Shown piece by piece: positions 1 through 64,000 of a stretch of DNA of 64,000 nt. Below the pieces are notes generated by a model, which was not told the DNA's origin, made no database searches, and was given only the letters and a program-made list of their open reading frames with translations. This DNA comes from a gamma proteobacterium HTCC5015 (GTDB lineage Bacteria > Pseudomonadota > Gammaproteobacteria > HTCC5015). The stretch's first letter is position 1; each line of letters opens with the position of its first letter. The position numbers were made by a program, and so were the translations under genes. The stretch is from positions 45,846-109,845 of the forward strand of contig DS990599.1 of the NCBI GenBank assembly GCA_000155715.1, in the 5' to 3' direction.

Positions 1-353
1 GACTGCATATAGGCTTCAGCGCGGCGCGCAGTCGAGCGAGGATCGCGCTCGTAACCCTGCATAGTGGCGGGCTCGATGATGTCGCAAGTAATGTTCAACG
101 TGGGGTCTTGGAAGAAAGGATCCAATACCGCAGATGACGCATCGGGCATCATGATCATGTCGGATTCGTTGATGCCTTTCCAGCCGGCAATCGAAGAGCC
201 GTCAAACATTTTGCCTTCTTCAAATGTATCTTCTTCCACAGTGTGAGCGGGAACCGTTACGTGCTGCTCTTTACCTTTCGTGTCGGTAAAGCGGAAGTCG
301 ACATACTTGATGCCTTCATCTTTAATTTTCTTTAATACGTCAGCTGCTGACAT
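1..353 (-). CDS. glnA: glutamine synthetase type I, N-terminal part (runs off the left edge)
   Basis: The reverse strand from the ATG at 353 reads [19 protein letters not shown], then a beta-Grasp N-terminal domain with [12 protein letters not shown] and the MIMPD-like stretch typical of type I glutamine synthetase, which makes glutamine from glutamate and ammonia. Only about 117 residues are inside the window; the catalytic domain and the adenylylation tyrosine lie outside. A strong ribosome binding site (GGAGG, 6 nt spacing) fixes the start. Upstream lie a sigma-54 promoter and two NtrC-type sites, so nitrogen-limitation control is likely. Confidence 0.95.
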
Positions 354-423
354 GATGTCCTCCATTGGGATCGAGTCGTTTTCAAGGCCAGCGATACTCT
401 CGCTGTTACTTGCGCCAAAGTAG

Positions 424-440
424 AGCATAAAGCATGCCAA
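424..440 (-). promoter_or_regulatory. sigma-54 (-24/-12) promoter of glnA
   Basis: The minus strand reads TTGGCATGCTTTATGCT. GG and GC are separated by exactly ten bases, as required for the -24/-12 elements of RpoN promoters (consensus TGGCAC-N5-TTGCA). The predicted transcript starts near 413, giving a leader of about 60 nt before the glnA ATG at 353. Two NtrC-type sites about 85 and 115 bp upstream support the call. Confidence 0.8.
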
Positions 441-490
441 TTTTTAAAAAGCCAGAAATCAAGGGCTTAGCGCCGACCCCGTCATTTATA

Positions 491-536
491 CGCACTAACA
501 TGGTGCATTGTTTTGCAAATGCACCATGTTAGTGCG
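491..536. promoter_or_regulatory. two NtrC-type enhancer sites forming a perfect 17-bp inverted repeat
   Basis: The arm at 491-507 (CGCACTAACATGGTGCA) is repeated as its exact reverse complement at 520-536, with a 12-base spacer. Each arm contains GCAC-N7-GTGC, the core of the NtrC operator. The two centres lie about 85 and 115 bp upstream of the predicted glnA start point, a normal enhancer position. The rest of the 354-687 gap holds the glyQ leader; no other gene was seen in it. Confidence 0.75.
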
Positions 537-687
537 ATTGGGCTTTGTGCTCGCCTGCATTGTAACCAATTCCCGATCACAAAATCACGCCTACACCATG
601 AGTTTCTATGGGTTGGCAACAAAATGGGGGAAATCGCTCGGAAACGCGCTCAACCATAGTGTGAACGGGCCCGAAGCTTTATACTTC

Positions 688-1644
688 ATGGCCATTTTTA
701 ACGGAACCACAGTGGAGAGCGCTTTGACCGCCGAAAGCCGCTACGACATCAATACCTTTCAAGGTCTGATTATGACCTTGCAGTCCTATTGGGCCGACAA
801 GGGCTGCACGATTCTCCAACCCTACGATATGGAAATGGGCGCAGGCACGTTTCACCCCGCGACCTTTCTGCGCTCCATTGGCCCCGAGCCTTGGGCCGCC
901 GCCTACGTTCAGCCCTCGCGCCGCCCCACGGACGGCCGCTACGGCGACAATCCCAACCGCCTGCAGCACTACTATCAATACCAAGTGGTGATTAAGCCCT
1001 CGCCGCTGGACATCCAGTCGCTGTACTTAGAATCCCTGCGCGTTCTCGGCATTGATCTCCTCGTGCACGATATTCGATTCGTCGAAGACAACTGGGAATC
1101 TCCCACGCTCGGCGCCTGGGGCCTAGGGTGGGAAGTCTGGCTCAACGGCATGGAAGTCACGCAATTTACTTATTTTCAGCAAGTGGGTGGCCTCGATTGC
1201 AAACCCGTCACCGGCGAAATCACCTACGGCCTCGAGCGCATTGCCATGTATTTGCAAAATGTCGAGAGCGTTTACGATTTGGTTTGGACGAAGGACCCCC
1301 AAGGCAATGTCGTCACCTACGGCGATGTGTTTCACCAGAACGAAGTCGAGCAATCGACCTACAATTTTGAACACGCCGACACCGCGACACTGTTCCAACA
1401 GTTCGACGACTGCGAGCGCATCAGTGGCGAGCTGATTGAGGCCAATCTGCCTCTGCCCGCCTATGAACAAGTGCTCAAGGCCTCCCATACCTTCAACTTA
1501 CTCGATGCCCGCCACGCGATCTCTGTCACCGAGCGACAGGGCTATATTTTGCGCGTGCGCACACTGGCTCGGGCCGTCGCCCAAGCCTATTTCGATGCCC
1601 GCCAAGCGCTGGGCTTTCCCATGGCAAAAAACCACAGCGAATAA
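688..1644 (+). CDS. glyQ: glycine--tRNA ligase alpha subunit
   Basis: Alpha subunit of the bacterial alpha2beta2 glycyl-tRNA synthetase, which makes glycyl-adenylate and charges tRNA-Gly together with GlyS. Nearly every segment matches GlyQ: TFQGLI, the [14 protein letters not shown] block, [35 protein letters not shown] and [14 protein letters not shown]. The ATG at 688 gives 318 residues, close to the usual 300-320. In-frame upstream ATGs (such as 508) would run through the NtrC sites and add an unrelated leader, so they were not used. The ribosome binding site at 688 is weak. glyS follows 9 nt after the stop. Confidence 0.95.
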
Positions 1645-1653
1645 GTGCACGAC

Positions 1654-3722
1654 ATGGCTAAAGATTTACTCATTGAACTAGGCACCGAAGAGCTGCCCCC
1701 CAAGGCGCTTAAAACGCTGTCCAACGCGTTTTCGGCCAGCATTATCGAACAGCTAGAAACCGCGCAATTAAAAGGCGAAGGCAGTGAATCTTTCGCCGCA
1801 CCGCGCCGCTTGGCACTGCTGCTGAAGGCCGTGCCCGAAGAGCAAGGCGATCAAGTCATTAAACGTACAGGGCCCGCCGTTCAAGCGGCCTTTGACGAAG
1901 ACGGCAACCCCACCAAAGCCGCCGAGGGTTTTGCCCGCTCCTGTGGTGTGAGTGTCGACGAGGTGAGTCGCATTCAGGATGGCAAAGTCGAAAAGCTGTA
2001 CTACGAAGTCCAAAAGCCTGGCCTGAGCCTCTCGGCGCTACTGCCAGAGATCATTGAAAAAGCACTAACCGCCCTGCCGATTCCTAAGCGCATGCGCTGG
2101 GGCGACAACGATTATCAGTTTGTGCGTCCTGTGCAGTGGTTAGTCACATTGCACGGTGATCGCGTATTGCCCATGGAGATCATGGGACAGAGCGCCAGCG
2201 CCGATACTCAAGGGCACCGTTTTCACGCGCCAGGGCCGCTGCGCCTGACCCGCGCCGACGAGTACGCCGCCGTGCTTCGCGAGCGCGGCAAGGTTGAACC
2301 CAGCTTCGACGCTCGACGCGCACGCATCGAAGAACAGGTGCACGCCGAGGCGAAGGCCTTGGGCGGCAAGGCCGTGATTGACCCGAGCCTACTCGACGAA
2401 GTCACCGCCCTAGTGGAGTGGCCCGTCGCCGTGGCCGGCCACTTTGAACAACGCTTTCTCGATGTGCCACAGGAAGCGCTCATTACGACGATGGAAGACA
2501 ATCAAAAGTACTTTGCCGTGCTCGATGACAATGGTCAGCTAATGCCGCACTTTATCACCATTGCCAATATCGAAAGCCGCAACGTCAAGCTGCTGCGCGA
2601 AGGCAACGAACGGGTGATTCGCCCGCGCTTTGCCGACGCCGAATTCTTTTGGAATCAAGATCGCAAACATCGTCTCGAAGACAATAACGACGCCCTGAAA
2701 AAAATTGTCTTTCAGAAAAAGTTGGGGACGGTCTACGACAAACCCAACGCGTCGCCAAGCTCGCACGAGACATTGCTCAGCAACTGGGCAACGACGTCGA
2801 TTGCGCCGAACGGGCAGGGCAGCTGTGCAAAGCCGATCTCGCCTCGGAGATGGTGCTGGAATTCGATTCCATGCAGGGCATAGCGGGGCGTTACTACGCG
2901 GAGCACGACGGTGAGCCCGGCGATGTCGCCGCAGCACTCGAGGAGCAGTATCGCCCCAAGTTCGCTGGCGACCAATTGCCGCAAAGCGACAGCGGTCGAG
3001 CGCTGGCCTTAGCCGATCGCCTCGACACACTGGTGGGCATTTGGACTGCCGGCAAGCAACCGACGGGCAGTAAAGATCCCTTTGCACTGCGCAGAGCCGC
3101 GCTCGGCGTACTACGCATTCTCGGCGAAACACCCCTCGATTTAGATCTCGACGCGCTCTTAGATGCCACGATCGCCGGCTATCCCCCTGAGCTAGACGCC
3201 GCCAGCAACAAAGCGGCTCTGCTGGATTTCTTCCGCGAGCGCTTCAAGGTGCTGTGCTTAGATCGAGGCTACAGCCGCCTGCAATTCGAAGCCGCCGCCT
3301 CCGTCGGATACAGCCGACCCGCCGATTTGCTAAAGCGCCTGCACGCGGTTCAGTTATTCTCTGAACTAGACGCCTCGGACAGCTTATCCGCCGCCGATAA
3401 ACGCATCCGCAACATCTTCAAAAAAATCGATGCAAACGTATTAAACAACGTCGACGCCTCACTGTTTGAAGATGAACTCGAGAAGAACCTGCATCAAACG
3501 CTGATCAAGCTGCAGGAAAGCTCACAACTGTGCATTGAGCGCAGTGACTACGAAACCGCACTCAAGACCTTGGCTGAGCTCAAAGCCCCTGTCGACGCCT
3601 TCTTTGATGGCGTTATGGTCATGGCCGAGGACGAAGCGCTGCGGCAAAACCGCCTCGCACTGCTGGCTCAACTTCGCGGCTTATTCCTGCAAATCGCCGA
3701 TCTCTCACAACTGCAGGAGTAG
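1654..3722 (+). pseudogene. glyS: glycine--tRNA ligase beta subunit, interrupted by a -1 frameshift near 2740
   Basis: Beta subunit of glycyl-tRNA synthetase (tRNA recognition and HD-like domains). The first frame runs from ATG 1654 (IGTEELPPKAL-type N-terminus, AAPRRLAL, RPVQWLVTLHGD) to LGTVYDK around 2739. Homology then continues in another frame: RVAKLAREIAQQLG-type residues, MVLEFDSMQGIAGRYYAEHDGE, KDPFALRRAALGVLRI and the C-terminal DALR-like region to 3722. One extra A in the AAA run at 2740-2742 would restore a protein of about 690 residues, the normal size. Because charging tRNA-Gly is essential and glyQ is intact, a sequencing or assembly error is more likely than real loss. Confidence 0.88.
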
Positions 3723-3726
3723 GGCG

Positions 3727-4272
3727 GTGAGCGCGCAAAAATGGATTATCCTCGACCGCGACGGCGTCATTAACGAAGACTCGGACGAGTACGTCAAATC
3801 CGCCGAGGAGTGGATTGCCATTCCCGGCAGCCTCGAGGCCATTGCCCGCCTCAAGCAAGCGGGCTACGGCGTGGCCATTGCCACGAACCAATCGGGCATC
3901 GGACGCGGCCTCTTCAGTTTCGAAGACTTTGAGACGATGTGCGAGAAAATGGACGTCATGCTGGACCAAGTCGGTGGCTGGGTCGACGGCATCTTTTTGT
4001 GCCCACACGCGCCCGATGAGGGCTGTCACTGCCGCAAACCTCTGCCGGGGTTGTTTGAGCAAATTCAAGAAGCTTTCGAACTCAATAGTTTAGAGGGCGT
4101 GCCAGTTATCGGCGATTCCCTGCGCGATTTGCAGGCGGGACAGGCCATGGGCTGTACACCCATCTTGGTCAAAACCGGCAAGGGCGAGCGCACGCTGAAA
4201 AAAGGGCAGGGGCTGGAGGGCGTCGCCGTCTACGACGATCTCGCCGAAGCCGTCAACGCCCTATTGGCCTGA
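3727..4272 (+). CDS. gmhB: D-glycero-beta-D-manno-heptose 1,7-bisphosphate 7-phosphatase
   Basis: HAD-superfamily phosphatase that removes the C7 phosphate in ADP-heptose synthesis for the lipopolysaccharide core. Visible are the nucleophile motif DRDGVIN near the N-terminus, ATNQSGIGRG (motif II), a cysteine/histidine zinc loop CPHAPDEGCHCRKPLPG, and GDSLRDLQAG (motif III/IV). The length of 181 residues is typical. The start is the GTG at 3727 behind an AGGAG at 3715; no in-frame ATG fits. It directly follows glyS, as in many gammaproteobacteria. The last 12 bases overlap the convergent gene on the other strand. Confidence 0.92.
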   Translation: MSAQKWIILDRDGVINEDSDEYVKSAEEWIAIPGSLEAIARLKQAGYGVAIATNQSGIGRGLFSFEDFETMCEKMDVMLDQVGGWVDGIFLCPHAPDEGCHCRKPLPGLFEQIQEAFELNSLEGVPVIGDSLRDLQAGQAMGCTPILVKTGKGERTLKKGQGLEGVAVYDDLAEAVNALLA

Positions 4273-5058
4273 CTGATAATAGCGCTCGATGTGGCGTTCA
4301 AACGTATCTCTGTAATCGCCCTCCGCCATCATTTCAAACAGGGCGTATTCAAATTTGGGGATGAGTGATTGGTAATCGCGCTGTCTGGTAAAGGTAATAA
4401 ACGCCGAGTTAGACGAAAGCGCTATAGGCAATTCGACCACGCTACTGAGCTTTTTCGTTTTGATTAAGTGATCCCCCACATGGTGATTGACGATCACCAC
4501 TTCCACGCGATCGGCCTCTAACAAGTCAAACAGTTGGTTGAAATCTTTGCCATAAATCACATCTGCAAAGCCTTCATCGAGGCGCTGGTCGAGTACAGCG
4601 ACCGTTTTAAAGTCTCTTAGTATGCCAATGCGCTTGCCCTTCAAATCCTCCAACGCTCGAAACTCAAACACACGATCCTTGCGCGTATAAAGAGCCAGCC
4701 GCGAAACGTGGATCGGCATGCGCGTGTAACTCATGTACTGCTCGCGCTCGGGCGTGTAAAAAGCGGCAAACATGCAATCGAGCTGGCCATTCTGCATCAT
4801 TTTGAGCATGCGCGGCCACGGATAAATATCCACTTCGACAGCGATTCCCAAGCGACGTCCCATCTCTTTAACAAGATCTACTTCGACGCCCGCAGCGCGC
4901 CCCTCACGCTCATAGCCAAACGGTGGAAAGCTGTTGGTGCCGCACTTAAGGGACGTGTGTTGAACAGGGGGGAGGGCGGCAAATTGATAACGCGTCACTT
5001 CTCCAATCGCCGCATTCGACAAAAGACCGCACAAAAGCGCTACCACTAGACCTTTCAT
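4261..5058 (-). CDS. periplasmic substrate-binding protein, family 3 (amino-acid-binding type)
   Basis: A 265-residue secreted protein with a signal peptide (MKGLVVALLCGLLSNAAIG) and a family 3 solute-binding fold: KCGTNSFPPFGY, then GVEVDLVKEMGRRLG, YPWPRMLKMMQNGQLDC and LKGKRIGILRDFK. No permease or ATPase gene is adjacent, so it may be an orphan receptor of the kind common in marine gammaproteobacteria rather than a transporter part; the ligand is unknown. ATG 5058 is preferred because AGGAGG lies 9 nt upstream; the ATG at 5067 abuts that site. The C-terminus overlaps the end of gmhB by 12 bp, convergently. Confidence 0.85.
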   Translation of the reverse strand: MKGLVVALLCGLLSNAAIGEVTRYQFAALPPVQHTSLKCGTNSFPPFGYEREGRAAGVEVDLVKEMGRRLGIAVEVDIYPWPRMLKMMQNGQLDCMFAAFYTPEREQYMSYTRMPIHVSRLALYTRKDRVFEFRALEDLKGKRIGILRDFKTVAVLDQRLDEGFADVIYGKDFNQLFDLLEADRVEVVIVNHHVGDHLIKTKKLSSVVELPIALSSNSAFITFTRQRDYQSLIPKFEYALFEMMAEGDYRDTFERHIERYYQSGQ

Positions 5059-5140
5059 TGTGTTCATCCTCCTGCGTCACAATGAATCACCGACCACTCA
5101 GCATACCCCGTGATAACAGACCAGAATAGGGGGGCATAAA

Positions 5141-5164
5141 AAAGCCGAGCATTCGCTCGGCTTT
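5141..5164 (-). terminator. intrinsic terminator of the inverse autotransporter gene
   Basis: AAAGCCGAGC and GCTCGGCTTT form a perfect 10-bp stem with a 4-base loop. On the minus strand it is followed by a run of T, 24 bp after the stop codon of the gene that ends at 5188. Confidence 0.85.
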
Positions 5165-5187
5165 TAATAGAGCGGTTTAAAGGCAAA

Positions 5188-7614
5188 TCATAGGCAGTTT
5201 TCTACCACACTAATTCCCTGCGGCGCATTGCTAGGCTGCACAACCGTACCAGCGCCTGTACCGGATTCACACACATTCACCTGGGGATGCGTGCTATTGA
5301 GGCGCTGCTCCAGCACAAAGCTTCCGTCATCTTGAACAAACACCGCCGCTGTATCCCGAATATCTGCGGTATCTTGGATAACCAGCTGTTGTTCCACGGT
5401 CAGTCCCGCCCCAGGCACTGCTGCATCAAAATAAATTTGCGGGCGGCCTACGCCATGGCCGTAAATCACCGAGGCCTCGCGTGTCACTTCATCATCGTCA
5501 TCGCGCTCTTCACCCAAAATCGACAGCGACTGAGTGGTGTCACGAGTCGTCGACTCGGCCTCCATCACAATACCGAGTCCCGCTTGGGGCGCCGGCGCCG
5601 TGTTAGTCCCCGGGTTGGCAATATTGGCAATAACCTGAGTCTCTTCTAAGACAAGCGCACCCACACCACCATCGGTTTTAAACCAGATACCGCCACCTTC
5701 ATTGCCGAGAATATTTGTTTGCTTCAGTTCCAGAGTAGAGTCTTCTCCATCAATCACGTTCTCGAGCTCCATCTCAATACCCGCCTGCCCATTAGAGAAA
5801 ATAGACACATTGCGCAGCTCAACGTCTTGATCCGTCATATCAGCGGCTGCACCTGTGCCTGGCCCCTCGACCAACAGACCCTGCCGAGCGTTGTTCTGGA
5901 TAATGTTTTGGAAGGCGTTATCTTCGCGCGTATTCTCCGCCCAGAACAGTTCTTGCTTGACAGCACCGCCCGCTAGCGCCTTCATGTTGACACCAATATT
6001 GCCGCCAGCGGTTGTGACATTTTCAAAACTCAGGCGCTGTTCAGTAAAGCCAGAAGTCGCATTACCCGCGCCCGTCGCTTCAATCAAAATACCGGTATTG
6101 GCCCCGTTAATGCCGACATCATCTAACGTATTACGCAGCAATGTTTGCCCCGCACTGGCGACAAAGTGCACCCCTTTGTCGAAGATGCGGCCATTCGCAC
6201 GATCGCTGTTGATAAAGACGCGTTGCGCATTGAAGCTACTTACATCCTCTACCAAAATCGCCGTATCCGTTGCCGTCCAAGACACATTTGAATCAGTAGT
6301 GCCAACTTGAACCCCAAATACTTCAGCTTGGTTGCCAGCTTTGATCACGTAATTATTGCCACTGGCGGAGTCAAAACCGATGATTGGTGCAATACCGGTG
6401 GTGACGAGCTCAAAGACATTGCCATCCACCTTGGCGCCATCGCCAACGAGCAATTGTTTTTCTTTGAGATCAATACTGCCCTCGTAAACAACGGCTGCCG
6501 ACTGATCTTCTAGAGGCTGATTATTTTCATCCAGCAATACCGACTCACCGGTGTGGACAAAAATGGTTTCGGTCACATTGGCACTGGAGCTACAACCGAC
6601 TGTATTGGCGCCCGCGGCCTGACACTCGGCAATCGTTTGATAGGGTCTTTCCGCCGTGCCATCGCCACCCGCCGAAGAGGAGTTGTCGATGTGGGCAATT
6701 TTTTCAATCGGCGTATCAACCTCGACCGTCACCTCGCCATCGTTGACGGTACGCTTTTCGGCCTCAATGCGCGAAGTTTCGCGAATGTCGATGTCTCGAT
6801 AGACAAACTGAGTCATGCGCTCGTGCAAGCTGCGCACGCCGCCCGGTGTAGCATCCCAACCGAAAGCCCAGCGAAACTCCATCAAACCGCGCGTTCGGTA
6901 CAAGTCATCGTCTTCGATTACAAAATTGAGATTAAAGTTCTTGAGAGGTCTCATTTCGAGGCGGGCGCGGGTGCCCGTAGTGCCGCCAATAACATCCGCT
7001 GAAAAGTGGTAGGCACCTAGATAACCTCGCATCTCAAAGTTATCAAAATTCAGCAGGCGACCCACTTCTATATCAGCGCCACTCAAGGCTTCCTCGAAGA
7101 TAGTGCCTCCGCCTACGGTCGTTGTTGTGCGCACCAAGTCGTGGCCGACAAACTCACTCTCGACCGTCACATCGTCCTCGGCATTACCCACCTGGTAGCT
7201 GTCATCCCCCGTTGGGAAATAAAAGTTACTGCGATAATCCCATGTGTCCGTCAGGAGCTCGGCACCAAAGGTCAGCTGCCTGTAGTCCCGCTCCGTCGCA
7301 CTTTTGCGCAAGTCGTAGGAGCCATAAAAACCGTAGATCGCCGTTTCGTTTTCATTCAGGCTACGGAAACCCGCGCCTAGATTGATTTCGTCCGTATCCA
7401 CATCCGACGAAGAATAGCGCAGATCGGCGTAACCGAGACGCTTTCCATCTTGATAAAAGGGAATCAGTCCAGCGAGACCAAAATAGGATCGATCATCGCC
7501 CGCTGCAAAATACGCTTGTGTGTTCGGCTTCCATTCACTGTCCGCTGCCTGCACAGAGCCCGCGAAAAACAGCGCAGAGGCCACGCCAAAGGTGACAACT
7601 TTTAAAAACTGCAT
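5188..7614 (-). CDS. inverse autotransporter-type outer membrane protein with beta-helix passenger
   Basis: An 808-residue protein with a signal peptide (MQFLKVVTFGVASALFFAG, then SVQA). Residues about 25-280 resemble the inverse autotransporter (intimin/invasin) beta-barrel: FAAGDDRSYFGLAGLIPFYQ, LRYSSSDVDTDEINLGAGFR, YGFYGSYDLR and TFGAELLTDTWDYRSNFYFP. After a linker, GGDGTAERPYQTIAECQ starts a region of short repeats (ENVT, LRNVSIFSNGQAGIEMEL) that reads like a right-handed parallel beta-helix instead of the Ig-like domains of intimin. The N-terminal barrel with exported C-terminus suggests surface display and adhesion, which is inference. ATG 7614 is chosen for the signal peptide; an upstream in-frame ATG at 7656 adds an unlikely extension. 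A terminator follows. Confidence 0.75.
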   Translation of the reverse strand: MQFLKVVTFGVASALFFAGSVQAADSEWKPNTQAYFAAGDDRSYFGLAGLIPFYQDGKRLGYADLRYSSSDVDTDEINLGAGFRSLNENETAIYGFYGSYDLRKSATERDYRQLTFGAELLTDTWDYRSNFYFPTGDDSYQVGNAEDDVTVESEFVGHDLVRTTTTVGGGTIFEEALSGADIEVGRLLNFDNFEMRGYLGAYHFSADVIGGTTGTRARLEMRPLKNFNLNFVIEDDDLYRTRGLMEFRWAFGWDATPGGVRSLHERMTQFVYRDIDIRETSRIEAEKRTVNDGEVTVEVDTPIEKIAHIDNSSSAGGDGTAERPYQTIAECQAAGANTVGCSSSANVTETIFVHTGESVLLDENNQPLEDQSAAVVYEGSIDLKEKQLLVGDGAKVDGNVFELVTTGIAPIIGFDSASGNNYVIKAGNQAEVFGVQVGTTDSNVSWTATDTAILVEDVSSFNAQRVFINSDRANGRIFDKGVHFVASAGQTLLRNTLDDVGINGANTGILIEATGAGNATSGFTEQRLSFENVTTAGGNIGVNMKALAGGAVKQELFWAENTREDNAFQNIIQNNARQGLLVEGPGTGAAADMTDQDVELRNVSIFSNGQAGIEMELENVIDGEDSTLELKQTNILGNEGGGIWFKTDGGVGALVLEETQVIANIANPGTNTAPAPQAGLGIVMEAESTTRDTTQSLSILGEERDDDDEVTREASVIYGHGVGRPQIYFDAAVPGAGLTVEQQLVIQDTADIRDTAAVFVQDDGSFVLEQRLNSTHPQVNVCESGTGAGTVVQPSNAPQGISVVENCL

Positions 7615-7775
7615 ATGCAAAGGCCTATGGCCTCCCCCCAGATAACACTTAGGCAATTTAAATCGCCAGATTTATTTAGCCGCCCATTAAACCCGCAAAA
7701 GCTATTAGAAACAAGGGTTAAAGGCAGATTCAAGGCTACTTTAGCCCTCTCAGCTGGTGTAAAATCTACTGCTCT

Positions 7776-7988
7776 ATGAGCGATTTCATCACGATTACTC
7801 TTAACGGCGAGCACTTTTCCACAGCAGCCCAAACTACCCTGTCGAGCCTAGTCGAGCAGCTCGGCATGGCACAAGGCCGTATTGCCATCGAACGCAATCG
7901 CGAGATTGTGCCTCGCAGTGAACATGCCGCAACGGCGCTAGAGAACGGTGATGTGATCGAAATTGTGCACGCTATTGGTGGTGGTTAA
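7776..7988 (+). CDS. thiS: sulfur carrier protein ThiS
   Basis: A 70-residue ubiquitin-like protein that carries sulfur as a C-terminal thiocarboxylate for thiazole formation in thiamine synthesis. Typical features are ITLNGEHF at the N-terminus, [15 protein letters not shown] in the middle and the C-terminal HAIGGG whose last glycine is activated. thiG begins one base after the stop, so they form an operon with trmB. No TPP riboswitch was recognised in the 119 bp (7657-7775) shared with the divergent gene. Confidence 0.95.
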
Positions 7989-7989
7989 T

Positions 7990-8781
7990 ATGCAGATCGA
8001 TCCCCTCGCTCCGCTGTCCATTGGCAAGAGAGATTTTGCTTCTCGCTTGCTCGTGGGCACAGGAAAATACAAAGATTTCAATGAAACGGGCGCGGCCATT
8101 GAGGCCAGCGGCGCCGATATCGTCACTGTCGCCATTCGGCGCAGTAATATTGGTCAAGACCCCAGCGAACCCAACTTATTGGATGTCATCCCGCCCGAGC
8201 GCTACACCATTCTGCCCAATACCGCGGGCTGCTACACCGCCGAGGACGCGGTGCGCACCTGCCGCCTCGCCCGCGAGCTGCTCGACGGACACAATCTCGT
8301 CAAACTGGAAGTGCTGGGCGACGAGCAAACGCTCTATCCCGATGTCACTGCCACATTGAAAGCGGCGGAAGAACTCGTCAACGACCAGTTTGATGTCATG
8401 GTCTACACCTCAGATGACCCCATTCTCGCCAAGCGTCTCGAAGAACTCGGCTGCGTCGCCGTGATGCCTCTCGCCGCCCCCATCGGCTCAGGGCTCGGCA
8501 TCCAAAATAAATACAACCTATTGAATATCATCGAGAACGCCAGTGTGCCTATTATCGTCGACGCCGGCGTGGGTACCGCCTCGGACGCCACGGTTGCCAT
8601 GGAGCTCGGCTGCGACGGCGTGCTCATGAACACGGCCATTGCCCAGGCAAACGACCCTGTGCTTATGGCCTCCGCCATGAAAAAAGGCATCGAAGCGGGC
8701 CGAGAAGCCTATTTGGCGGGCCGCATGCCGCGCCGCCGCTACGCCTCGGCATCATCACCCATTGATGGAACGTTCTTCTAA
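7990..8781 (+). CDS. thiG: thiazole synthase
   Basis: Makes the thiazole phosphate part of thiamine from deoxyxylulose phosphate, dehydroglycine and ThiS thiocarboxylate. A TIM barrel of 263 residues with the conserved [12 protein letters not shown] start, [15 protein letters not shown], the Schiff-base lysine in [20 protein letters not shown] and [16 protein letters not shown] 7990 is used; an earlier in-frame start lies inside thiS. The stop overlaps the trmB start (TAATG). Confidence 0.96.
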
Positions 8782-9476
8782 TGAGTGATTCCGTCGAGAA
8801 ACGGCATCGCCGTATTCGCAGCTTTGTGCTGCGCGAAGGGCGCATGACGCCATCGCAACAGCGCGCGATGGACGAGCTATGGCCTCAGTTTGGCCTCGAC
8901 CCCAACCAAGCACTGGATCTAGAGGCCACTTTTGGCCGCCAAGCCCCCGCGACACTGGAAATCGGCTTTGGCAACGGCGACTCGCTCGCTCAAATGGCCC
9001 TAGCCGAACCCGAGCGCGATTTTATTGGTATTGAGGTGCACGGCCCCGGCGTCGGGCACCTGTTGCTGGCGATTGAGAAGCACCAACTCACCAATGTACG
9101 CGTCTACCGCCACGACGCCGTCGAAGTCCTAGAACGATGCATCGAAGACGCTGGCCTCGACCGGCTCCAGCTCTATTTCCCCGATCCTTGGCACAAGAAG
9201 CGCCACCACAAACGGCGCATTGTACAAACGCCCTTTGCCGATCTCGTCGCCCAAAAACTCGCGCCCCAAGGGCACTGGCACATTGCCACCGATTGGCAAG
9301 ACTACGCCGAGCACTGCCTTGAAATACTCGAGCCCCACTCACAGTTTAAGAACACCGCTAGCCAACCGCCCTTTATTGAGCGCCCCGAGTGGCGTCCTCT
9401 GACCAAATTTGAACAACGCGGCCAGCGTCTCGGTCACGGTGTATGGGATTTGCTCTATCAACGGTGTGCAACGTAA
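8781..9476 (+). CDS. trmB: tRNA (guanine-N7-)-methyltransferase
   Basis: SAM-dependent enzyme that forms m7G46 in the variable loop of tRNAs. The SAM-binding LEIGFGNGDSL, the FIGIEVHGPGVGHLL block and the family signature FPDPWHKKRHHKRRIV are all present; 231 residues is normal. The start codon overlaps the thiG stop by one base, which indicates translational coupling. Confidence 0.95.
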   Translation: MSDSVEKRHRRIRSFVLREGRMTPSQQRAMDELWPQFGLDPNQALDLEATFGRQAPATLEIGFGNGDSLAQMALAEPERDFIGIEVHGPGVGHLLLAIEKHQLTNVRVYRHDAVEVLERCIEDAGLDRLQLYFPDPWHKKRHHKRRIVQTPFADLVAQKLAPQGHWHIATDWQDYAEHCLEILEPHSQFKNTASQPPFIERPEWRPLTKFEQRGQRLGHGVWDLLYQRCAT

Positions 9477-9479
9477 TCC

Positions 9480-11315
9480 ATGCCGGCACTCACCCTAGAA
9501 ATCGGCATCACCCTCGGATTACTTGGCGTTGCCGTGTTGCTGTTTTCAAGCAATCGGTGGCGCGTGGACGTTTGCGCCCTGCTGCTGTTGGCGCTGCTCA
9601 GCCTCACCCAACTACTGCCTAACATTGAACTGATCGCCTCCGAAGAAGTGTTTAGCGGTTTTTCCAGTAATGCCGTTGTCTCACTCATGGCCGTCATGAT
9701 TATCGGCGCGGGATTACAGCGCAGTGGCTTGATGCGCCATCTACTGAACTACCTGCTCAACTACCAGCACCGCGGCGAGCGCCATTTGATGCTTATGGTC
9801 TCCAGCAGTGCCGGCCTCATTTCCAGCGTGTTGCAGAATATCGGCTCCGCCGCACTCTTGGCACCACTGGTCACGCGCTTAGTGGAACAGGCCAAAATAC
9901 CCCGCGGTCGTTTAATGATGCCCATGGCCTTTTCGGCGATCGCTGGCGGCACACTAACGACCATTGGCTCGGGGCCTTTGATTATGCTCAATGACCTCAT
10001 CCCCGAGGGAATGGCGCACTTCAGCCTGCTGGAAGTCACCCCGATGGGTCTCGTATTACTGGCGGCCACTCTGCTCTTTTTCGCCACGCTTGGCAGCCGC
10101 TTACTGCCCCACTTATCCAAGCCCGAAACGGCCCAGCGCACATCGACCTTTTTTCAAGAGTTTTACGGCATTGACGCGGATATCTACGAGCTGAAAATTC
10201 CCAGCGACTCCCCCCTCGCAGGCCGCAAAATTGGCGTATTAGAGCGCGCTTTCCGCATTCGCTTTGTCGGCGTCGAGGTGAACGGCCAGGCGCGCGTTGC
10301 GCCCGCCAAAGACCTTGCCCTGCCGCCCAACACTGTCGTTGCCGTGCTCGGCTTGAAAAACAATATCCAACGCTTTTCCCACCACGGCCACAGCCGCGTC
10401 TCGGGCGAACTCAATGTCTTTGCCGATGCACTGCGCCAACAGCAGGCGGGGATCGCTGAGCTGGTGGTGCCAGCCACCTCAGACTTCGTCGGCAAAACCG
10501 TCGGTGAAGTCGGCTTCCGCAACAGCCTCAATCTCGCGCTTTTGGCGATTCGAAGGGGCGATAAAACCTTTTATAAAAAATTGCGCGAAACGGTTTTAAG
10601 GCCGGGCGATCTGCTTATTTGCCACTCAAAATGGCGTAACATCGAACAAATTGAAAGCAATCGTCATCTCGCTTTGATGACGACCCACTTCCCGCGCAGC
10701 AAAAAGCGCAAGAAAACGGAAGAAGAGGGCGAGCAGCACATCAAGACGGCACTGAGCTGCCTATTGTTTACTTTGGTGCTGGTCTGGTTTAGCCCCTTGT
10801 CTCTTTCAGTGGCACTGATGATTGGCGCCATCACCATGGTGGTCTTTAATGTTCTGTCTATGGATGAGGCCTACCGCGCCATCAGCTGGAAAACCATCTT
10901 TCTACTCGCCGCACTTATTCCACTCGGGCTCGCCGCTGAGCACTCGGGCACAGCCCAGTGGCTCGCCAGCGGTTTGCTCTCTGTGTTTCAAAGCACCGAT
11001 TCCATCTGGCCTCCATTGACTGCACTGTGCATCCTCAGTGCCATCGCCTCACTGCTACTCTCCAACATCGGCGCAACCGTGCTTCTCGTCCCGATCGCCA
11101 TCAACACCGCCCAAGTGCTCGATAGCGACCCTCGGCTATTTGCTCTCGCGATCGCTATTTCGACGTCCAATGCCTTTATCTTGCCCACCCATCCCGTCAA
11201 TGTGCTCACCATGGGCGCTGGCGGCTACAAAAATGCCGACTACTTTCGCGTCGGCATCCCCATGACACTGGTATTTCTTGTCGCCACACTGGTCAGCCTA
11301 GCCCTGTTCTACTGA
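9480..11315 (+). CDS. SLC13-family (Na+/anion) permease with internal RCK_C domains
   Basis: A 611-residue membrane protein with about ten hydrophobic segments in two halves (residues 1-210 and 420-611). Between them are two TrkA-C/RCK_C-like domains (about 232-295 and 315-400: ELKIPSDSPLAGRKIGVLER; ELVVPATSDFVGKTVGEVGF). This is the layout of YfbS-type SLC13 permeases. The transported ion is not clear from sequence; sulfate or dicarboxylate is possible. The conserved ISTSNAFILPTHPVNVLTMG near the end resembles the second family signature. It starts 3 bp after trmB. Confidence 0.85.
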   Translation: MPALTLEIGITLGLLGVAVLLFSSNRWRVDVCALLLLALLSLTQLLPNIELIASEEVFSGFSSNAVVSLMAVMIIGAGLQRSGLMRHLLNYLLNYQHRGERHLMLMVSSSAGLISSVLQNIGSAALLAPLVTRLVEQAKIPRGRLMMPMAFSAIAGGTLTTIGSGPLIMLNDLIPEGMAHFSLLEVTPMGLVLLAATLLFFATLGSRLLPHLSKPETAQRTSTFFQEFYGIDADIYELKIPSDSPLAGRKIGVLERAFRIRFVGVEVNGQARVAPAKDLALPPNTVVAVLGLKNNIQRFSHHGHSRVSGELNVFADALRQQQAGIAELVVPATSDFVGKTVGEVGFRNSLNLALLAIRRGDKTFYKKLRETVLRPGDLLICHSKWRNIEQIESNRHLALMTTHFPRSKKRKKTEEEGEQHIKTALSCLLFTLVLVWFSPLSLSVALMIGAITMVVFNVLSMDEAYRAISWKTIFLLAALIPLGLAAEHSGTAQWLASGLLSVFQSTDSIWPPLTALCILSAIASLLLSNIGATVLLVPIAINTAQVLDSDPRLFALAIAISTSNAFILPTHPVNVLTMGAGGYKNADYFRVGIPMTLVFLVATLVSLALFY

Positions 11316-11331
11316 ACCACCGCCGAGCCAA

Positions 11332-11349
11332 ATCATACTCCAGTATGAT
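11332..11349. promoter_or_regulatory. palindromic operator copy 1 (ATCATACT-CC-AGTATGAT)
   Basis: Perfect 8-bp arms around a 2-bp centre, ending 58 bp before the start codon of the ELWxxDGT lipoprotein gene. The same arms recur at 12947 and 18907, and in weaker form at 18849. The arm-2-arm geometry is that of NarL/FixJ-family regulator sites (7-2-7). The right arm also contains TATGAT, a fair -10 hexamer, so the site may overlap the promoter. Confidence 0.75.
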
Positions 11350-11366
11350 GCAGTTCTCAGAGCAAC

Positions 11367-11399
11367 CTCCATGATGAACTATCGATTCTCATCATGGAG
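11367..11399 (+). promoter_or_regulatory. leader hairpin masking the ribosome binding site, copy 1
   Basis: CTCCATGATGA pairs perfectly with TCATCATGGAG (11 bp, 11-base loop). The GGAG Shine-Dalgarno is inside the 3' arm and pairs with CTCC, 9 nt before the ATG at 11408. Similar hairpins of different sequence precede the two related genes. Confidence 0.65.
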
Positions 11400-11407
11400 A
11401 AATACCA

Positions 11408-12832
11408 ATGATTCGCTCTCAAACCTTAAGTGCCCATACCGCACTTATCGCTTTTCTCATTTGCGTGCTATCCGCTTGTGGTAGCGGCAGCGGTGGCAGT
11501 AACAATAGCGCCTCAACAACTCCCGCTCCCGAAACAGAAGCAGACACTCCCTCAACACCGGAGATCACATACTTTTCTGGCAATGATGGTGTGTATGGCG
11601 AGGAACTGTGGAAAACCGATGGAACGGAAGCGGGTACCGTCATGGTCAAAAACATCAACCCCGACGAGGAAGGCGTCGCACCCAACGACAGCAAACCCAA
11701 TAATTTTTTTGCCTTTAACGGAAAAACCTACTTTAGAGCCAAAACCGAAGATGAGGGCTCGGAGCTGTGGGTAACCGATGGAACAGAAGCGGGAACCTTT
11801 CTGCTAAAAGATCACATAACAGGCGCCAATTCAGGCTCGCCTAATCAATTTACGATTTACAAGAATCAGCTTTTTTACCGCGCAAAAAATGCCGATGATT
11901 TTCCCAACGACACTCTGTGGAAAACCGATGGCACGAAAGCGGGCACCACCATCGCCGTCAATATCAGTGGCCTCGACCTCTATCCCGACATCACCGTCTT
12001 TCAACAGCAGCTGGTGTTCTCAGCCAAAGACGACACCAGTGGTTCTGAAGTGTGGATCAGCGATGGAACCACGATAGGCTCTCAGTTACTTAAAGACACG
12101 AACGCTGGCAGCGACCACGGATTCCCCGCAAACTTCACGGAGTTTAATGGCGCTCTCTTTTTTGGCTCTAGTAACAACAACAGCGGACGCGCGCTCTGGA
12201 AGTCGGATGGCACCACAGCAGGTACCAGCATAGTCGTCGATCTAGGAAATGCGAACACGCTGGCCAACAACCCCCGAGACCTCACAGTGTTTAACCAGAG
12301 CCTGTACTTCGGCGCCGAGGATGGCACGGAAGGTCACGAATTATGGATAACCAACGGAAACCCTGTCGCTACAGCGGTAGTCGATGACATTCAAACAGGC
12401 ACTGGCTCTAGTGAAGCCGGCTCGTTATCGGTATTTAACGGACAGTTATTTTTCAAAGCCGACAACGGCGTTAATGGCGTGGAGCCATGGACCAGTGACG
12501 GCAACCCCAATAGCGCCACACTATTAAAAGACATCAACCCAACGGGCGACTCACAACCTAAGCTGCTTGGCGCCGTCAATGGCAAGGCCGTCTTTGTCGC
12601 CGATGACGGCGTACATGGCCGCGAGCCCTGGGTGACGGATGGCACTAACGCGGGCACAAAGCTCTTAAAAGATATCAATAACGACGCCGGGCAAGCATCC
12701 TCCCCCCAATTGATCGCCCAAAGAGGAGATGGCATTTTATTCACCGCAGAAGACAGTGCCAGCCATGTCCAGCTATGGATCACAGATGGCACAGCAGAGG
12801 GGACAAAATTACTAAAAGCATTCAACCCTTAG
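11408..12832 (+). CDS. lipoprotein with nine ELWxxDGT repeats
   Basis: A 474-residue secreted lipoprotein: N-terminal hydrophobic segment, lipobox LSAC (cysteine about residue 23), then a Gly/Ser and Pro/Thr linker. The rest is nine repeats of about 45 residues, each centred on a form of ELWKTDGTEAGT followed by a VKDI-like strand; later copies drift (EPWTSDGNPNS). The repeat family (ELWxxDGT) is known from cyanobacteria, myxobacteria and marine proteobacteria and probably builds a beta-propeller-like surface domain; its function is unknown. It shares a palindromic operator and a leader hairpin with the genes at 13023 and 18980 and is probably co-regulated with them. A terminator follows. Confidence 0.8.
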   Translation: MIRSQTLSAHTALIAFLICVLSACGSGSGGSNNSASTTPAPETEADTPSTPEITYFSGNDGVYGEELWKTDGTEAGTVMVKNINPDEEGVAPNDSKPNNFFAFNGKTYFRAKTEDEGSELWVTDGTEAGTFLLKDHITGANSGSPNQFTIYKNQLFYRAKNADDFPNDTLWKTDGTKAGTTIAVNISGLDLYPDITVFQQQLVFSAKDDTSGSEVWISDGTTIGSQLLKDTNAGSDHGFPANFTEFNGALFFGSSNNNSGRALWKSDGTTAGTSIVVDLGNANTLANNPRDLTVFNQSLYFGAEDGTEGHELWITNGNPVATAVVDDIQTGTGSSEAGSLSVFNGQLFFKADNGVNGVEPWTSDGNPNSATLLKDINPTGDSQPKLLGAVNGKAVFVADDGVHGREPWVTDGTNAGTKLLKDINNDAGQASSPQLIAQRGDGILFTAEDSASHVQLWITDGTAEGTKLLKAFNP

Positions 12833-12873
12833 TCATCATGGCTTAATGTTTAACGCTTTGATCAGCTAGCCAT

Positions 12874-12910
12874 AAAAAGCCAAAGGTGGATAAAAACCTT
12901 TGGCTTTTTT
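12874..12910 (+). terminator. intrinsic terminator
   Basis: AAAAAGCCAAAGGT and ACCTTTGGCTTTTT form a long stem with a short A-rich loop, followed by a T run. It ends the ELWxxDGT gene about 40 bp after its stop. Confidence 0.85.
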
Positions 12911-12946
12911 TATCGTCACCATCTAGCGATTACCTCATCCATCAAG

Positions 12947-12964
12947 ATCATACTTGAGTATGAT
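12947..12964. promoter_or_regulatory. palindromic operator copy 2 (ATCATACT-TG-AGTATGAT)
   Basis: Identical arms to the copy at 18907 and the same TG centre. It ends 58 bp before the ATG at 13023, the same distance as copy 1. The gap 12833-13022 otherwise contains only a terminator and the leader hairpin. Confidence 0.8.
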
Positions 12965-12988
12965 GACTTTATTGGAGCCTCTATGAAA

Positions 12989-13024
12989 ATGGCACTTATC
13001 CACCCATAAAGGAGGAAGTGCCAT
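12989..13024 (+). promoter_or_regulatory. leader hairpin enclosing the ribosome binding site and start codon, copy 2
   Basis: ATGGCACTT (12989-12997) pairs perfectly with AAGTGCCAT (13016-13024). The start codon ATG (13023) is part of the 3' arm, and the Shine-Dalgarno AAAGGAGG sits in the 18-base loop. The copy at 18949 has the same design with a changed stem sequence that still pairs. Confidence 0.7.
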
Positions 13025-16000
13025 GTTAAAAAAAGCATCCATAAAAGAACTCACCCTCATTGCCTCACTTATCACCCTAACCGCCTGTAGTAGCGGAGGC
13101 GGCGGGGATAGCAGCAATACCAATAAAGAAAGTAAAAACTCTGCGCCAGTTGCCAATAGTCAAAATATCAACCTCGACCAAGACACTGCCATCTCAATTA
13201 CTCTTACTGGCAGCGATGCAGATGGTGACGAACTGACTTACACGCTCACCAAGGCGCCGAGTAACGGCAGCCTGACAAGTGATGCACCGACCTTCACCTA
13301 CACACCCAATGCCAACTACACGGGCGAAGATCATTTTAAATTTATAGTAAACGATGGTCAGGTAGACTCACAGGAAGCCACCATTAGCTTAAACATTGCC
13401 AGCGTTAATAGTAATGCTCGCCCAGTAGCGAACCATCAAAATGTGAGTACCGACGAAAACACCGCTCTACCGATCACGCTCAGCGGCAGCGACGCCGATG
13501 GAGATAGTTTAAGCTACAGTGTATCCACACAACCTGCCAACGGCAGCTTGAGTGGCAATGCACCCAATGTCACCTATACGCCCGATATCGACTTCAGTGG
13601 CAGTGACAGTTTTAGCTTTATCGTCAACGATGGAACGGAAGCGTCTGAAGCAGCCACCGTTGCCATCAACGTTATCAGAGATAATACGGCGCCTACTGCA
13701 GTCGACCAGACCCTTAGTATCGATGAAGATACGGCCTTTTCTATTACGCTCTCTGGTAGTGACACCGACGGGGACACGCTCACGTACAACATTACCAGCG
13801 GCCCTTCCATTGGCAGCATTACTAGAACCGGCAACAACGTAACTTATACTCCCAACGCGAATGCCAATGGGTCGGACACATTCTCTTTTACAGTCAGCGA
13901 TGGTATCGCCACCTCGAGTCCCGCTGATGTCTTCATTACAGTCAACAGCGTTAACGATGCCCCGCTAGCCAATGCAAAATCCACATCGACCAACGAAGAC
14001 ACAGCGATTGCCATTAATCTCACCGGTAGCGATGTGGATGGTGACACTCTCACATTTAACGTGCGTACCCAGCCCGGAAACGGCAGCCTCAGCGGCACTG
14101 CACCCAACCTAATTTATACCCCCGGTGCCAATTTCTCCGGCAACGACAGCTTCACCTTCTACACCAGTGATAGCGAACAAAGCTCCAGTGATGCCACGGT
14201 GCAAATTCAGGTTAATGCTGTCAACGATGCTCCCCAGGCCAACGGACAAACTTTGAGCACCGATGAAGACACGCCCCTGCCGATCACGCTTAGCGGTAAC
14301 GACGCAGAGGGCGACAGCCTGACTTACAATGTCTCCACACAACCCACCAACGGCAGCTTGAGTGGTACTGCACCCAATCTGACTTATACACCCGACGCCG
14401 ACTTCAGCGGCAGTGACAGCTTTACCTTTATCGCCAACGACGGAACCACCGATTCATCACCGGCCACCGTTAACATTACCGTCAACGCCGTAAACACGCC
14501 CCCAAATGGTCATGGTCAAAACAATTTGAGCACCGATAACGCCACGCCCTTGGCGATTACCCTCACAGGTAGCGATGCCGAAGGTGACGCCTTAACGTTC
14601 ATCGTGACCCAGCAACCTGAACACGGGGCACTAAGCGGCACCGCGCCCAACCTCACTTATACCCCCGACACCAGTTTTACCGGTACGGATGAATTTCTAT
14701 TCAAAGTCAATGATGGAACCACAGACTCGCTCACATCCTACTTTGTTCGAATTGACGTCACTGCCGCCACTTATACCATTGGGGGAACGATCACTGGCCT
14801 GATCAACAGTGGACTCGAACTTGAAAATAACGGTGGCGACACTCTCGCAAGCGCTGGCAATTCCTTTGAGTTCGCCACTGAGCTGAGCAGTGGCAATAGT
14901 TATGACGTCACTGTCAGCCAAGACCCCGATCAACAAATTTGTGGCGTTGAAAATGGCAGTGGCACCGTCGCCTCTTCTGATGTGAATAATATTGAAGTGG
15001 CTTGCCGACACTGGAAAGCATCGCCAAGCCTCCTTTATTCCAGTGGTGTAATAACGCGAGATCAGGAAGTGGCGAGCGATGATGAAGGCAATGCTATGGC
15101 TGTGTGGCAAAGCAATGGAAGCACTTTAGCGCGGTATTACTCAGCCTCTAATGGGTCTTGGCAAGCAACTCGCGTCATTGATAGCGACACGTCACCATCT
15201 TACAACCCTCAAGTCGCCTTTGATGCAAACGGTAATGCCATTGCTGTGTGGGGGCAGTCCAATGGAACCAGTAATGGTGCAACGATTAATCACGATATTT
15301 GGGTGAATCACTATTCCGCTGGCAGCAATAGCTGGGGAACCGCCCAACGGATTGAATCACTGGGTGGCTCTGGTTTCAATCCTCAGATAGCCGTTGATAA
15401 CAGTGGCAATGCCGTTGTCGTCTGGCAGCAATACGGGGTAGTTGGAGGTGGAGGCGATGGTATTTACGCCAACACCTATTCGGCAGCTGACAATGCTTGG
15501 GGAAATGAGCAGATTTTGGATACCAGCAGCCTATCAGATGAAGACCCCCAAATAGCCGTTGATGCATCCGGTGTACCCTATGTGGTCTGGCAACAGGGTG
15601 GTACCTCTGGCACGAGTATTCGATCAGCATGGTATTTCGCAGCCTATGGTGCAGGGCAAGACTATCGAGATGGCTCATGGTCGACACCGGAAACCATCAG
15701 CAGCGGCACAGTATATTCAGAATCACCACAGATCGCATTTGATGGTAATGGCAATGGAATGGCCGTGTGGCGTGAACATGACGGTACTGGAGGCGACTTG
15801 TACGACATCTTCGCCGCTTCGATCACTGTCGGCAACCCCTGGGGCACTCCCCAACTGATTGAGTCCGATAACTTCGGAGAGGCACAAACGCCTCAAGTGG
15901 CCATGAGTTCAACGGGAGACGCTATTGTCGTCTGGCATCACGACTATGGTGGAGATATTGAGATCAAAGCCAATCGTTACATTTCCTCAAGTGATAGCTG

Positions 16001-16298
16001 GCAGGGTTTGATTACCCTTGAGGGTGATAACAATAGTTACTTCCCGGAAGTGGCGATGGATGACAAAGGCAACGCTATTGTTGTTTGGGAACAAAGTGGA
16101 ACCGGCGGCGCCAGTGTTCGAAGCCGCCGTTACTCTGTGGTCAACGATGCATGGGGCACGAGCGAAGAGCTTAGCGACGGAACCAATAGCAGCACGAGCC
16201 CTCAGGTGTCATTTGGCGCATCAGGTCACGCTGCTGTGGTCTACAAGGCTTTGTTCAACGGTTCCTCTCACTGGATCATGGGCAATAACTTTGATTAA
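13023..16298 (+). CDS. large lipoprotein: six cadherin-like repeats plus propeller-like C-terminal region
   Basis: A 1091-residue protein with lipobox LTAC and a Gly/Ser linker. Residues about 40-580 are six tandem domains of about 95 residues. Each starts near APVAN, contains LTGSDADGDELTYT and NGSLSGTAPN, and ends with FIVNDG, the pattern of bacterial cadherin-like/Ig domains with calcium-type Asp clusters. Next comes a GGTITGLINSGLELENNGGD domain common in marine secreted proteins. The last 420 residues hold eight copies of a P-QVA-D-GNA-VVW motif, suggesting a beta-propeller or sialidase-like fold. It is probably displayed on the surface for adhesion or polymer binding (inference). It shares operator and hairpin with the ELWxxDGT genes on either side. 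Confidence 0.82.
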   Translation: MLKKASIKELTLIASLITLTACSSGGGGDSSNTNKESKNSAPVANSQNINLDQDTAISITLTGSDADGDELTYTLTKAPSNGSLTSDAPTFTYTPNANYTGEDHFKFIVNDGQVDSQEATISLNIASVNSNARPVANHQNVSTDENTALPITLSGSDADGDSLSYSVSTQPANGSLSGNAPNVTYTPDIDFSGSDSFSFIVNDGTEASEAATVAINVIRDNTAPTAVDQTLSIDEDTAFSITLSGSDTDGDTLTYNITSGPSIGSITRTGNNVTYTPNANANGSDTFSFTVSDGIATSSPADVFITVNSVNDAPLANAKSTSTNEDTAIAINLTGSDVDGDTLTFNVRTQPGNGSLSGTAPNLIYTPGANFSGNDSFTFYTSDSEQSSSDATVQIQVNAVNDAPQANGQTLSTDEDTPLPITLSGNDAEGDSLTYNVSTQPTNGSLSGTAPNLTYTPDADFSGSDSFTFIANDGTTDSSPATVNITVNAVNTPPNGHGQNNLSTDNATPLAITLTGSDAEGDALTFIVTQQPEHGALSGTAPNLTYTPDTSFTGTDEFLFKVNDGTTDSLTSYFVRIDVTAATYTIGGTITGLINSGLELENNGGDTLASAGNSFEFATELSSGNSYDVTVSQDPDQQICGVENGSGTVASSDVNNIEVACRHWKASPSLLYSSGVITRDQEVASDDEGNAMAVWQSNGSTLARYYSASNGSWQATRVIDSDTSPSYNPQVAFDANGNAIAVWGQSNGTSNGATINHDIWVNHYSAGSNSWGTAQRIESLGGSGFNPQIAVDNSGNAVVVWQQYGVVGGGGDGIYANTYSAADNAWGNEQILDTSSLSDEDPQIAVDASGVPYVVWQQGGTSGTSIRSAWYFAAYGAGQDYRDGSWSTPETISSGTVYSESPQIAFDGNGNGMAVWREHDGTGGDLYDIFAASITVGNPWGTPQLIESDNFGEAQTPQVAMSSTGDAIVVWHHDYGGDIEIKANRYISSSDSWQGLITLEGDNNSYFPEVAMDDKGNAIVVWEQSGTGGASVRSRRYSVVNDAWGTSEELSDGTNSSTSPQVSFGASGHAAVVYKALFNGSSHWIMGNNFD

Positions 16299-16329
16299 AA
16301 AGGCCTAAATTCAATTAGGCTGAAATCCC

Positions 16330-16366
16330 AAAAAGCCTTGCAGAGTATTCTGTAAGGCTTTTTTTA
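16330..16366 (+). terminator. intrinsic terminator
   Basis: AAAAAGCCTTGCAGA and TCTGTAAGGCTTTTT pair with one G-T wobble around a 4-base loop and are followed by more T. It lies 32 bp after the stop of the cadherin-like lipoprotein gene. Confidence 0.85.
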
Positions 16367-16419
16367 TCGTCGCGATGTGGTAAAGAATAACTGTTATACA
16401 TGCCGATATTGGACTTCAC

Positions 16420-18177
16420 ATGGCAAACCACCGAATTCTCAACCGACTCCAACGCTTTCGTTTTCAGCCTCTAGAGGAAGAGGTCGAGCACGAGCGCATT
16501 ACCACGCTGGTAAAGGGCACTGTACCCCACCTGTACGGCGGGCAGCTGATACCCATATTCATCTTTTTTGTCTTCTACAGCCACGCTAGCCGAGAAACCT
16601 TGTGGGCATGGGTGTTAATTAGCCTTTTCTCTGCCTTCATTTCTGCCATTTTTGTTTACTACTACCTAAAGCACGAGCATTTATTTTCTGCCAAACAATG
16701 GGGACAGTTCATCGTCGCTTTACTGCTTATTTTGGCTCTGTGCCGAGCGGTAGCAGCACCGATGTTTATCGGCTCTGATACGTACCTGAAGGACATTGTT
16801 CTCATTATTATGATGCTGGGGGTGAGTACGGGCGGCGCCGTTGCGCTGGCCTCTTACTTGCCCGCTTGTTTTGTCTTTGTTGTACCCGTGCTCGGCACAC
16901 TCAGCTGGGCAGTATGGCAGCACGATATTGCCAATGGTGGGTTTTTAGCGATTCTAGCCCTAGCCTACGGCGCCTTATTGCTGGCTCAAGCCACTAAATT
17001 TAATCGCATTTTAGTCAGCAACATTCGACTGCGCATAGATTACGACAAAGCCTATGCCGCCATGAATCAAGCCAACGCGGCTAAGGCGCGATTTCTATCC
17101 GCCGCCAGCCATGATATTCGACAGCCACTACAAGCCATCAACTTGTTTGTAAGCGCGATCGAATCCAATGCCCGCAATAGTAATAACGGGCACTTATTCG
17201 ACAATCTCAACAACAGTGTTAGCGGCGTATCGACTCTCTTAAACCATTTGCTAGAAATCACCACCCTCGATGAAGGTGGTATTCAAGCTCATAAGAAAAA
17301 TATGGATTTGAAAGACATGCTCACCCAGCTTCACCAGCGGTTTAACGGCATGGCAAAAGAAAAAGGATTAACGCTAGAGCTCTTGACCAAAGATGCCGCA
17401 GTTCACAGCGACCCCGAATTGCTGGAGCGCATTTTATCGAACCTTATCGTCAACGCCATCAAACACACCGACTCTGGCTCCGTTGTTATTCGCTCTCGAC
17501 GCGTTGATACAGCGATAGAAGTCAGCATAGAAGATACGGGGCCTGGCATTCCAGAATCTGAGCAAGAGGGCATCTTTGAAGCCTTCTACCAACTCAACAA
17601 CCCACAACGCGACCGCTCTAAAGGGAGTGGCTTAGGCCTAGCCATTGTCAAAGGCTTTTGCGATTTGCTAGCACACCCAATCTGGCTCGAATCGGAAGTG
17701 GGGCAGGGCAGCCGCTTTTACCTCAAATTGCCACTGGCCAACGAAAACGTTTCAGAACAACGATCCGCTGCCGAACCGACCATCACACCGTGGCAACTCG
17801 ATAATACCCACGTATTGGTACTCGACGACGATCGCGCCATTCTCGAAGGCATGAACACCGTATTAGAAAAGTGGGGCTGCCACAGCCAATGCGCAGAATC
17901 ACTCGATCAGGCGCTCAAACTGTGCGAAACGCAAACACCCGATATCATCATCAGCGACTTCAATCTCAGTGGCGACCAAAACGGTTTGACATCTATCGAA
18001 GCCCTTCGAAAGCAATGCAACCGCAACATACCCGCCGTCATCATCTCGGGTGAACTCAACCACCCCGAGCTCGAGCAGGCCAAGCAGACGGGCTGGATGG
18101 TATTGAGCAAACCCGTTAAGCCCGGCGAACTGCGCACAGCGTTGAACTATGCGCGCAAACAACACAGCGAGCTATAA
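16420..18177 (+). CDS. hybrid sensor histidine kinase (6TM - HisKA - HATPase - receiver)
   Basis: A 585-residue inner membrane kinase. Residues about 42-190 form six hydrophobic segments with very short external loops, so the signal may be sensed in the membrane. The H box is SAASHDIRQPLQAI with phospho-acceptor His about 231. The ATP-binding domain shows NLIVNAIKH, EDTGPGIPE and GSGLGLAIVKG. A C-terminal receiver domain (from about 465) has LVLDDDRA and the acceptor Asp about 513 in DIIISDFNL. The 3' end overlaps the convergent response-regulator gene by 6 bp. It lies inside the lipoprotein cluster, so it probably controls those genes with that regulator. Confidence 0.9.
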   Translation: MANHRILNRLQRFRFQPLEEEVEHERITTLVKGTVPHLYGGQLIPIFIFFVFYSHASRETLWAWVLISLFSAFISAIFVYYYLKHEHLFSAKQWGQFIVALLLILALCRAVAAPMFIGSDTYLKDIVLIIMMLGVSTGGAVALASYLPACFVFVVPVLGTLSWAVWQHDIANGGFLAILALAYGALLLAQATKFNRILVSNIRLRIDYDKAYAAMNQANAAKARFLSAASHDIRQPLQAINLFVSAIESNARNSNNGHLFDNLNNSVSGVSTLLNHLLEITTLDEGGIQAHKKNMDLKDMLTQLHQRFNGMAKEKGLTLELLTKDAAVHSDPELLERILSNLIVNAIKHTDSGSVVIRSRRVDTAIEVSIEDTGPGIPESEQEGIFEAFYQLNNPQRDRSKGSGLGLAIVKGFCDLLAHPIWLESEVGQGSRFYLKLPLANENVSEQRSAAEPTITPWQLDNTHVLVLDDDRAILEGMNTVLEKWGCHSQCAESLDQALKLCETQTPDIIISDFNLSGDQNGLTSIEALRKQCNRNIPAVIISGELNHPELEQAKQTGWMVLSKPVKPGELRTALNYARKQHSEL

Positions 18178-18816
18178 AAGCCCGGCGCGCTCAGCATAGC
18201 GTACGCACTCTAAGCGATTGCTCACTTCAAAGGCCTGAAAGAGCACCTGACCGTGAGATTTAACCGTGTGCTCTGAAATACTGAGCACTTGGGCAATTTC
18301 CCGATTGCTGCAACCATCGCGCATCAAACGCAGCACATCGAGCTGGCGAGGCGTAATTTGATAGCGCTTAGCCACTCTTTCGATATCGTTCTCAGGCGCA
18401 TCGCTAGGCATGGCTTGCAACTTATCCACCATGCCCGCTGGCAAGTAGGGCTCGCCCTCTAGGGCGCGCTGAATAATCGAAACAATGTCTTGAGTCTCTA
18501 ACGCCTTGGGCACAAAGCCCATGGCGCCCGCATCCAATGCGCGTCGAATGGCCCACAGATCCTCTACTGCCGACATCACCAACACTGGGATCATCAGCCC
18601 CCGTTGAAACAGCGCTTGAATAAAAGCCTGACCATCGAGCCCAGGCATTTGTAAATCGGTCAGCACAAGGTCTATATCGCCGTGCTCTTCCAAAGCGCCC
18701 AGCGCGGACTCCACATCGTAGGCACTCACGACGCGGTGTCCCACACTCGGCTGCTGCAACACGGCGCGCAAGCCCTCGGCAAACAGCTGGTGATCGTCCA
18801 AATGTAAGATATTCAT
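18172..18816 (-). CDS. NarL/FixJ-family response regulator with LuxR-type HTH
   Basis: A 214-residue regulator. The receiver domain has ILHLDDHQLFAEGL, acceptor Asp54 in LVLTDLQMPGLDG and the conserved Lys in GFVPKALE. The C-terminal LuxR/GerE helix-turn-helix is ITPRQLDVLRLMRDG, then SNREIAQVLSISEHTVKSH. It is the natural partner of the adjacent hybrid kinase. Family members bind palindromes with 7-bp arms and a 2-bp centre, which matches the operator found before three lipoprotein genes. A degenerate copy 33 bp upstream of its own start suggests autoregulation. A GGAGGGAAG sequence lies upstream of the ATG. Confidence 0.92.
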   Translation of the reverse strand: MNILHLDDHQLFAEGLRAVLQQPSVGHRVVSAYDVESALGALEEHGDIDLVLTDLQMPGLDGQAFIQALFQRGLMIPVLVMSAVEDLWAIRRALDAGAMGFVPKALETQDIVSIIQRALEGEPYLPAGMVDKLQAMPSDAPENDIERVAKRYQITPRQLDVLRLMRDGCSNREIAQVLSISEHTVKSHGQVLFQAFEVSNRLECVRYAERAGLL

Positions 18817-18848
18817 ACGACCATTATCCCTTTAGAGGACTTCCCTCC

Positions 18849-18866
18849 ATCACACTAAAGTATGAA
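18849..18866. promoter_or_regulatory. degenerate palindromic operator upstream of the response regulator
   Basis: ATCACACT-AA-AGTATGAA matches 14 of the 16 arm positions of the operator at 11332, 12947 and 18907. It lies 33 bp before the response-regulator ATG on the minus strand and 40 bp from the intact site at 18907. It may mediate autoregulation or add to the site of the divergent gene. Confidence 0.5.
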
Positions 18867-18906
18867 AATCAGGCCAACGGCGCAAACATTTAAGGTCGGC
18901 GACAAA

Positions 18907-18924
18907 ATCATACTTGAGTATGAT
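18907..18924. promoter_or_regulatory. palindromic operator copy 3 (ATCATACT-TG-AGTATGAT)
   Basis: Identical to copy 2 over all 18 bases and ending 55 bp before the ATG at 18980. The three intact copies keep almost the same distance to their start codons, which argues for a functional promoter element. Confidence 0.8.
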
Positions 18925-18948
18925 GCACTTTTTTGGCGTTGTCCGAAG

Positions 18949-18981
18949 ATGGCATTACATCCATCACGGAGGAAATGCCAT
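18949..18981 (+). promoter_or_regulatory. leader hairpin enclosing the ribosome binding site and start codon, copy 3
   Basis: ATGGCATT (18949-18956) pairs perfectly with AATGCCAT (18974-18981), which contains the first two bases of the ATG at 18980. The Shine-Dalgarno GGAGG is in the 17-base loop. The stem differs from copy 2 but both arms changed together, so pairing is kept. Confidence 0.7.
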
Positions 18982-20503
18982 GTTCATACACCACCACCCC
19001 CTTTTTAGAAGCTCTACCAAAGGCATCGCTGTTCTCATTGCCATTGCCGCACTGACTGCCTGTGGCGGCAGTGGTGGTAGCTCCAATGCGGGCGCCGAAC
19101 CCTCTCCTACACCTGATCCCGCACCAGACCCCGAGGAAAACACCCCTCCCGTGGCTTATTTTTCTGCCGACGACGGCGTGCACGGCTACGAGTTATGGAA
19201 GACAGACGGCACTGCCGAAGGCACGGTGATGGTGAAGGACATTGATGTAGATTTCGTACCAGAGCTCTCCTCCACCTTGGCAATCAAAAAGACCCCAGCG
19301 GCGGCAGGCCCCATCGGCAGCGACCCGTCCGACTTTACCACTATCGGCCAACGCACTTACTTTATTGCCGAAACCGAGAGTCACGGCGCCGAGCTTTGGG
19401 TGACCGACGGTACAGAAGCAGGCACTACCTTGGTAAAAGACAGCAAGCCTGGCGCTGATGATGGCCTCACAAAGATCCTCGGTACCGTGGGCGACAAACT
19501 GTTATTAGCCAGTGTCGTCGATACCAGTACTTACCCCGAGGGCAGCCTGTGGATTTCCGACGGCACAGAAGCGGGCACGGTGTTTTTAGCCGACTTAATC
19601 ACGGTCTACTCGGGTGTTTCTCAAGTATTCACTCTGGGCAGCACCACCCTTATTAGTGCCAACAGCGAGACCAAAAGCGGCAAGCTCTGGATCACCGATG
19701 GCACCCCCGCAGGCACTCAAGCCATTGATGGCAGCAGCGGTCTTAACTCTGCCTCGAACGGCATTCGCCTAGGCGACAAGGTGTATTTTATCGGAAACAC
19801 CGATACTCACGGCTCAGAACTCTGGGTCAGCGATGGTACCGAGGCGGGCACGCAACTGGTGAAAGACATCAACTCGGGTTCGAGTGGCAGTAATCTCTAC
19901 CGCTTCACTGTTATGGACGGCAAGCTCTACTTTAAGGCTAGCGATGGCACGCATGGCGCCGAGCTGTGGACATCCGACGGCACTGAGGCGGGCACGCAAC
20001 TGGTAAATGACATTAATATCGGCATTCAAAATGGATTCACTTCAACGCCTCTCGCCCATCTCGGCCAGCTATTTTTCCGAGGCGATGACGGCGTCAACGG
20101 TAATCAGCTGTGGGTCAGCGATGGCAGCGAAGCGGGTACCGTTGAACGAGAAATCAATACTACGGGCCCCGCCTATGTGAGTGGACTGACCGCCGTCGGC
20201 GCATCGGTTGTATTCAGTGCCGATGATGGCATTCACGGTGCTGAGGTTTGGATCAGTGATGGCACCGAAGCGGGAACACAACTGTTAAAAGATATTGTCG
20301 TACCCGATGGCAGCTCGACCAGAGAAGGCTCTTACCCCACCCAGTTTATATCGTTAGATAGTAAGGCCGTGTTTTTTGCCCAAACTGCCGATGGCGAGGG
20401 CAACCATTACTACCAGCCTTGGGTCACCGATGGCACAGCAGAAGGGACTCAACTGATTAAAACCATCAACCCTAACGGCGACGCGGTCAATGCTCCCATC
20501 TAA
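18980..20503 (+). CDS. lipoprotein with nine ELWxxDGT repeats, second paralogue
   Basis: A 507-residue secreted lipoprotein: signal peptide, lipobox LTAC, then a Gly/Ser and a Pro/Asp-rich linker. It carries nine repeats around ELWKTDGTAEGT to QPWVTDGTAEGT, each about 45-50 residues and better conserved than in the copy at 11408. Most repeats carry DGTEAGT followed by LVKDI, and many an acidic DDGVHG or similar turn that could bind calcium (inference). An in-frame ATG at 18914 would run through the operator, so ATG 18980 with its GGAGG is preferred. It is the third gene of the operator/hairpin set. Confidence 0.82.
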   Translation: MFIHHHPLFRSSTKGIAVLIAIAALTACGGSGGSSNAGAEPSPTPDPAPDPEENTPPVAYFSADDGVHGYELWKTDGTAEGTVMVKDIDVDFVPELSSTLAIKKTPAAAGPIGSDPSDFTTIGQRTYFIAETESHGAELWVTDGTEAGTTLVKDSKPGADDGLTKILGTVGDKLLLASVVDTSTYPEGSLWISDGTEAGTVFLADLITVYSGVSQVFTLGSTTLISANSETKSGKLWITDGTPAGTQAIDGSSGLNSASNGIRLGDKVYFIGNTDTHGSELWVSDGTEAGTQLVKDINSGSSGSNLYRFTVMDGKLYFKASDGTHGAELWTSDGTEAGTQLVNDINIGIQNGFTSTPLAHLGQLFFRGDDGVNGNQLWVSDGSEAGTVEREINTTGPAYVSGLTAVGASVVFSADDGIHGAEVWISDGTEAGTQLLKDIVVPDGSSTREGSYPTQFISLDSKAVFFAQTADGEGNHYYQPWVTDGTAEGTQLIKTINPNGDAVNAPI

Positions 20504-20530
20504 TGCACGGCAAATTCACACCGACTGCAT

Positions 20531-20557
20531 CATGGCGCTCTTATATAGAGCGCCATG
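20531..20557. repeat. perfect 10-bp hairpin after the ELWxxDGT gene
   Basis: CATGGCGCTC and GAGCGCCATG pair around a 7-base loop, 27 bp after the stop. There is no T run, so it may be a factor-dependent terminator or an mRNA 3' end stabiliser. The rest of the 20504-20661 gap is AT-rich leader of the next gene. Confidence 0.5.
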
Positions 20558-20661
20558 AAATGGCCTATTTACTAATCGCCCTTTTTATACTAAAAAAACA
20601 CAAGGAACACCGTAATTACTATTTAGTGATTGCCAACAATTAGAAAAATAAGGACTTTGCT

Positions 20662-21447
20662 ATGGACCAGTTTATACAGCGATATGGAGCCAATGTAGCC
20701 ACAACACTATTAATGACTGCCGTTGTGAGTGGCTCCACCGTTTGTTGTGCACTGGGTTTGATACTGCTTGGCTTTCCCATCGGAGGAAAGGTCTGGAACT
20801 TCGCCGTCCCCGCCGCGCTTATTATTCCATTTTTTGTTGGCACACCGCTTGTTCACAACCTGATAAAATCCAATATAAAACTGCTTCGCGTGCAAAAGCA
20901 ACTCGAGGAACTGGCCAATAAAGACGCATTAACGGGCCTATATAATCGCCAATATTTTTTCGACCACGCCAACGAATGGGATAAGCGCTGTCGCGAAAAT
21001 TCTGGCCACTTCAGCCTGCTTATGCTGGATGTCGATCACTTTAAATCGATCAATGATCGCTTTGGCCACCCTGTAGGCGACCGTGTGCTGCAGAGAGTCA
21101 GCAATGTGATTAAAGGTTTTATGCGGCAGGAAGATATGTGCGCGCGCTACGGTGGCGAGGAATTTATTTGCCTACTCCCCGACACGAACGCAGCAGGTGC
21201 AAAAGCGGTCGCAGAAAGAATCCGCCTTGGCATGGAACATCAAGCGTTTTTAAAAGCCCGAGGCCTGTCTTTATCGGTCAGCATTGGCGCCACGACAATG
21301 TCCGCCAATGACAACCTTGAAACGCTGATTGAGCGGGCAGATCAAGCACTGTACGAGGCCAAGGATGGCGGCCGAAACCGTGCCGTTTTCAAAGCCGCCG
21401 ACGATACCGAACCATCGAAAAACCACTTGGCGGCCACCGCCCGATAG
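20662..21447 (+). CDS. membrane-anchored diguanylate cyclase (GGDEF)
   Basis: A 261-residue protein with two N-terminal membrane segments (about 13-35 and 47-63) and a short coiled linker. The GGDEF domain from about 87 (DALTGLYNRQYFF) has the active-site motif GGEEF at about 168 and an RxxD inhibitory site (RQED) five residues before it. It should make cyclic di-GMP and be feedback-inhibited by it. Without a separate sensor domain, the two-helix anchor is the only input seen. AAGGA precedes the ATG. It follows the lipoprotein/kinase cluster, but no operator copy was seen in front of it. Confidence 0.92.
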   Translation: MDQFIQRYGANVATTLLMTAVVSGSTVCCALGLILLGFPIGGKVWNFAVPAALIIPFFVGTPLVHNLIKSNIKLLRVQKQLEELANKDALTGLYNRQYFFDHANEWDKRCRENSGHFSLLMLDVDHFKSINDRFGHPVGDRVLQRVSNVIKGFMRQEDMCARYGGEEFICLLPDTNAAGAKAVAERIRLGMEHQAFLKARGLSLSVSIGATTMSANDNLETLIERADQALYEAKDGGRNRAVFKAADDTEPSKNHLAATAR

Positions 21448-21481
21448 TTTAAAGCTCACCGTTCTAAACTGGATCTGGAAT

Positions 21482-21517
21482 CGCTTTAACGGATCTCGGC
21501 CGAGAGATCCTAAAGCG
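21482..21517. repeat. long imperfect hairpin between convergent genes
   Basis: CGCTTTA-GGATCTC pairs with GAGATCC-AAAGCG around a GGCCGA loop, between the cyclase gene and the end of cobB. It lacks a T run; it may still act as a bidirectional transcription barrier. Confidence 0.4.
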
Positions 21518-21546
21518 TCCGTTTCTGCTCTCGCCTACACAGGCCA

Positions 21547-22251
21547 CTAGCTTCCCGCCAACAACTCCGCCACATAGGCGGGCACCACTTCACTTGCCAT
21601 CCCGTGATGGTGTTCTTGAAACAAGTTGGCTCCCTGAGACGGCTCCAAATTTAACTCCACCGTATGCGCGCCCACCTGTCGAGCTAGCTGCACAAAGCCC
21701 GCAGCGGGATACACATTCCCCGAGGTGCCAATGCTGATGAAGAGATCGGCCTGATTTAAGGCAACTTCAATCGCATCCATGCCGATAGGCATTTCGCCAA
21801 ACCACACCACATTGGGCCGCAAACACCCCGAAGCGGCGCATACGGTACAGGCGGTATCGGGAGACAAATCGTCTTCAATGGGCACCACCTTACCCGTGCT
21901 CTGGCAGCGGGCGCGCTTTAGCTCACCGTGCATATGTAAAACAAACTCACTGCCAGCGCGCTCGTGTAGGTCGTCGACATTTTGAGTGATCAGAAAAACG
22001 GCGCCCGAGTGCTCACGCTGTAACTGGGCGATTGCAATATGCGCGGCATTCGGTACAACCGAATTCAGTTGATGCCGCCGCTGATTGTAAAAGCGCTGCA
22101 CCAGCTGTGGGTCGCGGGCAAAGGCCTCGGGGGTCGCCACCTCCTCGAGCCGATGGTTTTCCCACAAGCCATCGGCGCCGCGAAACGTATTGAGACCCGA
22201 TTCAGCGGATACGCCCGCCCCTGTTAAAATCACTATGTTTTGATATCGCAT
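21547..22251 (-). CDS. cobB: NAD-dependent protein deacylase (sirtuin)
   Basis: Sir2-family enzyme of 234 residues that removes acyl groups from protein lysines using NAD. Seen are the NAD-binding [17 protein letters not shown], the [12 protein letters not shown] motif with HMHGEL (catalytic His), a cysteine zinc site, [10 protein letters not shown] and [16 protein letters not shown] YxxR pair (FYNQRR) marks the class III subgroup able to remove succinyl and malonyl groups. The ATG at 22251 has no clear ribosome binding site. Confidence 0.93.
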
Positions 22252-22297
22252 CGTGAAAAACTAGCACAAACTCTTTGCACTCACATTGAACGACACT

Positions 22298-23827
22298 ATG
22301 GCAACCGACGACCAAACTCTACTCACCTCACGCACCCTCACCAGCGAGGACTATCCTCAGCTCGCCCAGCTTATGGATGTGGTCTATCACGATATTGGGG
22401 GCGCTTGGCCCGAGGCGATCGTGCGTCAACTCATGCGAGAATTTCCCGAGGGACAGCTGTGCATCGAGGACAACGGCCACCTCGTCGCCGTCGCACTGAC
22501 GATTAAAGTCGACTACAACCGTTTTTCTAACCCCCACCGCTACGACGAGTTGATTACCGACGATCGTGTTCACGCCCACAACGACGAGGGCGATGCGCTC
22601 TATGGTCTCGATGTGTTTGTCGATCCCGAATATCGCGGCTATCGCCTAGGCCGCCGCCTCTACGAGGCACGAAAAGAGCTGTGCCGCGAGGCAAATCTGC
22701 GTGCCATTTTAGCGGGCGGCCGCCTGCCCGGCTACCAACAACACGCCGATCAGTTGTCGGTCACCGAGTACATCGAGCACGTCGAACAGCGCACACTGCA
22801 CGACCCCATACTGTCGTTCCAGCTCGCCAATGGCTTTGATGTAAAGCGCTTGATGAGTAAATACATGCCCGAGGACACTCGCTCCAAGGGCTATGGCACT
22901 TTGCTGGAGTGGGACAACATTCTCTACGATCCCGAGGCCGAAGCGCCTCAATTTCCGCGCCGCTCTATCGTCCGCCTCGGCTTGGTGCAACGCCGTATGC
23001 GCGCGGCCAACTCCCTCGAAGATCTACTCAACCAAGTCGAATTCTTTATCGATGCGCTATCGGGCTATCAGGCCGACTTTGCCGTGCTACCCGAGTTTTT
23101 CAGCGCGCCTCTGATGGGTTTAGAGCCTGAACTCAGTTCCATGGAGTCCGTGCGACATCTCGCCAAATTCACCGAGGAGATTCGCCGCGCCCTTAGCGAA
23201 ATGGCCGTCAGCTACAACATCAACATCATCGGCGGCTCGATGCCTCTCATTGAAGATGACAACGTCTACAACGTGGCCGACCTGTATCGCCGCGATGGCT
23301 CAATGGAGAGCCAGTACAAAATTCACATCACACCCCACGAACGCAAAGACTGGGTCATTCAGGGTGGCGACCAACTGCGCGTATTCGACACCGACGCTGG
23401 CAAAGTCGGCATTTTAATTTGCTATGACGTCGAATTCCCCGAACTCGGCCGCCTACTCGCAGAGCAGGGCATGGAGATTCTCTTTGTCCCCTTCTGGACC
23501 GACACCAAGAACGGTTATTTGCGCGTCCGACACTGCGCCCAAGCGCGGGCGATTGAAAACGAGTGCTATGTAGCGATTGCCGGCAGCGTCGGCAACCTGC
23601 CGCGCGTCGATAATGTGGATATCCAGTACGCTCAATCCGCCGTGTTCTCACCCAGCGACTTTTACTTTCCCCACGACGCCACGCTGACCGAGGCCACGCC
23701 CAACACCGAAATGCTGCTGTTCGCCGACCTCGACCTAGAAAAACTCAAGCTCCTCCACCGCGAGGGCTCCGTCACCAATATGCGCGACCGCCGCACGGAT
23801 CTTTTTGATTTGAAGTGGAAATCGTGA
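22298..23827 (+). CDS. bifunctional GNAT acetyltransferase / carbon-nitrogen hydrolase
   Basis: A two-domain protein of 509 residues. Residues about 10-180 form a GNAT N-acetyltransferase with VDPEYRGYRLGRRLYEAR, the acetyl-CoA pyrophosphate loop. Residues about 225-505 form a nitrilase-superfamily amidohydrolase with the triad Glu in LPEFFS, Lys in YKIHITPHE and Cys in GILICYDVEFPE. The same fusion is conserved in many bacteria; its substrate is not established as far as I know. ATG 22298 was chosen over a TTG 12 bp upstream. It is divergent from cobB with a gap of 46 bp. Confidence 0.88.
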   Translation: MATDDQTLLTSRTLTSEDYPQLAQLMDVVYHDIGGAWPEAIVRQLMREFPEGQLCIEDNGHLVAVALTIKVDYNRFSNPHRYDELITDDRVHAHNDEGDALYGLDVFVDPEYRGYRLGRRLYEARKELCREANLRAILAGGRLPGYQQHADQLSVTEYIEHVEQRTLHDPILSFQLANGFDVKRLMSKYMPEDTRSKGYGTLLEWDNILYDPEAEAPQFPRRSIVRLGLVQRRMRAANSLEDLLNQVEFFIDALSGYQADFAVLPEFFSAPLMGLEPELSSMESVRHLAKFTEEIRRALSEMAVSYNINIIGGSMPLIEDDNVYNVADLYRRDGSMESQYKIHITPHERKDWVIQGGDQLRVFDTDAGKVGILICYDVEFPELGRLLAEQGMEILFVPFWTDTKNGYLRVRHCAQARAIENECYVAIAGSVGNLPRVDNVDIQYAQSAVFSPSDFYFPHDATLTEATPNTEMLLFADLDLEKLKLLHREGSVTNMRDRRTDLFDLKWKS

Positions 23828-23856
23828 GTCCCTGACGGCCAGGTGTGATAGCCACA

Positions 23857-23909
23857 GCACCCTGAAGGGTATAAAAGGACACCGCACCCTAACGGGCATA
23901 AAAGAGCAC
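23857..23909. repeat. two tandem copies of a 27-bp unit
   Basis: GCACCCTGAAGGGTATAAAA and GCACCCTAACGGGCATAAAA start two head-to-tail copies (23857 and 23884), about 80% identical. The first contains an ACCCT/AGGGT mini-stem. They lie just after the GNAT/nitrilase gene. Confidence 0.5.
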
Positions 23910-23934
23910 AGAGAGATAGCAGTCATGAAGGCAA

Positions 23935-24017
23935 TAAAAAGCCCGCAACACTGGTCTGCTGCGGGCGTGATGCGACTTACCGTGAAAATGCCGATCCAGG
24001 GCCCCAATCACATCGTT
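23935..24017 (-). ncRNA. candidate small RNA with its own promoter and terminator
   Basis: On the minus strand a -35-like TCGACA (24046-24051), a 16-bp spacer and a -10-like TACTAT (24024-24029) precede a transcript of about 80 nt. It ends in a strong intrinsic terminator: GCCCGCA / TGCGGGC stem followed by TTTTTATT (23936-23966). No minus-strand gene needs this terminator, because both neighbours are on the plus strand. A 73-residue minus ORF crosses the region but does not resemble a protein. The terminator is clear; the RNA itself is inference. Confidence 0.35.
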
Positions 24018-24103
24018 GCCGCTATAGTAGACTATTTCCAATGGTTGTCGATGGGCTGTGGCCTTCGCTCTATGCCCTACTCGACCCAAGGGAGCTTCTA
24101 CCC

Positions 24104-24382
24104 GTGTCACTAAGCGGCGATTTTTTCAATATCTTGGGCATTGCCATTCGTGAAATGGAAGCGAAGGGCTGGGTGTCGCTGGAAGATCATTTGTTTGAAT
24201 ACGGTTTAACCTACGAAGATTTTCTACAAAAGGGCTGGATGTGCGAGAAAGTGCTCTCAAGTACCGCAGATCTCCACCCCTACCAGCTGACTGCCCGAGG
24301 GCGCCACTATTTGAGAAATGTGAAGGGGCAGTACCTGATGATTAGACGAGAGACACTGCAAACACTGGCTAACACCAAGTAA
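24104..24382 (+). CDS. small hypothetical protein
   Basis: A 92-residue soluble protein that I do not recognise. It begins MSLSGDFFNILGIAIREMEA and is rich in acidic and aromatic residues, with two helical stretches and a C-terminal LTARGRHYLRNVKG. The GTG at 24104 is preceded by GGGAG with good spacing; an in-frame ATG at 24041 has no ribosome binding site. Composition looks like a real protein rather than a shadow frame. It stands alone between the possible sRNA and the sortase-locus kinase. The following gap (24383-24598) holds only a REP-like hairpin. Confidence 0.5.
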   Translation: MSLSGDFFNILGIAIREMEAKGWVSLEDHLFEYGLTYEDFLQKGWMCEKVLSSTADLHPYQLTARGRHYLRNVKGQYLMIRRETLQTLANTK

Positions 24383-24447
24383 TAAGCACAGAAATCGACT
24401 CAACCTGCTCATTAGACCTGCAGGGCGCGGGTTGGCCGATCGCCGTG

Positions 24448-24467
24448 GGTCGGGCTTTAGCCCGACC
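24448..24467. repeat. REP-like hairpin (GGTCGGGCT-TT-AGCCCGACC)
   Basis: A 9-bp perfect inverted repeat of the GTCGGGCTTTAGCCCGAC type that is scattered between genes in many gammaproteobacteria. It lies in a 216-bp gap in which no gene was seen. Only one copy was noticed in this window. Confidence 0.45.
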
Positions 24468-24598
24468 GCAAAAATCGCATTTTTGTGGAAATACCGCGCT
24501 AAACTCTATGTGGGATCGTGCGAAGGCCCGACGTTCAAAGAACCTCCGGCTCAGTGGCGCACTCCAATGGCAAAATGACTTCTGCCGTTTTGTCGTAT

Positions 24599-26023
24599 TT
24601 ACGCCGTAAAAAGTAACTCGGTAACGACACCATGCTCGGTATTGTTAATTTGCACCCGAGCACCGTGAAGCCGCATCACCTCGGCGACAAAACTCAAACC
24701 TAAACCGCTGCTTTTACCCACACCGCTGGGGCGGGGTAGGGAGTAAAAGCGTTCAAACAAGCGCGCTTTGGCGTAGTCGGGGATATGAGGACCTCGATTG
24801 TAAACGGCGATATTGAGCGTATTTTTCCCCGCTTCGATATCGATATGAATCGCACTGTCTTCATCAGCGAAGTCGATGGCGTTGTCCAGTACATTGCTAA
24901 ACACTTGCTGTAGTAAAAAGCGTTCGCCTTTGATGTGTGCACTTTTATCGCCATCGATCGTAAATCGACACGATTTTTTCTGCGCCAACCACTGCTTGGC
25001 TTCAACCTCGTGACTAATCAATGTATAGACAGGAAGGTTTTCGATGTGACTTAAACTCGGCTGAGCTTCCACTGAGGCCAGCGACAGTAATTGATCGACT
25101 AAGCGTTTTAATCGATGGCTTTCGTTGTGAATATTGTTTAAAAAACGCTGTTTGCTCTGGGCATCCACGTCCTCTTCCATCAATAGTTCAACAGCGCCCT
25201 GAATCCCCGATAGCGGGGATTTCATTTCGTGCGTCATGGAGTGAATGTACTCCTCTACATAGTGCTTGCCATCAATCTCCTCTTGCATGGCAGCAGTCGC
25301 TTTGGCCAAGCGGTTGAGCTCGGGCTCTTTCAATTCTGGTACAGCAATTCGTTCGCCTTTGCGCACACTTTCTACATAATCCAACAAGCGCCCAATAGAA
25401 CGGCTGAGCCACAAAGAGAACAAGCCACCCAAAACGAGAGACAACAACAAAACCCAGGCACTGCGTTTCCACACATGGGATTTGGCCAAGCTGAGGAAGG
25501 GCTGAAAGTTTGCTGTCGGCTGGCCGACACTGAGCACCCCCATTTGTACGCCATCTACCTTCAGGGGCGCGGCTACATACATCAAACTACTGGTGGGGTC
25601 TTGTTCATTCAGGCGCGTCGTGCGAGCGCCGTACTCGCCCTTAATGGTGAGCGCCACATCTCGCCAATTGGCATAGCTTTGACCCACTTGGCTGTCGTCA
25701 GTGTGAAAAACGACTACGCCCTGCATATCCGTAATATAAACCACAAAGCTGGGCGTCTTCTTAAAGCGCGACCAAATATTGGCATTGAGCTGGCGCTCGC
25801 GATAGCGTTCCAGCGCTTGGTAAAACTCCGAATCGGGACCGTAGCCGTGATCAAAATCTTTAGCCGCCAATTCCGCCAATAAGTGACTGGTGTCAACCAA
25901 CGCTTCTTCACTGGACTGACGAACCGTTGAGGGTAGCTGTTCAATCACGCCGTTTAAGAACAGGCTCGTGCCCAAGCCCACCAATAAAAAACAAACGAGA
26001 AAAACGCGAACACCCAAACCCAT
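24599..26023 (-). CDS. creC: CreC-like sensor histidine kinase of the sortase locus
   Basis: A 474-residue membrane kinase, collinear with CreC: N-terminal membrane helix, TVRQSSEEALVDTSHLLAEL, a periplasmic region with GEYGARTTRLNEQDPTSSLM and YVAAPLK (compare CreC GQYGARSTLQNPADPESSVM), a second helix about 193-215, HAMP-like linker, H box MTHEMKSPLSGIQGAVELL, NVLDNAIDFADE, and GKSSGLGLSFVAEVMRL. It lacks the longer form described for dedicated sortase-system kinases. Its start overlaps the creB stop (TAATG). It is the last gene of the operon target-sortase-creB-creC; no creD is present. Confidence 0.85.
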   Translation of the reverse strand: MGLGVRVFLVCFLLVGLGTSLFLNGVIEQLPSTVRQSSEEALVDTSHLLAELAAKDFDHGYGPDSEFYQALERYRERQLNANIWSRFKKTPSFVVYITDMQGVVVFHTDDSQVGQSYANWRDVALTIKGEYGARTTRLNEQDPTSSLMYVAAPLKVDGVQMGVLSVGQPTANFQPFLSLAKSHVWKRSAWVLLLSLVLGGLFSLWLSRSIGRLLDYVESVRKGERIAVPELKEPELNRLAKATAAMQEEIDGKHYVEEYIHSMTHEMKSPLSGIQGAVELLMEEDVDAQSKQRFLNNIHNESHRLKRLVDQLLSLASVEAQPSLSHIENLPVYTLISHEVEAKQWLAQKKSCRFTIDGDKSAHIKGERFLLQQVFSNVLDNAIDFADEDSAIHIDIEAGKNTLNIAVYNRGPHIPDYAKARLFERFYSLPRPSGVGKSSGLGLSFVAEVMRLHGARVQINNTEHGVVTELLFTA

Positions 26024-26712
26024 TACGAAAGACTCAAGCTGTAGCCAAGGCCGCGGTGCGTACGAATCGGATCTAAGTCGGGTCGAATGCTTTTTAAGCG
26101 CGCTCGAATACCTTTGATATGAGTGTCGACGGCGCGGTCAAAGCTGGCGCTGGGGTCGCTCCACGCCGCATCCATCAATTGCGCTCGACTGAGCACATGA
26201 CCCGCGCGCTCCAACAGGGCTAACAATATGCGGTACTCGTACAACGTCAGATCAACCGCCTCACCACTAAATACGATGCACTGACGATTGGCGTCGTGTT
26301 GCATTAGCGATGGGGCGACGGACTGAAAGGCGATATCGTCTGAGCGGCTAGCGCGGCGCAGTATGGCCTTGATACGCGCCACGAGCTCTCTTGGACTAAA
26401 CGGTTTTACCACATAGTCATCACCACCGATTTCCAAGCCAACGATGCGGTCGACCTCCTCTTTGCGCGCGGTCAAGAATATGATGGGCACCTGTGTATTG
26501 TTCTGTCGAATGCGTTTACACAGTTCAAAACCATTGGTATCTGGCAAGCCAACATCCAGCACAATACCATCGGCACTGTGACAACTAAGCCACTCCTCGG
26601 CTTCACCACCCAACTGCGCCCAATGGACATTAAACCCCTCTTTCTTTAGAGCATAGAGCAAGGTGTCGGCAATGGCGGGTTCATCTTCGACGATGAGTAT
26701 TTGTGGTTTCAC
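26023..26712 (-). CDS. creB: CreB-like OmpR-family response regulator of the sortase locus
   Basis: A 229-residue regulator: receiver domain with ILIVEDEPAIADTL, acceptor Asp53 in VLDVGLPDTNGFELC and KPFSPRELVARI, followed by a winged-helix DNA-binding domain (LTLYEYRILLALLERAGHVLSRAQL, DTHIKGIRARLK, RTHRGLGYSLSL). Similarity to CreB is strong along the receiver. It sits 21 bp after the sortase gene and overlaps the kinase gene by one base. Regulators at this position are known as part of the proteobacterial dedicated sortase system, so control of the sortase target is likely. Confidence 0.87.
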   Translation of the reverse strand: MKPQILIVEDEPAIADTLLYALKKEGFNVHWAQLGGEAEEWLSCHSADGIVLDVGLPDTNGFELCKRIRQNNTQVPIIFLTARKEEVDRIVGLEIGGDDYVVKPFSPRELVARIKAILRRASRSDDIAFQSVAPSLMQHDANRQCIVFSGEAVDLTLYEYRILLALLERAGHVLSRAQLMDAAWSDPSASFDRAVDTHIKGIRARLKSIRPDLDPIRTHRGLGYSLSLS

Positions 26713-26733
26713 ACATCAGCCTCTTATTAAATA

Positions 26734-27339
26734 CTAAAGTCCAGCCACACGCTCCGCATGTTGTCCGCCTGGCGAGTCGACCCGCCAAGCCGTGACTAAA
26801 AACCGTAACGGCCCGCCGCTGCTAATCGCATCAAAAGGATAGCAAGTCATTAGCTGAAGTTCGCCTACATCAAACTGAAACTGTGGCGTTTCCTTGCGGC
26901 TATCCACCACGCGGGTCTCAGCCACTCGATAGTAATAGCGCTCGTTCTTGGCAACTTCTAGCTGTAGCATATCGCCGCGCTCGATATCTTGCACAAAGGC
27001 GAGGTGGCTATCCCGATGGCCCGCAATCGCCACCGTTCCCAGTCCACCGGGCTCGGCACTGCTCGGCATCCAGCCCGGCCCGAATGCGAGGGCCTCGCCG
27101 CTGACGCCATGCAGCACATACAGCGCGTCACCCGCGGGGGTCACTAACTTGGCCACGGGCCAAGTATCGGCCCAAGGCCAGGGTTTGATGTGATCACCAC
27201 TGTCTAGGTAATACTGCCAAGACGCCTGCATTAACAGCTGTGACAACTGAGCCTTTGTCTGCATCCAAAGGCCATTGCCGGCGAAGACCAAGCCCGCCAG
27301 CAATAGAACTCCTGCCATCGCTATTTGAAAACGCTTCAC
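26734..27339 (-). CDS. class GN sortase
   Basis: A 201-residue transpeptidase of the Gram-negative (GN) sortase type, anchored by one N-terminal membrane helix. Catalytic residues are visible: His108 in AIAGHRDSH, Cys166 in LQLMTCYPFD and Arg179 in GGPLRFLVTAW. It should cut the C-terminal sorting signal of the protein encoded just upstream and transfer it to an acceptor that is unknown in Gram-negatives. The GTG start (27339) overlaps the stop of the target gene by four bases (GTGA), so the pair is translationally coupled. Confidence 0.92.
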   Translation of the reverse strand: MKRFQIAMAGVLLLAGLVFAGNGLWMQTKAQLSQLLMQASWQYYLDSGDHIKPWPWADTWPVAKLVTPAGDALYVLHGVSGEALAFGPGWMPSSAEPGGLGTVAIAGHRDSHLAFVQDIERGDMLQLEVAKNERYYYRVAETRVVDSRKETPQFQFDVGELQLMTCYPFDAISSGGPLRFLVTAWRVDSPGGQHAERVAGL

Positions 27340-29375
27340 GCCCGCAACCTCACTCTAACAAGTAAGGCCAGGCCCACGAGCATTAACAGGCTGGCCAAAT
27401 ACCACTGCTGCGTTAGCCCGAGGGCCGTTTTAGGATAGGCTTGATCGACAGGTCGACGGTTGGGGACAGACGCCTTTTTCAGATCCTCGCCAGCCGGTCT
27501 AACGGGCGTCTCTTCAACCGCAACGAAACTCGTGTAAGGACTCATCACCGCGTGCTCCAGAGCCACGGCTAAAACGGCCTGACGCACCTCTTCTTGAGTT
27601 TTTCCCTGGCGCAAACCATCGAGTTGCGCGGCAATTTTCTCGCGTGCCCACAGTGTGTGTATACCCGTGGCCTCGGTGGGCTCTGGTAGCGCAATGCGCT
27701 GCTGCCAAAGTCGATCCGTTTGCGCCTTGAGTACCAAATGATCAATGGGCTTATCGAGCTTCATCGCCAAATACAAAGGACGGCCATGGTATAAATCGGG
27801 CAGGGGATTGGGCCAGACCTCGGCCTCTGCGCCCTCGGGTAAATCGATGTTCAACTGCTTCAGCACTGGGTTTTCGAGCTTGGCAAACAGCCGCTGCATG
27901 CGCGCCTTCACCTCTTGTCCTGAAGCAATGTAAACATAGTCCCCCTGACCCACCTGTGCCGCTTTTCGCAAAAGGTAGCTGTTGGGGGAAACACCAATGC
28001 CCACCGTAAACAAGCGCGCCCCTTTTCGCTGGCGCTCAACGACTCGCAGAATCTCAGCCTCGTTACCGACAGAGGCATCGGTGATCAAGATGACTTGGCG
28101 CAGATAAGCGGGATCTGACCTCACTGACAGAGCATCCTCGACGGCGGGCAGCATCATCGTGCCGCCACCGCCTTGCAAACGTCCCACCCAGTTCAAGGCT
28201 TGTTTAACGTTGATCGCGCTGGCAGAACGCATACTCGAAAATAGACGAGAGTGCTGATTATTAAACTCGACCACGTTAAAGCGATCATCTGGGCTCAATC
28301 TTTCAACCGCCTGACTGAGCGCCTGCTTCGCATGGTACATGCGCTGCCCCGCCATAGACCCTGACGTATCAATCACAAAAACGACCTCTCTAGGCATGCG
28401 CGGCCCTGAAGTCATCTCATCGGGGGTGCGCAACATCACTAAAGCGTAGTGCTCGCCCTTGTACTCCTCACTAAAAACGGCGCCACTGGCACTGGCCACG
28501 GGATCTAGCTGCCAGCGCAAAACGACATCTTGATCCATGGCGACTTTGTCGCTGAAAGAAGAGCCCATATGGACGCGATAACCACGGCCGAGGCTGCGCT
28601 CAACGAAAGGATGGCTGGGACTTTCAATATTTTGGATAGGCCAGCCACCATCTATATCCACGGTGATATCGGCGAGGTGGCTGCTCTGGCCAACCGCAGA
28701 CGATGGCACTATCGGCCCTTGTTCAACGGGTTTAATGGACGACTCTTGAGGATGAAAACGCGATGTCATCGTCGTAGGCAAACGCAGCGAAAATTCACGA
28801 CCATCGATGGCCAAAGCCTCGGTATAGCGCAACTCGACGTGGATGGTTTCGCCCGGGGCAATGTTGGCCACTTTCGAGGTAAATAGATTGGGCCTTTGCT
28901 GCTCCACCAGCGCGGCTCGCTTGCCCTGCTTTTTGGCGTCCTGATAGATAGCCTTAGCCTGAGCTTTTTCGCGAATCTCTCCCACGATGCGCCGCGATCC
29001 CACAATGACCTCCATGTAGTGAACCGCCGCGCTTTCCGCTATCGGATAGGCGTAGATGGCTTCGACATAGTGTGGGCTGTCGTTGCGGTAACTTTGCTTG
29101 AGCGTCACCGCAGCCACAGGCCCACTGACCTTAACATCCACCTCCGCGCCGAGGTGAACAGCCGAATCCCAGCCGTTTATGGCGCTATTGCCCGCGGATG
29201 ACTCAGTGGGTTTAAGCAACAATTCACCCGTTCCCACCTGATTGAGCCAATCGTTTAAACTTTTAACAGCAAGTGGCTGTGGCGACGAGGCCAAAGCCCC
29301 GGTCAAAAGCGCACTCAAAACCCATATCAGGCCAACGCGACGGGCCATTGTGAGATGTTGTTGAAAGAACAGCAT
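27336..29375 (-). CDS. marine proteobacterial sortase target protein (VIT and vWA domains)
   Basis: A 679-residue secreted protein: signal peptide, a VIT domain (about 65-200; VTLKQSYRNDSPHYVEAIYA) and a von Willebrand A domain (about 325-500) with an intact MIDAS motif DTSGSMAGQ. The C-terminus is a sorting signal of the LPXTG type written as YPKTALG, then a 19-residue hydrophobic helix and a basic tail RVRLRA. This is the dedicated substrate of the adjacent sortase and resembles inter-alpha-trypsin-inhibitor heavy chains in layout. AGGGAG precedes the ATG. It is the first gene of the four-gene operon. Confidence 0.92.
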   Translation of the reverse strand: MLFFQQHLTMARRVGLIWVLSALLTGALASSPQPLAVKSLNDWLNQVGTGELLLKPTESSAGNSAINGWDSAVHLGAEVDVKVSGPVAAVTLKQSYRNDSPHYVEAIYAYPIAESAAVHYMEVIVGSRRIVGEIREKAQAKAIYQDAKKQGKRAALVEQQRPNLFTSKVANIAPGETIHVELRYTEALAIDGREFSLRLPTTMTSRFHPQESSIKPVEQGPIVPSSAVGQSSHLADITVDIDGGWPIQNIESPSHPFVERSLGRGYRVHMGSSFSDKVAMDQDVVLRWQLDPVASASGAVFSEEYKGEHYALVMLRTPDEMTSGPRMPREVVFVIDTSGSMAGQRMYHAKQALSQAVERLSPDDRFNVVEFNNQHSRLFSSMRSASAINVKQALNWVGRLQGGGGTMMLPAVEDALSVRSDPAYLRQVILITDASVGNEAEILRVVERQRKGARLFTVGIGVSPNSYLLRKAAQVGQGDYVYIASGQEVKARMQRLFAKLENPVLKQLNIDLPEGAEAEVWPNPLPDLYHGRPLYLAMKLDKPIDHLVLKAQTDRLWQQRIALPEPTEATGIHTLWAREKIAAQLDGLRQGKTQEEVRQAVLAVALEHAVMSPYTSFVAVEETPVRPAGEDLKKASVPNRRPVDQAYPKTALGLTQQWYLASLLMLVGLALLVRVRLRA

Positions 29376-29553
29376 GGTTTATCTCCCTTTTGATGAAAAG
29401 TGAGATCACTGTAAAAAGCCTCTGTGGGAGATTTATGTGTTTTGTGTGAGCGTTAAGCAATTTCTGTGAAGTTTTGCTGACAATGGCGCCACTGCCTTGA
29501 ACTTTGGCCGTCTATCTCTACTAATGTGGGACATACTGTTAATTAGGTGAACT

Positions 29554-30078
29554 ATGGGCTTTGGCCGCGTTTTTTTGTTTATATTCGTTTTTGCACTGCT
29601 CGAGGCAGTGGTGCTAGGCGCGGTCGCCGACCAAATCGGTTGGATTGCCACCATTTTATTCACCGTTTTAACCGCGATGATTGGCTCCGTGCTGTTTCGC
29701 ATTCAGGGCCTAGAGACTTGGTTGCGTTTGAACCAGAAATTACAGGCGGGCGATATGCCCGCCCGAGAAATGGTCGAGGGCGTGATGTTGTTGCTGGGCG
29801 GCGCCCTATTGATTACCCCCGGTTTTATTACCGATGCCATCGGCTTTGCCCTACTGCTTCCCGGATCGCGCTCGCTCATGGCGGGCGCGCTGATTCGCAA
29901 GGGCGTCATGCAAAATATGGCCATGCGCTCGGGGCAGGGTGGTTTTACATTCAGCCAAGGTCACTTCCACAGCCATCAACCTTTTGAGCACGCTGCCGAC
30001 CAGCGCCGCCGAGAGCCCCAGCGCAACGACAGCGGCGGCGTCACCATCGAAGGCGAATCCCGTCGCGAGGACGACTAA
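29554..30078 (+). CDS. fxsA: FxsA family membrane protein
   Basis: A 174-residue inner membrane protein. Four hydrophobic segments fill the first 115 residues, with the family patterns EAVVLGAVADQIGW, GLETWLRLNQKLQAGDMP and LLGGALLITPGFITDAIGF. In E. coli, overproduced FxsA relieves phage T7 exclusion by the F plasmid; its normal job is unknown. The hydrophilic tail is rich in His and Arg. AGGTG precedes the ATG. It is divergent from the sortase operon. Confidence 0.9.
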   Translation: MGFGRVFLFIFVFALLEAVVLGAVADQIGWIATILFTVLTAMIGSVLFRIQGLETWLRLNQKLQAGDMPAREMVEGVMLLLGGALLITPGFITDAIGFALLLPGSRSLMAGALIRKGVMQNMAMRSGQGGFTFSQGHFHSHQPFEHAADQRRREPQRNDSGGVTIEGESRREDD

Positions 30079-30106
30079 CCCCTACAAAAAGATACTTGGA
30101 TGAAAT

Positions 30107-30244
30107 AACACAGAGCGCGCAGAGGCCACAGAGAACACCGAGTGCTTCAATAGCGGAAAACCACAACAAAAGAGCCCCGCATCAATTCCCTAAAACACTC
30201 TGTGACCTCTGTGACCTCTGTGACCTCTCTGCACTCTGTGTTTT
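30107..30244. repeat. inverted pair of dispersed CACAGAG-type repeats with a 9-bp tandem repeat
   Basis: A 38-bp copy (30107-30144; CACAGAG...GGCCACAGAGAACACCGA) faces an inverted copy at 30196-30244 that contains TCTGTGACC three times in tandem. A third copy lies at 35387. This family of intergenic CACAGAG repeats is common in proteobacterial genomes. The pair could fold into a long hairpin between fxsA and typA, which converge here. Confidence 0.6.
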
Positions 30245-30286
30245 TACTCAGAAGTGAGGGCGGGTAACCCGCCCAACCCACACCTC

Positions 30287-32104
30287 TTAGGAGGCGCGGG
30301 AGGCGCGCTTGCGTTCGTGCTCCTTGAGAAACTTCTTGCGCACGCGAATGTACTCGGGTGTTACCTCGACCAGCTCGTCGTCATCGATAAACTCGAGCGC
30401 CTGCTCTAGAGTGTGGCGGATGGGCGGCGTGAGGATTAAGTTTTCATCGCTACCCGCAGCGCGAATGTTGGTCAACTGCTTGGCCTTAAGTGGGTTAACC
30501 GTCAAATCGTTATCGCGACTGTGAATACCAATCACCATGCCCTCGTACACCTCATCGCCGTGACCGACCATGAGCTTGCCACGCTCTTGCAAGTTAAACA
30601 GCGCGTAGGACAGCGCCTTGCCTTGCCCGATAGAAATCAGCACACCATTTTTGCGCTCGCCAATGCCACCCTGCAATTTGGGGCCGTAGTGGTCGAAGCT
30701 GTGATAAATCAGACCCGTGCCAGACGTCAGTGACATAAATTCGGTTTGGAAGCCGATCAAACCGCGCGAGGGAATGACGAAATCGATGCGAATGCGGCCC
30801 TTGCCGTCCATCTGCATATTGGTCATCTCGCCTTTGCGCTGGCCTAGGCGTTCCATCACCGCCCCTTGGTGCTGTTCTTCGATGTCTACCGTCAGCTGCT
30901 CGTAGGGCTCTTGCAATTCGCCGTCGATCTCGCGAATCACCACTTCGGGGCGCGACACCGCTAGCTCAAATCCTTCGCGGCGCATATTTTCGATCAATAC
31001 GCCCAAGTGCAGTTCGCCGCGACCCGACACGCGGAATTTATCGGGGTCGTCCGTTTCTTCAACGCGCAGTGCGACGTTGTGTAGCAACTCTTGCTCCAAG
31101 CGCTCTTTAATTTGGCGGCTGGTGAGATACTTGCCATCCTGTCCCGCAAAGGGCGAGGTGTTCACTTGGAAGGTCATCGTCACGGTCGGCTCGTCGACCG
31201 TCAGGGCGGGCAATGCCTCCACATTTGCGGGGTCGCACAGCGTGTCAGAAATATACAGGGGATCGAGCCCCGTAAACACAATAATGTCACCTGCCTGCGC
31301 CTTTTCGACTTCCACGCGCTCAAGGCCGTGGTAACCAAAAATCTGCTGGACTTTGCCATTGCGCGTCTTGCCCTCGCGGTCGATCACCGACACCGCTTGG
31401 TTGCGATTGAGCACGCCGCGCTTGATCCGGCCAATCCCCATCACGCCCACATAGCTGTTGTAGTCGAGGCTAGAGACTTGCAGCTGAAACGAGCCATCGA
31501 GATCGACATCGGGGGCGGGCACTCTATCCACAATAGCTTGGAATAAAGATTCCATATCGCCATCGCGAACGGTGTCGTCCTCAGAGGCGTAACCATTGAG
31601 TGCGGAGGCGTAGATAATGGGGAAGTCGAGCTGCTCGTCCGTGGCACCGAGTGCATCAAACAAATCGAACACTTGATCGATCACCCAGTCGGGGCGGGCG
31701 CCGGGGCGGTCAATTTTGTTGACCACAACAATCGGGTTCAAACCTTGGGCAAACGCTTTTTGCGTCACAAAGCGCGTCTGGGGCATGGGACCGTCAACGG
31801 CATCTACCAATAGCAGTACAGAATCGACCATGGACAGCACGCGCTCCACCTCGCCGCCAAAATCGGCGTGCCCAGGGGTATCCACGATATTGATGTGGTA
31901 ATCGTTCCAGGAGATGGCGGTGTTTTTTGCCAAAATCGTAATGCCGCGCTCTTTTTCCTGATCGTTGGAATCCATGATGCGTTCGGCGTTCTGATCTTTG
32001 CGACCTAGAGTACCCGACTGCTGCAAGAGTTGATCGACCAGTGTGGTTTTGCCGTGGTCGACGTGGGCGATGATCGCGATATTGCGCAACTGTTCGGTGT
32101 TCAT
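30287..32104 (-). CDS. typA: ribosome-associated GTPase TypA/BipA
   Basis: A 605-residue translational GTPase that aids ribosome assembly and stress adaptation. The G domain shows [15 protein letters not shown] (G1), RGITI (G2), [12 protein letters not shown] (G3) and [11 protein letters not shown] (G4), followed by EF-Tu-like domain II, two EF-G-like domains and the TypA C-terminal domain ([16 protein letters not shown]). The ATG at 32104 begins [20 protein letters not shown] and has a GGAAAGG site; an in-frame start at 32143 was not used. Confidence 0.97.
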
Positions 32105-32262
32105 AAGCCTTTCCGTAAATGGGGCAAAAAAGAAAGGCGGCATTATATAGACTTGCCATTAAAAAACGTGGTTTTTGACCGCTTCAAACCCTTTTTTATC
32201 CGCCAAATGGGCTTCCTTCCCCGTGTAATCGCTTTTTTCACGCGCCAACCGCTGCTTGTCTT

Positions 32263-32292
32263 TTGACAAATTTTGTATTTTTAGGCTATTTT
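32263..32292 (+). promoter_or_regulatory. probable sigma-70 promoter
   Basis: TTGACA (32263-32268), an 18-bp AT-rich spacer and TATTTT (32287-32292) lie about 40 bp before the ATG at 32335. The 230-bp gap between typA and the response regulator holds nothing else recognisable. Confidence 0.45.
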
Positions 32293-32334
32293 GGGCGGTT
32301 CCACATAGGGCATCACCGAGTGAGGTGAACACTC

Positions 32335-33237
32335 ATGGCAGAGAAGCCTATTATTTTAGTCGCCGACGATTCCAAAGTGATTCGCGCCGCTGTGCGGCAA
32401 TCACTCGGATCGCTCTACACCCTTGTCGAGGCCGAGGACGGAGCTCAGGCATGGGAAATCATCAAAAGCCGCGACGACCTGAGCGCCCTGATTACCGACA
32501 CCACAATGCCCTTACTCTCGGGCCGCCAGCTATTGGCAAAAGTGCGTAAAGCACTCAACCCCCACATCCGCGAGCTGCCCGTGATTGTTCTCACCGGCAA
32601 CGATCGCGAACAGGATCAATTCAATAAAGTGCTCGACTCGGGTGCAACGGATTTTATCCTCAAGCCCTTCGACTTAATTTTGCTCAAAACCCGCGTGCGC
32701 TCACACATCACCTCGCACCAGCAACGCCCCAAACGCCCCTGGGCGGCCACCATCAACCCCGACACTCGCATTGGCAATCGCGATTATTTTCTCAGCCACG
32801 GCGGTTCTATGCTGGCCTTTGCCAAACGCCATCAAACACCGATGGCACTGGTGTTGTTGCACCTAAGCAACCACTCTCAGTTGAAGGATATTTGCGGCGG
32901 CGACATGGAGCAGGTTGAAGAGGCCATCTTGAGCACGGGAGCGGGCATTACCAAAACACTGCGATTAGAAGACAGCATCGCCCGACTCAATGGCGTTTGT
33001 TTTGGACTACTGCTACAAAATACCGACGAGCAGGGCTCACAGCGAACGATTGAGCGCGTGCGCTCGCGGCTGGCCGAACACCCCATCGCCATCGAGGGCA
33101 ATGTATTGTTTATTCCCCAGCTGGCGGCGGGTATCAGCACCACTCTGGAGCAATCTTATCGGCTCTCACCGATGCTGGAATCCGCCAAAGAAATGTTGCT
33201 GGAAACCCAACAGAGCGCTTTCAAGAAATTGGGCTAA
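32335..33237 (+). CDS. response regulator: receiver domain plus degenerate GGDEF domain
   Basis: A 300-residue protein. Residues 1-125 are a normal receiver domain (ILVADDSKVIRAAV, acceptor Asp55 in ALITDTTMPLLSG, Lys in FILKPFD). After a Pro/Arg-rich linker, residues about 142-295 follow the GGDEF fold (DTRIGNRDYFL start, MALVLLHLSNHSQLKD), but where GGDEF should be it reads ARLNGVCFGLLL, and no RxxD site fits. It is therefore probably not a cyclase and may act as a c-di-GMP or GTP sensor or a protein-interaction output (inference). No partner kinase is adjacent. Confidence 0.85.
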   Translation: MAEKPIILVADDSKVIRAAVRQSLGSLYTLVEAEDGAQAWEIIKSRDDLSALITDTTMPLLSGRQLLAKVRKALNPHIRELPVIVLTGNDREQDQFNKVLDSGATDFILKPFDLILLKTRVRSHITSHQQRPKRPWAATINPDTRIGNRDYFLSHGGSMLAFAKRHQTPMALVLLHLSNHSQLKDICGGDMEQVEEAILSTGAGITKTLRLEDSIARLNGVCFGLLLQNTDEQGSQRTIERVRSRLAEHPIAIEGNVLFIPQLAAGISTTLEQSYRLSPMLESAKEMLLETQQSAFKKLG

Positions 33238-33262
33238 GCCCAACACTTCAAGCGCCGCGAGC

Positions 33263-33901
33263 CTATTCCACCACAATGCGGGCAATCAAACCCGTACGCG
33301 TCAGACGCACATCGTAGCGCGCGCCCTCGATCATCGGCAGGAAAGTTGCCGAGCCGTATTGAGCGTCGATAAAGGGCAAGTACTGGGGATATTCTTGAGC
33401 CAGCGACCACAAGTCAACCAAGCCTTTTTCGCGATGTAAATCGTTGACGCTGCGCTGGCGATCTCGCTCGTCACTCACCGAGTTGTAGCGGCCATTTAAT
33501 CGTTCAAGTTGATACATCGGCGTTAAGCCCAGCGCCGCCGCTCGATCGTCCCACTTGAGTATGCGCGCTTCAATCTGCCACTGGTCACCGCGCACCTCGA
33601 AGCGGCGCGTAGGCTCACCCGGTACTTTTAAGTGGGCAATGTAACGCTGCGGCTCGTGCAGAGGCTCAAAACTGAGCGTGGCCACGGTTTCTTCCATCAG
33701 CAAGTGCTTGTAGGCCGACAAGTTAAAGCTCGCCACAACGACGACACCGGCAAACACAAAAAACACGATGGAGACAATGCACTGAATCAAGCCGCGGAAC
33801 TTGTGCAAATCACTGGTCAATACGTTGGAGAGGCCCCGCCATATCAATATTAAGCCCAAGAAAGCGACCAAGCCCGCCAATATGTATATCGTTTGAGACA
33901 T
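33263..33901 (-). CDS. inner membrane protein of unknown function
   Basis: A 212-residue protein with two N-terminal membrane helices (about 5-22 and 39-61) and a soluble domain (WQIEARILKWDDRAAALGL, YQLERLNGRY, PFIDAQYGSATFLP). Related proteins are conserved in marine gammaproteobacteria and often labelled multidrug transporter, but two helices do not support transport. A strong AAGGAG precedes the ATG. It is convergent with the receiver/GGDEF gene and divergent from lptM-lysA. Confidence 0.75.
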   Translation of the reverse strand: MSQTIYILAGLVAFLGLILIWRGLSNVLTSDLHKFRGLIQCIVSIVFFVFAGVVVVASFNLSAYKHLLMEETVATLSFEPLHEPQRYIAHLKVPGEPTRRFEVRGDQWQIEARILKWDDRAAALGLTPMYQLERLNGRYNSVSDERDRQRSVNDLHREKGLVDLWSLAQEYPQYLPFIDAQYGSATFLPMIEGARYDVRLTRTGLIARIVVE

Positions 33902-33977
33902 TCATTCTTCTCCTTCACGGGTGGGCAGAGGCCCATCTCTACCCGTATAATTCCCGCACAAACCAGATGGTGAAACC

Positions 33978-34118
33978 ATGAAATTGCGCCCTATTGTACT
34001 GTTCTACGCCGCTTTGTGCACAATCGTGTTGCTGTTGTGCGGCTGCGGCAATAAAGGCGACCTCTATCTTCCACAAAACGACTGCAAAAAGGCCGAAACC
34101 CCGTGCAATCCCTCCTAG
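33978..34118 (+). CDS. lptM: LptM (YifL) family small lipoprotein
   Basis: A 46-residue lipoprotein: hydrophobic signal, lipobox ending at Cys23, then CGNKGDLYLP, the short conserved motif of LptM (compare CGLKGPLYFP in E. coli YifL). LptM helps the LPS translocon LptD-LptE mature in the outer membrane. The gene sits directly before lysA, its usual place. Its stop overlaps the lysA start by 16 bp in another frame. Confidence 0.85.
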   Translation: MKLRPIVLFYAALCTIVLLLCGCGNKGDLYLPQNDCKKAETPCNPS

Positions 34119-35359
34119 ATTTTGCCAGCCAGCGCGTCGATGGCGAGCTGTGCATCGACGGCGTCTCTCTTAAGCGCATTGCCTCCACTTACGGCACGCC
34201 CGCCTATGTCTACTCTCGCCAGCATATCGAGTCGGCCTGGCGCGCCTACGACGAAGCTCTGGGTAGTTGGCCTCATTTGATTTGCTACGCGGTCAAAGCC
34301 AATTCCAATTTGGGGGTGCTCAGTGTTTTGGCCAAGCTAGGTGCCGGCTTTGATATCGTCTCAGGCGGCGAACTCGAGCGGGTTTTACGCGCGGGCGGCG
34401 AGGCAAAGAACATCGTTTTTTCCGGCGTTGGCAAAACTGCCGAGGAAATGCGCCGCGCGCTGGACGTCGGCATACGCTGCTTTAATGTGGAATCACACGC
34501 CGAGCTGCTACGCCTCAACCGCGTGGCCGAAGAGATGGGCAAGACCGCGCCGATCTCACTGCGGGTCAACCCGGATGTCGACGCGCAAACCCATCCCTAC
34601 ATTTCCACCGGTTTAAAAGAAAACAAATTCGGCGTCGCCGTCGATCAAGCGCTGGCCGTCTATCGCGAAGCCGATGCACTGCCGAATATCGCCATACACG
34701 GTCTCGATTGCCATATCGGCTCTCAGCTGACCACCATCGATCCCTTTGTCGATGCCCTCAAACGCGTTTTGGCACTGGTCGATCAACTGGCGGCAGAAGA
34801 TATTGAGATCCACCATCTCGACCTCGGCGGCGGCTTGGGTATTTGTTATCGCGACGAACAACCCCCCGCCGTCGCCGAGCTCATGCAGGCACTCACCAAC
34901 ACACTGGGCGAGCGCCGCTTTGAACTCTTGTTTGAACCCGGCCGATCCATCGTCGGCAATGCCGGCGTACTGCTGACGCAAGTCGAATACCTCAAGCACA
35001 GCGACGACAAAAACTTTGCCATTGTCGACGCGGCCATGAACGACCTAATGCGTCCCTCTTTATACTCCGCTTGGCAGGCCATCGACGCCGTGGAACAAAG
35101 AGAAGGCAACGCCAAACCCTACGATATTGTCGGCCCCATTTGCGAAACCGGTGATTTTCTCGGCAAGGATCGGGAGCTCGTACTCGAGGAGGGCGATCTG
35201 CTCGCCGTGCAGTCCTGTGGTGCCTATGGCTTCACCATGGCCAGCAACTACAACACGCGCCCTCGCGCCGTTGAACTGATGGTCGACGCTGGCGACATTA
35301 AAGTCATCCGCCAGCGCGAGACATTTGAGCAGCTCATTGAGGGCGAGCAAGTCGTTTAA
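34103..35359 (+). CDS. lysA: diaminopimelate decarboxylase
   Basis: PLP-dependent enzyme for the last step of lysine synthesis. The alanine-racemase-fold domain has YAVKANSNLGVLSVLAKLG with the PLP lysine, GAGFDIVSGGELERVL, RVNPDVDAQTHPYISTG and LDLGGGLGI. The C-terminal domain has EPGRSIVGNAG and GPICETGDFLGKDREL with the active-site cysteine; 418 residues. The GTG at 34103 gives the expected N-terminus (MQSLLDF..DGELCIDGV). It is translationally coupled to lptM. dapF, the frequent next gene, is absent here. Confidence 0.96.
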   Translation: MQSLLDFASQRVDGELCIDGVSLKRIASTYGTPAYVYSRQHIESAWRAYDEALGSWPHLICYAVKANSNLGVLSVLAKLGAGFDIVSGGELERVLRAGGEAKNIVFSGVGKTAEEMRRALDVGIRCFNVESHAELLRLNRVAEEMGKTAPISLRVNPDVDAQTHPYISTGLKENKFGVAVDQALAVYREADALPNIAIHGLDCHIGSQLTTIDPFVDALKRVLALVDQLAAEDIEIHHLDLGGGLGICYRDEQPPAVAELMQALTNTLGERRFELLFEPGRSIVGNAGVLLTQVEYLKHSDDKNFAIVDAAMNDLMRPSLYSAWQAIDAVEQREGNAKPYDIVGPICETGDFLGKDRELVLEEGDLLAVQSCGAYGFTMASNYNTRPRAVELMVDAGDIKVIRQRETFEQLIEGEQVV

Positions 35360-35386
35360 GCGGGTTGCTATTAGCGACTCATCGTA

Positions 35387-35420
35387 GCCACAGAGAACAC
35401 TGAGCACACCGAGTGTTTCA
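35387..35420. repeat. third copy of the CACAGAG-type dispersed repeat
   Basis: GCCACAGAGAACACTGAGCA followed by CACCGAGTGTTTCA closely matches the copy at 30123-30149 apart from an 8-base insertion. It lies between lysA and argH, which converge; nothing else was recognised in that 130-bp gap. Confidence 0.5.
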
Positions 35421-35489
35421 GTAATCACTGCGAACTTCGCGCGATCGATGGCTTTATTCCTGCCTTTTTTGGGGTCTAGCCTAAACCGA

Positions 35490-36893
35490 TTAGGCGAGGC
35501 TGGCGCGGGCGCGTTCAACAGCGGCGCGCACTTGCGCGGGCGCCGTACCGCCGATGTGATCGCGAGCGGCAACGGAGCCCTCAAGCGTGAGGACTTCAAA
35601 CACATCCTCGCCAATGCCATCGCAGAAATTTTGCAGCTCCACTAGCGGCATATCGGCGAGGTCGCAGTTCGCCTCTTCACACCAAGCCACGGCATTGCCC
35701 ACCACTTCGTGGGCATCGCGGAAAGGAATCCCCTTGCGCACCAAGTAGTCGGCCAAATCCGTCGCCGTGGAAAAGCCCTGTTTTGCCGCTTTGCGCATAT
35801 TGTCGGCGCGCGCCTCAAGGTGCGGCACCATGTCCGCAAAAGCGCGCATGGAACCTCGCAATGTATCGATGGCATCAAACAGGGGCTCTTTGTCCTCTTG
35901 GTTGTCTTTGTTATAGGCCAGTGGTTGAGACTTCATCAGCGTCAACAAGCTGATTAGATGGCCGTTGACGCGACCCACTTTGCCGCGCACCAACTCGGGC
36001 ACATCGGGGTTTTTCTTTTGCGGCATGATAGAGGAGCCCGTGCAAAAGCGATCGGGCAGTTTAATAAAAGCAAACTGGGCCGACGACCACAGCACGAGCT
36101 CTTCCGACCAGCGAGTTAGGTGGGTCATGGCCAGCGCCGCCGCCGCGCAAAACTCAATGGCAAAATCGCGATCGCTAACGGCGTCGAGAGAGTTTTCGGC
36201 GACGCTATCAAAGCCCAGTTCGCGAGCGACGAACTCGCGGTCGATAGGGTAGGTCGTCCCCGCCAGAGCCGCTGCACCCAGCGGCAGAACATTAACTCGT
36301 TTGCGGCAATCCAACAGGCGCGCCCGATCGCGTTTGAGCATCTCAAACCACGCCATTAAATGGTGGCCAAAGGTCACGGGCTGCGCGACTTGCAAATGGG
36401 TAAAGCCCGGCATGATGGTATCGGCATTTTTCTCGGCCAACTCCAACAAACCGCGGAGCAAGCGCTCAACTTCCACCAAGATGGCATCGATTTCATCGCG
36501 TAGATACAGGCGTATATCCGTGGCCACCTGGTCGTTGCGCGAGCGACCCGTGTGGAGCTTTTTGCCCGCGATACCAATTTTATCGGTTAATCGCGCCTCG
36601 ATGTTCATGTGCACGTCTTCCAGACTGATCGACCACTCGACACCACCGCGCTCGATATCGGCTTCGATCTCATCCAGACCATTCAATATAGCGTCAACCT
36701 CCGCGCTATCCAGCACACCAACATGGCCCAACATGCGAGCGTGGGCACGCGATCCAGCAATATCGTGGCGGTACAAACGCTGGTCAAACTGAATGCTGGC
36801 GGTAAACGCTTCAACAAAGGCATCCGTTGGCTCGCTAAAGCGGCCACCCCAAGGTTTATAGCCTTGATCGTCTTGCAGGCGCTGGTCGGTCAT
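35490..36893 (-). CDS. argH: argininosuccinate lyase
   Basis: Last enzyme of arginine synthesis; splits argininosuccinate into arginine and fumarate. A 467-residue fumarase/aspartase-fold protein with [16 protein letters not shown] at the start, [23 protein letters not shown], the catalytic-His region [11 protein letters not shown] and the loop signature [16 protein letters not shown]. It stands divergent from algZ, a neighbourhood shared with Pseudomonas. Confidence 0.97.
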
Positions 36894-36971
36894 GGAATTA
36901 TTCCTGTTGAGATCTTGCGGAGCGTGGATTATAGCTTTTTACGCGCTCGAATATTAGGCACAATCGTTACC

Positions 36972-38033
36972 GTGAATAAAAACGACACTGCTGAATCCCG
37001 ACACCCCAGCGTGCTGCCGGACTTTTGCACCAATCAAACGGTGCTCACCGCCATGCTGATCGGCGAGCTATTGGCCATTGTTTTAACAGTGGGAGCCAGC
37101 TCTTGGAACTTAGATGGCCTCGTCTATCTGGGTTACGCCTCGCTGTTTATTCAGTGGATCACCCTCTGTGATATCGCTCTGCTCTGCTGGGGCAAACGCC
37201 TTTTTGAAAAGCTGCCAGCAGCCCAAATGATGGCGGCCATCTATCTGTCCCTGCAACTCGTCACACTGCTGATCTCTGAGTTGGGCTACCGCATCGCCAT
37301 TTCAACGGGCATTCGCTTTTACACCGCAGAACCCTTCCACTTGGAGTTGCTGGCCAGCAACTTGCTCATCAGCATGATTATTACCGCGGTCGCCATGCGC
37401 TATTTCTTCCTGCAAACCCAAAGCTTGCAGCGTATGCAGGCGGAGAATCAGGCGCGTATTGAAGCGCTACAAGCGCGCATTCGACCCCATTTTCTATTCA
37501 ACAGCATGAACACCATCGCCAACCTCATCCACGCCGACCCCAACGTAGCCGAGGATGCGATCATCGATTTATCCGAATTATTTCGCTCTTCATTGGGTAA
37601 ACAGGACTACGTCAGCTTGAGCGAAGAAATCGCCATTACCAAGCGCTACACCAATATTGAAGAGCTGCGCTTGGGAGAGCGCTTAGACATCGACTGGCAA
37701 GTGCCCAGTATTTTGCCCACCCTACAATTGCCCGCTTTGATGCTGCAGCCACTGGTGGAAAACGCCATCTACCACGGCATTGAGCCCGAGCCCAATGGCG
37801 GCCAGATATTGGTGCAATTTAAACGCCAGCCAGAAGCCATCGAATTGATTGTGGAAAACCCCGTCCCACAGAATATTCCCGAGCGGCGCAGCAAGGGCAA
37901 TCAAGTCGCACTCAACAATATTCGCCAGCGCCTGCACTTAGCCTATGGAGCAGAGGGCTATATGCAGATCGAACACAGTGACAGCCGCCACCGTGTTACT
38001 TTACATTTACCTCTGTCGGACAGCTCAAACTAG
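36972..38033 (+). CDS. algZ: AlgZ/FimS-type LytS-like sensor histidine kinase
   Basis: A 353-residue kinase of the His_kinase (LytS/YehU) family: four to five membrane helices in residues 30-160, then RIEALQARIRPHFLFNSMNT with the histidine in PHFLFN, and an ATPase domain with LMLQPLVENAIYHGIEP. It should phosphorylate the adjacent AlgR-like regulator; in Pseudomonas this pair controls alginate and twitching genes. The GTG at 36972 matches the family length; the open frame extends upstream only because it shadows argH. algR starts 8 bp downstream. Confidence 0.87.
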   Translation: MNKNDTAESRHPSVLPDFCTNQTVLTAMLIGELLAIVLTVGASSWNLDGLVYLGYASLFIQWITLCDIALLCWGKRLFEKLPAAQMMAAIYLSLQLVTLLISELGYRIAISTGIRFYTAEPFHLELLASNLLISMIITAVAMRYFFLQTQSLQRMQAENQARIEALQARIRPHFLFNSMNTIANLIHADPNVAEDAIIDLSELFRSSLGKQDYVSLSEEIAITKRYTNIEELRLGERLDIDWQVPSILPTLQLPALMLQPLVENAIYHGIEPEPNGGQILVQFKRQPEAIELIVENPVPQNIPERRSKGNQVALNNIRQRLHLAYGAEGYMQIEHSDSRHRVTLHLPLSDSSN

Positions 38034-38041
38034 GAAACGCT

Positions 38042-38782
38042 ATGGCCATCTCCGTACTCATCGTCGATGACGAACCCCCAGCGCGACAACGCTTGGTGCG
38101 ACTGGTTGAAAAGACCCCGGGCTACGAAGTTGTAGCCGAGGCGGGCAACGGCATCGACGCTATCGCACGCTTCAATGAAACACAGGCGCAGATCGTCTTG
38201 CTCGACATTCGCATGCCCGTCATGGATGGCATTGAAGCCGCCCAGCACCTCACCCAACACGAGACGCCACCGGCCATTATTTTCACCACGGCCTATAGCG
38301 ACCACGCCCTGCAAGCGTTTGAGAGCCACGCCATCGACTATCTGCTCAAGCCCATTCGCCAAGAGCGTTTAGACCAAGCCCTAGAGGCCGCCCAGCGCAG
38401 CAACCTCGCCCAAGTCAAAAGCGTGGCCGAAGACAGTGACAGCGACAGCCGTCAACACATCTGCGTGCGCAACCGTGGCAACTTAGAGCTCGTGGATATC
38501 GACGATATTTTTTATTTTTTCGCCGAACACAAGTACGTCACGCTTCGTCACCGCGGTGGCGAAGTCTTGATTGAAGAGGCCCTCATTGGTTTAGAGAAAG
38601 AATTCGGCGATCGCTTTTTGCGTATTCACCGCAATTGCTTGATTGCCGTCGAGCAACTGCAGGGGCTAGAAAAAAACGCCGACGGCACGCATAGAGTGGT
38701 ATTAAAAAACTGCGAGGATCGACTTGAAGTCAGCCGCAGACACCTCTCCACCGTGCGCAAACTGCTGCGCGGCAAAACGTAA
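38042..38782 (+). CDS. algR: AlgR-like LytTR response regulator
   Basis: A 246-residue regulator: receiver domain with LIVDDEPPARQRL, acceptor Asp55 in VLLDIRMPVMDGIEAA and YLLKPIRQERL, then a LytTR DNA-binding domain (HICVRNRGNLELVDIDDIFYF, KYVTLRHRGGEVLI, FLRIHRNCLIAV). It pairs with AlgZ just upstream, and hemC-hemD-hemY follow as in Pseudomonas. AGGAAACGCT precedes the ATG. A terminator follows its stop. Confidence 0.93.
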   Translation: MAISVLIVDDEPPARQRLVRLVEKTPGYEVVAEAGNGIDAIARFNETQAQIVLLDIRMPVMDGIEAAQHLTQHETPPAIIFTTAYSDHALQAFESHAIDYLLKPIRQERLDQALEAAQRSNLAQVKSVAEDSDSDSRQHICVRNRGNLELVDIDDIFYFFAEHKYVTLRHRGGEVLIEEALIGLEKEFGDRFLRIHRNCLIAVEQLQGLEKNADGTHRVVLKNCEDRLEVSRRHLSTVRKLLRGKT

Positions 38783-38812
38783 TAATCACCGAGAAACATT
38801 AAGCATTGTGAT

Positions 38813-38842
38813 AAAGCGCCACTGTTCTGTGGCGCTTTTTAT
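38813..38842 (+). terminator. intrinsic terminator of algZR
   Basis: AAAGCGCCA and TGGCGCTTT form a perfect stem around an 8-base loop, followed by TTATTTT, 30 bp after the algR stop. Confidence 0.85.
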
Positions 38843-38861
38843 TTTGTCTATAGTCAAAGAC

Positions 38862-39302
38862 ATGGATGGAATTCATGTCAGCCTAAACGATCACCACGTA
38901 TTGATCTTTCGATTTGAAGGTCACAACCGTTTGAATAGCGATCTTATGAAAACCGCCTTCTCGCGCTTTGAACACGATATTGCGTTGGATTACACAGACG
39001 ATCAAAAATTTCCCCTACTCATCGATATGCCATCCATGCTCAGCGTCTCCTACGGTGCGGCGCGCTTCACCAGCTCTGAAGCCATGATAGGGCGAATCAG
39101 CGCCTTCGCCTTTGTGCCCCACAGCACGCTGCAAGAACACCTCGTGCAACAATACGAGTGGTACCACAATCCACCCTATCCCTTCCGCATCTTTCACAGT
39201 GTTGAAAAGGCGGAGAATTGGTTGAGTCTGTTCTCCAACGAATTCGATAGCGAAGACCCCCGCCAACCCGTCGTCATGGTGCGCGACCACCAAGAGCATT
39301 AA
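38862..39302 (+). CDS. STAS/SpoIIAA-like protein
   Basis: A 146-residue soluble protein that resembles the SpoIIAA-like (SEC14/STAS fold) family: N-terminal strand pair MDGIHVSLNDHHVLIFRFEG, LLIDMPSMLSVSYGAARF in the middle and the typical ending HSVEKAENWLSLF. Its function is unknown. The ATG at 38862 is preferred because it follows the algR terminator; the open frame upstream runs through that terminator and into algR. The ribosome binding site is weak. Confidence 0.65.
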   Translation: MDGIHVSLNDHHVLIFRFEGHNRLNSDLMKTAFSRFEHDIALDYTDDQKFPLLIDMPSMLSVSYGAARFTSSEAMIGRISAFAFVPHSTLQEHLVQQYEWYHNPPYPFRIFHSVEKAENWLSLFSNEFDSEDPRQPVVMVRDHQEH

Positions 39303-39501
39303 AGCGCGCTGGATCTCTATTGGTCTTTTGATATAGCGAGAGAGCATTCCACCGAGTTGGGCGTGCCACTCCTGTCTCGAGAAGCTGCCCCATCCCTACT
39401 CGACTGAACTACCACCATCGCGCAAAACACTTCGATGGAGGCGAAAGCGATTACTCACGGCGTCTTGTGGCTAACTTTTGACAGGCTGATAGAATGCTCC
39501 C

Positions 39502-40443
39502 ATGAAAACATTACGCATTGCAACGCGGCAAAGCCCGCTGGCCCTGTGGCAAGCCGAAGATGTGGCTGCCAAACTCAAAGCACACTACCCCGACCTCGAT
39601 ATCGAATTGGTCAAAATGACCACCAAAGGCGATAAAATTCTCGATACCCCGCTGGCCAAAATTGGCGGCAAGGGATTGTTTATCAAAGAGCTCGAAGTCG
39701 GCATGTTGGAAGGTCGCGCCGATATTGCCGTGCACTCTATGAAAGATGTGCCCGTCGACAGCGAATTTCCCGAAGGCCTGCATCTATCAGTGATTTTGGA
39801 ACGCGAAGACCCTCGCGATGCCTTCGTCTCCAATCGCTACAACAGCCTCGACGAATTGCCCGAGGGCGCCGTCGTCGGCACTGCCAGCCTGCGCCGCCAG
39901 TGTCAGGTGCTGGGGCGCTACCCGCACTTGAAAACCGCGGTGTTGCGCGGCAGCGTCGGCACGCGATTGGGCAAACTGGACGATGGCCAATTCGATGCCA
40001 TCGTTCTAGCCAGCGCGGGACTGATGCGCCTCGGCCTCGAGGAGCGTATCACCGCCAAGCTGCCCCCCGAAATCAGCCTGCCCGCCATTGGCCAGGGCGC
40101 GGTTGGCATCGAGTGCCGCAAAGACGATACCGAGCTCAACAAATTGCTCGCGCCACTGGCGGACCGCGATACCACGACGCGATTAAAAGCCGAACGCGCC
40201 CTGAATGCGCGGCTGCAAGGCGGCTGCCAAGTCCCCATCGCGGGCTATGCCGAACTCGAGGGCGACCAACTGTCTATGCGCGGTTTAGTCGGTGCCCCCG
40301 ATGGCAGCAAGCTGTACACCAGCGAACGACGCGGCCCGCGCGACCAAGCCGCAGATATTGGCCTCGCCGTGGCCGAAGACCTGCTCAGCCAAGGTGCCAA
40401 CGCCGTGCTTAGCGCCATCGGTTTAGGCGGGGAATCCTCGTAG
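39502..40443 (+). CDS. hemC: porphobilinogen deaminase (hydroxymethylbilane synthase)
   Basis: Joins four porphobilinogens into hydroxymethylbilane in heme synthesis. A 313-residue protein with [35 protein letters not shown], the arginine-rich [23 protein letters not shown] and the cofactor-binding cysteine in [13 protein letters not shown]. It starts the hemC-hemDX-hemY operon; its TAG stop overlaps the next start by one base. The 199-bp gap before it contains no recognised gene. Confidence 0.97.
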
Positions 40444-42299
40444 TGACTCAGCGCCTGCAGGGATTGCGCGTACTGATCACGCGCACCGCCAAACAGGCCA
40501 AGCCTTTGCTGACCCTGATTGAGGCCGAGGGGGGTATGGGCACTCCCGCTGGCGTTCTCAGTATCGAGGCGGACTACGGCGACCCCAGCGTCACAGCGGC
40601 CAAGGCCGCACTGGATCAATATCACCGCTTTATCTTTGTCAGTGCCAATGCCGTAGAACACGGGCTCGCCGCTCTGGGTTCACTCCCCGATGAAGCACGC
40701 CTTGCCTGTGTTGGCCGAAAAACTCGACAAACCCTCGAACAGGCGGGCTACTCAGTGGCCGACTGCCCCGAGAGCGACTTTAACAGCGAGGCGCTACTGG
40801 CCCTGCCGTCACTGCAAAACGTCGATGGCGAGCGCATTCTCATTGTGCGCGGCCACGGCGGGCGACAACTCATCCGCGATACGCTTCAACAGCGCGGCGC
40901 CCAAGTAGACAGTGTCGAGTGCTATCACCGCCAGCTCAGCGATGGCGACTTTCGCCCGCTGCAAGACGCGATTGAGAGCGGGGCATTCGATGTGATTTGT
41001 CCCAGCAGCAGCGAGAGCTTGGCTCTTTTAAGCCAAGCCTGTCCCTCAAAAAGCCTGAAAAGCTTGCCTCTGATCGCCGTCAGCGCGACTATGCAGGATA
41101 AAGCCCGCGAACTGGGGTTTACTCAAATTGCCGCAATGGCCAAAGATGCAACCGATGAGTCGATCTTTGACGCCTTGCTAGAATTTCAACAAGGACGGCG
41201 CTCACCGACGACCGATGCGCCCACAGCAAAAAATACCGCGAGTAAAAAGACAATGAGTGACAATACACCTCCTCAGAACTCCGACAACAGCGCCCCAGCC
41301 CAAAAGCCTCAAAAACGCGAAAAAGCGGCGGGCGTAGGGCTGGCTAAAACACTGGCTTTTCTCGCCATCGTCTTGGTCGTGGTCGCCTCTCTATTCGGCT
41401 ACGAGCAGTTGAGACAACTGCAAGAAACCGTCGATGCCCAAGGGGCCGAGCTCGATAATTTGGATGCCAACGACAGCTTTTCCACCTTTAAGCAACGGCT
41501 GAGCGAGCGCTTTGACGCCTTGAACGACAGCGACCACCAACAACAGCAAAGTTTGGAAACGCTGCAAGAGCTGGTGAGCAAAACCGCCGCGGCCGCCCAT
41601 CGCAACCAGCGCGACTGGGTACTCGCCGAAGTCCGCTATTTGATGAACATGGCCAGCGCGAGGCTCAATTTACTGCGCGATGTCGACAGTGCCGTCGCCG
41701 CTTTGAAAAGCGCCGATCAGCGGCTCGCCAGTTTGCGCGACCCCGCCTTTTTCGCCACCCGTGAGGCGCTGGCGGAAGAAATCAGCGAGCTACAATCGGT
41801 GGGCGCCATCGACAGCAACGGCATTGCCCTCAAGTTAATGAGTGTTAGCAAAATGGTGAATCGCCTGCCCCCCGCCACCATTGTCGTTAGCGACGACCCC
41901 GCCGATGCCGCGCAAGCGGAGGCCGAGGGCAAAGCGTGGTGGAGCGATATCGTGCGCTGGCTGGGCATTCGCCAAACCAACCGCCCCTATTTTGTACCCA
42001 GCAAACAGGAAGAGGCCTTTTACGCCGATCAGTTGCTGCGCCTCGAAATTGAAGCGGCACGCCACGCCGTGTTGCGATTTGATCGCAAAGACTACCAGCA
42101 GCGCATCGACAGCGCGCTCTCGGTCATCGACAACTACTACGACCCCGATTCTCAACTGGTTAAAATGATCGGCAAAGAACTGCGAGCCATGGTCGGCGCC
42201 GTTGTCTTCCCTCAACTGCCCGATATCAGCCGCTCAAGCATCGAGCTCAATCAAGCCACTTCGCGCTACGCGCTGGCTGAGGAGTCCGAGGCACCATGA
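40443..42299 (+). CDS. hemDX: fused uroporphyrinogen-III synthase (HemD) and HemX membrane protein
   Basis: A 618-residue two-part protein. Residues 1-255 are uroporphyrinogen-III synthase (GLRVLITRTAKQAKPLL, FIFVSANAVEHGL, LIVRGHGGRQLIRDTL), which closes the tetrapyrrole ring. After a Lys/Thr/Ser-rich linker comes HemX: a membrane helix about 302-319, a coiled coil (LRQLQETVDAQGAEL) and a periplasmic domain with RDWVLAEVRYLMNMASARL. In most relatives these are separate genes. An internal in-frame ATG at 41253 (MSDNTPPQNSDNS) looks like an ancestral hemX start and might still be used. hemY overlaps the end by 4 bp. Confidence 0.88.
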   Translation: MTQRLQGLRVLITRTAKQAKPLLTLIEAEGGMGTPAGVLSIEADYGDPSVTAAKAALDQYHRFIFVSANAVEHGLAALGSLPDEARLACVGRKTRQTLEQAGYSVADCPESDFNSEALLALPSLQNVDGERILIVRGHGGRQLIRDTLQQRGAQVDSVECYHRQLSDGDFRPLQDAIESGAFDVICPSSSESLALLSQACPSKSLKSLPLIAVSATMQDKARELGFTQIAAMAKDATDESIFDALLEFQQGRRSPTTDAPTAKNTASKKTMSDNTPPQNSDNSAPAQKPQKREKAAGVGLAKTLAFLAIVLVVVASLFGYEQLRQLQETVDAQGAELDNLDANDSFSTFKQRLSERFDALNDSDHQQQQSLETLQELVSKTAAAAHRNQRDWVLAEVRYLMNMASARLNLLRDVDSAVAALKSADQRLASLRDPAFFATREALAEEISELQSVGAIDSNGIALKLMSVSKMVNRLPPATIVVSDDPADAAQAEAEGKAWWSDIVRWLGIRQTNRPYFVPSKQEEAFYADQLLRLEIEAARHAVLRFDRKDYQQRIDSALSVIDNYYDPDSQLVKMIGKELRAMVGAVVFPQLPDISRSSIELNQATSRYALAEESEAP

Positions 42300-43483
42300 A
42301 AGCACTACTACTGATTGTTTTGTGTCTGGCGCTGGGCATCGCCCTCGCTTGGACCTTGGCCAATCTCGACGGCTACTTCTTAATCAGCCTCGGCGGCTGG
42401 CAAATCGAAAACGACAATTTAATCGTTCTACTGATTTTAGCCCTGCTGCTGTTTAGCGTGTTCTGGCTGGCGCTACGCATTGCCCGAACGGCTTGGAAAC
42501 TGCCCGACAACTTCGCCGCCTACAGCGAAAAACGCCGGCAAGCCGCCGCGCACAAAAGCCTGTCACAGGGTTTGATCGATTTAATCGAGTGTCGCTGGGC
42601 CAGCGCCGAAAAGCAGCTGCTCGCCCATATCGACTACAGCGAGACGCCGCTGCTTAACTACTTGGGCGCCTCTCGCGCCGCCGCCCAGCAAAACGCCTTT
42701 GAGCGCCGCGATCAGTACCTAAAGGCCGCACACGAGAGCGACGGCAAGGCCGATGTCGCCATCTTGCTGACTCAAGCCGACTTGCAACTGAGCCACCAAC
42801 AAACCGAGCAGGCTCTAGCCACGCTCAGCCGCTTGCGCCAGATTGCACCGCGCCACGGCTATGTGCTTAAACTGCTATCGCGCCTGCACCACCAGTTGCG
42901 CGAGTGGGACAAGCTGGCTCGCATACTCCCCGAACTGAAAAAGAGCGATGTGCTGACCCCAGAGCAGCTCGAGAGCTTACAACTCGACACCTACAAGGGC
43001 ATGTTGGAAGACGCCGCCAAAAACCGCGTCGACCAATCGCTGGGCGACGCCTGGAGCAGCCTTCCCAAAGTGCTGCGAAAAGACAATCGCCTCGTCGCCG
43101 TCTATGCCAATGCCTTGGTGTCTCAAGGCGATCACCAGCAGGCTGAAAAGTTGATTCGCTCGACCTTGGTCAAGCACTGGGACGAAAATTTGGTACGGCT
43201 CTACGGCCAGCTCGATGTGCCCAACAACAGCAAACTGCTTGAGCATTGCGACGCTTGGCTGTCACAGCAACCCAATAGCCCCGCTCTGTTGCTGGCACTG
43301 GCGCGAATCAACCGCCGCGAGGAGCTGTGGGGTCGCTCAGAAGAGTACTACCGCAAGGCGATGCACCTCGCCCCCGACGCCGAAATCTGCGCCGAACTCG
43401 GCGATATGCTCGATAAGCTAGGTCGCAGCAGCGAGGCCGCCGAGCTGTATCGACAAGGCCTCAAACAGCGCTTGCCCCGCTAG
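42296..43483 (+). CDS. hemY: HemY, heme-biosynthesis-associated TPR protein
   Basis: A 395-residue inner membrane protein: two N-terminal membrane helices (about 4-20 and 41-62), then tetratricopeptide repeats (QAALATLSRLRQIAPRHGYV-like, LARINRREELWGRSEEYYRKA, LGDMLDKLGRSSEAAELYRQG). It is the gammaproteobacterial HemY of the hemCDXY operon, unrelated to the protoporphyrinogen oxidase of the same name. Its exact role is unknown. It starts with ATGA overlapping the hemDX stop. Confidence 0.92.
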   Translation: MKALLLIVLCLALGIALAWTLANLDGYFLISLGGWQIENDNLIVLLILALLLFSVFWLALRIARTAWKLPDNFAAYSEKRRQAAAHKSLSQGLIDLIECRWASAEKQLLAHIDYSETPLLNYLGASRAAAQQNAFERRDQYLKAAHESDGKADVAILLTQADLQLSHQQTEQALATLSRLRQIAPRHGYVLKLLSRLHHQLREWDKLARILPELKKSDVLTPEQLESLQLDTYKGMLEDAAKNRVDQSLGDAWSSLPKVLRKDNRLVAVYANALVSQGDHQQAEKLIRSTLVKHWDENLVRLYGQLDVPNNSKLLEHCDAWLSQQPNSPALLLALARINRREELWGRSEEYYRKAMHLAPDAEICAELGDMLDKLGRSSEAAELYRQGLKQRLPR

Positions 43484-43520
43484 CTCGGTCGCGGGTGAGC
43501 GATTCCAGCTCGCCTAAAAA

Positions 43521-43551
43521 ACTCAGGGTCATCGATAAGATGGCCCCGAGT
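43521..43551. terminator. hairpin between convergent hemY and katG
   Basis: ACTCAGGGTCATC pairs with GATGGCCCCGAGT (13 positions, one mismatch, one G-T) around a GATAA loop. No long T run follows on either strand, so it is a possible rather than a proven terminator for the two converging genes. Confidence 0.5.
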
Positions 43552-43606
43552 CATATTCCCTTCAAAATGCCTCTATCCGTTTCTATTGCACTGATATCGC
43601 GTCGAT

Positions 43607-45919
<2,313 letters not shown>

Positions 45920-45951
45920 TTATGCTTTCTTTAAGCTAACGGGGAGATCAA

Positions 45952-47169
45952 ATGACTCTGTCTCTATTCATTCCACTTAAGTCGCCTCCGTTTATCGGGC
46001 TTTTCCTAGTCTTATTGGCCAGTGCGGCCTGTTCCCAAACTGAAGACTTTAATCGAGCGCCCCCCAATGCACCTCATCAAGAACCCGCCTTTGAGGGGCA
46101 AACTCGCGCACCCGTGCTTAAAGACAGCACAACCCTAGCCCAAGAGACCCTCACTGACGGTCTCGTCCACCCCTGGGGCATGGCTCAACTGCCCGATGGC
46201 CGCTGGCTCGTCACAGAGCGGCTCGGACGCCTGCGTTTAGTTTCGACAACAGGCGAGTTATCTCCGCCACTTGAGGGTCTACCTACCGTGGATGCTCGCG
46301 GGCAGGGCGGCTTACTGGACGTCGCCATTTGGAAAGATTTTCCCAAAACGCGGCAAATTTGGTGGAGCTATGCCGAGCCGCGCGGCGCAGCGGGGAATGC
46401 AACCGCCGTGGCCACAGGTACACTGTCACAGGACGAGCGCCGCATTGAAAACGCCCGCGTAATTTTTCAACAACAGCCCGCTTGGCCCTCTACCGCACAC
46501 TTTGGCTCGCGCTTGGTCTTCGACCACAAGGGCCAATTGTTTATCACCACCGGCGATCGCTCACAGCCCAAATCCCGACAATTGGCACAGGACACAAGCA
46601 CACATATCGGCAAAATTCTGCGCATCAAACCGCAGGGTGGCGCCGCCGACGGCAACCCCGACATCGAGGGCGGACAGCCCGAGATCTGGTCGTTCGGCCA
46701 CCGCAATGTGCAGTCCGCCGCCCTCGGGCCCGATGGCGCACTGTGGACTGCCGAGCACGGCCCACGCGGAGGCGACGAACTCAATCGCCCCCAAGCAGGG
46801 CGCAACTACGGCTGGCCTATTATTACCTATGGCGAAGAGTACAGCGGCCAGCCAGTCGGCGAGGGCCTCACCGCTAAGCACGGCATGGAACAACCTGTTT
46901 ACTACTGGGATCCCGTCATCGCCCCCAGCGATATGGTGTTTTATCAAGGTGATTTATTCAGCGATTGGCAGGGCGACTTGCTCATCGGCGGCCTCGCCAG
47001 CCGCGCACTGGTGCGCCTAAAAATCAAAGACCAGCGCGTTATCGGCGAGGCTCGCTACCTGCAGGGGCAAGCTCGGATTCGCGATGTCGACGTCGATCAA
47101 AACGGTGCCATCGTAATACTCACCGACGCCCAAAATGGTGCCCTTATAAGGCTGACACCAGCGGATTAA
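45952..47169 (+). CDS. PQQ-dependent aldose sugar dehydrogenase, lipoprotein
   Basis: A 405-residue protein of the glucose/sorbosone dehydrogenase family (soluble Asd/YliI type), a six-bladed propeller that oxidises sugars with PQQ. It has LVHPWGMAQLPDGRWLVTER, the catalytic His in STAHFGSRLVFD, LFITTGDRS, IWSFGHRNVQ, WTAEHGPRGGDELN and GRNYGWPIITYGEEY. A signal peptide ends in a lipobox-like SAAC, so it should be anchored to a membrane. No pqq biosynthesis gene is in the window. GGGGAG precedes the ATG. Confidence 0.9.
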   Translation: MTLSLFIPLKSPPFIGLFLVLLASAACSQTEDFNRAPPNAPHQEPAFEGQTRAPVLKDSTTLAQETLTDGLVHPWGMAQLPDGRWLVTERLGRLRLVSTTGELSPPLEGLPTVDARGQGGLLDVAIWKDFPKTRQIWWSYAEPRGAAGNATAVATGTLSQDERRIENARVIFQQQPAWPSTAHFGSRLVFDHKGQLFITTGDRSQPKSRQLAQDTSTHIGKILRIKPQGGAADGNPDIEGGQPEIWSFGHRNVQSAALGPDGALWTAEHGPRGGDELNRPQAGRNYGWPIITYGEEYSGQPVGEGLTAKHGMEQPVYYWDPVIAPSDMVFYQGDLFSDWQGDLLIGGLASRALVRLKIKDQRVIGEARYLQGQARIRDVDVDQNGAIVILTDAQNGALIRLTPAD

Positions 47170-47179
47170 ATACTAGACC

Positions 47180-47692
47180 TCACTTTGGGCCATCTTGCCG
47201 TGGCACAACATCGATCAACAGCGCCTTGCCCGAAGGTGCAATCATAAGCTCGGCTTTGGCGGAATGGCGCAATGTCTTTTCTAAGGCCAAAGCTTTTTCT
47301 TTGGGGGCAAAATACGCCTCGATACCGTAGCGAATGTGCAACTGTCCCGAGTGATGTGACCGGACGCGACCGCGAATAAACAAACCCTCATCCGGTGATT
47401 CAAGACTCACCGAAGCCGCCTCGTGAATTCCACTTTGAGCCTCTTGCAAGAGGACATAAACCACTTCGCCTTTGCGTAGTGGCATCGACAGATCGAGATC
47501 CTCATCACTCAGACGCGATATATCGTAATTCATGCGCGCATAGTTGCCGCGAAATAAAGAGCGCGGATCCACCGGCACAGTTTTTAATGAGACTTCGACA
47601 CCCACCAGCACGGGCCAATGCGCTTGGGCGTACATACCCGTCAGAATGAAAAACTGAAAGGCGATGGCAGCCCACAAAGCTTTAGTTTTCAT
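47180..47692 (-). CDS. GDYXXLXY domain protein
   Basis: A 170-residue membrane-anchored or exported protein with one N-terminal hydrophobic helix. The defining motif reads RGNYARMNYDIS, followed by LRKGEVVYVLLQ and SHHSGQLHIRYGIEAYFAP. The family is found next to DUF2157 membrane proteins, exactly as here; its function is unknown. The start overlaps the end of the upstream DUF2157 gene by 11 bp, so the two form an operon. Confidence 0.85.
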   Translation of the reverse strand: MKTKALWAAIAFQFFILTGMYAQAHWPVLVGVEVSLKTVPVDPRSLFRGNYARMNYDISRLSDEDLDLSMPLRKGEVVYVLLQEAQSGIHEAASVSLESPDEGLFIRGRVRSHHSGQLHIRYGIEAYFAPKEKALALEKTLRHSAKAELMIAPSGKALLIDVVPRQDGPK

Positions 47693-48995
47693 CGGTCGAC
47701 TCCTGCGCTATTTGTTGCGATTTCCAATATTTGGCCGACCCCAGTAGCAGAGCGGAGAAAAATAAAAACAGTAAGGCGCCCCCAAGGTAGTCGCCGATTA
47801 AATCGGCATAGCGCAAGAGTGCCGTTAGCAACAAGCTGAGTACGCCCAAAAAGAAGTAGTGGGAAATGCCTCGCTGAATGCCGCGCATAATCAATACAAT
47901 ACCCGTCACCACCAATGCGATATTGCTGAGCACCTGAAGCACCGTGGCTAGGTCTGGCACGCTATAGAACATCAAGACAGCCGCCAGTCCTATCAGCCCC
48001 ATGTTGAGCAGCAGCACAAGCCGTAATCGAGCGGTGTTAAGAGCGAGCATCACTCCCAGAGCCATCAAAGCACACAGCACATAGAGCAGCGATGTATGGC
48101 TGGGATTCATCTCCTCAGCCAGCTCTCGCCAAGGCGTTTCAAAACTCATGATCAACAAGCCCAGCAGGGCAAATCGCAACACCCAAATGGACAGAACGGC
48201 CGCATAGTCCTGCGCTTTAACAGCCGCACTCATCCGCAAGCGATGACTCAGCGCATAAGTCGCAAGAAACAAGTTTGCGCTCACAAAGGCATTGGCCGCC
48301 CATATATCTAAGGAAAAGTGGTGCGACCAATATTGCGTAAACTGGTATTGAATATAAACAAACAGCGCAAATACGGTACTCAACAACAACAATATACTCT
48401 GTCGAGAAACGACGAGAACAAAACAGGCGGCGACTAAGAAAACGGGAAAGGCGCTTGGATTAAAGCCCATATGGGCTTCGACAAAAAACCAGATCAAAGC
48501 CAGCACGAGGCTAAACAACATCAGCCAAACCGAGCGAGTGATCAAAGCAAAAGGCAAACTGCCCAAAGCCCACCAAAAAATACCATCGGGCATGTGCTCG
48601 CCTAGATGGTAAACCTGGGCGATCAAAATAATAGAGGCGCCAAAAAAAACATTGCCCAATAGGAAAAGACCGACGCCCGCTGACTCGTTACTGCGATATC
48701 GAAAGACCGCAAAGCTCTGAGTCGACACGGTTAGAGCAATCATGCCCCACATGCGCAGGGCGCGAGGAATATCCTCCCAGTTGGCACCGATTAAAATAAT
48801 CAGTGCCGTCCCCATGAACAGCAGACCGAGCGCGATGAGTACCCTATAACCTAAGGAGTGATTTTGAGCTTGGTGGAAGTCAACGTCGTAGCGCTGGCAA
48901 ATCGCCTCAGCCTGTTGTCGACTGATTAACTCATCGTCAACCCAGTCAGAGGCTTCTCGCGCTAAATCGTTTTTCAGCAATCTTATTAAACGCAT
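47682..48995 (-). CDS. DUF2157 multi-spanning membrane protein
   Basis: A 437-residue protein. A soluble N-terminal DUF2157-type segment (DWVDDELISRQQAEAICQRY) is followed by about eleven to twelve membrane helices starting at about residue 52 (LGYRVLIALGLLFMGTALII). The family is widespread and its function unknown; its fixed link with a GDYXXLXY protein suggests a common membrane complex (inference). A second cytoplasmic domain is absent. The gap 48996-49135 holds only a weak TTGAAAG/CTTTCAA stem. Confidence 0.85.
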   Translation of the reverse strand: MRLIRLLKNDLAREASDWVDDELISRQQAEAICQRYDVDFHQAQNHSLGYRVLIALGLLFMGTALIILIGANWEDIPRALRMWGMIALTVSTQSFAVFRYRSNESAGVGLFLLGNVFFGASIILIAQVYHLGEHMPDGIFWWALGSLPFALITRSVWLMLFSLVLALIWFFVEAHMGFNPSAFPVFLVAACFVLVVSRQSILLLLSTVFALFVYIQYQFTQYWSHHFSLDIWAANAFVSANLFLATYALSHRLRMSAAVKAQDYAAVLSIWVLRFALLGLLIMSFETPWRELAEEMNPSHTSLLYVLCALMALGVMLALNTARLRLVLLLNMGLIGLAAVLMFYSVPDLATVLQVLSNIALVVTGIVLIMRGIQRGISHYFFLGVLSLLLTALLRYADLIGDYLGGALLFLFFSALLLGSAKYWKSQQIAQESTDEN

Positions 48996-49135
48996 ACCCT
49001 TGCATGCCCCTGCTCTAGGAAAACCTATCTAGGATTGTTGAGCGACACGCGGCATTAAGCAACGACCCTGTTGAAAGTCGCGCCTTTCAATACGGGACGT
49101 ATCAAAAGGGGCGACCCAACCCTTTAAAGAAAGGC

Positions 49136-50953
49136 TTACTCCACTGTCACCGACTTGGCCAGATTACGCGGCTGATCCACATCGGTTCCGCGCAGCACGG
49201 CAACATAGTAGGACAACAACTGCAGGGGCAGGGTGTAGATCAAAGGCTCGATGGCTTCGCTGCAATGGGGCAGGCCGACGACTTCGATGCCATCCGCGGA
49301 CTCAAAGCCCGCACTCTCGTCGGCGAATACCAACAGCGTGGCGCCGCGAGCGCGCACTTCTTGAAGGTTCGACTTCAACTTGTCCAGCAGGGCATTGTCG
49401 GGGGCGACAGCGACGACGGGCATGCCTTCATCGACCAGTGCCAGCGGGCCGTGCTTCAACTCGCCGGCGGGGTAGCCCTCGGCGTGAATGTAGGAGATTT
49501 CCTTCAGTTTGAGCGCGCCCTCTAACGCAATCGGGAAGAGCGGGCCACGGCCGAGGAATAGCGTGTGGTGTTTATCGACAAACTGCTCGGACAACTTGCG
49601 AATGCGCTCGCTCAAGCCCAGAACCTGACCAATGGCTGACTCGATGTTATCGAGCCCCGACAAGTCGGGCAGGCTATCGCGACCGTGGAACTGCGCTAGG
49701 CCATCGGTAATCAACAGCAGGGCGGCCAACTGCGTGGTAAAGGCCTTGGTCGATGCCACGCCAATTTCCGGCCCCGCTTGTGTTAAGAAGACGAGGTCGG
49801 ACTCCCGCGTCAAACTGCTCTCGGGCACATTGCAGATGGCGAGAAAACCGCAATAACCCAAACTGCGAGCGTGGCGCAGTGCCGCCAGCGTATCGGCCGT
49901 TTCTCCCGATTGCGAGATCGTCATAAACAGCGTGCCCTCGGGCACGACCGTGGTGCGGTAGCGGTACTCGCTGGCCACCTCGACCTGACAGGGCAGGTGA
50001 GCGTAGTGTTCAATCCAGTAGCGAGCGACCGAGGCCGCGTGAAAGCTCGTGCCGCAGGCGATGATGTGAACACCCTTAACGCCCTCTAGCAGCTCGGGCG
50101 CCTCGGGGCCCAGCGTATTGATTAAAAAGCGTCCCGCCGATGTCTTGCCGCGAACTGTCTCTGCTACCACGCTGGCCTGCTCGTGGATTTCCTTCTCCAT
50201 GTAGTGGCGATAATCGCCTTTTTCGACGGCGTCGGCGCTGAGTTGCGATTGCTTTTCGGGGCGCTCTACCGATTCGCCGTGGGCATCCGTAATCGCCACA
50301 GACGCCTTTTGCACAATGGCAAAATCGCCTTCTTCTAAAAAGATAAATCGCGAGGTAACCGGCAGTAGCGCCTGAACATCTGAGGCAATAAAGTGCTCGC
50401 CCACGCCGAGGCCGATGCACAGCGGGCTGCCCATGCGGGCGGTGATTAAAGTATTGGGCTCATCACGGCAGAGAATACCTAGGGCGTAGGCGCCTTCGAG
50501 CTGAGCAATGGCGCGGCGGCAGGCAGCGACAAAATCCTGATCTTTGTTGTATTCGCTCTCGACTAAGTGGGCAATCACTTCGGTATCGGTTTCCGATTCA
50601 AAGGCTCGCCCGTCTTTTTCTAACTGGGCTTTGAGTTCGGCCCAGTTTTCAATAATGCCATTGTGAACGACGGCAATTTTACCCACGCTGTGAGGGTGGG
50701 CGTTGGCAACCGAGGGCGCGCCGTGTGTCGCCCAGCGCGTGTGGGCGATACCGATATGGCCATCGATGGCCTGCGCGTCACAAACGCCTTCTAACTCAAC
50801 AATTTTCCCCATGGCGCGACGGCGCTGTAATCCTTCGCTACTGAGTGTTGCCAGGCCAGCGGAGTCATAGCCGCGATACTCTAAGCGCCTCAGGCCCTCT
50901 AGCAGAATGGGTACGATATTGCGGTCTGTCACGCCGCCGACAATGCCACACAT
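49136..50953 (-). CDS. glmS: glutamine--fructose-6-phosphate aminotransferase (isomerizing)
   Basis: Makes glucosamine 6-phosphate, the first step toward UDP-GlcNAc for peptidoglycan and LPS. A 605-residue enzyme: class II glutamine amidotransferase domain with catalytic Cys at position 2 (MCGIVGG), RGYDSAG and HTRWATHGAPS, then two SIS domains (ACGTSFHAASVARYW, TISQSGETADTLAAL, SKAFTTQLAAL) and the C-terminal ending PRNLAKSVTVE. The start overlaps the glmU stop (TAATG), so the two are coupled. Confidence 0.97.
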   Translation of the reverse strand: MCGIVGGVTDRNIVPILLEGLRRLEYRGYDSAGLATLSSEGLQRRRAMGKIVELEGVCDAQAIDGHIGIAHTRWATHGAPSVANAHPHSVGKIAVVHNGIIENWAELKAQLEKDGRAFESETDTEVIAHLVESEYNKDQDFVAACRRAIAQLEGAYALGILCRDEPNTLITARMGSPLCIGLGVGEHFIASDVQALLPVTSRFIFLEEGDFAIVQKASVAITDAHGESVERPEKQSQLSADAVEKGDYRHYMEKEIHEQASVVAETVRGKTSAGRFLINTLGPEAPELLEGVKGVHIIACGTSFHAASVARYWIEHYAHLPCQVEVASEYRYRTTVVPEGTLFMTISQSGETADTLAALRHARSLGYCGFLAICNVPESSLTRESDLVFLTQAGPEIGVASTKAFTTQLAALLLITDGLAQFHGRDSLPDLSGLDNIESAIGQVLGLSERIRKLSEQFVDKHHTLFLGRGPLFPIALEGALKLKEISYIHAEGYPAGELKHGPLALVDEGMPVVAVAPDNALLDKLKSNLQEVRARGATLLVFADESAGFESADGIEVVGLPHCSEAIEPLIYTLPLQLLSYYVAVLRGTDVDQPRNLAKSVTVE

Positions 50954-52317
50954 TACTTTTTCTCCGGTCTCTTCCAATTACGGATCGTCACTTGCTTGGC
51001 GCGACCTATGGTTAATTGTTGCTCGGGCGCTTCTTTACTCACGGTAGAGCCCGCGCCCACCGTGGCGCCTTCTCCAATATCAATCGGAGCCACTAGGCTG
51101 CTGTTAGAGCCGATAAAAGCTCGGTCGCCAATCGTCGTTTTAAACTTGTTAACACCGTCGTAGTTACAGGTGATCGTACCCGCGCCGATATTAACGGCTT
51201 CGCCCACTTCGGCATCGCCAATGTAGCTGAGGTGATTCGCTTTGCTGCCCTTGCCCAGATGCGTTTTCTTGGTTTCGACAAAGTTGCCCACTTTACTGTT
51301 CTCTGCGAGTACCGTGCCTTCGCGCAAGCGCGCATAGGGTCCAACCGTGGCAGCTTGGCCAATGCTCGCGCGGTCAATACTGCTATAGGCTTCGATCTGT
51401 GCACCCGAGGCAATATCGCTATCACGAATCTGGCAATAGGGGCCAATGCGGACGCCGTCGGCCAGCGTGACGTTACCTTCAAAAACACAGCCGACATCGA
51501 TGGAGACATCGCGACCGACCTGTAACTGCCCGCGCACATCGATACGGTTCGGATCGGCCAATGTCGCCCCGGCCAGCAAGAGATCCTGTGCGGTCTGTCG
51601 TTGATAGTGGCGCTCCAAAGCGGCGAGCTGGACTTTGTTATTGACACCCGCGACTTCGTTTTCATCCGCGCAAACCACCGATGTAACGCCCACGCCTTGC
51701 TCGCTGGCCATGGCGACCAAATCGGTTAAATAGTATTCGCCTTGAGCATTGTCGTTACTCAACTGGCCGAGCCATTGCTCGATATGGGCGCCGGGGATGG
51801 CCATGACCCCTGTATTAACTTCTCTAATAGCTTTTTGCGCGTCGCTGGCGTCCTTTTCTTCAACGATGGCCGTAACCACACCGCTGCTGTCCTTGACGAT
51901 ACGGCCGTAGCCCGCAGGGCTCTCGGGCTCGACACTGAGCACCGCGAGGGCGCCGCTGGCCGCCTGATCGAGCAACGCTTGTAAGGTCTGTGCCTTAATT
52001 AGGGGTACGTCGCCGTAGAGCACCAGAGAGACATCGGCGGGCACGATCTTGGGCAGTGCCTGCTGAACGGCGTGGCCCGTGCCCAACTGCTCGGCCTGCT
52101 CGGCCCAATCCAGTCCCTCGTAAACGGCCATTTCACGTTGTACTTGGTCACCGCCGTGACCGTAAACCACGACCACTTGCTGTGGCGATAGCGCTTGGGC
52201 GGTATCGATAACATGGCCTAGCATGGGCTTGCCCGCCAATTTGTGCAGCACTTTGGGCGTGTCTGAGTACATGCGCGAGCCTTTGCCCGCCGCCAATATG
52301 ATGATGTTGCAAGTCAT
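50953..52317 (-). CDS. glmU: bifunctional UDP-GlcNAc pyrophosphorylase / GlcN-1-P acetyltransferase
   Basis: Acts after GlmS and GlmM: acetylates glucosamine 1-phosphate and couples it to UTP. A 454-residue protein with the nucleotidyltransferase signature ILAAGKGSRMYSDTPKVLH, YGDVPLI and VNTGVMAI, then a left-handed beta-helix of hexapeptide repeats (IGPYCQIRDSDI, GNFVETKKTHLGKGSKANHL, CNYDGVNKFKTTIGDRAFIG). The ATG at 52317 has an AAGGAG site; an in-frame start at 52347 was rejected. Confidence 0.97.
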   Translation of the reverse strand: MTCNIIILAAGKGSRMYSDTPKVLHKLAGKPMLGHVIDTAQALSPQQVVVVYGHGGDQVQREMAVYEGLDWAEQAEQLGTGHAVQQALPKIVPADVSLVLYGDVPLIKAQTLQALLDQAASGALAVLSVEPESPAGYGRIVKDSSGVVTAIVEEKDASDAQKAIREVNTGVMAIPGAHIEQWLGQLSNDNAQGEYYLTDLVAMASEQGVGVTSVVCADENEVAGVNNKVQLAALERHYQRQTAQDLLLAGATLADPNRIDVRGQLQVGRDVSIDVGCVFEGNVTLADGVRIGPYCQIRDSDIASGAQIEAYSSIDRASIGQAATVGPYARLREGTVLAENSKVGNFVETKKTHLGKGSKANHLSYIGDAEVGEAVNIGAGTITCNYDGVNKFKTTIGDRAFIGSNSSLVAPIDIGEGATVGAGSTVSKEAPEQQLTIGRAKQVTIRNWKRPEKK

Positions 52318-52390
52318 AGTGTCTCCTTGGCTGGCATTGTGCCACAAAGCACTGATATCAGTGGTATTTATGTGCGCTATTAGAAACGAA

Positions 52391-52413
52391 AAAGCCGCTC
52401 TGTGAGCGGCTTT
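52391..52413 (-). terminator. intrinsic terminator of the atp operon
   Basis: AAAGCCGCTC and GAGCGGCTTT pair perfectly with a 3-base loop; on the minus strand the T run continues (TTTTTCG). It lies 23 bp after the atpC stop and separates the atp operon from glmU. Confidence 0.88.
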
Positions 52414-52435
52414 CTCATCGCACCTTAGTGCACTT

Positions 52436-52846
52436 TTAACGGCGCAATTTGCGCAGCAATTCTAACTGGGCCGCCGCAATGGCCAGCTCGGCTTGGGCGT
52501 GGGCTACATCCATATCGCTTTTGCGATTGGCGAGCGCTTCTTCCGCACGTTGCTTGGCCTCGATGGCCGCCGCTTCGTCAATATCGTGAGCGCGCACCGC
52601 AGTATCCGCCAAGATCGTAACGACATTGGGCTGCACTTCGAGATAGCCGCCGGAGACAAAAATATTTTCGTCCTCTTGGCCATCGCGCTTAATGCGGACT
52701 TCACCAGGTTTCAGGTTTGTCAGCAGGGGAGCGTGCTTTGGCTTAATACCCAACTCGCCCTGTGCGCCGGGCGCCACCAGCAAGCTGACCTCACCGGAGA
52801 ACAACTCGGTTTCTGCGCTGACGATGTTCACTTGAATCGTTGACAT
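52436..52846 (-). CDS. atpC: ATP synthase F1 epsilon subunit
   Basis: A 136-residue subunit of the central stalk that links F1 rotation to the c ring and can inhibit ATP hydrolysis. The N-terminal beta-sandwich shows VNIVSAETELFSGEVSLLVAPG, GELGIKPKHAPLLT and ILADTAVRAHDIDE; a C-terminal two-helix hairpin rich in Ala and Lys follows. It is the last gene of the operon, 57 bp after atpD. Confidence 0.95.
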   Translation of the reverse strand: MSTIQVNIVSAETELFSGEVSLLVAPGAQGELGIKPKHAPLLTNLKPGEVRIKRDGQEDENIFVSGGYLEVQPNVVTILADTAVRAHDIDEAAAIEAKQRAEEALANRKSDMDVAHAQAELAIAAAQLELLRKLRR

Positions 52847-52903
52847 AGATCAACCTTTAACGGTTCAGGGCGGGGCGCATGCATAGCAGGCCCCGCCGAG
52901 TAA

Positions 52904-54295
<1,392 letters not shown>

Positions 54296-54318
54296 TTAAG
54301 CTCTAACTTGTTAATTCG

Positions 54319-55188
54319 TTATACCGCTGCGGCGCCGCCGACAATCTCGGACAGCTCTTGGGTAATTGCCGCTTGACGGGCCTTGTTGTACTGCAGGTTT
54401 AGCGATCGAATAAGATCGCCCGCGTTATCGGTGGCGGCCTTCATCGCAATCATGCGAGCCGACATTTCACAGGCCACATTATCAACAACAGCCTGATAAA
54501 CCTGCGACTCGACATAGCGCTTGAGAATGCCATCTAGCAATTCCTCCGCAGAGGGCTCATAGATGTAATCCCAGCTGTGCTCGGTCTCTAAATCGCCTTC
54601 ACCCAGTGACGCATCGGCGGGCAGCAATTGAAGCTGCTTGGGCTTTTGCGTCATGGTGTTCACGAACTCATTTTGGACGATAAAGAGTCGATCGATATCG
54701 CCTTTGTCGTAGGCCTTTAGCGCGCCACTAACGGCACCGAGAATATCGTTGAGATGGGGCGTATCGCCTAGGCCTTCAACATGGCTCGCGATATTGCCGA
54801 AGCGACGGAAGAAGGCGCTGGCCTTTTTACCAATCGTGGTTAACTCAACTTCCACGCCCTTGTCTTGCCACTCTTTCATGGTCTTGAGCACTTGCTTGAA
54901 CAAGTTCACATTGAGACCACCACAGAGACCGCGATCTGTCGACACAACAATAATGCCAACTTTTTTCACGTCCTCACGCGGCAAAACGTAGGGGTGTTGG
55001 TACTCGGGGTTGGCCTCACTCAAGTGACCAATAACCTGACGCATTTTTTCAGCGTAAGGGCGCGATGCAAGCATGCGCTCCTGAGCCTTACGCATTTTAC
55101 TCGCCGCCACCATTTCCATGGCTTTGGTGATTTTCTGCGTATTTTTAACGCTGCCAATTTTGGCTTTAATCTCTTTTGAGCCAGCCAT
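54319..55188 (-). CDS. atpG: ATP synthase F1 gamma subunit
   Basis: The rotating shaft of F1, 289 residues. It begins [20 protein letters not shown] followed by [12 protein letters not shown], contains [14 protein letters not shown] in the globular domain, and ends with the conserved helix [18 protein letters not shown] and [20 protein letters not shown]. It lies between atpA (19-bp gap) and atpD (41-bp gap). Confidence 0.97.
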
Positions 55189-55207
55189 TTGCGCTACCTA
55201 CCTCGCC

Positions 55208-56749
55208 TTACCAGGCGCCGTTGGTTTTAAAGTCTTCAACAACTTTCTTGAGGCCGCCCTCAATTTCGTCGCCGTAGCTACCCGTTTCGTTGATCTGATT
55301 GCGCAATTCACCTGCGGTTGATGCAAAGTGGTCGAGCAGACCTTTTTCGAAATCGAGTACTTTTTCGAGCTCGATGTCATCCATAAAGCCTTTTTCAATG
55401 GCGTATAGAGACAGCCCCATATCGGCTACAGACATCGGCGAGTACTGAAGCTGCTTCATCAGCTCAGTAACGCGCTGTCCACGCTCTAGCTGGGCGCGCG
55501 TCGCTTCGTCTAGATCAGAGGCAAACTGGGCGAAAGCCGCCAATTCGCGGTACTGAGCCAATGCCAAGCGAATACCGCCACCGAGCTTTTTAATAATCTT
55601 CGTCTGAGCGGAACCGCCCACGCGAGAGACTGAAAGACCGGCGTTAATTGCAGGGCGGATGCCTGAGTTAAACAGATCGGTTTCCAAGAAAATCTGGCCG
55701 TCAGTAATCGAGATTACGTTCGTGGGAACGAAAGCCGATACGTCGCCCGCCTGAGTTTCAATGATGGGCAGAGCGGTCAGTGAACCGGTTTGACCCTTCA
55801 CTTCGCCATTCGTCAAACGCTTGACTTCTTCAGCATTGATACGCGCGGCGCGCTCAAGCAAACGCGAGTGAATGTAGAAAACATCACCGGGGAAGGCTTC
55901 GCGGCCGGGGGGACGACGCAGCAACAACGAGACCTGACGATAGGCCACCGCTTGCTTCGACAGATCATCGTAAACGATCAGAGCGTCTTCACCGCGATCG
56001 CGGAAATACTCACCCATAGCGCAACCGGTGTAAGCAGAGATGAACTGCATTACGGCTGCGTCGGCAGCACCAGCGGCAACGACAATGGTATGATCCATGG
56101 CGCCGTGCTCTTCAAGTTTGCGCACGACGTTGGCAATCGAAGATTGCTTCTGGCCGATGGCGACGTAGATACACTTAACGCCCGTGTCTTTCTGGTTGAT
56201 GATGGCATCAATCGCAACGGCTGTTTTACCCGTCTGGCGGTCGCCAATAATCAACTCACGCTGGCCGCGACCGATCGGTACCATGGCATCGATAGATTTG
56301 ATGCCCGTTTGTACCGGCTGGTCAACGCCTTGGCGCTCAATAACACCGGGAGCCACTTTTTCAATTGGAGACTGAGTGGTGGTGTTAATGGGGCCTTTGC
56401 CATCGATGGGCTCGCCCAGTGCGTTGACAACGCGTCCGAGCAGTTCTTCGCCAACGGGCACTTCCAAAATGCGGCCTGTGCAGCGAGCCGTGTCGCCCTC
56501 GGCAAGGTGATCGGCTTTACCCAGAACCACCGCACCAACGGAGTCTTGCTCAAGGTTCAGCGCCAGTGCGAATGTGTCGCCAGGCAACTCAATCATTTCA
56601 CCTTGCATGGCATCGGCGAGACCGTGGATACGGATAATGCCGTCGTTCAAACTAACGACTGTGCCTTCACTACGCGCCTGATTATCAGCTTCGAAGTTCT
56701 CGATGCGCTGTTTAATCAGGTCACTGATTTCTGATGGGTTCAGTTGCAT
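55208..56749 (-). CDS. atpA: ATP synthase F1 alpha subunit
   Basis: Non-catalytic nucleotide-binding subunit of F1, 513 residues. It has [19 protein letters not shown], the Walker A sequence [50 protein letters not shown] and the arginine-finger region [20 protein letters not shown]. The N-terminal [16 protein letters not shown] contacts the delta subunit. AGGAGA precedes the ATG. Confidence 0.98.
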
Positions 56750-56784
56750 GTCTTCTCCTGTGGCCTGTCGGCCTGGGGTCTATC

Positions 56785-57321
56785 TTATTTCACCAATTGC
56801 GCGGCCAGTTGTGCAACGCGCGTTCTGACGGAGCCGTCGATTACAATGTCGCCTGCGCGAATCACAATGCCGCCCACTAGGGACTCATCGGTGACGCAAT
56901 CGAGAGTAATCTTTTTGCCGAGCTTCTCGCCCAGTGCCTTCTTGATCGCTTCTTGCTGGTCACTGGTCACTTCAAAAGCACCGGTGACTTGCGCGTCCAC
57001 AATCCCTTGGGCCTCATCGCTCAACTCGCGGAACAACTCCGCCACTGCGGGTAGCAGGGCGAGGCGCCGGTTGTCAGACATAACGCGAACCAAATTCGCA
57101 CCATTGTCATCGATATGCCCCTCACACAATTTGATGAACGCATCGGCGCGCTCTTCATTTCGCATGCTGGGCGAGGTCAGCAGGGACTGAACACGGGGCT
57201 CGGCGGCCACTGCAGCTAAAAACTGCAGCTGTCCATTCCAAGCCTCGTAGCTTTCGTCTTTATGCGCGAGCTCAAATACGGCTCTGGCATAAGGTCTGGC
57301 AGCTGTGGTGATTTCAGACAT
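56785..57321 (-). CDS. atpH: ATP synthase F1 delta subunit
   Basis: A 178-residue subunit that joins the F1 head to the peripheral stalk. The six-helix N-terminal domain begins TTAARPYARAVFELAHKD; the C-terminal part has ITLDCVTDESLVGGIVIRAG and DGSVRTRVAQLAAQL, the usual family ending. It lies between atpF and atpA, 24 and 35 bp away. Confidence 0.95.
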   Translation of the reverse strand: MSEITTAARPYARAVFELAHKDESYEAWNGQLQFLAAVAAEPRVQSLLTSPSMRNEERADAFIKLCEGHIDDNGANLVRVMSDNRRLALLPAVAELFRELSDEAQGIVDAQVTGAFEVTSDQQEAIKKALGEKLGKKITLDCVTDESLVGGIVIRAGDIVIDGSVRTRVAQLAAQLVK

Positions 57322-57345
57322 TTAACTCAGCTCTATATCTGTCGG

Positions 57346-57816
57346 CTATAACTGCGCTACAAACTTGTCGAGCACATCTTGATGGGTTTCGGTATTCACT
57401 TCGCGCTCGAGGACCTTTTCAGCCCCTGCGATAGCGATGCTCACTACCTGACCACGCAACTCTTGCTTCGCTTTGACCTTCTCGGCCTCAATTTCAGCTT
57501 GAGCGCTCTCTTTGATGCGGTCGGCCTCGGCACTCGCGGTGCCTTTGGCTTCTTCGACAATCTCGTTGCCGCGCTTCTGGGCCTGAGCGACGATTTCCGC
57601 AGCTTGGCTGCGCGCTTCTGCGACCAAACGGTCCACTTCTGCACGCGCTTCTTCCTGCGCTTTTTCGCCTTGCTCGGCTGCGGCCAGACCTTCGGCGATC
57701 TTTTGGCGACGCTCTTCCATGGCTTGCATGATCGGTGGCCATACAAATTTCATGGTGAACGCCACGAAGATTGCGAAAGCAATCATCTGGCCTAGTAATG
57801 TTGCGGTAATGCTCAC
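57346..57816 (-). CDS. atpF: ATP synthase Fo b subunit
   Basis: A 156-residue subunit of the peripheral stalk. One N-terminal membrane helix ([20 protein letters not shown], then WPPI) is followed by a long Ala/Glu/Lys-rich helix that dimerises as a right-handed coiled coil, and a C-terminal delta-binding end (VLDKFVAQL). The length equals that of E. coli AtpF (156). Confidence 0.96.
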
Positions 57817-57861
57817 GATAACCTCCTGAAGCGAGGGTCTTTAATTCAGTTTAGTTAGACC

Positions 57862-58116
57862 TTAGCCCAACTGACCCAACAATGGGTTGGCAAACAGAAT
57901 CAGAGCACACAGACCAATAACGATAATTGGAATCGCATCGACCAAACCAGCGACGATGAAGAACTTACCTTGAAGTTCAGAAATCAGCTCGGGCTGGCGA
58001 GCAGAGCTTTCGATGAACTTGCCACCGAGAATAGCTAGGCCGATAGCGGCGCCCAGAGCAGCGAAAGCCATGGCGATGCCGACGGCGATAGCAGAGTTAG
58101 ACAGAATTGCTTCCAT
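57862..58116 (-). CDS. atpE: ATP synthase Fo c subunit
   Basis: An 84-residue hairpin protein whose copies form the rotor ring. Helix 1 has the [13 protein letters not shown] glycine-rich packing motif, the polar loop is ARQPEL, and helix 2 carries the proton-binding Asp in [12 protein letters not shown]. The Na+-type ligand set was not seen, so proton coupling is expected. The ATG at 58116 follows TTGGAGGCAACA; the TTG 12 bp upstream, which contains the ribosome binding site, was rejected. Confidence 0.96.
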
Positions 58117-58174
58117 TGTTGCCTCCAATTGTTTACAGGTGTTGCGGTTAAAAAAGTACTGTTTGGAAAACTCT

Positions 58175-59381
<1,207 letters not shown>

Positions 59382-59510
59382 GCTGTACCCGCTGGCTACA
59401 AATAAGGCATCGAATGCAATTTTCGATGCCCTTCAAGCGGCGCGAATTATATAGACATTTGGCGTAGCTGGCAACGCGAGTCCAGCGGGACTAGAGCGTT
59501 CACTCAAATC

Positions 59511-59554
59511 ACTATTTATAGTGTTTTGTTTTTATAGAAAACACTATAAATAGT
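59511..59554. repeat. perfect 17-bp AT-rich inverted repeat between parB and atpI
   Basis: ACTATTTATAGTGTTTT (59511-59527) is matched by its exact reverse complement at 59538-59554 around a 10-base loop. Flanking CAAAT/ATTTG bases extend the stem with a bulge. It lies in the 276-bp gap that must hold the atp promoter and the end of the parAB transcript. Nearer parB, a GCGAC/GTCGC stem followed by a T run (about 59597-59630, minus strand) could be the parAB terminator. Confidence 0.65.
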
Positions 59555-59657
59555 ATTATTTGAAAAAATTTAAGCCGTTTTCTATCAATTTTTTGGAAAA
59601 ATAAAAAAGCGCCGCGACGCCGTTGTCGCCAAAAGCCGATATTTAAGCGCACTTACA

Positions 59658-60548
59658 CTACTTGATGTGCTTAAGAATGCCTTCTAGCTCATCGAGACTG
59701 TTGTACTGAATGGTCAACTTACCCTTGCCAGATTGTTGATGCTGCAAAGACACGCTGGCCGACAGTGTATCCGCCAAATCTTGCTCTAGGCGTCGGATAT
59801 TGGGATCGGTTTTGTTTTTACCTGCATCCTCCTTTTTGCCGCTATCGCCACTGAGCAACTGCTTAACGCGTTGCTCCGTTGCCCGCACCGACCACTTTTT
59901 ACGCACGGCCTCGCGCGCCACCTGCTGTTGCTGCACGGAGGACAGAGACAGTAAAGCGCGGGCATGCCCCATGCTGAGCAACCCCTGATCCACTTGGCTC
60001 TTGACCTCGTCGGCCAACTCCAAAAGACGCAACAAGTTGGTGACGGAGGCGCGAGCGCGGCCAACCGCTTGAGACACTTCACTGTGGGTCAGCTCAAATT
60101 CGTCAATCAAGCGCTGTAGCGCGTGGGCCTCCTCCAGTGGATTTAAATTTTCCCGCTGGATATTCTCAATCAGCGCCGCCGCCGCCGCGGCTTGGTCATC
60201 AAGGCGCTTGACCACGGCGGGAATGTCTTGCAAACCCGCCAGCTGCGTCGCCCGCCAGCGGCGCTCGCCCGCAATAATCTCATAGCGAGCGCCCACGGGT
60301 CGCACCACGATGGGCTGCAAGACGCCCTGCTCGCGTATCGAGTCGGCCAGCTCTTCGAGCGCCTCTTGGGCGAAGTGGCGACGCGGCTGATAAGTCCCGC
60401 GATCAATTTTGTCGACCGGCAACGTTTTGAGCTGATCACCCGCCGCCTCGTCGATTACAGGCTCGCCATCGGGTTTACTCTTGGCGGCGCGGGAACCTTT
60501 GAGAAGTTCGTCCATGCCGCGGCCTAGTCCGCGTCGTTTTTCTGCCAT
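59658..60548 (-). CDS. parB: chromosome partitioning protein ParB
   Basis: A 296-residue CTPase/DNA clamp that binds parS sites near oriC. The N-terminal ParB domain has LPVDKIDRGTYQPRRHF, EQGVLQPIVVRP and the GERRWRATQLAG box. The HTH region (EEAHALQRLIDEFELTHSEV, GRARASVTNLLRLLEL) follows, and the C-terminal dimerisation domain ends LDELEGILKHIK. The N-terminal RRGLGRGMDELL motif contacts ParA. It follows parA by 2 bp. No clear parS sequence was recognised in the window. Confidence 0.97.
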   Translation of the reverse strand: MAEKRRGLGRGMDELLKGSRAAKSKPDGEPVIDEAAGDQLKTLPVDKIDRGTYQPRRHFAQEALEELADSIREQGVLQPIVVRPVGARYEIIAGERRWRATQLAGLQDIPAVVKRLDDQAAAAAALIENIQRENLNPLEEAHALQRLIDEFELTHSEVSQAVGRARASVTNLLRLLELADEVKSQVDQGLLSMGHARALLSLSSVQQQQVAREAVRKKWSVRATEQRVKQLLSGDSGKKEDAGKNKTDPNIRRLEQDLADTLSASVSLQHQQSGKGKLTIQYNSLDELEGILKHIK

Positions 60549-60550
60549 AG

Positions 60551-61378
60551 TTATAAGCTCAGTGCTTCCTGGTTTTCATTAGCGCGCTGGCGCGACTGGG
60601 CGTCCTTGCGCAAAATTTCTCCCGCCAGCGCTAAATAGGCGAGAGCGCCACGGGAGGTTCTATCGTATTGCAGGGCAGGCAAGCCGTGTGAAGGGGCCTC
60701 GGCTAGACGCACATTGCGCGGGACAATGGTTCGATACAACTTGCTGCCAAAATACTCGGCTAATTGATCCGACACATCGACCGCTAAATTATTGCGCGGG
60801 TCGTACATAGTGCGCAGCACGCCTTCGATTTCTAAATCGGGGTTGACCGTTTCAGCCACATTTTCAATGGTTTGCATCAGCGCTGTCAGTCCCTCGAGAG
60901 CAAAGTATTCACATTGCATGGGGATAATAATGCCCGATGCCGCCACCAGTGCATTGAGAGTCAACATATTCAATGAGGGCGGGCAGTCAATAATGACGTA
61001 CTCGTAGTCTTGCTCTATCTTTTTCAATTGGATTTTAAGGCGCTGCTCACGGGCCAATTCATTGACCAGACTCACTTCGGCGGCGGTCAGATCACCATTG
61101 GCGCCCAGTACATCAAAGCCCACCTCCTCAGATTGGACGATGGCATCCTTGATGTCGCACTCCTTCAACAGCACTTCGCAAGCGCTGTTCTTCAAATCGT
61201 GCTTATCCACGCCCGAGGCCATGGTGGCGTTGCCTTGGGGATCCAAATCGACCAACAAGACGCGCCGTTTCGTCGCCGCCAACGAGGCCGCCAAATTAAC
61301 GGCAGTGGTGGTTTTACCCACACCGCCCTTTTGATTGGCGGTGGCAATCACTTTGTGAAAATTGACGGGCGTCGACAT
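60551..61378 (-). CDS. parA: chromosome partitioning ATPase ParA (Soj-like)
   Basis: A 275-residue deviant-Walker ATPase that moves ParB-bound origins. It has the motif [18 protein letters not shown] with the signature lysine, [37 protein letters not shown], and [12 protein letters not shown], followed by the DNA-binding C-terminal part ending with LAGEILRKD. It lies 3 bp after rsmG in the mnmG-rsmG-parA-parB operon. Confidence 0.97.
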
Positions 61379-61381
61379 CGA

Positions 61382-62059
61382 CTAAGCCTCTTGCTGTTGA
61401 TGATTTCGGGGTTGAAAGCACACCATAAAACGCTGCCCCTCCAGACCGGGAACATCCACGGATTCGATAGCGAGATCTTGGATGCTCGCCCTGATGGGCG
61501 CCAGTTCCTGCTCGGCACGGGGCCCTTTCATGGCGGCTATTCTACCGTTTGGCGCCAGTAAATGCTGCGTCCACTCCATCATAGGCTGAAGTTCGCTAAA
61601 GGCGCGGCTGGTTATCGTATCAAAACCGCGTTCGACTGCGAGTGTTTCCACCCGAGCTTGTACGACATCGACATTGGTCAGCCCCAATTCGCGTTTCGCC
61701 GCGGACACAAAGCGTGTTTTCTTGCCATTGCTGTCGAGCAGAGTGAACTGCCACTCGGGAAAGGCAATCGCCAGCGGGATACCCGGCAGCCCCGCGCCTG
61801 TCCCCACATCCAGAATGCACTCGCCCTGAATAAAGGGCGCAATCGCCAAGCTATCCAACAAATGGTGAGAGACCATTTTGCTCGGGTCGCGCACGGCAGT
61901 GAGATTGTAGGCCTTGTTCCACTTCTCCAGCAGCGCGAGATAGTCCCGCCAAGCGGTCACCTTGCCATCGTCTAACCAAAACTGGGGCGCAAAACCACGC
62001 GACACACTGGATTGGCAGAGGACCTCTAGGCCTGTCTGCAAGCGCTCAGCAACACTCAT
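61382..62059 (-). CDS. rsmG: 16S rRNA (guanine527-N7)-methyltransferase
   Basis: SAM-dependent enzyme (GidB) that methylates G527 of 16S rRNA; loss gives low-level streptomycin resistance in other bacteria. A 225-residue protein with EKWNKAYNLTAVRDP, LDVGTGAGLPGIPLAIAFP (SAM loop), LLDSNGKKTRFV and TSRAFSELQPMMEW. Its start overlaps the mnmG stop by one base (TAATG). Confidence 0.96.
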   Translation of the reverse strand: MSVAERLQTGLEVLCQSSVSRGFAPQFWLDDGKVTAWRDYLALLEKWNKAYNLTAVRDPSKMVSHHLLDSLAIAPFIQGECILDVGTGAGLPGIPLAIAFPEWQFTLLDSNGKKTRFVSAAKRELGLTNVDVVQARVETLAVERGFDTITSRAFSELQPMMEWTQHLLAPNGRIAAMKGPRAEQELAPIRASIQDLAIESVDVPGLEGQRFMVCFQPRNHQQQEA

Positions 62060-63945
62060 TAGGCACTGCGCGGCAGAGAGCGACGCTTTAAGTGCACGCG
62101 CAGCAGAGAGATCGCCGCCGGGGTGACGCCGGGAATACGGCCCGCCTGGCCCAGTGTGTTGGGGCGGTGTTCGGCCAACTTGTGGGCAACCTCTTTGGAG
62201 AGACCGCGAATACTCGGGTAATCAATGTCATCGGGTAGAGCCGTATTCTCCTGAGCCCGATTGCGCTCAATATCCGCTTCGGCACGCGCTAAATACCCCG
62301 CGTATTTAATTTGCGTCTCCACTTGATCGGCGACCGAGGGTGTCTCTGTGCCCGAGCCGATGCCATCGAGCGACATTAACTGGGAGTAATTCATTTCGGG
62401 ACGCTTCAGTAGATCTGCAGCGGTTGCCTCTTTGCTTAGCGCCTTTCCCGTCACTTTGGCAAAACTTTTCCCTGCGGGAGAATGGGGCTGTACCCACAAG
62501 GATTGCAGACGCTGTTTTTCGCACGCCACCGCCTCGCGCTTGTCGTTGAACGCCGTCCAGCGCGCATCGTCGACGAGACCAACGTCCCGCCCCAGTTCGG
62601 TGAGGCGCAAATCCGCGTTGTCCTCGCGCAGTAGCAAGCGGTGCTCCGCGCGCGAAGTAAACATGCGATAGGGCTCTTTGGTACCCCGAGTGATCAAGTC
62701 ATCCACCAGCACACCGATGTAGGCTTGATCGCGACCCAGCGTCAATTCACCCACCTCTCGTGCCCGCATGCTGGCATTGATACCCGCGAGCAAACCTTGG
62801 GCACCCGCCTCTTCATAGCCAGTAGTGCCGTTGATTTGTCCCGCGAAATAGAGATTGTCGACAAACTGCGTCTCTAGCGTATTGCGCAAGTCGCGAGGGT
62901 CGAAATAATCGTATTCAATGGCGTAGCCCGGCCGAGTGATGTGGGCGTTTTCAAAACCTTTAATCGAGCGCACTAAGGCCATCTGTGTTTCAAAAGACAG
63001 ACTGGTGGAAATGCCATTGGGGTAGAGCTCGTGGGTGTTCAGCCCCTCGGGCTCGATAAATATCTGGTGCCGATCTTTATCGGCAAAGCGCATGATCTTG
63101 TCTTCAATGGATGGACAATAGCGCGGGCCGACACCCTCAATCACACCACTGTACATGGGCGATTCATCGAGACCCTGGCGAATAATGTCGTGGGTGGTCT
63201 CATTGGTGTAGGTAATGTGACAGGGCACTTGCTCGGGGTGATCTTGAGCACTGCCCATAAAGGAAAAAACGGGGACGGGGTCGTCTCCAGGCTGAGTTTC
63301 CAGCTGAGAAAAGTCCACCGATCGAGCGTCGATGCGCGGCGGCGTACCCGTTTTTAGGCGGCCCACGCGAAAGGGCAGAGCGCGTAGGCGCTCGGCCAAC
63401 GCGTTAGAGGGCGGATCGCCCGCGCGGCCACCCGCACTCTGCTTGAGGCCGATGTGAATTTGGCCGCCGAGGAAGGTACCGACGGTCAACACCACCGTCT
63501 TGGCACTGAATACGATACCGCTCTGTGTAACAACACCTGTAACGCGGTCGCCCTCGACGCATAAATCGTCCGCCGCCTGTTGGAAAATACTCAGATTCTC
63601 TTGGTTTTCCAATATCTGACGAATGGCCGCCTTGTACAACACGCGATCCGCTTGAGCGCGCGTAGCCCGTACCGCAGGCCCCTTTCGAGAGTTGAGCGTG
63701 CGAAACTGAATGCCCCCCAAATCCGCGGCTTTCCCCATGGCGCCACCGAGAGCGTCGATCTCCTTGACCAAATGCCCTTTGCCAATGCCACCAATGGCAG
63801 GGTTGCAGCTCATCTGACCCAAGGTTTCAATATTGTGGGTCAGCAATAGAGTGCGCGCACCGCTGCGCGCCGCGGCCAGTGCGGCCTCGGTACCCGCGTG
63901 GCCACCGCCAATCACAATCACATCAAATGGGTCGGGATAGTGCAT
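62059..63945 (-). CDS. mnmG: tRNA uridine-5-carboxymethylaminomethyl modification enzyme MnmG
   Basis: FAD-binding enzyme (GidA) that, with MnmE, modifies the wobble uridine (cmnm5U34) of several tRNAs. A 628-residue protein: FAD motif [65 protein letters not shown], the [20 protein letters not shown] motif and C-terminal [10 protein letters not shown]-like helices ([16 protein letters not shown]). The ATG at 63945 has a GAGG site; the in-frame start at 63972 would include a terminator hairpin. mnmE probably lies just beyond the right edge. Confidence 0.97.
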
Positions 63946-63955
63946 ACTCGCCTCG

Positions 63956-63980
63956 AAAAAATACCCGCGCAAACGGGTAT
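63956..63980 (-). terminator. intrinsic-terminator-like hairpin just before mnmG
   Basis: On the minus strand ATACCCG and CGGGTAT pair around TTTGCG and are followed by six T, ending about 10 bp before the mnmG start codon. It could end the transcript of an upstream gene (mnmE expected) or act as an attenuator for mnmG. Confidence 0.65.
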
Positions 63981-64000
63981 TTTAGTGCCCGAGCCTTGCG

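Follow-up and report, generated by a model that had tools for sequence, protein, structure and literature searches.

The window analyzed is a 64,000-nucleotide stretch of contig DS990599.1 from the gamma proteobacterium HTCC5015. It carries three lipoprotein genes on the forward strand. Gene 1 (11408..12832, +) encodes ELWxxDGT repeats (TIGR04534, 404 bits) and has the lipobox LSAC in its translation. Gene 3 (18980..20503, +) encodes repeats of the same type (TIGR04534, 392 bits), and its product is 42% identical to that of gene 1. Gene 2 (13023..16298, +) encodes cadherin-like/tandem-95 repeats (PF17963, NF012211) and has the lipobox LTAC. A terminator with a 14-bp stem and a T run (12874..12912, +) lies between gene 1 and the leader of gene 2. 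Within gene 1 itself, a terminator-like stem with a T-rich tail occurs in the signal-peptide region (11427-11447, +). Another lipoprotein gene of the genome, its third with ELWxxDGT repeats, starts at an extreme contig end (G000:C24, last 1.5 kb), with its promoter beyond the contig.

Pfam identifies two regulatory genes at the locus: a hybrid histidine kinase with a membrane N-terminus (16420..18177, +), for which the nearest NCBIfam model is the NahK/ErcS family, below cut-off, and a LuxR-type response regulator (18172..18816, -). The kinase gene is convergent with the regulator gene and overlaps it. No terminator was detected on the + strand between the kinase gene and leader 3, and none was found between leader 1 and the co-directional transporter gene that precedes it.

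A genome-wide search for the palindrome TCATACTNNAGTATGA with up to two mismatches found four copies in the 2.63-Mb genome, all in this locus and none elsewhere in the assembly. The four operators precede the three lipoprotein genes and the regulator gene. Operator 1 (11333..11348, +; TCATACTCCAGTATGA) begins 17 nt past the stop of the transporter gene. Operators 2 (12948..12963, +) and 3 (18908..18923, +) share the sequence TCATACTTGAGTATGA. Operator 4 (18850..18865, -) has one mismatch and belongs to the regulator's own promoter, which has no start stem.

The kinase and regulator genes sit side by side in most of the homologous loci examined. Several regulator homologues of other genomes also have operator-like sites with an AGTATGA end, either in front of them or next to them. 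From this conservation and the operator at the regulator gene itself, we infer that the regulator is the likely operator-binding protein, presumably as an activator. Searches of 85,000 species genomes (best 36%) and 369 genomes of the class (best about 44%) gave no close relative of the regulator, and in the family genomes that were searched nothing reached the threshold. One-mismatch operators across 143 related genomes occur mostly at chance level. Orthologous leaders were found in none of the 143 related, 369 class and 85,000 species genomes, and start stems are absent at regulator targets in other genomes. An operator of the same type precedes a Flp-pilin-like gene in one other genome (G336) and a gene for a large repeat-like protein in another (G219), which suggests that surface or secreted proteins are frequent targets of this regulator family.

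Each lipoprotein start has a perfect stem, with no G-U pairs in any of the three. Stem 1 (11367..11399, +) has arms CTCCATGATGA/TCATCATGGAG at 11367-11377 and 11389-11399, forming 11 bp around a loop of 11. Stem 2 (12989..13024, +) has arms ATGGCACTT/AAGTGCCAT at 12989-12997 and 13016-13024 (9 bp, loop 18), and stem 3 (18949..18981, +) has arms ATGGCATT/AATGCCAT at 18949-18956 and 18974-18981 (8 bp, loop 17). Folded alone, the minimal hairpins 1, 2 and 3 have free energies of -16.1, -16.4 and -18.8 kcal/mol, with z-scores of -4.3, -4.0 and -4.7 against dinucleotide shuffles. The stem sizes and coordinates given in a preliminary description of this DNA are thus confirmed, with folds far better than those of shuffled sequence. 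Its placement of the Shine-Dalgarno sequence (SD) of leader 1 in the 3' arm is also correct (GGAG, 11396-11399).

For stems 2 and 3, the same description put the ATG in the arm and the SD free in the loop. The first part stands, since both 3' arms terminate in the AT of the start codon. The second does not: in the predicted folds, the SDs of leaders 2 (AGGAGG, 13010-13015) and 3 (GGAGG, 18968-18972; partly paired) pair with a UCC within the large loop, which leaves most of the initiation region closed in these two leaders. Predicted folds and opening energies agree that, in long RNA of all three leaders, a stem closes the SD, the start codon or both. The window has no match above the Rfam gathering score to a known riboswitch or other RNA family.

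To set these stems against background, we called 355 gene starts with a simple ORF/SD rule along 410 kb of this contig and counted perfect stems of at least 8 bp with the 3' arm within the ribosome-binding region. Eleven starts qualified, three of them being stems 1-3. Among the other 352 starts, 8 (2.3%) have such a stem, and these 8 count a terminator-like stem and some doubtful starts among them. A length of 11 bp is seen in stem 1 alone. Because leaders 2 and 3 clearly resemble each other, they were counted as a single event; the joint chance is then roughly 1e-4, so the three stems exceed the background. We also inspected strong stems at six other starts of the contig (133701, 117453, 109790, 355283, 405110 and 77949); at least one is a terminator and none has an operator beside it. 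The stem at 133701 (G000:C29), outside the window, has 8 bp running up to the ATG (CGCTTTCT/AGAAAGCG, loop 14). It precedes a secreted-looking protein and lies just past a terminator-like stem of the preceding gene. Within the window, the claim that no other start has such a structure holds for clear starts.

The stems had also been described as conserved by structure rather than sequence, with both arms of stems 2 and 3 changing together. This is right for stem 1, which is unrelated in letters to the other two and pairs in a different register. Stems 2 and 3, however, are near-copies: 7 of 8 pairs are identical, one shows a compensatory change from C-G to T-A, and stem 3 lacks one terminal T-A pair that stem 2 has. 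The joint change of both arms is therefore real for a single pair.

We located promoters with an approximate sigma-70 -10 matrix, using an ungapped index in which the first base of the operator is 0. All four promoters have their predicted -10 box at index 37-42: CATGAT (11370..11375, +) for gene 1, GAAAAT (12985..12990, +) for gene 2, GAAGAT (18945..18950, +) for gene 3 and GATAAT (18823-18828, -) for the regulator gene. Those of genes 1-3 are weak. Taken together, the four promoters have their best common -10 position at index 37 (P=0.001 against shuffles). Near regulator homologues in other genomes, 12 sites picked for where they lie and for resembling the operator show a peak at 37-38 (P=0.003, ±1 window). 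Both P values are approximate, as the sites were collected in the course of the analysis. Two further sites in other genomes have TATAAT and TAATAT at index 38. With the -10 box at this offset, the operator centre lies near -42, as in a class II promoter of a LuxR/NarL-family response regulator. For the related activator CrbR, the box spans -52 to -36 relative to the acs start (PMC5715377). The TATGAT of the operator was considered as a -10 box and rejected, as it has no matching -35. Where an SD would normally lie, the regulator gene has nothing resembling one. Its -10 box ends at 18823, which would put the predicted start on or beside the A of the ATG, so the mRNA may lack a leader.

The -10 offset shared here and in promoters of the regulator family places the predicted start at the end of the 5' arm. 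The starts are predicted at about 11382, 12997 and 18957 for genes 1, 2 and 3, against 5' arms that end at 11377, 12997 and 18956. Regulator-driven mRNA would therefore lack the 5' arm, with only its last base left in leader 2. The predicted leaders are 23-26 nt long. In leaders this short, the 5' arm of any stem over the ribosome-binding site falls near the start, so the overlap of promoter and stem follows from promoter position and is not independent proof.

We then computed the cost of opening positions -13 to +3 around the start codon. With both arms present, it is 12.1, 18.9 and 15.7 kcal/mol in leaders 1, 2 and 3. For RNA starting at index 46-51, it falls to 4.7-4.9, 7.1-7.4 and 4.7-4.8 kcal/mol. 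These costs predict that RNA from upstream genes is closed and that regulator-driven RNA is open. Leader 2 also contains a small frame, MKMALIHP* (12983-13009, +), with its own SD (GGAG, 12974-12977), which ends beside the SD of gene 2 and has no counterpart in leaders 1 and 3. As it begins upstream of the predicted start, it would be carried by read-through RNA only.

We propose that the stems are promoter-nested hairpins that occlude the ribosome site and mute read-through RNA, a reading to which we give about an even chance. The phosphorylated LuxR-type regulator would bind the operator, whose centre lies some 42 bp before the start, and activate a promoter with a -10 box that overlaps the 5' arm of the stem or borders on it. 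The resulting mRNA would start at the end of that arm, without it, and be freely translated from its short leader. RNA derived from upstream would have both arms, tie up its SD and start codon in a stable stem and go untranslated. For leader 1, such RNA would come from read-through of the transporter gene, and for leader 3 from the kinase gene transcript, running antisense through the regulator gene. The terminator at 12874-12912 precedes leader 2, so stem 2 would be only a second safeguard there. The lipoproteins would then be made only when the two-component system fires. Binding by this regulator, the start sites, the amount of read-through and the silencing in the cell are inferred.

The most durable alternative is that the stems have no function. 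Leaders 2 and 3 would be copies of one promoter-leader unit, their stem arising in part where the ATGG after the -10 box meets the CCATG of the start, and stem 1 would be a coincidence. The stemless regulator promoter also has ATGG after its -10 box, so about four pairs of stems 2 and 3 come at no cost. By the count above, stems of 8 bp or more occur at about 2% of starts, and there are no orthologues showing conservation. This account has more difficulty with the 11-bp stem unequalled among 355 starts, with z-scores of -4 to -4.7 and with pairing in stems 2 and 3 that survives a two-sided change. We consider it rather unlikely.

We rate as distinctly improbable the view that the main mRNA starts upstream of the stem, which is then opened by CsrA/RsmA, an sRNA, temperature or a leader peptide. 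The entire initiation region is indeed predicted to be closed in long RNA, as this view expects, but in the scan the + strand of the leaders gave no -35/-10 pair and thus no promoter starting upstream of the stems, and the -10 offset of the regulator family has the message begin where the 5' arm ends. The individual signals, most of them raised in the preliminary description, fare no better. The genome does encode csrA (PF02599, 88.5 bits, C25:15542-15697); CsrA/RsmA sites are GGA motifs in short apical hairpin loops, usually more than one, and here each of the three predicted folds has its GGA motifs paired, with the main mRNA predicted to lack the stem. An RNA thermometer opens within the growth range, and the long forms still need 9-14 kcal/mol to open at 55 °C. 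An sRNA that opens the leader finds little support, as the predicted main mRNA start excludes the stem. Coupling to a leader peptide would draw on the small frame of leader 2, with its SD and its end beside the main SD; we rejected it because leaders 1 and 3 have no plausible frame. 

The description had further suggested a second, translational layer, with coupling to a kinase-dependent signal among its possible forms. A layer tied to the kinase-dependent promoter is plausible, though not as a switch inside the regulated message, from which the predicted start removes the 5' arm. The stem is probably a block on messages from other promoters instead.

Action of the inverted repeats as DNA, with a second regulator binding a dyad across the -10 box and early transcribed sequence to repress, is very improbable: dyads straddle the predicted start in all three promoters, but stem 1 has no sequence in common with stems 2 and 3, the arm spacing varies, no further copy of the repeat of stems 2 and 3, in the form searched for, turned up in the genome, and the regulator's own promoter has no dyad.

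If silencing of read-through RNA is the role of the stems, one regulator would license both transcription and translation by the choice of message start, and read-through RNA would be made yet be unusable. Promoter-nested start hairpins on all three lipoprotein targets of a chromosomal two-component system would then point to a means, perhaps overlooked, by which tightly closed regulons disregard transcription from their neighbours. The case also advises caution: hairpins in a putative leader should be placed relative to the promoter before they are called mRNA switches.

To our knowledge, the examples on record of translation licensed by the message start are mostly phage T4 genes and mobile elements. 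A literature search on bacterial long-transcript isoforms returned no useful precedent. In the transposase leaders of IS10 and IS50, read-through RNA folds the start site away and RNA from the element's own promoter does not; those are mobile elements, whereas the genes here are regulated host lipoprotein genes. The CrbS/CrbR (MxtR/ErdR) regulon likewise pairs a hybrid kinase with a LuxR-type regulator and has an inverted-repeat box just upstream of the -35 (PMC5715377). It differs in kinase input domain, operator and targets, which are acetate genes, and the passages of that paper drawn on here report no start stems. The RNA thermometer of Yersinia yopN similarly combines two transcript starts with a hairpin over the SD and start codon (PMC8612567). 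Its hairpin is in both transcripts and melts with heat, unlike the stems here, which would be in the long RNA only and are closed by calculation.

The closest parallels are in T4. In genes e, soc and 49 and the I-TevI-type endonuclease genes, a stem shuts the initiation region of the long transcripts made early, and a promoter used late, inside the 5' strand of the stem, produces a short, well translated mRNA (PMC3014915, PMC2988022). Lysozyme is reduced about 100-fold on the long RNA, and the promoter-in-stem design has been shown experimentally for gene e and I-TevI (PMC3014915, PMC2988022). As in the leaders of T4 e, soc, 49, I-TevI/II/III and segB and of Aeh1 mobE, the stems at this locus would close the SD, the start codon or both in long RNA, and a short mRNA from the gene's own promoter would escape, here by prediction. 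Unlike those leaders, they belong to a chromosomal two-component regulon with activator-dependent class II promoters, three targets, two unrelated stem sequences and predicted starts. We tentatively suggest, with a little under even confidence, that each lipoprotein promoter of this regulon is nested in a start-occluding stem, that a phage-style block was adopted or re-evolved regulon-wide through the unrelated sequences of stem 1 and stems 2 and 3, and that the regulator would thereby set translational competence as well as transcription.
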